From: an uncultured Clostridia bacterium
GTDB lineage: Bacteria > Bacillota > Clostridia > UBA1381
Direction: 5' to 3'
Assembly (NCBI GenBank): GCA_944390495.1
Contig: CALXQE010000055.1
Span: 1-35,471, forward strand
DNA: 35,471 bases
The translations under genes and the position numbers were made by a program. The notes under the pieces are model-generated. The model made no database searches. It saw only the letters and a program-made list of their open reading frames with translations, and was not told where the DNA came from. The stretch's first letter is position 1; the number at the start of each line of letters is the position of its first letter. Positions 1 through 35,471 of the stretch are shown here, in pieces.

Positions 1-569
1 TGTACAAGCACAGCGATTGCCGTAATAAGAACAGTATCAGTATTGAAATGTGTACAAGCGGTGGTTATACCGTGGCAAAACAGACAATCAATAATACAGC
101 ATATCTTTGTGCTAAGCTGTGTAATCTACTGGGTATAACAGCGGAAAACGTGGATAAATATGTACTGCGTCATTATGATGTGTGGGACAAGTCATGTCCT
201 GCTCAATGGGCGAGTGCGAATAGTAGCGGCTGGACAGAGTTTAAAAAACAGGTGAAGAACATTTTAAACGGAAATGAGGGATTAACATTGACACAATATG
301 AGGAACTTAAACAGGAAATATCGACATTGCAAACGGAAAATGCTGTACTAAAAGCCGAAGTGGATAATCTTAAAAATCCCATGATTTATAACTATATTGA
401 TGATAATATGCCGTCATGGGCACATGAAGCTGTACAATGGTTTATGGATAAAGGCATTATTAAAGGTACAGGCGACGGACTGGGACTTGATGATACAAAG
501 CTGTGGATGTGCACAATGCTGCATAGAGCAATTAAGTTTATAGCAGGGTTGATTAACATTAAAGTCTAA
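1..569 (+). CDS. N-acetylmuramoyl-L-alanine amidase (endolysin type), 5' end cut by window edge
   Basis: Only the last 188 residues are present; the frame is open to the left edge, so the ATG at 48 is internal. The block NSISIEMCTSGGY followed by RHYDVWDKSCP is typical of the zinc amidase_2/PGRP fold: the His and the Cys of the second block are the expected metal ligands. The family cleaves the amide between N-acetylmuramic acid and the stem peptide. After the catalytic domain comes a coiled coil (about residues 94-125 of the visible part, QEISTLQTENAVLKAEVDNL) and a short SLH-like module (MPSWAHEAVQWFMDKGIIKG) that probably holds the enzyme in the wall. It could be a phage lysin or a host autolysin; no other phage gene is visible. 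A terminator follows. Confidence 0.8.
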   Translation, partial: YKHSDCRNKNSISIEMCTSGGYTVAKQTINNTAYLCAKLCNLLGITAENVDKYVLRHYDVWDKSCPAQWASANSSGWTEFKKQVKNILNGNEGLTLTQYEELKQEISTLQTENAVLKAEVDNLKNPMIYNYIDDNMPSWAHEAVQWFMDKGIIKGTGDGLGLDDTKLWMCTMLHRAIKFIAGLINIKV

Positions 570-629
570 ATAATATGAACGTGTGTCACTATGTATAGAG
601 TGGCAAATAGTTTGAGAAATTAACAGAAA

Positions 630-656
630 GGCGGGGAGAAATCCTCGTCTTTTTTT
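630..656 (+). terminator. Rho-independent terminator after the amidase gene
   Basis: An 8-bp stem with two G-T wobbles (GGCGGGGA with TCCTCGTC), a GAAA loop and a run of seven T. Confidence 0.7.
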
Positions 657-707
657 GTGTTATAAAGGTATTTGGTAGCATCGATAACACCATAGAATAA
701 AATAATG

Positions 708-735
708 TTTACTTAATTGTATTTGGTGGTATAAT
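708..735 (+). promoter_or_regulatory. Candidate sigma-A promoter of the stalk-domain gene
   Basis: TTTACT (708-713), 16-base spacer, perfect TATAAT (730-735), 20 bases before the start codon. The -35 box matches poorly, so confidence rests on the -10 box and position. Confidence 0.5.
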
Positions 736-755
736 ATACTAAAGGAGGGGTTAAT

Positions 756-1835
756 ATGAAAAAAAGATTTATAACAGGTTTTGCCTGCGGTGCGTTGATA
801 TTTGGTACAGTGGGTGTATTTGCAGGTCAGTATGTAGCAGTTGAAAATCCGTTTTCGGTTCAGCTCAACGGCGAAAATGTAAATATTGAGGGCTATAATA
901 TTAACGATAATACATATTTCAAATTACGTGATATTGCAGATATTGTTGGCGGATTTGAAGTAGATTTTCAAAACAATACTATTCAGCTTTCAAAAGATGG
1001 ATATATATATGAAAATGTAACAGTTAATGATGAATCAGATGTAAGCTTAACAAATAATTTTTCGAGAGTTGGAAGTATTGGTGACAATGTATATGTAACT
1101 CCGTTGGCAGGGACAAACGGTGGATTTGTTTTTTCACCAGGTAATGTTGACATTAATCAATTGCCGTATGGCATGATGAACTTGGGAGATATATATAGTT
1201 TTTGTTACTATAACGGAAGAATATATTATCTCACAGGTGAGGAAGGTTCTGACATATTACCGGCAAGTATATATTCGTGCGATACAAATGGATCTGATAA
1301 TAAGCTTATTGTTGATGATGCAGCTAACAATACAGAGATATATATTGTTAATAATTATATGTATTACAATCAAGTCAAGGAATTGCCGGACTATTATACC
1401 AATGCGGGTATCAACAGAGTAAATTTAGAAAATAATGTATCTGAAAAATTTGTAAATAATGATTCAGCGTATATGTATTTGTGTGATGAAAACAATCTGT
1501 ATTATTCTGACAGCAGCAGTGTCGGAACATATTATTCAATAGATTACAATGGACAAAATATTAATAAATTAGCAGACAATGCCGCTGAAACTCCGGGTGA
1601 TTATAGCATAAGTAAATTTATCAAAGATGATATGATATATTATATATCAGGAAATAAACTGTATTCTCAAAAGCGAAATGATGTTGCATCGTTAAAAGAA
1701 ATGTGCGAAGTTCCGCTGGAGGGATATAATAAAAGCTCTATTATGAATGTTGATGATAAGTACGTATATTATGCATATTATGATATGTCTTCATCATCAG
1801 GACCGAAAGCACAGGTATTTACGGCAGAAAGATAA
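756..1835 (+). CDS. Secreted stalk-domain protein with DUF5050-like repeat region
   Basis: A signal peptide (about residues 1-23, MKKRFITGFACGALIFGTVG) is followed by one copper-amine-oxidase N-terminal-like stalk unit (about 28-85), recognisable by YFKLRDIADIVGG and the later VDFQNNTIQLS. The rest (about 86-359) has repeated aromatic strands such as GRIYYLT, YMYYNQ and NLYYSD, with NGSDN-type turns. This resembles the DUF5050 beta-propeller-like domains found in many clostridial surface proteins. No wall anchor, transmembrane helix or catalytic motif is seen, so it is probably a released or stalk-bound surface protein of unknown ligand. The start has an AAAGGAGGGG ribosome site. It is monocistronic, with its own promoter and terminator. 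Confidence 0.75.
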   Translation: MKKRFITGFACGALIFGTVGVFAGQYVAVENPFSVQLNGENVNIEGYNINDNTYFKLRDIADIVGGFEVDFQNNTIQLSKDGYIYENVTVNDESDVSLTNNFSRVGSIGDNVYVTPLAGTNGGFVFSPGNVDINQLPYGMMNLGDIYSFCYYNGRIYYLTGEEGSDILPASIYSCDTNGSDNKLIVDDAANNTEIYIVNNYMYYNQVKELPDYYTNAGINRVNLENNVSEKFVNNDSAYMYLCDENNLYYSDSSSVGTYYSIDYNGQNINKLADNAAETPGDYSISKFIKDDMIYYISGNKLYSQKRNDVASLKEMCEVPLEGYNKSSIMNVDDKYVYYAYYDMSSSSGPKAQVFTAER

Positions 1836-1847
1836 TTTAAACATACT

Positions 1848-1880
1848 AAAAGAGTACATCAACTGATGTACTCTTTATTT
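1848..1880 (+). terminator. Rho-independent terminator after the stalk-domain gene
   Basis: A perfect 10-bp stem (AGAGTACATC, loop AACT, GATGTACTCT) followed by TTATTT. It overlaps the 3' end of the opposite-strand small gene, whose last codons lie in the stem. Confidence 0.8.
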
Positions 1881-2041
1881 GCAATGACATAATGTATATA
1901 TGTTGCATAATCTTTATCTCTGCAACTGTCATACACCTTATCGGTATGTATGCAAACAGCCTCGCGGAAATTTGTGTCACAGGGATGATCGCAGTTATCA
2001 TTACAGTTATCATTACAGTGATGGTTGTTATAATCTGCCAT
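1859..2041 (-). CDS. Small Cys/His/Asn-rich protein, probably a truncated gene
   Basis: A 60-residue reading frame with an AAAGGA ribosome site ten bases before its ATG. It begins with a Cys/His/Asp/Asn-rich stretch (HHCNDNCNDNCDHPCD), then a block REAVCIHTDKVYDSCRDKD. From memory, this block is a hallmark of longer (over 300 residues) clostridial proteins of unknown function in which it continues as CxEDLRV. Here the similarity stops exactly after DKD, and the remaining 17 residues (YATYIHYVI...) look unrelated and run into the terminator of the convergent gene. That suggests the 5' remnant of a larger gene cut by rearrangement, although a genuinely short member is possible. Function unknown. 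Confidence 0.55.
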   Translation of the reverse strand: MADYNNHHCNDNCNDNCDHPCDTNFREAVCIHTDKVYDSCRDKDYATYIHYVIANKEYIS

Positions 2042-2151
2042 TATAATCAGTCCTTTCTATATTTTAAGGGTGTTCCCTTGATATAGAATATGCGTAGTAT
2101 TAAAAAGTGTGATTATTTGAAATTTATAATGATGATAAATATAAATCACAT

Positions 2152-2189
2152 AAAAAGCCGCCTGTTTTATGTGATCTTACAGGCAGCTT
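2152..2189 (-). terminator. Rho-independent terminator after the SLH/PstS-like gene
   Basis: Read on the minus strand: AAGCTGCCTGT and ACAGGCGGCTT form an 11-bp stem with one mismatch, followed by a T run (2152-2156). Part of the stem can instead pair in a second hairpin at 2145-2175. Confidence 0.7.
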
Positions 2190-2227
2190 AAAATGTTTTT
2201 TGTGTTACAAAGTGTTTACTGCTTAAT

Positions 2228-3889
2228 TTAATCAGTATTTTTTATTACACCCATACCAGATCTGCGTATAATTTCCTGACCAAACTCACCTTGCATAAGT
2301 TTAGCAAAAGCTTCGACCTTTGGGTTATCTTCATCACGTATAACGGCATAGTAATTAGTTGTATAAGGGTATGAACCGTTAGCGATACTTTCTTCGGTAG
2401 GTTCAATATTGTTTACTGATAACATCTTCAAATTTAGCGGACCGAGAATTCGATAGTTATTAATATAATAGTAAAAAAGACTATATCCCATTGCATATTT
2501 ATCGCTGTTTTCATTATTAAATTTTTCAACATCGGTTAATATACTGGACATAATATATGAAGTACGTTCACGTCTTATATCTTCATTTATTTCATTTCCG
2601 TCAAGAATAAATTTCTCCATTTGTGCATGGCTGCCGCTGTCGTTATTACGGCAATACGGTACAAGTTCTGCGTCCTTTCCACCAAGTTTCTTCCAGTTAT
2701 AAGGAGTATTATTTACATATATATCATACAGCTGCTCAGTTGTTATATTACTTGCACGGTTATTAGCTGAAGTAAAAAATACAAGAGCCTCATTGGCAAT
2801 AGGGATATATTTTAAAGTAACACCTTTTTCTTTAGCGTAATTTTTAATATCTTCACTGGGATCAGGTACAAATATCATTTCAACCTCACCGTCTATAAGA
2901 CGTTTATAAGCATTTGAAGTTTTAGAATGTTGCTTTGGAAAATCAGGAAGATTATAAGCGTTATCGTAATAGTACCAATATATATTTTCAGTGATGTTGT
3001 AAGTAGAAGTAGAACCGTCAAGGATAGGTATTTCCTCATCAGGTGCAATATCACGTTTTATTGCAGGGGCATTATTGTCTACAAAATCAAAAACCAAGTT
3101 AGACAAAAATTCTGCACACTCATCTCGTGTAACGCTTTTTTCAGGTTGAAGTGTATATTCATCATCAGCAAGGTTATTAAAATCATTTTCAAGCCAATCA
3201 GAAATAATTCTATAATCATTTGACAAAAGCAAATTATAAGGTTCTACTGCATAATCAGACAGAGTATCATAATCAAGATAATTTGAAAAATCATATTCAC
3301 CTGTTTCATTTATACAACCCATATCAGAAAGCATACGGTAAGTCATAGCTGTAAGCTGCTCTCGAGTAACGGGTGAATTAGGATTAAACTTATCGTCTTT
3401 TTTAAATACACCTTTTTCATAAAGTGCAGTTACATATCCGCTGTACCAGCTATCTTCCGTTACATCTGAAAAAACGGATTTTTTATTTGATGGAAGAATA
3501 GAAAACAATCTTGAAAATACTGCCGACATTTCAGCTCGTGTAAGAGGTTGATTAGGTCTGAAAGTACCGTCATCAAATCCAACAAGAATTTCCCTTGCGG
3601 ACATTTCATCTATATATTGAGTGTAATACAAGGTATTGTCCAAGTCGCTGAATTTTTGCGGAGTAACAGCTTTAAATTCAAATTCTGTATTTTGATTTGT
3701 ATAAGCATAGAGATATTCACCGTAATAGGAAAGTGGTATAATCATTCCTGTATCTTTTTCGGCAGCGACATATATATTATCTGATGAATAGGAATAATTT
3801 TCAGGCCACTCTATGTAGTGTATTTCATCTGCACATACATGTGCAGAAAAACACAGAAATGATATAAATAAACACAAAAATTTTTTCAT
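2228..3889 (-). CDS. SLH-anchored protein with PstS-like substrate-binding domain
   Basis: A 553-residue exported protein. The signal peptide (about 1-20, ending HVCA) is followed by SLH repeats at about 78-128 (VGFDDGTFRPNQPLTRAEM) and 140-187 (FNPNSPVTREQLTAM), and a degenerate third at about 200-275 (QPEKSVTRDECAEFL). SLH repeats bind secondary wall polymers. Residues about 300-553 resemble PstS-type periplasmic binding proteins: LIDGEVEMIFVPDPS, then an NDSGSH segment matching the phosphate-binding SGS region, and a C-terminal NYYAVIRDE. No ABC permease or ATPase gene is adjacent, so the ligand (phosphate or another oxyanion) and purpose (capture, sensing, scaffold) are inferred. The start has a strong GAGGAGGG site, and the gene has its own promoter and terminator. 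Confidence 0.8.
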   Translation of the reverse strand: MKKFLCLFISFLCFSAHVCADEIHYIEWPENYSYSSDNIYVAAEKDTGMIIPLSYYGEYLYAYTNQNTEFEFKAVTPQKFSDLDNTLYYTQYIDEMSAREILVGFDDGTFRPNQPLTRAEMSAVFSRLFSILPSNKKSVFSDVTEDSWYSGYVTALYEKGVFKKDDKFNPNSPVTREQLTAMTYRMLSDMGCINETGEYDFSNYLDYDTLSDYAVEPYNLLLSNDYRIISDWLENDFNNLADDEYTLQPEKSVTRDECAEFLSNLVFDFVDNNAPAIKRDIAPDEEIPILDGSTSTYNITENIYWYYYDNAYNLPDFPKQHSKTSNAYKRLIDGEVEMIFVPDPSEDIKNYAKEKGVTLKYIPIANEALVFFTSANNRASNITTEQLYDIYVNNTPYNWKKLGGKDAELVPYCRNNDSGSHAQMEKFILDGNEINEDIRRERTSYIMSSILTDVEKFNNENSDKYAMGYSLFYYYINNYRILGPLNLKMLSVNNIEPTEESIANGSYPYTTNYYAVIRDEDNPKVEAFAKLMQGEFGQEIIRRSGMGVIKNTD

Positions 3890-3928
3890 AAAAATCCCTC
3901 CTCAGCATAATTGTTATATGTTATCTAT

Positions 3929-3957
3929 ATCGTACCATAAAAACGGATTTTGTACAA
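3929..3957 (-). promoter_or_regulatory. Candidate promoter of the SLH/PstS-like gene
   Basis: On the minus strand: TTGTAC, 17-base spacer, TACGAT, about 40 bases before the start codon. Confidence 0.5.
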
Positions 3958-3976
3958 TATTTTTGTTGTATTTAAA

Positions 3977-4010
3977 CAAAAAACAGACAAAATCAAATGA
4001 TTTTGTCTGT
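3977..4010 (-). terminator. Rho-independent terminator after the first MATE gene
   Basis: A perfect 13-bp stem (ACAGACAAAATCA with TGATTTTGTCTGT, two-base loop). On the minus strand it is followed by TTTTTTGTTT. Confidence 0.85.
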
Positions 4011-4018
4011 AAAATATA

Positions 4019-5365
4019 TTATATTTGAATTTTAACCCATTTGCCTGCTTTAAATCTTATAACAGCAAATAAGAACCGTGCAACCTGGTCACCTAAAACT
4101 CCCATCCAGATACCGACAATACCCCAGTTAAAGACATATCCGCAGACATAGGAAACAATCGTTCTTATAATTGTAACACTGACCATAGATGCAACGGCAG
4201 TATAGAATGTATCTCCTGCACCTCTGAGGCAGCCCATATAAATTACTTGACGAATTTGGAAAAGTACAACAATGATTATAACGTGCATAATACTTACACC
4301 TATCTCAACAATATCAGCCTCGCTGAAGAATAGACTCATAAGCAGTTTGGCACCAAAGAAGTATATAACAGCCAGGGCAACTGAAATGATACCGCCGATC
4401 ATTTGACATGTATGACCGAATTCCTTTGCACGTTCAGGTTTCTTTTCACCAAGACTTCTGCCTATAAGAGCAACAGCAGCAGCCTGAAGACCGTCACCGA
4501 AGGCAAAGGACAAACTCATAATATTCATTGCAACTTGATGTGCTGCCATTGCGGAGTTACCCTGATTTGCAGCCATAAGAGCAGTCATCATAAATCCTAC
4601 ACGCATTAGAAGTTGTTCAAAAAATACACTGTAACCTATTTTAACTATGTTTTTAAATGCAAGCCATGACGGACGGACTTTTTCTTTTATTATGTATGGT
4701 ATACTTACAAAAAAATCCGGTTTCATTATCGAAATAATACTCATTATCGCAGCTACAACTGTACCAAGTACCGTAGCAATTGCTGCACCTGCAATACCCA
4801 ATGCAGGGAATCCGAAATGTCCGTTTATGAGCAGATAGTTAAATATAATGTTAAGAGTGTTTGAAGTTATGTTTGTAATCATTGTTATCATGGTATTTCC
4901 CGCACCACGCTGTGCTGAATTAATACCCATTTGTATGGCATTAAAAACCATACCGCCCATTATGATTCTGTAATATGTAACAGACATGTCATGCGTTTCA
5001 GGAGTTGAACCGCATAAGTTCATTATGGCAGGTGCAAATAAAACAAAGAGTGTGCTTAATATAGCAGAAATAGCAACAATCATTATGAGTGCAGTAAGCA
5101 GTATGGAATTTGCTTCTTTTCTTTTATCAGCTCCGTAACGCCTTGCTACCAGTGCTGATAAAGAAACATTCATTGCAAGAAACACTGCAAAACCGACAAA
5201 TTTCGGCTGAGTTGTAAGACCGACTGCCGCAACGGCATTAGCACCAAGGGAACTTACCATAAAGGAGTCAACAAGTCCTGCAAATGCTACAAAAAATGAC
5301 TCAATAATCGCAGGGACTGCTATGTTGAGAGCGGTGAGTGCTATTTTTTTGTTATACCTTTTCAT
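4019..5365 (-). CDS. MATE family multidrug/cation exporter
   Basis: 448 residues with twelve hydrophobic segments. It belongs to the MATE/NorM-DinF superfamily, which exchanges Na+ or H+ for organic cations or other small molecules across the membrane. Typical features are the N-terminal VPAIIESFFVAFAGLVDSFM with LGANAVAAVGL, and the matching second-half block MAAHQVAMNIMSLSFAFGDG. The substrate cannot be told. It lies 54 bases after the ASKHA activator gene with no terminator between, so it is likely the last gene of a run starting at the deacetylase. The ribosome site is weak (GAAGATG). A second, only distantly similar MATE gene lies at 11.2 kb. Confidence 0.9.
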   Translation of the reverse strand: MKRYNKKIALTALNIAVPAIIESFFVAFAGLVDSFMVSSLGANAVAAVGLTTQPKFVGFAVFLAMNVSLSALVARRYGADKRKEANSILLTALIMIVAISAILSTLFVLFAPAIMNLCGSTPETHDMSVTYYRIIMGGMVFNAIQMGINSAQRGAGNTMITMITNITSNTLNIIFNYLLINGHFGFPALGIAGAAIATVLGTVVAAIMSIISIMKPDFFVSIPYIIKEKVRPSWLAFKNIVKIGYSVFFEQLLMRVGFMMTALMAANQGNSAMAAHQVAMNIMSLSFAFGDGLQAAAVALIGRSLGEKKPERAKEFGHTCQMIGGIISVALAVIYFFGAKLLMSLFFSEADIVEIGVSIMHVIIIVVLFQIRQVIYMGCLRGAGDTFYTAVASMVSVTIIRTIVSYVCGYVFNWGIVGIWMGVLGDQVARFLFAVIRFKAGKWVKIQI

Positions 5366-5419
5366 TTTGAAAATTCATCTTCTTTCTAAATATTTACAAA
5401 GTTAGTATTACAATATTAT

Positions 5420-7222
5420 TTAAAAATTCATATACTCAATATATAATTTTTCAAACAGCTCATTATTACCGAGTGATATTTCAGATGCGATATTTTTTAT
5501 ATGCTCAATACGTTGTTTGCCGTCATTTTGACAGACATACTTTACACATCCTCCAAGAGAACTGTTACCGATAGTTTTTGTTTTTCCTAAAAAGGCAGAT
5601 GGTAGTATACCCATATTACAAGCCTTTTCCACAGATAATCCATAACCGAATCCACCGGCAAGATAAACAGTATCTATATCGTAAAGGTTTATACCGTAGC
5701 TTTTTGCAAGTACTTCAATGCCGGCTTTTATGGCTGATTTTGCCATTTGTACCTGACGTATATCATTTTGTGTAAACGTTATTTTATCTGTAAGTGGATA
5801 ACCTTTATCAAAATATTTATCTAAAAGCAGACCTGTTTCATCAATAATATGTTTATCCTTCATTTCAGAAAGCAGTTCGATAATACCTGTACCACATATT
5901 CCAACAGGTGGCTTGTCATTTATAGTTTTTAACGTCCCGCTTTTTAAATCAACGCCGCATACTGCACCGTCAACACTGCCTGTTCCGCAGGAAATACGAC
6001 CTCCCTCAAATGCAGGTCCGGCAGCGGTGGAGGTGACCATGATTTTTTTTCTGTTACCTATTGCCATTTCGCCGTTTGTACCAAGGTCAATAAACATATT
6101 AACCTTATCAGACTTATCAAAGTCACACATATAAAGTCCGCTTGTAATATCACCTCCGACAAAAGCAGATATACCGCCTAAAATAAAAGTTTCGGCACTT
6201 GAAATACCACTGCCGATAACGTTGTCAGCAAAGGTGATGATTGTATCAAGGTGTTTTGATGTAAACGGGTAACTGCCAAGGGATTGGCAGGAATAATTCA
6301 TAAGCAGATGAACCATAGTTGTGTTTGCTGCAATAACAATTTTTTTTGTGTCCCCGAAATCCTTTGTGACTTCTTTAAATCCCTTTATCAGTGTATAGCG
6401 TATTTGAGAAGAAAGTTCTTTGCCTCTGCCTCTGTTGGCACTTTCGATTCTTGAAAGTACGTCCGCACCGAAACGTCTTTGGGGATTTATTTCTTTGTGG
6501 GATTTTACTGTCCCCTTGTTAGTTATAAGTTCAAAAGCAACTGTGGTAGTACCGATATCTATACATACAGCACTGTCACCGTTTTTCATATTCGGAGTGT
6601 AGTCATAGGAGGAAAGTATTTCAAAATGTCCTTTTGAAATTGTACTTCTTCTGGGACAATTAAAATTTGAACATTTAGAACAGTCGTGCTGTGCGTTAAA
6701 AATATTTTTATCATCTGTAAGTTCAAGAATATATCCGAATGTTTTTACAGGCTCAAACATAAATGCACTTGTTAAACTTACATTTTGAAGATTGGTTTTA
6801 TTTAAAATAACAGCCTGCTCAGACAGCGGAAAATCTTTAGGGGCATCAAGCCTTGATTTTATTCCCATATTTAATATTGCACATTCAGTTTTAATATGTT
6901 CAGATAATATGTTGTCCATAGAAAAAAGAAACTCGTCAGCCATTGCGTCAACGAGTAGTCCTTTCATACCTTCACCATTGTCAAAAAATGATTTTACAAA
7001 ATCGCTTATTTTGTTTCCCAGTGTCAGAAGACAGAATATTTTTTTTTCATCTACCGTAAAAGCTGCACTGGGGGACACTAAACTATAAAATTCGGATTCC
7101 AATTCACAGAAGTAACCAGAAACAGTGTTATATATACTGCTTTCTTTATTACACCCGAGAGTTTTCAGTATATTATCTTTGTTTAGTTTTACATTAAATT
7201 TTTCAATAACTTTTCTTTTCAT
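5420..7222 (-). CDS. Corrinoid-activation-type protein: MetH-activation-like domain fused to ASKHA (DUF4445) ATPase
   Basis: 600 residues. The C-terminal part (about 216-600) is an ASKHA fold of the RACo/DUF4445 family: AVCIDIGTTTVAFEL (phosphate loop 1), NMFIDLGTNGEMAIG, TAAGPAFEGGRISCG, YLAGGFGYGL. Such proteins use ATP to drive reduction of inactive Co(II) corrinoid proteins. The usual N-terminal [2Fe-2S] ferredoxin domain is missing. Residues about 40-170 instead resemble the activation domain of B12-dependent methionine synthase (LLTLGNKISDFV, LLVDAMADE, FPLSEQ, VSLTSAFMFEPVKTFGYI). A cysteine cluster C181-x2-C184-x4-C189 joins the halves and may hold an Fe-S centre. The start codon has no good ribosome site and lies two bases after the stop of the upstream deacetylase gene, so it is probably read by translational coupling. 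The target enzyme is unknown. Confidence 0.82.
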   Translation of the reverse strand: MKRKVIEKFNVKLNKDNILKTLGCNKESSIYNTVSGYFCELESEFYSLVSPSAAFTVDEKKIFCLLTLGNKISDFVKSFFDNGEGMKGLLVDAMADEFLFSMDNILSEHIKTECAILNMGIKSRLDAPKDFPLSEQAVILNKTNLQNVSLTSAFMFEPVKTFGYILELTDDKNIFNAQHDCSKCSNFNCPRRSTISKGHFEILSSYDYTPNMKNGDSAVCIDIGTTTVAFELITNKGTVKSHKEINPQRRFGADVLSRIESANRGRGKELSSQIRYTLIKGFKEVTKDFGDTKKIVIAANTTMVHLLMNYSCQSLGSYPFTSKHLDTIITFADNVIGSGISSAETFILGGISAFVGGDITSGLYMCDFDKSDKVNMFIDLGTNGEMAIGNRKKIMVTSTAAGPAFEGGRISCGTGSVDGAVCGVDLKSGTLKTINDKPPVGICGTGIIELLSEMKDKHIIDETGLLLDKYFDKGYPLTDKITFTQNDIRQVQMAKSAIKAGIEVLAKSYGINLYDIDTVYLAGGFGYGLSVEKACNMGILPSAFLGKTKTIGNSSLGGCVKYVCQNDGKQRIEHIKNIASEISLGNNELFEKLYIEYMNF

Positions 7223-7224
7223 AA

Positions 7225-8001
7225 TTAATTAAACTTACTGTCAGCCCTTTCAAAAACTTGCTCAGTTGTTGCGGAATGTTCTCTGTTCATACGCTTTAGA
7301 GGAGTGTATGTATTACCTGTAAAGTAGTTTACGCCGTATTGTGTGCTAAATGAAATTTTATAACCAAGATTATTTTTTACAGCAGAATCAATACTTTCTG
7401 TATAATAGCCATATGGCCATGAAATACTTGTTATATCATAACCTGTAATATTTTTTAATATGTTGTTATTGTTTTTTATATCGTCAATAATATCATAAAA
7501 ACAGTTTGGGTTATTATATATCGTTTTAAGGTGTTCTACCGGTGCGTGATGTATATTATCGGTGTGATTACCAATTTCTACAAGCCCGCTGTGTGCCATC
7601 TCGTATACTTGTTCTTGCGTTACATATCCATAGCGGTCTATATATGAGCCTATAAGAAACATGGTAGCTTTAGCATTATATTTTTTTAAAATAGGAAAAA
7701 CTTCTGTATAAAAATTTTCATAACCGTCATCAAGTGTGATGAGAAGTATTTTTCTGCCGTCTATATTTGCCATACTTTCATTTGCAAGCTCAGAAGCGGT
7801 TAATGTTATGTAGCCATGTTCTGTAAAATACTTTATATCGTTTTCAAACTGCTCGGGTGAAACAGTGTAGTCATCCATACGGCTTTCGTCAGATGTAACA
7901 CTATGATACATAAGTGCGGCTACATTTGCGGCAGCCTGTGCTGAAACAGCAGTAAGCGTAAACATAATGCACATTGTCAAAAGTGCAGTTAATCTTTTCA
8001 T
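7225..8001 (-). CDS. Secreted polysaccharide deacetylase (NodB / carbohydrate esterase 4)
   Basis: The start is placed at 8001 because GGAGGT lies eight bases upstream and the protein then opens with a clean signal peptide (MKRLTALLTMCIMFTLTAVS); a longer frame up to 8058 would run into the promoter -35 box. The NodB fold has all the expected motifs: ALMYHSV, LITLDDGY (catalytic and metal Asp), EIGNHTDNIHH (metal His pair) and SISWPYGYY. Family members remove N- or O-acetyl groups from cell-wall or exopolysaccharides in a metal-dependent way, here outside the cell. It is the first gene of a probable run with the ASKHA activator (2-base gap) and a MATE exporter; the functional link between them is unclear. 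Confidence 0.88.
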   Translation of the reverse strand: MKRLTALLTMCIMFTLTAVSAQAAANVAALMYHSVTSDESRMDDYTVSPEQFENDIKYFTEHGYITLTASELANESMANIDGRKILLITLDDGYENFYTEVFPILKKYNAKATMFLIGSYIDRYGYVTQEQVYEMAHSGLVEIGNHTDNIHHAPVEHLKTIYNNPNCFYDIIDDIKNNNNILKNITGYDITSISWPYGYYTESIDSAVKNNLGYKISFSTQYGVNYFTGNTYTPLKRMNREHSATTEQVFERADSKFN

Positions 8002-8029
8002 AATCAAGACCTCCAATTTATTAATAGTT

Positions 8030-8058
8030 ATTTTACTACATATACTAAAAGGTGTCAA
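8030..8058 (-). promoter_or_regulatory. Sigma-A promoter of the deacetylase operon
   Basis: On the minus strand: perfect TTGACA, 17-base spacer, TAAAAT, about 29 bases before the chosen start codon. Confidence 0.75.
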
Positions 8059-8180
8059 GTTACAGCAGTTTTATAATGTTAACAAAAACTAACTTTTGTG
8101 GCATTTTTTTAAATATAAAATGTCTATTGCAAAATTATAGGTAATAGTAAATAAAGTATATATTTCTAAAGCAAAAGGTG

Positions 8181-8209
8181 TTGAAATTTAAAGAAAAAAA
8201 GTATATAAT
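8181..8209 (+). promoter_or_regulatory. Sigma-A promoter of purF
   Basis: TTGAAA (8181-8186), 17-base spacer, perfect TATAAT (8204-8209). The implied leader is only about 55 bases, and no purine riboswitch fold is seen in it. Confidence 0.8.
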
Positions 8210-8269
8210 AAATTAGTATTAAAATTTTCATCAAAGCAAAGGCGTTTTGTTGAGTAAGGAAGTGTTATT

Positions 8270-9658
8270 ATGCTCAATGACAGAAGAATTGGTGAAGAAT
8301 GCGGTGTATTTGCCATATACGATCCGGATGGTGATGTTGCAAGAAGTACCTATTACGGACTTTATGCACTTCAGCATAGAGGACAGGAAAGCTGTGGTAT
8401 AGCGGTAAATAATAATCGTGACATTTCTCACTATAAGGACATGGGTCTTGTGAACGACGTATTTAATGAGGAAATACTTTCAAAGCTTAACGGCAATATG
8501 GCAGTAGGACATGTACGTTATTCTACGACTGGGGAAAGTATGCGTGAGAACGCCCAGCCCCTTGTTTTAAGATATTCAAAGGGAAACATTGCCCTTGCAC
8601 ATAACGGAAATCTTGTAAATAAAGATGAACTTGCAAAGGAACTTAGCGTTTCAGGAGCAATTTTCCAAACAACTACTGATACAGAAATGATTGCATATAC
8701 CATTGCAAAAGAACGCCTTAAATCAGGCAGTGTTGAAGAAGCACTTGAAAAGACGATAGACCGTCTTATAGGTGCATTTTCTTTGATAGTGATGAGTCCG
8801 CAAAAACTTATAGCGGCAAGAGATCCGTGGGGATTTCGACCGCTGTGCATGGGAAGAAAGGGCAAGGCGATTGTCTTTGCATCCGAAACATGTGCACTTG
8901 ACAGTATAGGTGCTGAGTTTGAACGTGACTTAAAGCCAGGTGAGATAGTTGTTGTCAAAGACGGTGAGATTAAAAGTATTGAAACGCATGTCGGAAAAAA
9001 ACCACATACGATGTGTATATTTGAATATTTATATTTTGCACGTCCTGATAGCATTATAGAAGGACAGTCTGCTCATGATTCAAGAATGCTTGCAGGTAAA
9101 TATTTGGCACAGGAGTATCCTGTAGATGCCGATGTGGTAATCGGTGTTCCTGATTCGGGACTCAGTGCCGCAATGGGATATGCACAGCAGTCCGGTATTC
9201 CGTACGGCATAGGTTTTGTTAAGAACAAATATATCGGCAGAACTTTTATTCAGCCTTCACAGGCTATGCGTGAAAATGCCGTAAGAATAAAACTGAACGT
9301 TTTAAAAAGTACAGTGGAAGGAAAAAGAGTTGTTATGGTAGATGACTCAATAGTCCGTGGTACAACATCAAAGAGAATAGTGAGTCTTTTGCGTAATTGC
9401 GGTGCAAAGGAGGTGCATGTGCGTTCGTCAGCACCGCCATTTATGTGGCCGTGTTTCTTTGGTACAGATGTACCGTCAAGGGAACAGCTTGTTGCCTGCA
9501 ATTACAGTATGGAAGGAATAAGAGAACTCATAGGTGCAGACAGTCTTGGTTTTTTAAGTGTTGATTTACTTAAAAAAATCATTCCGAATGCAAACTGCGG
9601 ATATTGTGACGGCTGTTTCAGCGGTAAATATCCGGTAGATGTAGATATACAAAAGTAA
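8270..9658 (+). CDS. purF: Amidophosphoribosyltransferase (PurF)
   Basis: 462 residues. It catalyses the first committed step of purine synthesis: PRPP plus glutamine to 5-phosphoribosylamine. It is the Bacillus type, with a ten-residue propeptide (MLNDRRIGEE) removed to expose the nucleophile Cys11 (CGVFAIYD). The glutaminase half shows LQHRGQES and AHNGNL; the transferase half has the PRPP loop VVMVDDSIVRGTT (354-366). Cysteines expected to bind a [4Fe-4S] cluster are at 249, 410, 446 and 449 (NCGYCDGC at the end). The ribosome site is AAGGAAG. A glutaminase-dead paralogue follows 33 bases downstream. No other pur gene is in the window, so this is a detached purine locus. Confidence 0.96.
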   Translation: MLNDRRIGEECGVFAIYDPDGDVARSTYYGLYALQHRGQESCGIAVNNNRDISHYKDMGLVNDVFNEEILSKLNGNMAVGHVRYSTTGESMRENAQPLVLRYSKGNIALAHNGNLVNKDELAKELSVSGAIFQTTTDTEMIAYTIAKERLKSGSVEEALEKTIDRLIGAFSLIVMSPQKLIAARDPWGFRPLCMGRKGKAIVFASETCALDSIGAEFERDLKPGEIVVVKDGEIKSIETHVGKKPHTMCIFEYLYFARPDSIIEGQSAHDSRMLAGKYLAQEYPVDADVVIGVPDSGLSAAMGYAQQSGIPYGIGFVKNKYIGRTFIQPSQAMRENAVRIKLNVLKSTVEGKRVVMVDDSIVRGTTSKRIVSLLRNCGAKEVHVRSSAPPFMWPCFFGTDVPSREQLVACNYSMEGIRELIGADSLGFLSVDLLKKIIPNANCGYCDGCFSGKYPVDVDIQK

Positions 9659-9691
9659 CAGCAAAGGTACAGAGAAGAGAAAGGGGTAATT

Positions 9692-11110
9692 ATGGGAGGT
9701 ATATTCGGCGTTATTTCAAAGAAGAATTGCGTGTTTGACCTATTTTTTGGTATTGACTATCATTCGCATCTTGGAACTAAAAGAGGCGGTATGGTGGTGC
9801 ATGGTGAGAATGGTTTCGACAGAGCTATTCACAATATAGAAAATTCACCGTTTAGAACAAAGTTTGAACGTGACGTGGAAAAAATGGAGGGTACATCCGG
9901 TATAGGTTGTATTTCAGACAATGAACCGCAGCCGCTTATAGTTCGTTCACATCTTGGTAATTTTGCTATTACCACTGTTGGTCTTATAAGTAACAGCGAT
10001 GAACTTCTTAAAATGGCTTATGAGAAAGGTAACCCTCATTTCCTTGAAATGAGTGGCGGAAATATTAACCAAACAGAACTTGTTGCGTCAATAATTAATC
10101 AGGAGGATAGTATTGTAAAGGGTATACAGCTTGCTCAAAAAGTCATAAAAGGTTCAATGAGTATGCTTATTCTTACTCCCGACGGTATGTATGCAGCTCG
10201 TGATAAGATGGGAAGAACACCGATTATTATCGGTAAAAACGACGACGGTTTTTGTGCATCCTTTGAAAGTTTTGCGTACTTAAATTTAGGATATACTGAC
10301 TATAAGAATTTAGGCCCGGGAGAAATTGTATTTATAACTCCTGAAAGTGTGGAAACCGTTTCTCCGGCAGGCGAAGAAATGAAAATATGTACATTCCTAT
10401 GGATTTATTATGGTTATCCTACATCTTGTTATGAAGGTATAAATGTAGAAAATATGCGTTATCGCTGCGGTGAAATGCTGGCAAAACGTGATATGGCAGA
10501 CGGCGGTGTAAATCCTGATATTGTTGCAGGAGTACCTGATTCAGGTATTGCTCATGCGGTAGGATATGCAAATGAGTCAGGAATACCTTTTGCAAGACCG
10601 TTTATTAAATATACACCGACATGGCCTCGTTCATTTATGCCTCCGACACAGGCTCAGAGAGATTTGATTGCAAAGATGAAGCTTATTCCTGTTGAGGAAT
10701 TAATACATGATAAGAGTCTATTACTTATTGATGACTCAATAGTTAGAGGTACTCAGCTTCGTGAAACAACTGAGTTTTTATATGAAAGCGGTGCTAAGGA
10801 GGTTCATATCCGTCCGGCATGTCCGCCGATTATGTTTGGTTGTCCTTATTTGAACTTCTCACGTTCAAAGTCAGAACTTGACCTTATTGCAAGACGTGTT
10901 ATAAAAGCTCGTGAGGGTGACAACGTAAGCGATGAGGTGTTAGCAGATTATACTAACCCTGAAAGTCAAAATTATAAGGAAATGATTGATGAAATTTGTA
11001 AACAGCTTAATTTTACTTCATTGCGTTTCCACAGACTTGATGATATGATTGAATCAGTAGGACTTCCGGAATGCAAGTTATGTACTTATTGCTGGAACGG
11101 TAAAGAATAA
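9692..11110 (+). CDS. PurF paralogue lacking the glutaminase cysteine
   Basis: 472 residues, same two-domain layout as PurF. It opens MGGIFGV: the position that should be the N-terminal nucleophile Cys (MCGIFG in class II amidotransferases) is Gly, and HRGQES is replaced by LGTKRGGM. Glutamine hydrolysis is therefore not expected. The phosphoribosyltransferase half looks intact (VAGVPDSGIAHAVGYA, and the PRPP loop LLLIDDSIVRGTQL near 344-357), as does a C-terminal CKLCTYC cluster. From memory, similar Gly-type paralogues occur in other Clostridia and Bacteroides, usually annotated simply as amidophosphoribosyltransferase. It could use free ammonia, partner with PurF or act on a different substrate; none of this is shown by the sequence. 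The AAAGGGG ribosome site and 33-base gap indicate cotranscription with purF. Confidence 0.88.
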   Translation: MGGIFGVISKKNCVFDLFFGIDYHSHLGTKRGGMVVHGENGFDRAIHNIENSPFRTKFERDVEKMEGTSGIGCISDNEPQPLIVRSHLGNFAITTVGLISNSDELLKMAYEKGNPHFLEMSGGNINQTELVASIINQEDSIVKGIQLAQKVIKGSMSMLILTPDGMYAARDKMGRTPIIIGKNDDGFCASFESFAYLNLGYTDYKNLGPGEIVFITPESVETVSPAGEEMKICTFLWIYYGYPTSCYEGINVENMRYRCGEMLAKRDMADGGVNPDIVAGVPDSGIAHAVGYANESGIPFARPFIKYTPTWPRSFMPPTQAQRDLIAKMKLIPVEELIHDKSLLLIDDSIVRGTQLRETTEFLYESGAKEVHIRPACPPIMFGCPYLNFSRSKSELDLIARRVIKAREGDNVSDEVLADYTNPESQNYKEMIDEICKQLNFTSLRFHRLDDMIESVGLPECKLCTYCWNGKE

Positions 11111-11119
11111 AAAATATGG

Positions 11120-11141
11120 GCTGTCGCCGAAGGGCGGCAGC
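11120..11141 (+). terminator. Intercistronic hairpin, weak terminator candidate
   Basis: A 9-bp GC-rich stem with one G-T wobble (GCTGTCGCC with GGCGGCAGC) between the purF paralogue and the MATE gene. The following tract is only TTAATTT, so termination is probably partial. Confidence 0.45.
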
Positions 11142-11166
11142 TTAATTTATGTGAGGAGGAGTATAT

Positions 11167-12504
11167 ATGATTACTGATTTAACGGAGGGGAAGCCCTCAA
11201 AAATGCTTTGGAGCTTTTCTATGCCAATGCTTTTAAGCGTGGTATTTCAACAGCTGTATAATATAGTGGACAGTGTTGTGGCAGGTAAATTTGTAGGTGC
11301 ATCTGCTCTGGCTGCTGTTGGTGCGTCGTATCCTATTACTATGATTTTTATGGCGATTGCAACAGGAACAAATATCGGTGCGGCTGTTGTTATATCACAA
11401 CTGTTTGGTGCGAAAAATTTTGAAAAGCTTAAAACATCGGTATTTACATCTGTAATTTCAATGGTGGTGCTTGCAGTTGTGCTTACTGGCGGTGGACTGA
11501 TTTTGTGCAGAGGTATGCTGCTTATGCTTGATACTCCAAATGATATTATGGTTGATTCTATGGTGTATCTTAATATTTACATAGCCGGACTTACATTCTT
11601 ATTTTTATATAATATATGTACAGGAGTTTTTACAGCTATGGGTGACAGCAGAACACCGTTATATTTTCTTATAGCCTCATCTGTCGGCAATATAATACTT
11701 GACGTGTTATTTGTTACTGCATTTAATATGGGTGTTGCAGGAGTCGCATGGGCAACATTTATAGCTCAGGGTATATCGTCAATATTGGCATTTGCTGTAC
11801 TGATAAAGCGAATGCGTGCTATAAAATCAGGAAAATATGAAAAATTTTCTTGGCGAATGCTTGGACGAATCTCAAGAGTGGCTATACCAAGTATTTTGCA
11901 GCAGAGTTTTGTATCGGTAGGAAACTTATTTATACAAACAAGAGTAAATTTCTTTGGTGCCAACGTTATAGCAGGGTACAGTGCAGCAATTAAACTCAAT
12001 ACATTTGCAATAACGTGTTTTTCAGCTTTGGGTAATGCTATGTCAAGCTATACAGCACAAAACATTGGTGCCGGTAAACTAATTAGAATACCTAAAGGAT
12101 TAAAAGCAGGTATAATTATGCTTGTAACGGTGGCTATGCCGTTTTTCATTGCATATTTTATCTTCCCGAAAGCAATGATGAATATATTTGTAAATAGCAG
12201 CGAAAAAGATATTATAGATATGGGTAAAATATTTTTAAGAATAGTTTCGCCGTTCTATTTTCTAATAGCTGTAAAGCTTGTATTTGACGGAGTTTTGCGT
12301 GGTGCTGGACGTATGAAAGATTTTATGACAACAACTTTTTCAGACTTGATTTTAAGAGTATTATTAGCGTATGCCTTCTCTTATGCAATGAATTCTGAAA
12401 TAGGAATATGGTTATCATGGCCGATAGGCTGGACTATTGCGGCAGTGTTGTCATGCTTGTTCTATTTTATCTATTATAAGAAAAAAATAAAGTGTACAGT
12501 TTAA
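11167..12504 (+). CDS. MATE family efflux transporter
   Basis: 445 residues, twelve hydrophobic segments. The N-terminus (LTEGKPSKMLWSFSMPMLLS, FQQLYNIVDSVVAGKFVG, LAAVGASYPI) is typical of the large clostridial NorM/DinF-like MATE group; the second half repeats the pattern (SILQQSFVSVGNLFIQTRVN). It exports unknown small molecules in exchange for Na+ or H+. The start has GAGGAGGAG seven bases upstream. It may be reached by readthrough from the purF pair past the weak hairpin, as no separate promoter is evident in the 56-base gap. Its stop codon lies in the loop of the terminator. Confidence 0.92.
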   Translation: MITDLTEGKPSKMLWSFSMPMLLSVVFQQLYNIVDSVVAGKFVGASALAAVGASYPITMIFMAIATGTNIGAAVVISQLFGAKNFEKLKTSVFTSVISMVVLAVVLTGGGLILCRGMLLMLDTPNDIMVDSMVYLNIYIAGLTFLFLYNICTGVFTAMGDSRTPLYFLIASSVGNIILDVLFVTAFNMGVAGVAWATFIAQGISSILAFAVLIKRMRAIKSGKYEKFSWRMLGRISRVAIPSILQQSFVSVGNLFIQTRVNFFGANVIAGYSAAIKLNTFAITCFSALGNAMSSYTAQNIGAGKLIRIPKGLKAGIIMLVTVAMPFFIAYFIFPKAMMNIFVNSSEKDIIDMGKIFLRIVSPFYFLIAVKLVFDGVLRGAGRMKDFMTTTFSDLILRVLLAYAFSYAMNSEIGIWLSWPIGWTIAAVLSCLFYFIYYKKKIKCTV

Positions 12505-12521
12505 AAAACTGTACACTTTTT
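12491..12521. terminator. Bidirectional terminator between MATE gene and hydF
   Basis: A perfect 12-bp stem (AGTGTACAGTTT with AAACTGTACACT, AAA loop). T-rich tails lie on both sides: TTTTATC on the plus strand and TTATTTTTTT on the minus strand. Confidence 0.85.
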
Positions 12522-12522
12522 A

Positions 12523-13704
12523 TCATTTTTCAAAAATTTTACAGCCGCGTTCCAATATTCCGTTTACGTACGCAAGAACAACTCCGTAGTTTGTAATAGG
12601 GACATTATTTTCAAGGCAAAATTCAATACGATTATTCATTGAACGTGAATTTATCATACATCCGCCGCAGTGAATAACAAGGTCGTATTTAGATAAATCC
12701 TTTGGAAAATCGTGATGCACATAATATTCAAATTCAAGTTTTTTGCCGGTACATTTTTGGAGTAGTTTAGGTATTTTAATTCTGCCTATATCCTCGTGTG
12801 AAACATTATGGGTACATGCTTCAGCCATAAGTATTCTGCTGCCGTCTTTGAGTGATTTAATTGCGTTTGCACCCTGTATAAGTTTTGTTATATCACCTTT
12901 CATCTTTGCCATCATCATTGAAAACGATGTAAGCATTATTTCCTTTGGTACAACAGATGAAACATATCCAAAGACTTGAGAATCTGTTACTACTAAATCA
13001 ACATGATTTAATTCTTTGAGAGTTTCTTCAAGCTCAGTATCACGTACTACGACGGCTTTCATCCCATTATCAAGACAGTCACGTAAAAATTGTACTTGAG
13101 GAAGAATAAGTCTGCCTTTAGGAGCTTCTGAGTCAATTGGAACGACAAGCACAATTGTCGAACCCGGCGGTAAAAGTCCGCCTATCATTGTGTCATCAGC
13201 AGGCTTTATTTCTGATAGTTTCTGTTCAAGTACTTTTTTTAGATTTTCTATTGAATTATCGTCAAAAACAGATACGAATACTGCATCATTGTACTTTGCT
13301 GCTAAATCTGATGTGTTCAAATCTGATTTAGTAAAGACAAGTAAATGGTTAATATGCTTTTTGTCAAATTGTTTTTTCATTTCTAAATATGAATTTTCAT
13401 CAAAACTGTCAGATGCAGCTGTATAAATAGCAAAATCAGTTCTTTCAAGAATTTTATCTGTCTTTTCTATTCTTTTTTCACCGATTTCGCTAAAATCACC
13501 TAATCCGGCAGTGTCGGTAAGGGCAATAGGACCGTATGGCAGAAGTTCCATTGCCTTTGTAACAGGATCTGTCGTTGTACCGTGTTTATCTGATACAATC
13601 ATCATATCCTGACCTATTAGTTTATTAAATAGTGATGATTTTCCGGCATTTGTATTGCCAAATATTGAAACGTGAGTTCTAAAAGCTAACGGTGTTTGTT
13701 CCAT
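12523..13704 (-). CDS. hydF: [FeFe]-hydrogenase maturation GTPase HydF
   Basis: 393 residues. HydF is the scaffold on which the diiron subcluster of [FeFe]-hydrogenase is built (with HydE and HydG) before transfer to HydA. The N-terminal GTPase has GNTNAGKSS (16-24), GTTTDP as switch region, DTAG (64-67) and TKSD. The C-terminal cluster domain carries the HydF signature C297-T-H299 and, about 45 residues on, HCGGC (345-349), ligands for a [4Fe-4S] cluster. Strong GGAGGTGAT ribosome site. Neither hydE, hydG nor a hydrogenase is nearby. A terminator lies directly before its ribosome site and no clear promoter is seen, so expression may rely on readthrough from the upstream stalk-protein gene. 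Confidence 0.95.
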   Translation of the reverse strand: MEQTPLAFRTHVSIFGNTNAGKSSLFNKLIGQDMMIVSDKHGTTTDPVTKAMELLPYGPIALTDTAGLGDFSEIGEKRIEKTDKILERTDFAIYTAASDSFDENSYLEMKKQFDKKHINHLLVFTKSDLNTSDLAAKYNDAVFVSVFDDNSIENLKKVLEQKLSEIKPADDTMIGGLLPPGSTIVLVVPIDSEAPKGRLILPQVQFLRDCLDNGMKAVVVRDTELEETLKELNHVDLVVTDSQVFGYVSSVVPKEIMLTSFSMMMAKMKGDITKLIQGANAIKSLKDGSRILMAEACTHNVSHEDIGRIKIPKLLQKCTGKKLEFEYYVHHDFPKDLSKYDLVIHCGGCMINSRSMNNRIEFCLENNVPITNYGVVLAYVNGILERGCKIFEK

Positions 13705-13723
13705 AAAATATCACCTCCGTAAA

Positions 13724-13754
13724 AATATAAAGGACGCCCCGCAGGAACGTCCTT
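13724..13754 (-). terminator. Terminator after the stalk/cohesin-like gene
   Basis: A 7-bp stem AAGGACG with CGTCCTT and an 11-base loop; on the minus strand it is followed by TTTATATTTTT. It lies 20 bases before the hydF start. Confidence 0.65.
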
Positions 13755-13774
13755 GTTTTTGTAATTGCTGATTT

Positions 13775-14914
13775 TTATGCCTCAGGAGTGGCAGTTGCTT
13801 CTGGAGAAGCTGTTGCCACTGGAGTAGCGGTTGCTTCAGGAGTAGCAGATGCTTCTGGAGCAGTTGTTGCCGCTGGAGCAGCAGTTGCTTCTGGAGAAAC
13901 TGTTGCTTCCGGAGTAGTATCGTCATTTACAACAACAGCAGTTGTGTCAATGTACAAGTTATTGCCTTCATATAATGATGAAGATTTGTTTTCAGTGTTG
14001 TCAAGTGTTATATAAGTATTATATCCAAGTTTTGTATCATAGCCGTTTGAAAGTGTGAAAGAACCTTTATTGCCTGTTAATGATTTAAATGTAAGTTTCA
14101 TAACAGAACCATCTTCTTTAGCTGCTTTTTCAGCATCAATTGTTATAGAAGCAGCTTTCAAAATATTTTTTGAAAACTCTGCGTTAGCAGCACCTAATGC
14201 ACCATCTATAACAGTATCGCCATTTACAAGTTCAGCTTTTACAAATTCAAAGTTTTCAGAATCATATTCTATTGCAGATGTAACACCTGATACAAATATG
14301 TTTTCAGGAAGATTCTTTGCATTTACATAGATTGCAACTTCTTCATCAGCACCCACAGTCAGTTTATCAGCTGAAAGTGAAAGTGAAATCATGCTTTCAA
14401 GTTTTTCTGCTGAAGGAGCATTTCCTGTAGAAATATCTATTGTGTAGTTGTCGCCGTCCCATTCAACGGTTGCATCCATAGCTTCACTTACTGCACGAAG
14501 TGGAATCATTGTTCTGTCGTTAATGATTTGAGGTGCAACTTCAAGAGTTACCGGTGTTTCAGGAGCTTTGAAGTCTTGGCCTGACATAAGAGCACCAAAC
14601 AATCCGCTCATATCATATACCTTCATTGTCGGATCATCAATTACAAGTTTAATAATAGTGTTTCCGTCTTTGCTTGTTACAGATACAGTTCTTGTATCTT
14701 CTGCCCATTCAACCTTTGCACCCATTGCTTCAAAAACACCTCTTGCAGGAACAAGTGTTGTGCCTTCGCCTAATATTACAGGAGCCTGATCGTCAAAGAA
14801 AATTTTGCTGTTATCAACGAAAACAGTCGGCGTATCATTTACTGCAAATACAGACGCTGCTGAAGAAGCCGCAAGCACTGCTGCAAGTGACATACTTATA
14901 AATTGTTTTTTCAT
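13775..14914 (-). CDS. Secreted stalk-domain protein with cohesin-like domain and Pro/Glu/Ala/Thr repeat tail
   Basis: 379 residues. Signal peptide about 1-24. A copper-amine-oxidase-like stalk domain with two halves (about 27-170) shows TTLVPARGVFEAMGAKVEW and RTMIPLRAVSEAMDATVEW, a pattern of clostridial surface proteins and not an oxidase active site. Residues about 180-330 look like a cohesin/carbohydrate-binding beta sandwich (ISLSLSADKLTVGADEEVAIYV, SAIEYDSENFEFVKAEL). The tail (about 334-379) is TPEATA/SPEATA six-residue repeats ending without an LPXTG motif or transmembrane helix. If the middle domain is a cohesin it could display a dockerin partner; that is an inference. Ribosome site AAAGGAAG; promoter at 14994-15022. 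Confidence 0.8.
   Translation of the reverse strand: MKKQFISMSLAAVLAASSAASVFAVNDTPTVFVDNSKIFFDDQAPVILGEGTTLVPARGVFEAMGAKVEWAEDTRTVSVTSKDGNTIIKLVIDDPTMKVYDMSGLFGALMSGQDFKAPETPVTLEVAPQIINDRTMIPLRAVSEAMDATVEWDGDNYTIDISTGNAPSAEKLESMISLSLSADKLTVGADEEVAIYVNAKNLPENIFVSGVTSAIEYDSENFEFVKAELVNGDTVIDGALGAANAEFSKNILKAASITIDAEKAAKEDGSVMKLTFKSLTGNKGSFTLSNGYDTKLGYNTYITLDNTENKSSSLYEGNNLYIDTTAVVVNDDTTPEATVSPEATAAPAATTAPEASATPEATATPVATASPEATATPEA
13788..13913. repeat. 18-bp tandem repeat, seven units
   Basis: Units of the type GTTGCTTCTGGAGAAGCT repeat with exact 18-base period and small differences. They encode the six-residue Thr/Ser-Pro-Glu-Ala tail of the stalk/cohesin-like protein on the minus strand. 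The length is a multiple of three, so gain or loss of units would change tail length but keep the frame. Confidence 0.9.
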
Positions 14915-14993
14915 AAAAAATACTTCCTTTCGTAAATCGAATTATATGTAAATATAAGCGGTGCATATTACGATATTTTAGCACTGCGTGCTT

Positions 14994-15022
14994 ATTATAA
15001 CACAAAAATACAAAATATACAA
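14994..15022 (-). promoter_or_regulatory. Sigma-A promoter of the stalk/cohesin-like gene
   Basis: On the minus strand: TTGTAT, 17-base spacer, perfect TATAAT. The implied leader of about 75 bases starts with a small hairpin (AGCAC-GCA-GTGCT, 14980-14992). Confidence 0.75.
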
Positions 15023-15065
15023 TAAAAAATTTTATTTTTGTATAGCAAAAGAGCCGGAAATGTAG

Positions 15066-15071
15066 TATAAT
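15066..15071 (+). promoter_or_regulatory. -10 box of the cdaA operon
   Basis: A perfect TATAAT 42 bases before the cdaA start. No good -35 box stands at the right distance (TTGTAT is 22 bases upstream). Confidence 0.35.
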
Positions 15072-15112
15072 AATAGATGTATGTATAAATATTTGAAAGG
15101 AAAAACATAGCT

Positions 15113-15955
15113 ATGGACGCTTTTTTTGAATATATAATAAAATATACACGTCTTTTAAGACTTAGCGACGTAATAGATATACTTATTGTTGCGATTATAT
15201 TTTATTATTTAATAAATCTTATACGAGAAACAAGGGCAATGCAGCTTGTAAAGGGTATTGTATTTTTGTTCGTTGTTTTTTTCCTAAGTCAATGGCTGAA
15301 ACTTAATGCACTTAATTACATATTAGGTGGTGCTATGCAAATAGGTGCTTTTGCACTGATTGTAATTTTTCAGCCTGAGCTTCGTAACTTGCTTGAAAGG
15401 ATGGGTAGGTTTAAAGTAGGAAATATAATTGATTTTGCAGCAGATACGACTGATGAGGAAATATACAGGGTTATAGATTCTGTTGCACAGGCGGCGGCGG
15501 ATATGTCAGAAACAAGGACAGGTGCGCTTATAGTAATGGAGCGTACAACAAAGCTTGGTGAATTTATAAGTACAGGTACAACGCTTGACGCTGCCGTTTC
15601 AAGCGGACTTTTAGAAAATATATTTGTGCCAAATACTCCACTTCATGACGGGGCGGTTATAATAAGGAATAACAGAATTGTTACAGCAGGCTGTCTTTTG
15701 CCGCTTACAGCAAACAATAATCTTTCCCGTGATTTGGGAACACGTCACAGAGCTGCAATAGGATTAAGTGAAGTTACGGATGCTGTAATAATAGTAGTAA
15801 GTGAGGAAACGGGAAAAATCTCAATAGCAATGAACGGTTCACTTACAAGAAATCTTTCAAAGGAATCACTTTCGAAGGCACTTAAAAAGATTATGAGTCA
15901 GGGAACAGAGGCAAATCAGAAGATAGACAAGTTTAAGTTCTGGAGGTCTAAATGA
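15113..15955 (+). CDS. cdaA: Diadenylate cyclase CdaA
   Basis: 280 residues. It makes the second messenger c-di-AMP from two ATP at the membrane; c-di-AMP controls potassium and osmolyte transport and is linked to wall homeostasis. Three N-terminal hydrophobic helices (about 15-90: VIDILIVAIIFYYLINLI, IVFLFVVFFLSQWL, IGAFALIVIFQPEL) precede the DAC domain, which has the catalytic DGA (179-181, LHDGAVII) and RHR (211-213, GTRHRAAIG) motifs. Length and order match the CdaA/YbbP family, not DisA. The ribosome site is AAAGGA. The stop overlaps the start of cdaR, so the two are translationally coupled, as usual for this pair. Confidence 0.96.
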   Translation: MDAFFEYIIKYTRLLRLSDVIDILIVAIIFYYLINLIRETRAMQLVKGIVFLFVVFFLSQWLKLNALNYILGGAMQIGAFALIVIFQPELRNLLERMGRFKVGNIIDFAADTTDEEIYRVIDSVAQAAADMSETRTGALIVMERTTKLGEFISTGTTLDAAVSSGLLENIFVPNTPLHDGAVIIRNNRIVTAGCLLPLTANNNLSRDLGTRHRAAIGLSEVTDAVIIVVSEETGKISIAMNGSLTRNLSKESLSKALKKIMSQGTEANQKIDKFKFWRSK

Positions 15956-17223
15956 TGGATAAGGACGAAAAGATAGAAAAGAAAAGAAAAGAGGATGGCG
16001 TTGAGCAATCTGAAAATATGTTGAGAACGGATAATGAAACTGACAAGAATAAAAAGAATAAACATCATACAAAGAAAGTACGTACAATAGCGTTGTCTAT
16101 TTTCCTTGCGGTTATAGTTTGGTTTACGGTTATATATGTAAACGACCCGGACATAACAACAACTGTTTCGGATTTGGATGTAAGATTCATAGGTGAAATG
16201 GCAATGAGAGAAAAAGGTCTTGTCATTACGAATAAGAAAAAAATCCCATCGTTGTCTGTTGTTGTGACAGGTAAGAGAAGTGATTTAATGAATTTTATGG
16301 ACGATATATACGTGCAGGTAAATGTTGATGATGTAAATAGTACTGGAGAATACACTCTTTCGGGTACAATATCAACTCCTACAACAAGAATAACTGTTGA
16401 AAGAGAAAATTATGGAGATATTCCGATAGAAGTTGAAAGACTGGTAAGTAAAGATATAAATGTGACTGTAAAACAGACAGGTACCCTGAAAAATAAAGTT
16501 GTACATTCTGTAATAGATGATCCAAAGGTTACAATTACCGGTGCGGCAAGTGAGCTTGATAATGTAGCAGGAGGAGTGGCAACGGTAGATATATCAAATT
16601 TAGAAGAAGATGGAGTTGAAAGTGTTAATTATCTTTTGGTAAATGAATCGGGAGGATTTATAGAGGATAACGAAACACTTGAAAGTACACGGTCATCTGT
16701 CAATATATCAAATAAAATATATAATGCCAAGACTCTTACAGTTGTACCTGCACTTACTGCAGAATTAGAGGCTGAATATTTAATAAAAAATAATAAAACA
16801 GTAGTAACACCGCAAAGTATAACAGTCGGAACGGAAGAAGGGAATAATACGGAATATCTTGTTGCGAGGATAGATTCACTGCCCAAAAACGGTGAAGGTG
16901 AATATGAGGTAGAAGTCCCCGGAGGAGTATATATTCCGGAGGATGTACGGCGTGTTAAAGTTAGAGCAGATATTGTAAAAAAATCAATAGTGCAGCTTGA
17001 TTTAAGTGTGCAGACTGAAAATGTACCGCAGGGGCTTACGGCCAGTGCCGACAGTGTTACAGTAATGGTATGGGGAGAAGAAGGAAAAGTTAATCAAGAT
17101 ACTGTACAGGCTTATGTTGACGTTTCGGGGTTAGGAAAGGGAACATATAGTTTACCGGTAAAACTCAAGGGCGAGAATGTAGGTCTTCAAGACAATTATA
17201 CAGTAAATGTTAATGTAGAATAG
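15952..17223 (+). CDS. cdaR: CdaA regulator CdaR (YbbR-domain protein)
   Basis: 423 residues. A charged Lys/Glu-rich cytoplasmic head (1-43) longer than in the Bacillus protein is followed by one transmembrane helix (about 45-63, TIALSIFLAVIVWFTVIYV) and several YbbR beta domains outside the cell (for example LDVRFIGEMAMREKGLVI, LSVVVTGKRSDL, KVTITGAASELDNV). CdaR binds CdaA and tunes its activity. GGAGGT lies inside the end of cdaA, five bases before the first ATG; the second ATG directly after is an equally possible start. The usual third partner, glmM, does not follow; hslO does. Confidence 0.92.
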   Translation: MMDKDEKIEKKRKEDGVEQSENMLRTDNETDKNKKNKHHTKKVRTIALSIFLAVIVWFTVIYVNDPDITTTVSDLDVRFIGEMAMREKGLVITNKKKIPSLSVVVTGKRSDLMNFMDDIYVQVNVDDVNSTGEYTLSGTISTPTTRITVERENYGDIPIEVERLVSKDINVTVKQTGTLKNKVVHSVIDDPKVTITGAASELDNVAGGVATVDISNLEEDGVESVNYLLVNESGGFIEDNETLESTRSSVNISNKIYNAKTLTVVPALTAELEAEYLIKNNKTVVTPQSITVGTEEGNNTEYLVARIDSLPKNGEGEYEVEVPGGVYIPEDVRRVKVRADIVKKSIVQLDLSVQTENVPQGLTASADSVTVMVWGEEGKVNQDTVQAYVDVSGLGKGTYSLPVKLKGENVGLQDNYTVNVNVE

Positions 17224-17235
17224 GAGATAAAGTAT

Positions 17236-18120
17236 ATGGCAGATAAACTTGTAAGAGGAAATAGTATAGACGGTGCAATAAGAGTATTTGCGGCAATTAC
17301 GACAGATACGGTAAATGAGGCACAGAGAATACATGGAACGTATCCTGTAGCAACAGCAGCACTTGGCAGACTTTTAACAGGTGCAGCAATAATGGGTGCA
17401 GCCGGACTTAAAAATGAAACGGACAGCCTTACTCTTCAAATAAGAGGTAATGGCGAAATAGAGAGTCTTGTTGCAGTTACAGACTGTAACAGTAAGGTTC
17501 GTGGGTATGTATCAAATCCGTATGTAGAAAGACCGCTAAACAATAAGGGTAAACTTGATGTCGGCGGTGCAATAGCTGGAGGATATTTAAGTGTTGTGCG
17601 TGACCTTGGACTAAAAGAACCGTATTCAGGTCAAATTCCACTTGTATCAGGTGAAATTGCAGAGGATTTGACTTATTATTATGCAAAAAGTGAACAGGTT
17701 CCCACATCTATCGGATTAGGCGTACTTGTGGATACAGATAATACTGTTATTGCAGCAGGTGGATTTATGATACAGCTTATGCCTGAAGCGACAGAGGATA
17801 TGGCAGTAAAACTGGAAGAAATATTAAAGGATTTACCGCCGGTAACAAATATGATTAAAGCCGGTATGACAGCCGAGGATATATTATTCAGAGTAACTGA
17901 AGGATTTTCGATGGTATGTGAAAATAAAGGAGCAGAGCCTGAATATAAGTGTACATGCTCAAAGGAACGAATGGAAAAGGCACTTATTTCTATCGGCAAA
18001 AAGGAACTTGAAGAACTTATTGAAGACCAGGGAGAAGCGGAACTTACCTGTCGTTTCTGTGATAATAAATATTTATTTAATAAAGAAGAACTTACAGAAT
18101 TATTGGAAAAAGCAAAATAA
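17236..18120 (+). CDS. hslO: Redox-regulated chaperone Hsp33
   Basis: 294 residues. Hsp33 is a cytoplasmic holdase that becomes active when oxidation releases zinc from four cysteines. They are present as C239-x-C241 and C272-x2-C275 (YKCTCS, LTCRFC). The N-terminal core has the family patterns RVFAAITTDTVNEAQ, ALGRLLTGAAIMGA and VRGYVSNP. It lies 12 bases after cdaR (AGGAGATAAAG ribosome site) and is followed by a strong terminator, so it closes the cdaA-cdaR operon. For a strict anaerobe this places oxidative-damage defence under the same promoter as c-di-AMP synthesis. Confidence 0.95.
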   Translation: MADKLVRGNSIDGAIRVFAAITTDTVNEAQRIHGTYPVATAALGRLLTGAAIMGAAGLKNETDSLTLQIRGNGEIESLVAVTDCNSKVRGYVSNPYVERPLNNKGKLDVGGAIAGGYLSVVRDLGLKEPYSGQIPLVSGEIAEDLTYYYAKSEQVPTSIGLGVLVDTDNTVIAAGGFMIQLMPEATEDMAVKLEEILKDLPPVTNMIKAGMTAEDILFRVTEGFSMVCENKGAEPEYKCTCSKERMEKALISIGKKELEELIEDQGEAELTCRFCDNKYLFNKEELTELLEKAK

Positions 18121-18124
18121 AATG

Positions 18125-18149
18125 AAGGCACTGATTATATCAGTGCCTT
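18125..18149. terminator. Bidirectional terminator between hslO and the GerMN gene
   Basis: A perfect 10-bp stem AAGGCACTGA with TCAGTGCCTT and a five-base loop. TTTTATAC follows on the plus strand and CATTTTATTTT on the minus strand. Confidence 0.85.
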
Positions 18150-18671
18150 TTATACATAATAGTCAGGAATAAAGGTTTCACGCATATCAAGATAGCCCAT
18201 AAAGTCCTTTTGTGATTCACCGTCTATGGTAAAACGCACATTTATAATACCATCTATTTCCGCCAATGAGTTTACGATTGAATATACAGTGAGCATTTCA
18301 ATATCACGACCGTCCGGATGATTTTCTGCTATATATTTGTCAATATTTACATAAGCTATATTGTCCTCTACTTTGAAGGTAAGACCGTGTTTTTTATATG
18401 GCAGAAGACGCCGTATTTTTGGGTTATCGTCACGGCCTTCCATAATCTCGTCTAAAACATGCTGTGCCATTCTGTCAGTAGTGGTTTTCGGGATTGTCGT
18501 ACTAACGGGAATAAGACGCATCATTTGTTCGTCTACAAAATATAATTTGATTTCAGTAGTTTCAGGCTTTATTCCGCGAGATACCATAACCGTTCCAAAA
18601 CCCAAAAATAATATTAGTAAAAAAGAAGCGTATCTTATAAGTGATTTTTTTCGTATAGTAATTATCTGCAA
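18150..18671 (-). CDS. GerMN-domain membrane-anchored protein
   Basis: A short cytoplasmic head, one transmembrane helix (YASFLLILFLGFGTVMVS) and an outside GerMN domain (IKLYFVDEQMMRLIPVSTTI, AQHVLDEIMEG, NIAYVNIDKY, TVYSIVNSLAEIDGIINVRFTIDGE). The domain is named after the spore germination/sporulation protein GerM; its molecular role is still unclear. The start is set at a TTG (18671): GGAGG lies seven bases before it, and that GGAGG would be codons 1-2 of a frame started at the ATG at 18686, which has no ribosome site of its own. This gives 173 residues. It lies downstream of the TSCPD gene on the same strand and may share its transcript. Confidence 0.78.
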   Translation of the reverse strand: MQIITIRKKSLIRYASFLLILFLGFGTVMVSRGIKPETTEIKLYFVDEQMMRLIPVSTTIPKTTTDRMAQHVLDEIMEGRDDNPKIRRLLPYKKHGLTFKVEDNIAYVNIDKYIAENHPDGRDIEMLTVYSIVNSLAEIDGIINVRFTIDGESQKDFMGYLDMRETFIPDYYV

Positions 18672-18706
18672 AGTAAAAACCTCCATACACAGTTATGGCT
18701 ATGCCT

Positions 18707-18719
18707 ATATACAGTATAT
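18707..18719. promoter_or_regulatory. Perfect palindrome ATATAC-A-GTATAT
   Basis: A 13-base palindrome in the 67-base gap between the TSCPD gene and the GerMN start. It could be an operator, or simply contain a -10-like TATACT read on the minus strand. Confidence 0.3.
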
Positions 18720-18738
18720 GAAGGAAAAATTGTTTTTA

Positions 18739-18990
18739 TTACTGATTTTTGCTAAGCTCTAATGCACGTGCAAGCTGGTCAGGACATGATGTTCCGCGTC
18801 CGCCGCAGTTTGTACCTTTAAGTCTTTTTATTACTTCATCCACATTCATACCCTCTACAAGTGCACTTATACCTTGAGTATTTCCGTTGCAGCCTCTTGT
18901 AAAGTGTACGTTTTTTACAATTCCGTCTTCTACCTCAAAGTCTATCTGTACGCTGCATACACCCTGTGGTTTATATGTGTATTTACCCAT
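18739..18990 (-). CDS. TSCPD-domain protein (TIGR03905 type)
   Basis: 83 residues. It carries the naming motif GGRGTSCPDQLARAL near the C-terminus and a further conserved FTRGCNGNTQGISALVEGM. The TSCPD domain is also found in some ribonucleotide reductases and as short stand-alone proteins like this one; cysteines at the two conserved positions suggest metal or redox binding, but no function is established. Strong GGAGGTAGAT ribosome site and a near-consensus promoter upstream. The GerMN gene follows on the same strand. Confidence 0.88.
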   Translation of the reverse strand: MGKYTYKPQGVCSVQIDFEVEDGIVKNVHFTRGCNGNTQGISALVEGMNVDEVIKRLKGTNCGGRGTSCPDQLARALELSKNQ

Positions 18991-19019
18991 TTTATCTACC
19001 TCCGTTTTAAGATGAAATT

Positions 19020-19048
19020 ATTATACATCATTTCTTTCTTTTTTTCAA
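19020..19048 (-). promoter_or_regulatory. Sigma-A promoter of the TSCPD gene
   Basis: On the minus strand: TTGAAA, 17-base spacer, perfect TATAAT. Its -35 box is only nine bases from the -35 box of the divergent transaldolase promoter. Confidence 0.75.
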
Positions 19049-19057
19049 GAATATGTA

Positions 19058-19086
19058 TTGACTATAATTTAAAAATTCTATATAAT
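19058..19086 (+). promoter_or_regulatory. Sigma-A promoter of the transaldolase-like gene
   Basis: TTGACT (19058-19063), 17-base spacer, perfect TATAAT (19081-19086), 30 bases before the start codon. Confidence 0.8.
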
Positions 19087-19116
19087 TAAATTAGTAAATA
19101 TTTAGGAGGAGATTTT

Positions 19117-19767
19117 ATGAAATTATTTGTGGATACAGCCAATGTCGATGAAATAAGACAGGCTAATGATATGGGCGTTATCTGCGGTGTAACAACTAAC
19201 CCATCACTTATTGCAAAAGAGGGAAGAGATTTTGTAGAAGTGGTAAAGGAAATTACAACTATTGTTGACGGACCTATCAGTGCGGAAGTTATTTCACTTG
19301 AGGCTGATAAGATGGTTGAGGAGGCAAAGCCTCTTGCTGCACTTAACAAGAATATCGTTATTAAAATACCTATGTGTGCAGAAGGCTTAAAGGCAGTAAA
19401 ACAGCTTACAAAGCTTGGTATAAAGACAAATGTTACTCTTATATTCTCAGCTGCACAGGCACTTTTAGCTGCAAGAGCAGGAGCTACATACGTAAGCCCA
19501 TTCCTTGGCAGACTTGATGACATAGGTTCAAATGGTATGATTCTTATTGAAGAGATTGCAGACATCTTTAAGATTCACAACATTCAGACAGAAATTATTG
19601 CAGCAAGTATCAGACATCCTATTCACGTAATAGATGCTGCAAGAGCAGGCTGTGATATTGCAACTGTGCCTTATAAGGTAATTGCTCAGATGATTAATCA
19701 TCCGCTTACAGATAATGGTATTGAAAGATTCCTAAAGGACTGGGAAACAGTTCCAAAGAATAACTAA
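19117..19767 (+). CDS. Transaldolase / fructose-6-phosphate aldolase family (short TalC type)
   Basis: 216 residues, the length of the small bacterial transaldolase subfamily. The TIM barrel shows [29 protein letters not shown], and NIVIKIPM with the Schiff-base Lys83, then [20 protein letters not shown] and [11 protein letters not shown]. The enzyme moves a dihydroxyacetone unit between sugar phosphates (pentose phosphate pathway), or in the FSA branch cleaves fructose 6-phosphate; sequence reading alone does not separate the two. Strong AGGAGGAG ribosome site; single-gene transcript with its own promoter and terminator. Confidence 0.93.
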
Positions 19768-19774
19768 GTATGAA

Positions 19775-19802
19775 AAAAGGGCTGATTTTTATCAGCCCTT
19801 TT
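19775..19802. terminator. Bidirectional terminator between transaldolase and flavoprotein genes
   Basis: A 12-bp stem AAAAGGGCTGAT with ATCAGCCCTTTT and a TTTT loop; T-rich on both strands. Confidence 0.85.
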
Positions 19803-19805
19803 ACT

Positions 19806-20426
19806 TTATCTGATATAATTTGTTTTAATTTTTGCTTCAAGTTCAGGCATTGTAATGCCGTTATCCTTGCCCAACTTAATACACTTAATAAGCCAAGCCA
19901 TATTTTTGCCAAGAATACGGAGTGTTTGCATGCCTTCTTCGTCCTGACAGACTTCATCGGCGTTGTTTCCGTGTACTTGGTTCCAATATTGAGAAGAAAC
20001 TATTGGCATAGCATTTATTGTAAAGTACTTGTTAATCTGGTCAAATGCTGCACTTGCACCGCCTCTTCTGCAGCTTACTACTGCTGCGGCAGGCTTTCCA
20101 CGCATTTTACTTCCTGCTGACATAAACAATCTGTCCATAAAAGCAGTTAAAGCACCTGATGCTGAAGCATAGTGAACAGGTGAGCCGAATACAAAACCGT
20201 CTGCACCGTCAAGCTTTTCGCTAAGCTCATTTACCTTGTCATTTCTAAAACATTTACCTGTTTTACCGCAGCTGCCACAGCCGATACAACCGGCAAGAGG
20301 ATCAATACCGAGCCAAAAAATTTCAGTTTCAATACCGCTGTCGTTAAGAGCCTTTGCTGTTTCACAAAGAGAAGTGTATGTACTGCCCTTTTCGTGTGGG
20401 CTTCCGTTTACTAAAATTACTTTCAT
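19806..20426 (-). CDS. Flavodoxin-fold NADPH-dependent FMN reductase / iron-sulfur flavoprotein
   Basis: 206 residues from the ATG at 20426, chosen because AAGGGAG stands seven bases upstream; the frame extends six codons further only through a TTG. The FMN site is seen in VILVNGSPHEKGST and GSPVHYASASGALTAFMDRL. Cysteines 47, 50, 53 and 59 (CIGCGSCGKTGKC) form the compact motif of iron-sulfur flavoproteins that receive electrons from ferredoxin, although many relatives lack the cluster. It probably reduces a small molecule or detoxifies an oxidant; the substrate is unknown. It is divergent from the BFD ferredoxin/GTPase operon, with which it shares an inverted repeat in the promoter region. 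Confidence 0.87.
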   Translation of the reverse strand: MKVILVNGSPHEKGSTYTSLCETAKALNDSGIETEIFWLGIDPLAGCIGCGSCGKTGKCFRNDKVNELSEKLDGADGFVFGSPVHYASASGALTAFMDRLFMSAGSKMRGKPAAAVVSCRRGGASAAFDQINKYFTINAMPIVSSQYWNQVHGNNADEVCQDEEGMQTLRILGKNMAWLIKCIKLGKDNGITMPELEAKIKTNYIR

Positions 20427-20479
20427 TTTATATGCTCCCTTCAATCTTTAAATTAAAATATTATATGTTTCTATAAAAC

Positions 20480-20508
20480 AGTTTACCACTTTTTAAGAGT
20501 ATTGTCTA
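20480..20508 (-). promoter_or_regulatory. Candidate promoter of the flavoprotein gene
   Basis: On the minus strand: TAGACA, 17-base spacer, TAAACT. The -35 box overlaps one arm of the inverted repeat at 20502-20530. A lone TATAAT nearer the gene is an alternative -10 box. Confidence 0.45.
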
Positions 20509-20530
20509 TACTTGTTTTTGACATAGACTA
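20502..20530. promoter_or_regulatory. Inverted repeat bridging two divergent -35 boxes
   Basis: Arms TTGTCTAT (20502-20509) and ATAGACTA (20523-20530) match at 7 of 8 positions with a 13-base centre. One arm overlaps the -35 of the flavoprotein gene, the other touches the TTGACA of the BFD/GTPase operon. This is a plausible shared operator; the regulator is unknown. Confidence 0.45.
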
Positions 20531-20546
20531 ATAATAATGGTATAAT
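20518..20546 (+). promoter_or_regulatory. Consensus sigma-A promoter of the BFD/GTPase operon
   Basis: Perfect TTGACA (20518-20523), 17-base spacer, perfect TATAAT (20541-20546). Confidence 0.88.
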
Positions 20547-20568
20547 ACAAAATATGAGGTGATTTTTA

Positions 20569-20751
20569 ATGAATGATAAAAAATTAGTGTGCAACTGTAT
20601 GAATATTACAATAGCAGATATAAGAAGTGCTGTTAAAAGCGGTGCAGACACATTTGATAAAGTACAGTCAAAAACAGGTGCATCAACTTCATGCAAAAGA
20701 TGTATTGAATACGCAGAAAATGTATTTAAAGCCATTATGGACGGAGAATAA
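20569..20751 (+). CDS. BFD-like [2Fe-2S]-binding protein
   Basis: 60 residues. Cysteines C8-x-C10 and C42-x2-C45 (VCNCMN, SCKRC) match the bacterioferritin-associated ferredoxin-like [2Fe-2S] domain. In other bacteria this domain either helps release iron from bacterioferritin or forms part of larger oxidoreductases; as a free small protein it is probably an electron carrier. Strong GAGGTGAT ribosome site. The next gene, a ribosomal GTPase-nuclease fusion, starts five bases after its stop, so the two are cotranscribed; no bacterioferritin gene is present. Confidence 0.88.
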   Translation: MNDKKLVCNCMNITIADIRSAVKSGADTFDKVQSKTGASTSCKRCIEYAENVFKAIMDGE

Positions 20752-20756
20752 TATAG

Positions 20757-23309
20757 ATGAACAGACTTGTAATAGGAATACTTGCCCATGTCGATTCGGG
20801 CAAAACAACATTGTCCGAGGGACTTTTATATACTGCCGGAGAAATACGGAAACTTGGACGAGTAGACCATGGAGATGCATTTCTTGATACGAATGAAATA
20901 GAAAAAGACAGAGGTATTACGATATTTTCAAAACAGGCAGTATTAAACTTTAAAGATACAGAAATAACACTTGTAGATACTCCGGGACATATTGATTTCT
21001 CTGCCGAAACGGAACGTACTTTCGGCATAATGGATTATGCCGTTCTTGTAATAAGCGGTACAGACGGAGTACAAAATCATACGGAAACATTATGGCGTCT
21101 TCTTAAAAGGTATAATGTACCTACATTTATATTTGTAAATAAAATGGATTTGTGTGCCGATAAAGAAAGTGTTATGTCAGAACTTAAAATGCGTTTTGGT
21201 GACGGATGTATTGATTTTACTAATGGTATAGACAATGAGGAGTTTCTTGATGAAATCTCCATGTGTGATGAAACTATGATGAACAGTTACCTGGAAAATG
21301 GTAATGTCAAAATTGAAGATATAAGAAACGGGATAGTTTTAAGACGAGTATTTCCGTGCTTTTTTGGCTCTGCGTTAAAAAATGAAGGTGTAAAGGAATT
21401 TTTAGAGGGTATATCCCTTTATTCAAGACGTATAATCTATGATGACAATTTCGGTGCAAAGATTTATAAAATATCTGAAGATGAGCAGGGTACACGTCTT
21501 ACGCATATGAAAATAACAGGCGGAGTGCTGAAAGTAAAGGACAAGCTTGTTGGTAAGGGTAAAAACGAATGGAATGAAAAGGTAAATCAAATAAGAATAT
21601 ACTCCGGAGCGAAATACATGGCTGTTGATGAAGTGTGCGGCGGTATGATTTGTGCAGTAACGGGACTGACACAAACATATCCGGGCGAGGGACTTGGAAG
21701 AGAGGAAGACTCAAAGGAAGCAGTGCTTGAAGCAGTTCTTACGTATAAAATGGAACTTCCTGACGGAGTAGATGTGCATACTGCACTTACCAAACTTCGT
21801 CGTCTTGAAGAAGAAGACCCTCAGCTTAATATAGTATGGAATGAACAGCTTGGCGAGATACATGTAAACGTAATGGGTGAGGTACAGCTTGAGGTTTTGA
21901 CTCGTGTTATAAAGGAAAGGTTTGATTATGACGTTACATTTACACACGGCGGTATTGCGTACAAGGAAACAATTTCGGAAGCTGTCGAGGGAGTAGGTCA
22001 CTATGAACCGCTAAGACACTATGCGGAAGTTCATCTGTTAATGGAACCTTTAAAACGTGGAAGCGGTATGTGCTTTGCGGTTGATTGCAGTGAAGATAGC
22101 CTTGACCGCAACTGGCAAAGGCTTATATTAACTCATTTAAAGGAAAAAAATCATATTGGTGTACTTACAGGTTCGCCTATTACCGATATGAAAATAACAC
22201 TTGTTGCGGGGAAAGCACACCAAAAGCACACTGAAGGCGGTGATTTCAGAGAAGCTACATACAGAGCTGTAAGACAGGGACTTAAAATGGCAGAAAGTGT
22301 GCTTCTTGAACCGTGGTATGAATATTATTTGGAGGTTCCGTCGGTATGTATAGGCAGGGCTATGACTGATATTCAGCAGATGGGAGGAACGTTTTCGCAG
22401 CCTCAAACTATGGGTGAGATGACTGTAATCTCGGGTAAAGTGCCTGTAAGTGAAATGCGTGACTATTCATCAGAGGTTATTTCATATACAAGCGGTAAGG
22501 GAAGACTAAGCTGTATTTTGTGCGGATATGAGCCTTGTCATAACAGTGAAGATGTTATAAACAGTATTGGCTATGACAGTGAGCATGACCTTGAAAATCC
22601 TGCCGATTCTGTATTTTGTTCACACGGTGCAGGATTTGTGGTTAAGTGGAATGAAGTGTATGATTATATGCACCTTGACGGTATAGATTTTAATGAGGAA
22701 GAAGAAACTATAACGGAATGTGCTGACAGATATGTCGAGATGGTGGCAGATGATAATGAACTTATGCATATCTTTGAACGTACCTACGGACCGATAACAC
22801 GTAAAGTATCTTCTTATACGGTTAAAAAAACGGCATCTCCCGAATATAAAAAAAGAAAAACAAATGTAACGGTAAAGGGAAAAGATTATTTGCTTGTTGA
22901 CGGATATAATATTATTTTTGCATGGGACGAATTAAAAATATTAGCAGAACAAAGTCTTGATGCGGCACGTGACAGACTTATAGACATTCTTTGTAATTAT
23001 CAAGGTTTTAAACAGTGTGAGCTTATACTGGTGTTTGATGCTTATAAGGTTAAAGGCGGTATGGGAAGTGTCACAAAAATTCATAACATAAATGTGGTAT
23101 ACACAAAAGAGGCGGAAACTGCTGATATGTATATTGAAAAGACCACCCATGAACTTGGAAAAAAACACAGAGTTCGAGTTGCTACATCTGATAATGTTGA
23201 ACAGATTATTATACTTGGAAGCGGTGCAACACGTGTCAGTGCAAGGGAATTTCATGATGAAATAAAGCAAGCGGAAAAAGTAATAATGGATATTATTTCA
23301 AAAAAATAA
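20757..23309 (+). CDS. TetM/EF-G-like ribosomal GTPase fused to YacP/Rae1-type NYN ribonuclease
   Basis: 850 residues. The N-terminal part is a translational GTPase of the ribosomal-protection group: AHVDSGKTT (10-18), switch I EKDRGIT (49-55), DTPGH (74-78), NKMD (128-131), then domains II-V, with VLLEPWYEY in domain IV/V. TetM-like factors bind the ribosomal A-site region and release tetracycline; this one is divergent, and resistance should not be assumed. From about residue 709 it carries a complete NYN_YacP domain: LLVDGYNIIFAW (Asp715), LVFDAYKVKGG (Asp761), YTKEAETADMYIEK (Glu787, Asp790), VATSDNVEQIIILGSGA. In Bacillus subtilis the stand-alone YacP (Rae1) cleaves mRNA in the A site of translating ribosomes. 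The fusion implies GTPase-assisted delivery of a nuclease to the ribosome. Ribosome site GGAG; the gene is cotranscribed with the BFD ferredoxin. Confidence 0.9.
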   Translation: MNRLVIGILAHVDSGKTTLSEGLLYTAGEIRKLGRVDHGDAFLDTNEIEKDRGITIFSKQAVLNFKDTEITLVDTPGHIDFSAETERTFGIMDYAVLVISGTDGVQNHTETLWRLLKRYNVPTFIFVNKMDLCADKESVMSELKMRFGDGCIDFTNGIDNEEFLDEISMCDETMMNSYLENGNVKIEDIRNGIVLRRVFPCFFGSALKNEGVKEFLEGISLYSRRIIYDDNFGAKIYKISEDEQGTRLTHMKITGGVLKVKDKLVGKGKNEWNEKVNQIRIYSGAKYMAVDEVCGGMICAVTGLTQTYPGEGLGREEDSKEAVLEAVLTYKMELPDGVDVHTALTKLRRLEEEDPQLNIVWNEQLGEIHVNVMGEVQLEVLTRVIKERFDYDVTFTHGGIAYKETISEAVEGVGHYEPLRHYAEVHLLMEPLKRGSGMCFAVDCSEDSLDRNWQRLILTHLKEKNHIGVLTGSPITDMKITLVAGKAHQKHTEGGDFREATYRAVRQGLKMAESVLLEPWYEYYLEVPSVCIGRAMTDIQQMGGTFSQPQTMGEMTVISGKVPVSEMRDYSSEVISYTSGKGRLSCILCGYEPCHNSEDVINSIGYDSEHDLENPADSVFCSHGAGFVVKWNEVYDYMHLDGIDFNEEEETITECADRYVEMVADDNELMHIFERTYGPITRKVSSYTVKKTASPEYKKRKTNVTVKGKDYLLVDGYNIIFAWDELKILAEQSLDAARDRLIDILCNYQGFKQCELILVFDAYKVKGGMGSVTKIHNINVVYTKEAETADMYIEKTTHELGKKHRVRVATSDNVEQIIILGSGATRVSAREFHDEIKQAEKVIMDIISKK

Positions 23310-23331
23310 CGGCTTATGCCGTTATTTTTTT
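23306..23331. terminator. Bidirectional terminator after the GTPase-nuclease gene
   Basis: An 8-bp stem ATAACGGC with GCCGTTAT and a TTAT loop, with a T run on the plus strand and TTTTTTT on the minus strand. It overlaps the stop codon of the plus-strand gene. Confidence 0.85.
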
Positions 23332-24739
23332 ATTTAGAGTTTACCAATAATTTATTTGACAGAGGTATCATATCATTCCAGAAAAATACTGATGCACTGT
23401 CATATTCTTCTAAGATTTGTGTGTTAAGTGGAATTTGCGAATAACCGATAGGTATATCTTCTGTTACGACAGATTGCAGTACATCATCTTTGTAAAATGC
23501 AGTATACATTTTAGTGTTGTCGTAAAAGTTATTGATTGAAACTGATGAATTTTCATTGTCAATATTCACAGAGAATCCATATCGCTCTTTTAAAAGCTGT
23601 GTAAATTTTTCTATATTTACAAGTCCCCATCCGTATTCGGTATCATAACCTGCTGTTCCAAGGTCTGTTGAAGAAGATTTCAAAAGTTCCTGAAACTCAA
23701 TATAATTCATATCTTTATTTGCCTGTTTTGCAAGTGCAGCCATTGCTGTTACTATCGGGGTAGAAAAAGATGTTCCGGACGATGATCCGTAACTTGCGGC
23801 TAAATTGTAGCTGTTACTTTCACCGTACCATGTGCTTGACATGTATTCGCCCGGTGCACATACAAATACGCTTTCGTTTGTGTTTGAAAAAGATGAATGC
23901 TCCAGTGTTTTGCCGACAGAACCTACACCTGTAACTCCTTCAAGTGCTGCGGGATAATTTAGTGTGGAATTTGAATTGTTACCGACGGCTGAAATTAGTA
24001 AAATATTTTTTTGGGCAGCTGTGTCTACAATAGATTGCAGTGTGGCTTTTGCTTCGTATGAAAGTGCTGAAGCTGACACTCCAAGGCTCATATTAATAAC
24101 ATCACAACCGCTGTTTACGGAGTCAGAAAAAGCAGAAAGCAGATAACTAAAATCTGTTGTTTTGCCTGTGAAAATTTTGTAAACAGAAAAATTTACACCA
24201 TCAGCTATACCTGAAACGCCTATTCCATTATCAGTATCGGCACCTATTATGCCTGAAACAAAGGTACCGTGACCTACTTCGTCAGTTACATCAGATGTAC
24301 CTGAAAGCATATTTATTTGCTTTGTTATTTTGACTGTGTCAATATCCTCGTGACCGTAATTAATGCCTGAATCAATAACTGCTACATTTACTCCATATCC
24401 GTTTAAACCGGCAGAATGAGCAGAATAGGAATTAATAACTTGAAAACCCCACTGGTTTGGGTAATAAGGATCATTTGGCATATCAAACAGTTCTACTTTA
24501 ACGTTTTCAAAAATTGTTTCGATATTATCAGAGTCTGTGAAATTATAAATATCATCTATACTATCTGCTGAATATATGATATTATCATCTGTAAGAGGAA
24601 TTGCTTTTACAGAATTATCAAGGGAATAGGAAACAGCAATATTGTCCTTTAATTTGAATAAATATCCGTCAGCATATGCTGATGACACACTAAAAAGCAT
24701 TGCGGCAGCAAATATTATAGCACAAAAAAATTTACGCAA
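23330..24739 (-). CDS. Secreted subtilisin-like serine protease (S8)
   Basis: 469 residues from a TTG start, nine bases after GGAGG. Signal peptide 1-23 (ends SSAYA); residues about 24-95 are probably a propeptide. Catalytic triad: Asp123 (VAVIDSGINYGHEDI), His157 (GHGTFVSGI), Ser324 (GTSFSTPIVTAMAALA), with oxyanion Asn254 (SAVGNNSN). It digests proteins outside the cell or at its surface. The C-terminal part after about 375 is a small beta-rich extension with no clear anchor. It lies 18 bases after the sugar kinase gene with its ribosome site immediately following that stop, so it is probably cotranscribed; the pairing has no obvious metabolic sense. Confidence 0.92.
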   Translation of the reverse strand: MRKFFCAIIFAAAMLFSVSSAYADGYLFKLKDNIAVSYSLDNSVKAIPLTDDNIIYSADSIDDIYNFTDSDNIETIFENVKVELFDMPNDPYYPNQWGFQVINSYSAHSAGLNGYGVNVAVIDSGINYGHEDIDTVKITKQINMLSGTSDVTDEVGHGTFVSGIIGADTDNGIGVSGIADGVNFSVYKIFTGKTTDFSYLLSAFSDSVNSGCDVINMSLGVSASALSYEAKATLQSIVDTAAQKNILLISAVGNNSNSTLNYPAALEGVTGVGSVGKTLEHSSFSNTNESVFVCAPGEYMSSTWYGESNSYNLAASYGSSSGTSFSTPIVTAMAALAKQANKDMNYIEFQELLKSSSTDLGTAGYDTEYGWGLVNIEKFTQLLKERYGFSVNIDNENSSVSINNFYDNTKMYTAFYKDDVLQSVVTEDIPIGYSQIPLNTQILEEYDSASVFFWNDMIPLSNKLLVNSK

Positions 24740-24757
24740 ATAAATTCGCCTCCGTTT

Positions 24758-25783
24758 TTACCTTACCATTTCATCTTGATGGCCTGTTGCCTTGTGTGAT
24801 TTTATAACGCTTTCAATTTCGTCTATACTGCTGGCAGACATATCACCAAGTACGGTGTTTTTAACTGCTGAAAGTGCATTTCCTATTTCGAGTGCACGTT
24901 CCGGAGTACCATGTTTAATAAGTCCGAAAAGTACACCTGCAAGGTATGCGTCGCCTGAACCGATTCTGTCAATTACTTCTATATTGTTATATGGTGCTTC
25001 CTCATAGAATTGTCCGTTATAGTACATCTTTGAATTAAAGTTGTGATGTGTTGGACTTACAACTTCTCGGCGAGTTGTTGCAACAAGTGTACAGCCGTAA
25101 TCCTTAACATAGCCCTGCATGATTTCTTCGAGAGTGCCTGTACGCTGAAGCATTCTGCGTGATGTTTCTTCAGAAACAAAAAGAAAGTCAACATAAGGGA
25201 ATATTGATTCGATAGTCTTTTTTGCTTCTTCTTCGCTCCATAATGCCGCACGGTAATTTACATCAAAAGATATGTACGCACCTGCCGCTTTGAAACGCTT
25301 AATCATTTCGATTGATGTTTCTTTTAAATTTGGATCAAGTGCCAATGTGATACTTGATATATGAAATATCTTTGTCTTTTCGTAAATATCGTCAGGAAGT
25401 TCATCAAGTGAAAGAGTAGTAAAACTTGACTTTGCTCTATCGTAAATAACAGATGATTTTCTTGGATATGCACCGCTTTCATAATAATAAATTCCAAGAC
25501 GTCTGTCGTCTGAATGATCATAAATAATATAGTCGTCAGACACGTTTCCGTAACGAATTTTATTTCTGATAAAATGTCCCATTTTGCTTTCCGGCAGTTT
25601 TGTAATGATTGCTGAACGTATTCCAAGCATTGCAGCACCGGAAACAACATTAAGTTCACTTCCGCCGGCATTTTTTTCAAAAGTTTCGCTTTGTGAAATC
25701 TTTTCTTTATTAGGCGGTGAAAGCCTTAGCATTACTTCACCTAAACCTATAAGGTCAAAATCTGTATTTTCTTTAAACTGCAT
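24758..25783 (-). CDS. PfkB-family sugar kinase, probably 2-dehydro-3-deoxygluconokinase type
   Basis: 341 residues from the ATG at 25783, chosen for GGAGTGAT seven bases upstream; a longer frame would run across the promoter. Ribokinase-fold motifs: LIGLGEVMLRLSP, NAGGSELNVVSGAAMLG (first PfkB signature), ISFDVNYRAALW (sugar-acid kinase-like), and DRIGSGDAYLAGVLFGL with the catalytic Asp in GSGD. The GEVMLRLSPP opening and SFDVNYR resemble KDG kinases, which phosphorylate 2-keto-3-deoxygluconate from pectin or uronic acid breakdown. No KDPG aldolase is adjacent, so the substrate is tentative. A protease gene follows in the same transcript. Confidence 0.85.
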   Translation of the reverse strand: MQFKENTDFDLIGLGEVMLRLSPPNKEKISQSETFEKNAGGSELNVVSGAAMLGIRSAIITKLPESKMGHFIRNKIRYGNVSDDYIIYDHSDDRRLGIYYYESGAYPRKSSVIYDRAKSSFTTLSLDELPDDIYEKTKIFHISSITLALDPNLKETSIEMIKRFKAAGAYISFDVNYRAALWSEEEAKKTIESIFPYVDFLFVSEETSRRMLQRTGTLEEIMQGYVKDYGCTLVATTRREVVSPTHHNFNSKMYYNGQFYEEAPYNNIEVIDRIGSGDAYLAGVLFGLIKHGTPERALEIGNALSAVKNTVLGDMSASSIDEIESVIKSHKATGHQDEMVR

Positions 25784-25822
25784 AAAAATCACTCCGTTTC
25801 TAATGGTAAAATTATTAACTAT

Positions 25823-25852
25823 ATTATACAATGGATTGACAGTTTTAGTCAA
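25823..25852 (-). promoter_or_regulatory. Sigma-A promoter of the kinase-protease operon
   Basis: On the minus strand: TTGACT, 18-base spacer, perfect TATAAT. Confidence 0.7.
25836..25852. promoter_or_regulatory. Inverted repeat over the -35 box of the kinase promoter
   Basis: TTGAC (25836-25840), seven-base centre, GTCAA (25848-25852); one arm lies in the minus-strand -35 box. Possible operator, but short enough to arise by chance. Confidence 0.35.
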
Positions 25853-25905
25853 TAAGATTAATGTAAAATACTAAGTGATAAAAAGTTTTAAAACAATAAA
25901 TTTAA

Positions 25906-25934
25906 TTGTAAAAGTGTGTTTTATATGGTATAAT
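25906..25934 (+). promoter_or_regulatory. Sigma-A promoter of the DUF6472-dinB operon
   Basis: TTGTAA (25906-25911), 17-base spacer, perfect TATAAT (25929-25934). No LexA-type box was recognised nearby. Confidence 0.75.
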
Positions 25935-25976
25935 AAATATAGAAGAAAATGGTTATTTGCGGAAGGAGTGAGTGAA

Positions 25977-26159
25977 ATGAAAAAGGGGACAAACTGCGAA
26001 TACTGTATAAATTACTATTATGATGATGAATATGAGTGCTATGCTTGTGCTGTTAATATGGATGAGGACGATGTGTATCGTTACAGAATGGACAGCGGCA
26101 GAGGATGCCCTTATTTCCGCATGGGTGATGACTATACCATAGTTAAAAAACAAATATAG
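25977..26159 (+). CDS. Small Cys-rich protein, DUF6472 family
   Basis: 60 residues from the ATG at 25977 (GGAAGGAGTGAG ribosome site); a longer frame upstream covers the promoter and is rejected. Cysteines 7, 10, 21, 24 and 44 (NCEYC, CYACAV, RGCPYF) and a central acidic DEDD stretch match a small clostridial family of unknown function. The paired CxxC-type spacing suggests metal binding. It sits directly before the Y-family polymerase gene in the same transcript. Confidence 0.8.
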   Translation: MKKGTNCEYCINYYYDDEYECYACAVNMDEDDVYRYRMDSGRGCPYFRMGDDYTIVKKQI

Positions 26160-26171
26160 CCGGAGGTAATG

Positions 26172-27377
26172 ATGGAACGTACAATACTTCATTGTGACTG
26201 TAATGGTTTTTATGCCGGTGTTGAATGTGTGCAAAATCCTAAACTGAAAACGGTACCGATGGCTGTGGGTGGTGATGAGGAAAGCCGCCATGGCATTATA
26301 CTTGCAAAGAATGAAATAGCGAAAAAGTTTGGTATACAAACAGCAGAAACAATTTGGCAGGCTAAAAGAAAATGTCCCGATCTTGTTATGGTTAGACCGC
26401 ATCATGATTTGTACAGTCAATATTCAAAACGTGTAATGGATATATATAAAGAATATACTGATTATGTTGAACCCTTTGGGCTTGATGAGGCTTGGCTTGA
26501 TGTTACGGCGAGTAAAAGACTTTTTGGTGACGGTGTAAAAATTGCAAACGAACTGCGTAAAAGAGTTCGTGAGGAAACGGGACTTACAATATCTGTGGGA
26601 GTATCCTTTTGCAAAGTGTTTGCAAAGCTTGGAAGTGATTATAAAAAACCTGACGCTACAACTGTGTTTTCGGTGGATAACTGGAAACTATTTATTTATC
26701 CTCTTTCTGTGCGTGAATTGCTTTTTGTAGGGAAAAAGACCGGTGATGAATTGGAACGTATAGGAATTAAAACAATAGGTCAGCTTGCATCACTTGACGA
26801 ACATATACTTACAGAACATTTTGGTAAGGCGGGTATTATGCTGAGCCGATACGCAAGAGGACTTGATAATGAGCCGGTAAAATCTATATACGAAAAAAAT
26901 GAGGTCAAGTCCGTCGGGAATGGGATAACATTCAGAAAAGATTTACTGGGAGAAGAAGAAATACGCGGAGGTGTATATGCTTTATCTGACAGTATAGCGT
27001 CACGCATGAGGAAAAAGGGGTTAAAATGTACAACTGTTCAAGTAATGATAAAAGACCCTAAGTTTAAAACAATAAGCAGACAGAAAAAATTAGAGTTTCC
27101 GACATACACTTCAAGAGATATACGGGAGGCTGCCATGGACATAATAAAGCGGTCGTGGAATATGAAACTTCCTATAAGAATGCTTAGTGTTACGGGTACA
27201 AACCTTGTATCGGAGGACAAAGTGTTTAGTCAGATGAGTTTGTTTGGTGATGATGAAGAAGAAAAGAAAATTGAAAAATTTGAAAAGACTGTTGATAATT
27301 TAAAAGCACGTTTCGGTTCGGTTGTATCCTTGGGCGGAAATATTAAAAAGTACGAAAATAATATCAAAAAACGATAA
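26172..27377 (+). CDS. dinB: Y-family DNA polymerase (DNA polymerase IV type)
   Basis: 401 residues from the second of two adjacent ATGs: GGAGG is five bases before 26172 but only two before 26169. The translesion polymerase copies past damaged bases with low fidelity. The palm motif is LHCDCNGFYAGVE (first catalytic Asp), with VEPFGLDEAWLDVT holding the second acidic pair, and ISVGVSFCKVFAKLGSDYKKPDA. A beta-clamp binding motif QMSLF is at 354-358. The DCN variant in place of DMD is common in clostridial relatives. It is cotranscribed with the DUF6472 gene. No clear terminator follows before the S10 promoter. Confidence 0.93.
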   Translation: MERTILHCDCNGFYAGVECVQNPKLKTVPMAVGGDEESRHGIILAKNEIAKKFGIQTAETIWQAKRKCPDLVMVRPHHDLYSQYSKRVMDIYKEYTDYVEPFGLDEAWLDVTASKRLFGDGVKIANELRKRVREETGLTISVGVSFCKVFAKLGSDYKKPDATTVFSVDNWKLFIYPLSVRELLFVGKKTGDELERIGIKTIGQLASLDEHILTEHFGKAGIMLSRYARGLDNEPVKSIYEKNEVKSVGNGITFRKDLLGEEEIRGGVYALSDSIASRMRKKGLKCTTVQVMIKDPKFKTISRQKKLEFPTYTSRDIREAAMDIIKRSWNMKLPIRMLSVTGTNLVSEDKVFSQMSLFGDDEEEKKIEKFEKTVDNLKARFGSVVSLGGNIKKYENNIKKR

Positions 27378-27462
27378 AAATATACATGTAAAATTGCACA
27401 AAAACAAAGTATTAAATTCTGTTAATTTGTTAAAAATTTTATGATATTTTTTTGTAAAAAGC

Positions 27463-27491
27463 TTGCAATTTGAGGTAAAATCATGTATAAT
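27463..27491 (+). promoter_or_regulatory. Sigma-A promoter of the S10 ribosomal operon
   Basis: TTGCAA (27463-27468), 17-base spacer, perfect TATAAT (27486-27491). Transcription would start near 27498. Confidence 0.85.
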
Positions 27492-27497
27492 AACACC

Positions 27498-27730
27498 GTT
27501 GTGATTTATGTATGAAATATGCATAAAGGTACTGACAAACGATGAAGCGGGAGGTTGCGACGAATAGCGTCGGTTTTTCCGTGGAGTGAGTCCGATTCAA
27601 GAAACCGGGCGGCAGTTACGCTACACTACCACTATACCTATGTCTTGTATGTTTATGTACATGACGTTCGGAGTGTGTGCGGCGAAAATTGGCTAACTTT
27701 GCCCGAACTTGGATAAAGTTCGGGTTTTTT
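27498..27730 (+). ncRNA. Structured leader RNA of the S10 operon, probable attenuator
   Basis: This leader fills most of the 447-base gene-free stretch between dinB and rpsJ. Visible elements in order: hairpin CGACG-AATAG-CGTCG (27559-27573); CGGTTT (27571-27576) pairing with AAACCG (27602-27607); a nine-position hairpin with one mismatch at 27642-27665; GTTCGG (27666-27671), identical to the 3' arm of the terminator and able to pair with CCGAAC at 27703-27708; then the terminator. In several bacteria S10 leaders bind L4 to repress the operon; whether L4 acts on this one is inferred. The last 94 bases before rpsJ hold a further small hairpin (GGGTG...CACCC, 27736-27753) and the ribosome site. 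Confidence 0.7.
27702..27730 (+). terminator. Intrinsic terminator inside the S10 leader
   Basis: A perfect 9-bp stem CCCGAACTT with AAGTTCGGG, five-base loop, then TTTTTT. It lies between the operon promoter and its first gene. Confidence 0.9.
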
Positions 27731-27824
27731 ATTAAGGGTGATGCGAAACACCCGGCGGTGTGTGCAATTTTCTAATCGCTGTCGTGCAGATTACAACACA
27801 ATAATAATTCGAGGAGGGAAAAGT

Positions 27825-28139
27825 ATGGCAGCAAACCAAAAGATCAGAATCAAACTTAAGGCTTATGACCACGTTGTACTTGATCAAAGTGCTGAAAAGA
27901 TTGTTGAGATTGCAAAGAGAACAGGTGCTAAGGTATCAGGACCTATTCCACTACCAACAGATAAGGAAATCATAACAATCCTAAGAGCGGTTCATAAGTA
28001 TAAGGATTCTCGTGAACAGTTCGAAAGAAGAACTCACAAAAGATTGATTGATATAGTTGTTCCTGGTGCTAAGACTATGGAATCACTAATCAAAATCGAT
28101 CTTCCTGCTGGAGTTGAAATCGACGTAATCCAGAAGTAA
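27825..28139 (+). CDS. rpsJ: 30S ribosomal protein S10
   Basis: 104 residues, normal length ([37 protein letters not shown]). S10 sits in the 30S head and, as NusE, also serves in transcription antitermination. The start at 27825 follows GAGGAGGG; the frame is open further upstream into the leader but that part is not protein-like. It is the first gene of the cluster, downstream of the attenuator. Confidence 0.98.
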
Positions 28140-28155
28140 GATCGACCATAAAAGT

Positions 28156-28211
28156 GCAGTAGCTAATAAGCTATGATGCAGGTCAAGTTTCCGATTGCTT
28201 TTTGCGGAAAC
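28156..28211 (+). other. Two hairpins in the rpsJ-rplC gap
   Basis: TAGCT-AATA-AGCTA (28160-28173, extendable with GCA/TGC) and GTTTCCG with CGGAAAC (28187-28193, 28205-28211). The gap of 99 bases is long for this operon. No T run follows, so these are not terminators. Confidence 0.5.
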
Positions 28212-28238
28212 CAATAACTGAACAAGGAGGAAAAATCA

Positions 28239-28865
28239 ATGAAAAAAGCGATTCTAGGTACAAAAATCGGTATGACCCAGATTTTTGGCGAAGGCGGAGT
28301 TGTTATTCCTGTAACTGTTATTTTAGCAGGTCCATGTGTAGTAACACAGAAGAAGACTGTTGAAACAGACGGATATGACGCTTTGCAGGTTGGCTACGGT
28401 GATGTTAAAGAAAAGCATCTTAATAAGCCGCAGCTTGGTCATTTTAAAAAGGCAGACACTGCAAATAAAAAGTATGTCAGAGAGTTCAGACTTGAGGATT
28501 GCTCAGCACTGAACGTAGGTGATGAAATTAAGGCTGACATTTTCGCAGCCGGAGAAAAGGTTGACGTATCAGGCATCTCAAAGGGTAAAGGTTTTGCCGG
28601 CCCAATGAAGCACGGTCTTCACAGAGGTCCTATGACTCACGGTTCAAAGTCAAAGAGAGTTTCCGGTTCAATGGGTATGTGCTCTAACCCTGGTAGAGTT
28701 TTAAAGGGTAAGGTACTTCCTGGACACATGGGTGTTCAAAAGGTTACAGTCCAGAACCTTGAGGTTGTTAAAATCGACGCTGAACAGAATTTGATTCTTG
28801 TTAAGGGTGCTATCCCTGGTAACAAGGGCGGATTAGTAACAGTAAGAAATAGCGTAAAGGCATAA
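28239..28865 (+). CDS. rplC: 50S ribosomal protein L3
   Basis: 208 residues. It starts [16 protein letters not shown], as typical for L3, and holds the conserved glycine-rich extension [16 protein letters not shown] and [20 protein letters not shown] that reaches toward the peptidyl transferase centre. It is one of the early 50S assembly proteins. Ribosome site AAGGAGG. Confidence 0.98.
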
Positions 28866-28894
28866 TCGAGGTATTTTGGAAAGGAGGAAATGTA

Positions 28895-29518
28895 ATGGCT
28901 ACAGTGGCTTTATATAACATGGAAGGCACAAAGACAGGAACTATGGAAGTTTCCGATGCAATCTTTGCTGCTGAAGTGAATAAATCAGTGTTGCATCAGG
29001 TAGTAGTTAACTATCTTGCAAACCAGAGACAAGGCACACAAAGCACTAAGACACGTACAGAAGTTCGTGGCGGTGGTATTAAGCCTTGGAGACAGAAGGG
29101 TACAGGCCGTGCAAGACAGGGTAGTATCAGAGCGCCTCAGTGGACAGGCGGTGGCGTAGCACTTGGTCCTAAGCCGAGAAGCTACAGATTCAGCGTTAAC
29201 AAGAAGATGAAGAGAATAGCTCTTAAGAGTGCTCTTTCAGCTAAGTATGCTGATTACAAAGTTTTCGTTATAGACGAAATGAAGCTTGATGAAATAAAGA
29301 CAGCTAAGATGGTTGCTCTATTGAAGGGACTTGAAGTTAATTCAAAAGCACTAATCGTTACAGCTGAAGCTGATTCTGTAATTTACAAGTCAGCAAGAAA
29401 TATAAAGGGTGTTACACCGACTCACGTTGGTACACTTAACACATACGATGTTCTTAATCATGATGCATTCATCATTTCTAAGGATGCCGTACAGAAAATT
29501 GAGGAGGTGCTTGCATAA
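28895..29518 (+). CDS. rplD: 50S ribosomal protein L4
   Basis: 207 residues. The central loop ([36 protein letters not shown]) lines the peptide exit tunnel. In Escherichia coli free L4 also represses the S10 operon through its leader, which makes it the natural candidate ligand for the leader seen here. The stop overlaps the start of rplW by one base. Confidence 0.98.
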
Positions 29519-29820
29519 TGAATTCATACGATATTCTAAAAAGACCAATCATCTCTGAACGCAGCATGGACAAAGTTTATGACAGAGAGGGTAACGAAAT
29601 AAAGAAGTACACCTTTGAAGTACCAAAGACTGCAAATAAGGTTGAAATAAAGAAAGCTGTTGAAGAAGTGTTCGGCGTTAAGGTTGCTAAGGTAAACACA
29701 ATGAACGTTCTTGGCAAGGTTAAGAGAATGGGTAGATATGAAGGCAGACGTGCTTCATGGAAAAAGGCTATCGTTACTCTTACAGACGACAGCAAGACAA
29801 TCGAATTCTTCGATATTTAA
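29518..29820 (+). CDS. rplW: 50S ribosomal protein L23
   Basis: 100 residues ([38 protein letters not shown]). L23 lies at the tunnel exit and is a docking site for trigger factor and signal recognition particle. Its ribosome site GAGGAGGT lies inside the end of rplD, so the two are translationally coupled. Confidence 0.98.
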
Positions 29821-29856
29821 TCGTTATTAATTTATAGATAAGGAGAGTAAAGGATA

Positions 29857-30690
29857 ATGGCTATAAAAAAGTATAATCCTACTTCGCCTGCCAGAAGATT
29901 TATGACGGTTTCAGACTTCGCTGAAATTACAAAGAAGTCACCGGAGCGTTCACTTCTTGCAAAGAAGGATAAGCACGCCGGAAGAAACTCATACGGTAGA
30001 ATTACTGTTCGTCACAGAGGCGGCGGCAATAGAAGAAAGTACAGAATCATAGACTTTAAGAGAAATAAAGACGGTATGCCGGCAACAGTTATTGGTATCG
30101 AGTACGATCCAAACAGAAGTGCAAACATCGCTCTTATTCAGTATGAAGACGGCGAAAAGGCATACATCATTGCACCACTTGGTCTTACAGACGGCGACGT
30201 TGTAGTATCAGGTGAAGGTGCTGATATTAAGCCTGGTAATGCACTATTTATCAGAGATATTCCTGTTGGTACACTTATTCACAACATTGAGTTATATCCT
30301 GGTAAGGGTGCTCAGCTTGTAAGAAGTGCAGGTAACAGTGCACAGCTTATGGCTAAGGAAGGCGACTATGCACAGGTTAGACTTCCAAGCGGTGAAGTTA
30401 GAATGATAAGACTTGACTGTAAGGCTACAATCGGCACAGTAGGTAACCAACAGCATGAAAACATTTCTATCGGTAAAGCAGGTAGAAAGCGTCACATGGG
30501 TTGGAGACCAACAGTTCGTGGTGTTGTTATGAACCCTAATGACCATCCGCACGGTGGTGGTGAAGGTAAGTCACCAATCGGACGTCCGGCACCGGTTACT
30601 CCTTGGGGTAAACCAGCACTTGGTCTTAAGACAAGAAAGACTAAGAACAGAACTGATAAGTTCATAGTAAAGAGAAGAAACGCTAAATAA
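29857..30690 (+). CDS. rplB: 50S ribosomal protein L2
   Basis: 277 residues, full length. Conserved blocks [33 protein letters not shown] and the C-terminal [20 protein letters not shown] with [21 protein letters not shown], the region near the peptidyl transferase centre that holds the key His. L2 is needed for subunit joining. Confidence 0.99.
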
Positions 30691-30719
30691 TTGATATAGA
30701 TTGAAAGGAGGAAGATTTA

Positions 30720-30992
30720 ATGGGCAGATCACTTAAAAAGGGACCTTTCGTTGAAGAGCGTCTAATGAAGAGAATTGATGCAATGAACGCTGCAAATGAA
30801 AAGAAGGTCGTAAAGACATGGTCAAGAGCTTCCACAATTTTCCCTGAAATGGTTGGACACACAATCGCAGTTCATGATGGCAGAAAGCATGTTCCTGTAT
30901 TTATCAGCGAGGACATGGTAGGTCACAGACTTGGCGAGTTTGCACCGACAAGAACTTACAAAGGTCATGCAGGTGCAAAGACAAGCAGATAA
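30720..30992 (+). CDS. rpsS: 30S ribosomal protein S19
   Basis: 90 residues ([48 protein letters not shown]). A 30S head protein next to S13. Strong GAAAGGAGG ribosome site. An unusually long 151-base gap follows before rplV. Confidence 0.99.
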
Positions 30993-30995
30993 TTT

Positions 30996-31061
30996 CGGTA
31001 TCATAATTTCGGATCTTTTGTTCGGGTAAGTACAATGTACACATCCCGACAAAAAATACCG
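30996..31061 (+). other. Nested stem structure between rpsS and rplV
   Basis: An outer pair CGGTAT (30996-31001) with ATACCG (31056-31061) encloses TTGT-T-CGGG (31018-31026) with CCCGACAA (31045-31052) and an inner GTAC-AAT-GTAC. A run of A, not T, follows, so it is not a terminator on the plus strand. A possible protein-binding or processing site in the 151-base gap; a small GGGA/TCCC hairpin lies further on, before the ribosome site. Confidence 0.5.
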
Positions 31062-31143
31062 GATAATGAAAGCTTATTAAAACAAATACAGAAATTAAGG
31101 GAAAAAATCCCGTTACTAATAATCGTAAAAGGAGGAATTCCAC

Positions 31144-31482
31144 ATGGAGGCACGTGCAGTGTTGAAATATGCTCGTATTTCACCGAGAAAGGTGAAGATA
31201 GTGCTTGATCTAATCAGAAACAAGCCTGCTAACGTTGCAATGGGTATTCTTGATAATACACCTAAGGCAGCAAGCGAGTATTTGAAGAAGCTTCTTGCGT
31301 CAGCAGTTGCAAACGCAGAAAATAATCATGATATGGATAAGGATAAGTTGTATGTTGCAGAATGTTTTGCAACACAGGGTCCTACTTTAAAGAGAATCCA
31401 GCCAAGAGCAAAGGGCAGAGCATTCAAGATTTTAAAGAGAACCAGCCATATCACTTTAGTATTGAAGGAAATGGAAAACTAA
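31144..31482 (+). CDS. rplV: 50S ribosomal protein L22
   Basis: 112 residues ([43 protein letters not shown]). The C-terminal beta hairpin lines the exit tunnel together with L4 and is a site of macrolide-response mutations in other bacteria; no unusual change is recognised here. Ribosome site AAAGGAGG. Confidence 0.99.
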
Positions 31483-31501
31483 TCTAGAAGGAGGTTCACT
31501 C

Positions 31502-32227
31502 ATGGGACAGAAGGTTAATCCACACGGACTTAGAGTCGGCGTCATCAAAGATTGGGATTCTAAGTGGATTGCAGGTAAAAAAGATTTCGGAGACCAGTTG
31601 GTTGAAGATTACAAGATAAGAAAGTTCGTAAAGAAGGCTTGCTATGATGCCGGAGTTGCAAAGATTGGTATTGAAAGAAAGCAAAACAGAGTTTTCATTA
31701 CAATCCATGCTGCTAAGCCTGGTATAATCATAGGAAGAGGCGGTGCTGAAATAGATAAGCTAAAGGCTCAAATCGAAAAGCTAACATCTAAGACAGTAAA
31801 CGTAAACATTATGGAGGTTAAGACTCCTGATACAAACGCACAGCTTGTTGCAGAAAACATTGCAGCACAGCTTGAAAGACGTATCTCATTCAGACGTGCT
31901 ATGAAGCAGGTTATGGGAAGAGCTATGAGACTTGGCGTTAAAGGTATCAAAACAGCAGTTGCAGGCCGTGTAGGCGGTGCAGAAATTGCAAGAACAGAGC
32001 AGTATCACGAGGGTACAATTCCTCTACAGACTCTAAGAGCAGATATAGACTATGGTTTCGCTGAAGCACATACAACTTACGGTATCCTTGGCGTAAAGGT
32101 TTGGATATACAAGGGTGAGATATTGAATGTTGCAGACGGAAGAAGAAAGGAAGCTGCTGCTCAGGCTGCTGACAATCGTCGTGATAACAGAAGACGCGAC
32201 AACAGAAGACCGAAGGGAGGCAGATAA
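31502..32227 (+). CDS. rpsC: 30S ribosomal protein S3
   Basis: 241 residues, about twenty longer than the common form. It begins [18 protein letters not shown]; the KH domain has the loop [12 protein letters not shown]; the C-terminal domain ends [11 protein letters not shown]. The extra tail is rich in Arg, Asp and Asn ([18 protein letters not shown]) and probably binds RNA. S3 forms part of the mRNA entry channel and helicase. Confidence 0.98.
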
Positions 32228-32229
32228 TC

Positions 32230-32652
32230 ATGTTATTACCTAAGAGAGTAAAATACAGAAGAGTTATGCGTGGCAGAATGAAGGGTAAGGCAACACGTGG
32301 TAACGTGGTATCAAACGGTGAGTTTGGTTTGCAAGCTCTTGAACCAGCATGGATTACTTCAAGACAGATTGAAGCTGCCCGTATCGCTATGACAAGATAT
32401 ACAAAGCGTGGCGGTCAGGTTTGGATAAAGATTTTCCCTGATAAGCCGGTAACAAGAAAGCCTGCTGAAACTCGAATGGGTTCAGGTAAGGGTGCACCGG
32501 AGTACTGGGTAGCAGTAGTAAAGCCCGGCAGAATTCTATTTGAGATGGCGGGTGTAAACGAAGAAGTGGCAAGAGAAGCTATGCGTCTTGCTATGCACAA
32601 GCTTCCGATCAAGTGTAAGTTTGTGACACGTCAAGCAGAGGATGGTGAATAA
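32230..32652 (+). CDS. rplP: 50S ribosomal protein L16
   Basis: 140 residues ([55 protein letters not shown]). L16 sits by the A-site tRNA elbow on the 50S. It starts two bases after the rpsC stop, with GGGAGG inside the end of rpsC, so it is translationally coupled. Confidence 0.99.
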
Positions 32653-32654
32653 GA

Positions 32655-32858
32655 ATGAAAGTAACAGAGCTAAGAGATTTATCAACAGCTGAATTGGAAG
32701 AAAAGCTTACAGAATGTAAGCAGGAACTATTCAACTTGAGATTTCAGCATGCTATACACCAGCTGGAAAACCCGAAGAGAATCAGTGATGTAAAGAAGAC
32801 TATCGCTCGTATTTTAACCATCATTCATGAAAGAGAATTGCAAGGCAGTGCAATGTAA
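32655..32858 (+). CDS. rpmC: 50S ribosomal protein L29
   Basis: 67 residues, two long helices ([39 protein letters not shown]). L29 lies at the tunnel exit beside L23. It follows rplP by two bases; the best ribosome site (GAGG) is inside the rplP end. Confidence 0.98.
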
Positions 32859-32908
32859 TTGAGCAGATAGAAGATAAATGAGAAATGTGCGGAAGGAGGC
32901 ACTTATCT

Positions 32909-33166
32909 GTGGAAGAGAGAAACAGACGTAAGGTTAAGATCGGTAAAGTAATCAGCAACAAAATGGACAAGACAGTTGTAGTTGCTATCGAAGAAAATAA
33001 AAAGCATCCGCTTTACGGTAAGATTGTTAAGAACACTTACAAGCTTAAAGCGCATGATGAAGAAAACGTATGCTCTATCGGTGACAAGGTAAAGGTTATG
33101 GAAACAAGACCATTGTCAAAGGATAAGAGATGGAGACTCGTTGAAATAGTAGAAAAAGTTAAGTAA
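32909..33166 (+). CDS. rpsQ: 30S ribosomal protein S17 (GTG start)
   Basis: 85 residues from a GTG at 32909. The longer frame from an ATG at 32885 is rejected because AAGGAGG (32893-32899) would then lie inside the gene, whereas it stands nine bases before the GTG and the protein then begins like normal S17 ([28 protein letters not shown]). S17 is a primary 16S rRNA-binding OB-fold protein. Confidence 0.96.
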
Positions 33167-33196
33167 TTAGCGTTTTCCCGGAAGGAGGAAGTTTTA

Positions 33197-33565
33197 ATGA
33201 TTCAACAACAAACACTTTTAAAAGTGGCTGATAATACTGGCGCTAAGGAAGTTATGTGTATCCGAGTTATGGGCGGCAGCAAGAAAAGATATGCAGCAGT
33301 TGGCGACGAAATCATTTGCAGTGTCAAGAAGGCAACACCGGGCGGCGTTGTAAAGAAAGGTGACGTTGTAAAGGCTGTTGTAGTCAGAACAGTTAAAGAG
33401 TCAAAGCGTGCTGATGGTTCATACATCAGATTTGATGAGAACGCAGCAGTTATCGTAAGAGATGACAAAAACCCGAGAGGTACTCGTATTTTTGGCCCTG
33501 TTGCAAGAGAGCTTAGAGATAAAGAGTACATGAAGATACTATCATTGGCTCCGGAAGTTCTTTAA
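33197..33565 (+). CDS. rplN: 50S ribosomal protein L14
   Basis: 122 residues, standard length ([59 protein letters not shown]). It forms an intersubunit bridge and is a target of the silencing factor RsfS. Ribosome site GGAAGGAGG. Confidence 0.99.
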
Positions 33566-33586
33566 TTAAGGAGGATAATTGATACA

Positions 33587-33910
33587 ATGAAAAAGATGCA
33601 TGTTAAAAGAGGCGACACTGTAAAGGTTATCGCCGGTAAAGATAAGGGCAAAGAGGGCAAGATCATTGCTGCTATGCCGGCAGAAGGAAAAGTTATCGTT
33701 GAAGGCGTTGCTGTTGCAAAGAGACATCAGAAAGCAAGAGTACAAGGTCAGGAAAGCGGTATAATCCACAAGGAAATGCCGGTTGACGCATCAAATGTAA
33801 TGAGAGTTTGCTCAAAGTGCGGAAAAGCTGCAAGAACCGGTGTTAAGGTTTTTGAAGACGGCTCAAAGGTAAGATACTGCAAGAAGTGCAATGCAGAGCT
33901 TAACGATTAA
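33587..33910 (+). CDS. rplX: 50S ribosomal protein L24 with zinc-finger-like cysteines
   Basis: 107 residues. The KOW motif is near the N-terminus ([19 protein letters not shown]). The C-terminal part has [11 protein letters not shown] and YCKKCNAE, four cysteines in paired CxxC arrangement that could bind zinc, a form found in part of the L24 family. L24 starts assembly of the 50S subunit. Confidence 0.98.
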
Positions 33911-33936
33911 TATTCGAGAGGAGGAAGATTTTGACA

Positions 33937-34476
33937 ATGAGTAGAATGCAAGATAAGTATAATAAAGAAGTTGCACCGGCTCTAATGGAGAAGTTCGGTT
34001 ACAAAAGTACAATGCAAATCCCTAAGCTCGACAAGATCGTTATAAATATCGGTATGGGTGAAGCTAAGGACAACCCAAAGGCTATTGAAGCTGCCTGCGG
34101 AGATTTGGCTGCTATCACAGGTCAAAAGCCTATGGTAACAAAAGCTAAGAAGTCAGTAGCTAACTTCAAGCTTAGAGAAGGAATGAACATCGGCTGTAAG
34201 GTAACATTAAGAGCTGATAAAATGTATGAATTCCTTGATAGATTTTTCAATGTTGCATTGCCAAGAGTACGAGATTTCAGAGGTATAAATCCTAATGGTT
34301 TCGACGGCAGAGGCAACTACAGTGTCGGAATCAAGGAACAGCTTATATTCCCTGAAATTGACTATGATAAGATCGACAAGATCAGAGGTATGGACATAAA
34401 CATTGTTACTACTGCAAAGACAGATGAAGAAGCTCGTGAACTTTTAAAGATGATGGGCGCTCCGTTTCGTTCATAG
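33937..34476 (+). CDS. rplE: 50S ribosomal protein L5
   Basis: 179 residues from the ATG at 33937, giving the usual [14 protein letters not shown] opening. A TTG two codons upstream (33931) is better spaced from GGAGG (6 bases, against 12 for the ATG), so it cannot be excluded; the neighbouring rplX also has a 12-base spacing. L5 binds 5S rRNA and contacts P-site tRNA ([38 protein letters not shown]). Confidence 0.97.
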
Positions 34477-34496
34477 TTGATAAGGAGGATTTAACA

Positions 34497-34682
34497 ATGG
34501 CAAGAAAAGCAATGGTTTTAAAACAGCAGAGAAAGCCGAAGTACTCAACTCAGGCTTACACAAGATGTAAGATTTGTGGAAGACCACATGCGTACTTGAG
34601 AAAGTTCGGTATTTGCCGTATATGCTTCAGAGAATTGGCTTACAAAGGTCAGATTCCTGGCGTAAGAAAAGCAAGCTGGTAA
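34497..34682 (+). CDS. rpsN: 30S ribosomal protein S14, zinc type
   Basis: 61 residues, the short zinc-binding form (type Z). Cysteines C24-x2-C27 and C40-x2-C43 ([17 protein letters not shown]) hold one zinc. Organisms with this form often have a longer zinc-free paralogue used in zinc starvation; none is in this window. Ribosome site AAGGAGG. Confidence 0.98.
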
Positions 34683-34690
34683 AAATCATG

Positions 34691-34704
34691 TCCCAAAGGG
34701 GACT
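34691..34704 (+). other. Hairpin in the rpsN-rpsH gap
   Basis: GTCCC-AAAG-GGGAC, or alternatively CCAAAG-GGGA-CTTTGG shifted by three bases, in an 85-base gap. No T run follows. Confidence 0.45.
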
Positions 34705-34767
34705 TTGGTTTGTAGATATAAGATAGAGTACGAATTCTTTTACAGATTTCGGAAGGAGGTAAAATAA

Positions 34768-35166
34768 ATGCAAATAACTGATCCTATCGCAGATTTGCTT
34801 ACAAGAATCAGAAATGCAAGCTCATCAAAGCACGAGACAGTTGATGTTCCCGCTTCAAACATGAAGAAGGCGATCGTTGAAATCCTTAACAATGAGGGTT
34901 ATATAAACGGCTACCAGGTAATCGAGGACGGTAAGCAGGGTGTTATCAGAATCACTTTGAAGTACGGACCGAACAAGGAAAGAGTTATCAGCGGTCTAAA
35001 GAGAGTATCAAAGCCTGGTCTTAGATTTTACGCAAGCGTTGACGAGCTTCCGAGAGTATTGAAGGGTCTTGGTATAGCAATCGTTTCAACATCAAAGGGT
35101 ATAATGACAGACAAGGAAGCAAGAAAGCAGCACATTGGCGGCGAAGTTCTTGCATTCGTTTGGTAA
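34768..35166 (+). CDS. rpsH: 30S ribosomal protein S8
   Basis: 132 residues ([59 protein letters not shown]). S8 binds the central domain of 16S rRNA and in Escherichia coli represses the spc operon. Strong GGAAGGAGGT ribosome site. Confidence 0.99.
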
Positions 35167-35191
35167 TATAAATTAAAAAGTAACTGAAAAC

Positions 35192-35206
35192 CTGTCACAT
35201 AGACAG
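35192..35206 (+). other. Hairpin in the rpsH-rplF gap
   Basis: A perfect 5-bp stem CTGTC-ACATA-GACAG in a 71-base gap, without T run. Confidence 0.4.
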
Positions 35207-35237
35207 AGTAAATTTAAGTTAAGGAGGACAAAACCCT

Positions 35238-35471
35238 ATGTCAAGAATAGGTAAACTACCAATCACTGTTCCTGCCGGAGTAGAGGTAAAGATCAGTGAT
35301 ACAAATGAAATCACAGTTAAGGGTAAGAACGGAACACTTACAAGACAGCTTCATCCTGATATGATCGTTAAGATGGCAGATGGAGTTATCACCGTAGAGC
35401 GTCCGTCAGAAAATAAAATGCATAAGTCATTGCATGGTCTTACAAGAACACTTGTAAACAACATGGTTGTT
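35238..35471 (+). CDS. rplF: 50S ribosomal protein L6, 3' end cut by window edge
   Basis: The first 78 codons are present (MSRIGKLPITVPAGVEVKI, EITVKGKNGTLTRQL), with AAGGAGG ten bases before the ATG. L6 lies near the factor-binding site of the 50S. The frame is open to the right edge. Confidence 0.97.
   Translation, partial: MSRIGKLPITVPAGVEVKISDTNEITVKGKNGTLTRQLHPDMIVKMADGVITVERPSENKMHKSLHGLTRTLVNNMVV

Follow-up and report, generated by a model that had tools for sequence, protein, structure and literature searches.

The window, by which we mean the whole 35,471-nucleotide stretch of clostridial DNA that was analysed, carries a gene in which an EF-G-like translational GTPase is fused to a nuclease domain of the Rae1/YacP type. 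By its sequence the GTPase is a distinct subfamily with a clade of its own and not a factor of the TetM/TetO type, and the nuclease is the only NYN_YacP domain in the genome of the window, which is consistent with the fusion performing the job of Rae1. With moderate confidence the protein is read as a Rae1 that is tethered through a linker to this GTPase, would act on stalled ribosomes and replaces the free Rae1. The features of the locus are as follows, with residues numbered in the fusion protein:

20518-20546, plus strand: putative promoter of perfect consensus, TTGACA-17-TATAAT, whose -10 element is preceded by TG; it lies ahead of both the BFD-like gene and the fusion (12/12, a match to the consensus only)
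20569-20751, plus strand: gene for a BFD-like [2Fe-2S] protein of 60 residues, separated by 5 bp from the fusion that follows (Pfam Fer2_BFD, 3.6e-13)
20757-23309, plus strand: fusion gene, EF-G-like translational GTPase and Rae1/YacP NYN nuclease, 850 residues (translation, Pfam, alignment)
20766-21416, plus strand: G domain, residues 4-220, with the G1-G5 motifs including AHVDSGKT, DTPGH and NKMD (Pfam GTP_EFTU, 9.9e-50; invariance)
21951-22292, plus strand: EF-G domain IV, residues 399-512 (Pfam EFG_IV, 6.3e-18; AF2 model aligned with ribosome-bound EF-G)
21987-22031, plus strand: domain IV loop I, residues 411-425, with the family signature EGVGHYEPLRHYAEV (alignment of 120 members)
22209-22250, plus strand: domain IV loop III, residues 485-498, GKAHQKHTEGGDFR, where TetM has LYYSPVSTPADFR (alignment of 120 members)
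22299-22547, plus strand: EF-G domain V, residues 515-597 (Pfam EFG_C, 1.9e-19)
22524-22676, plus strand: family-specific C-terminal extension, residues 590-640, with C594, C621 and G624 (profile, alignment)
22677-22880, plus strand: flexible linker of roughly 70 residues, 641-708 (AF2 pLDDT below 50; variable in length and sequence)
22758-22787, plus strand: short conserved linker motif ELMHIFERTY, residues 668-677 (pattern search)
22890-23291, plus strand: predicted NYN_YacP/Rae1-type endoribonuclease domain, residues 712-845 (Pfam, 6.8e-50; 5mq8/5mq9; invariance)

The fusion gene translates as one frame of 850 amino acids whose sole stop codon is terminal, and no frame of similar extent was found on the opposite strand of the same interval. 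GTP_EFTU, EFG_III (residues 342-395), EFG_IV, EFG_C and NYN_YacP each exceed their Pfam cut-offs; EF-G_D2 gives a weak match below its own. Pfam, an AF2 model (50 alignment rows, pLDDT 84, pTM 0.65) and structure alignment together reveal a complete five-domain EF-G-type plan in residues 1-609, which align with ribosome-bound EF-G as the best matches over 607 residues, with a Z of about 38 and an rmsd of 10.9, a high value that probably reflects domain rearrangement. A structure search with the whole model returned only EF-G-like proteins among the matches listed and barely tested the part beyond residue 608. In an alignment of the window protein with 97 other fused proteins (98 in all, or 120 family members once 22 unfused relatives are added), the G-motifs of the GTPase are essentially invariant across the 98. 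The description in the first-pass annotation of a single uninterrupted 850-residue frame with the GTPase motifs is borne out on all three counts, that is, by translation, by Pfam and by the near-invariance of the motifs.

Scanning genome contigs with the query gave at least 590 encoded relatives, a figure that can include other GTPases; in the 80 loci that were kept the match spans nearly the whole query. The fusion also occurs in isolates, among them Ruminococcus flavefaciens FD-1, Intestinimonas butyriciproducens, Eubacterium xylanophilum ATCC 35991 and Anaerovorax odorimutans, and its counterpart in Monoglobus is annotated as a “translation factor GTPase family protein”. As intact frames are present in many genomes, isolates included, an assembly artefact or a purely local fusion is ruled out, and the conservation in relatives that had been proposed as a check is seen in the 98 fused proteins. 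The fusion is further encoded, at 59.5% and 48.7% identity, in MT835563.1 and MT835514.1, unannotated human faecal records titled “Bacteriophage sp.” that may be bacterial DNA.

NYN_YacP is present in 248 of the 391 genomes of the class. Among the 148 genomes with listed YacP frames, 77 have the fused form only and 62 the free form only, so that the outcome that would have spoken against the fusion, separate genes in nearly all relatives, is not what is seen; seven genomes have cut or uncertain frames, one genome has both forms and another, 61% complete, has two fused copies. Both arrangements occur in families f22, f23, f28 and f51, in different genomes, while the sole genome with both belongs to f55, and the second NYN_YacP matches in genomes G136, G201 and G242 fall below the cut-off. 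Fused and free YacP therefore almost never coexist. Rae1 in other Firmicutes is a separate small protein, and at the two loci read the free gene stands in the order rlmB-yacP-sigH. In the genome of the window no yacP follows rlmB and other, unrelated genes are found there. Together with the near-exclusivity of the two forms, this implies that the fusion has supplanted free yacP.

The two trees that bear on the origin of the fusion are quick ones with many weak inner branches. On the GTPase tree the label “fused” needs two changes, the extra one being an unfused copy from Ligilactobacillus salivarius nested among fused proteins. The NYN tree has the fused NYN domains and the YacP of locus L024 on one side and 23 free YacP on the other, a division with a value of 97, with L011, L025, L030 and L031, whose genes are cut by the locus edge, counted as fused. 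Both trees are compatible with what is essentially one ancient fusion that was rarely reversed. In genome G243 the free YacP of L024, which groups with the fused NYN domains, occurs together with an unfused GTPase of the family at G243:C2:817744; this pair is likely a later split of the fusion in which both halves were kept.

A profile built from the extension after domain V was used to find family members, and beyond the fused genes it retrieved frames of about 650-670 amino acids that lack the NYN domain. Twenty of these unfused members were read, and others occur in L. salivarius and Paenibacillus. Of the genomes with an unfused GTPase that were examined, 19 have a separate free YacP, so the same two parts exist there as separate genes, which was counted in favour of the proposed reading; about nine have no YacP of any kind, which was counted against it and implies that the GTPase also has a function apart from YacP. 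Since many genomes conversely have YacP and no GTPase of the family, neither part needs the other. These two groups of genomes, along with the single genome that has a fused-type free YacP beside a separate GTPase, are what would be expected if the fusion were one of convenience, in which the GTPase (in recycling, as a translocation backup or in ribosome splitting) and Rae1 work independently and the tether does no more than hold the nuclease on the ribosome. This explanation, the strongest of the rivals, is nevertheless judged rather unlikely, as a single ancient fusion has in essence been retained in many GTDB families and the linker carries a conserved motif. The AF2 model has pLDDT values below 50 at residues 647-665 and 681-707, between GTPase and NYN domain, and between these two stretches lies the pattern E-L-x-x-I-F-E-R-T-Y, which a pattern search detected in 94 of the 98 fused proteins and in none of the 22 unfused ones. 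The motif may serve as a docking point for the nuclease or as a binding site for a partner.

The GTPase half had initially been described as a ribosomal-protection-type factor, and its classification matters for the second rival, in which the protein is a Tet-type ribosomal protection protein whose added RNase aids resistance to tetracycline or another A-site drug, as proposed in 2015. The domain plan is indeed that of Tet(M)/Tet(O), and the closest curated model is tet_protect; the score of 408 bits is far under the NCBIfam cut-off of 775, and the unfused relatives, at 411-456 bits, miss it as well. The EF-G equivalog is likewise missed (315.6 bits against 659.4). The GTPase is 26-28% identical to Tet(M/O/W/S) and 29.5% identical to EF-G, and the family forms a single clade apart from Tet with SH-aLRT values of 99 and 100 in a quick tree without bootstrap. 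The loops of domain IV differ as well. In loop I, G412, G414, H415, E417, P418, H421, Y422 and E424 are invariant in the 120 members, and fused and unfused proteins have the pattern G-x-G-H-F/Y-E-P-L-R-H-Y-A-E in common, unlike Tet and EF-G; the alignment shows the EF-G loop I RQSGGSGQ (RQSGGxGQ) to be absent from the family. In loop III, with the common pattern H-x-K-H-T-x-G-G-D-F-R, H491, T492, G495 and D496 are invariant in all 120. The Tet(M/O/W/S) counterparts have HIEVPPNPFWA in loop I and LYYSPVSTPADFR in loop III, and the loops of EF-G differ again. The drug-displacing loop of TetM, YYSPVST, was sought in the 120 family members and found in none. The C-terminal extension is common to fused and unfused members and absent in Tet and EF-G.

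Because of these loops, the extension and the separate clade, the TetM-type label expresses a resemblance of plan and not membership. Tetracycline resistance was rejected as the leading reading on the loops and the score, and the absence of the drug-displacing loop leaves the earlier idea that drug-bound ribosomes are recognised without support. The protein is, moreover, mostly single copy per genome and lies in an ordinary chromosomal setting in the window. What remains for the Tet explanation is that such proteins were classed as Tet by Atkinson 2015 and that unfused relatives are annotated so; we consider it quite improbable. The suspicion that proteins of this kind might be annotated as tetracycline resistance proteins proved correct for unfused L. 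salivarius relatives, which carry the label “TetM/TetW/TetO/TetS family”, and unfused homologues on other plasmids of L. salivarius are annotated as tetracycline resistance. On an L. salivarius megaplasmid (locus L166), the unfused GTPase adjoins a copy of rpsN (S14) and a gene for a putative metal homeostasis protein. Within the extension, C594 and C621 (window 22536-22619, plus strand) are invariant in 120 of 120 fused and unfused members and could form a metal or redox site. The genome of the window also encodes two EF-G-like frames of 711 and 721 amino acids.

The assignment of the nuclease domain is made from sequence: it scores 169.7 bits against a curated NYN_YacP cut-off of 24.6 (E 6.8e-50), well above the threshold that had been named as a check, and aligns over 135 residues with the solved B. 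subtilis YacP/Rae1 (5mq8, 5mq9; E 1.8e-27). The active-site residues are intact, with D715, N718, D761, D790, E794 and D812 invariant in 98 of 98 fused proteins, so acidic residues are not lost in homologues. Of the four first singled out, Asp715, Asp761 and Asp790 are accordingly sound; Glu787 is not conserved, since 15 of the 98 proteins have Q there and the other 83 have E, and the conserved acids around it are E785 (95 of 98), D790 and E794. The domain had also been called complete from about residue 709, which does not quite hold: in the window protein the match stops at profile position 136-140 of 166, and the C-terminal tail of Rae1 is absent. This tail (140-166) is kept in 62 of 63 free copies versus 42 of 80 fused ones, counts in which kinship probably leaves few independent events, so that a Fisher value is not to be taken at face value. 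The full tail is a common YacP trait that need not be a strict requirement, and its absence limits the term “full Rae1”, not “NYN_YacP nuclease domain”. The loss-of-function suppressor alleles recovered in B. subtilis include R166P, which lies in the Rae1 tail (PMC6613710). The tailless domain of the window protein may therefore differ in binding or in activity; the GTPase might, for example, have assumed a targeting function that the tail once had. That the nuclease matures rRNA or tRNA and is brought to ribosomes or pre-ribosomes by the GTPase, which Atkinson 2015 (PMC4342817) cites as what was first predicted for NYN proteins of the YacP type, is very improbable, given that the Rae1 of B. 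subtilis is described as cutting mRNA as an endoribonuclease in the A site (PMC6613710, PMC12320835) and that the tip of domain IV is highly conserved, as expected for contacts with assembled ribosomes.

The genomic surroundings add little. The BFD-like gene and the fusion are probably on the same transcript in this genome, and in one same-genus relative compared (L032) no BFD-like counterpart is apparent at the same place. The Pfam-scanned neighbours are cdaA, ybbR, hsp33 and genes for a GerMN-type (Germane) protein, a transaldolase family protein, an S8 peptidase, a PfkB kinase, DUF6472 and a Y-family polymerase, with an FMN reductase on the other strand. Among 104 loci no conserved gene neighbour or operon partner was found, the best cluster reaching 12 of 104, so the context gives the reading no support. 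Mobile or phage cargo was dismissed, with nothing mobile among the Pfam-scanned neighbours, as was anti-phage defence, with no PADLOC match. Leader attenuation as in tet(M) was also discarded: the upstream stretch is the BFD-like gene, and its RNA folding is no better than that of shuffles (z -0.39). Further along, at window 27534-27614 (plus strand), lies an S10-Clostridia ribosomal protein leader (RF03136, 48.3 bits).

Domain IV of EF-G-like factors such as EF-G and TetM occupies the A site and reaches the decoding centre. For the tethered Rae1, the GTPase would bind the factor site of ribosomes whose A site is open or slow, and its own domain IV loops would probe the decoding centre. Upon GTP hydrolysis domain IV would depart and the NYN domain would enter the vacated A site and cut the mRNA, after which the truncated complex could be rescued and the message degraded. 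The competition for a single site that is expected between Rae1 and domain IV was counted against this reading; as both parts are expected in the A site and not together, they must act in turn, presumably in a hand-off with the GTPase first, which the linker would permit. Ribosome binding and A-site cleavage are expected by analogy with EF-G and Rae1; the hand-off, the timing by GTP and stalled ribosomes as the target are what we infer. A more specific version, in which hydrolysis would set when and on which ribosomes the Rae1 domain enters, so that one protein senses the stall and cleaves, with the linker motif docking the resting nuclease, is put forward tentatively as a somewhat unlikely possibility.

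If the tethered Rae1 acts in this way, factor-driven probing of the A site would be linked to mRNA cleavage, and the fusion would offer a handle on how Rae1 chooses ribosomes, a question also posed in B. subtilis. Resistome counts that include such proteins would then be inflated. The sequence argues for a role in ribosome quality control over the tetracycline resistance assigned to relatives in some databases. In a large share of the sampled gut and environmental Clostridia, the sole Rae1 is physically attached to a translational GTPase.

The earliest published report found is that of Atkinson 2015 (PMC4342817), which in one sentence mentions “Tet” proteins from ten species of clostridia that carry a YacP-like NYN domain, and proposes an RNase role. 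The architecture is identical and is therefore not itself a discovery. No experimental test of the fusion was found in the literature, of which the Rae1 part was covered partially, and earlier mentions are possible. While that report describes a Tet protein acquiring a domain, the GTPase is placed here in a subfamily of its own, whose unfused members occur in Clostridia, Paenibacillus and Lactobacillaceae, and the free yacP is replaced; the distinct subfamily, its unfused relatives, the absent drug-displacing loop and the replacement of rae1 are new. The unfused “translation factor GTPase family protein” of L. salivarius (WP_324177469.1, L166) resembles the fusion in its domain IV loops, extension and invariant cysteines, and the unfused GTPases, in one clade with it, are about 45% identical to the window protein in the GTPase part (median of 22), differing in that they lack the linker motif and NYN domain. 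With Tet(M), Tet(O), Tet(W) and Tet(S) the fusion has in common the five-domain EF-G plan, the G-motifs and, in loop III, G485 and D496-F497-R498; it departs from them in overall identity, in the drug-displacing loop and loop I, and in its C-terminal extension. EF-G has the same domains I-V, and its loop III histidine is retained in the fusion (H488, 96 of 98), whereas loop I and the overall sequence differ. Compared with Rae1/YacP of B. subtilis (PF05991), the fusion has the same NYN domain with D715, D761, D790, E794 and D812 and, in nearly all cases, the same single copy per genome; by contrast, its NYN domain is tethered behind a GTPase, lacks the tail in the window protein and is encoded by a gene that no longer stands behind rlmB.
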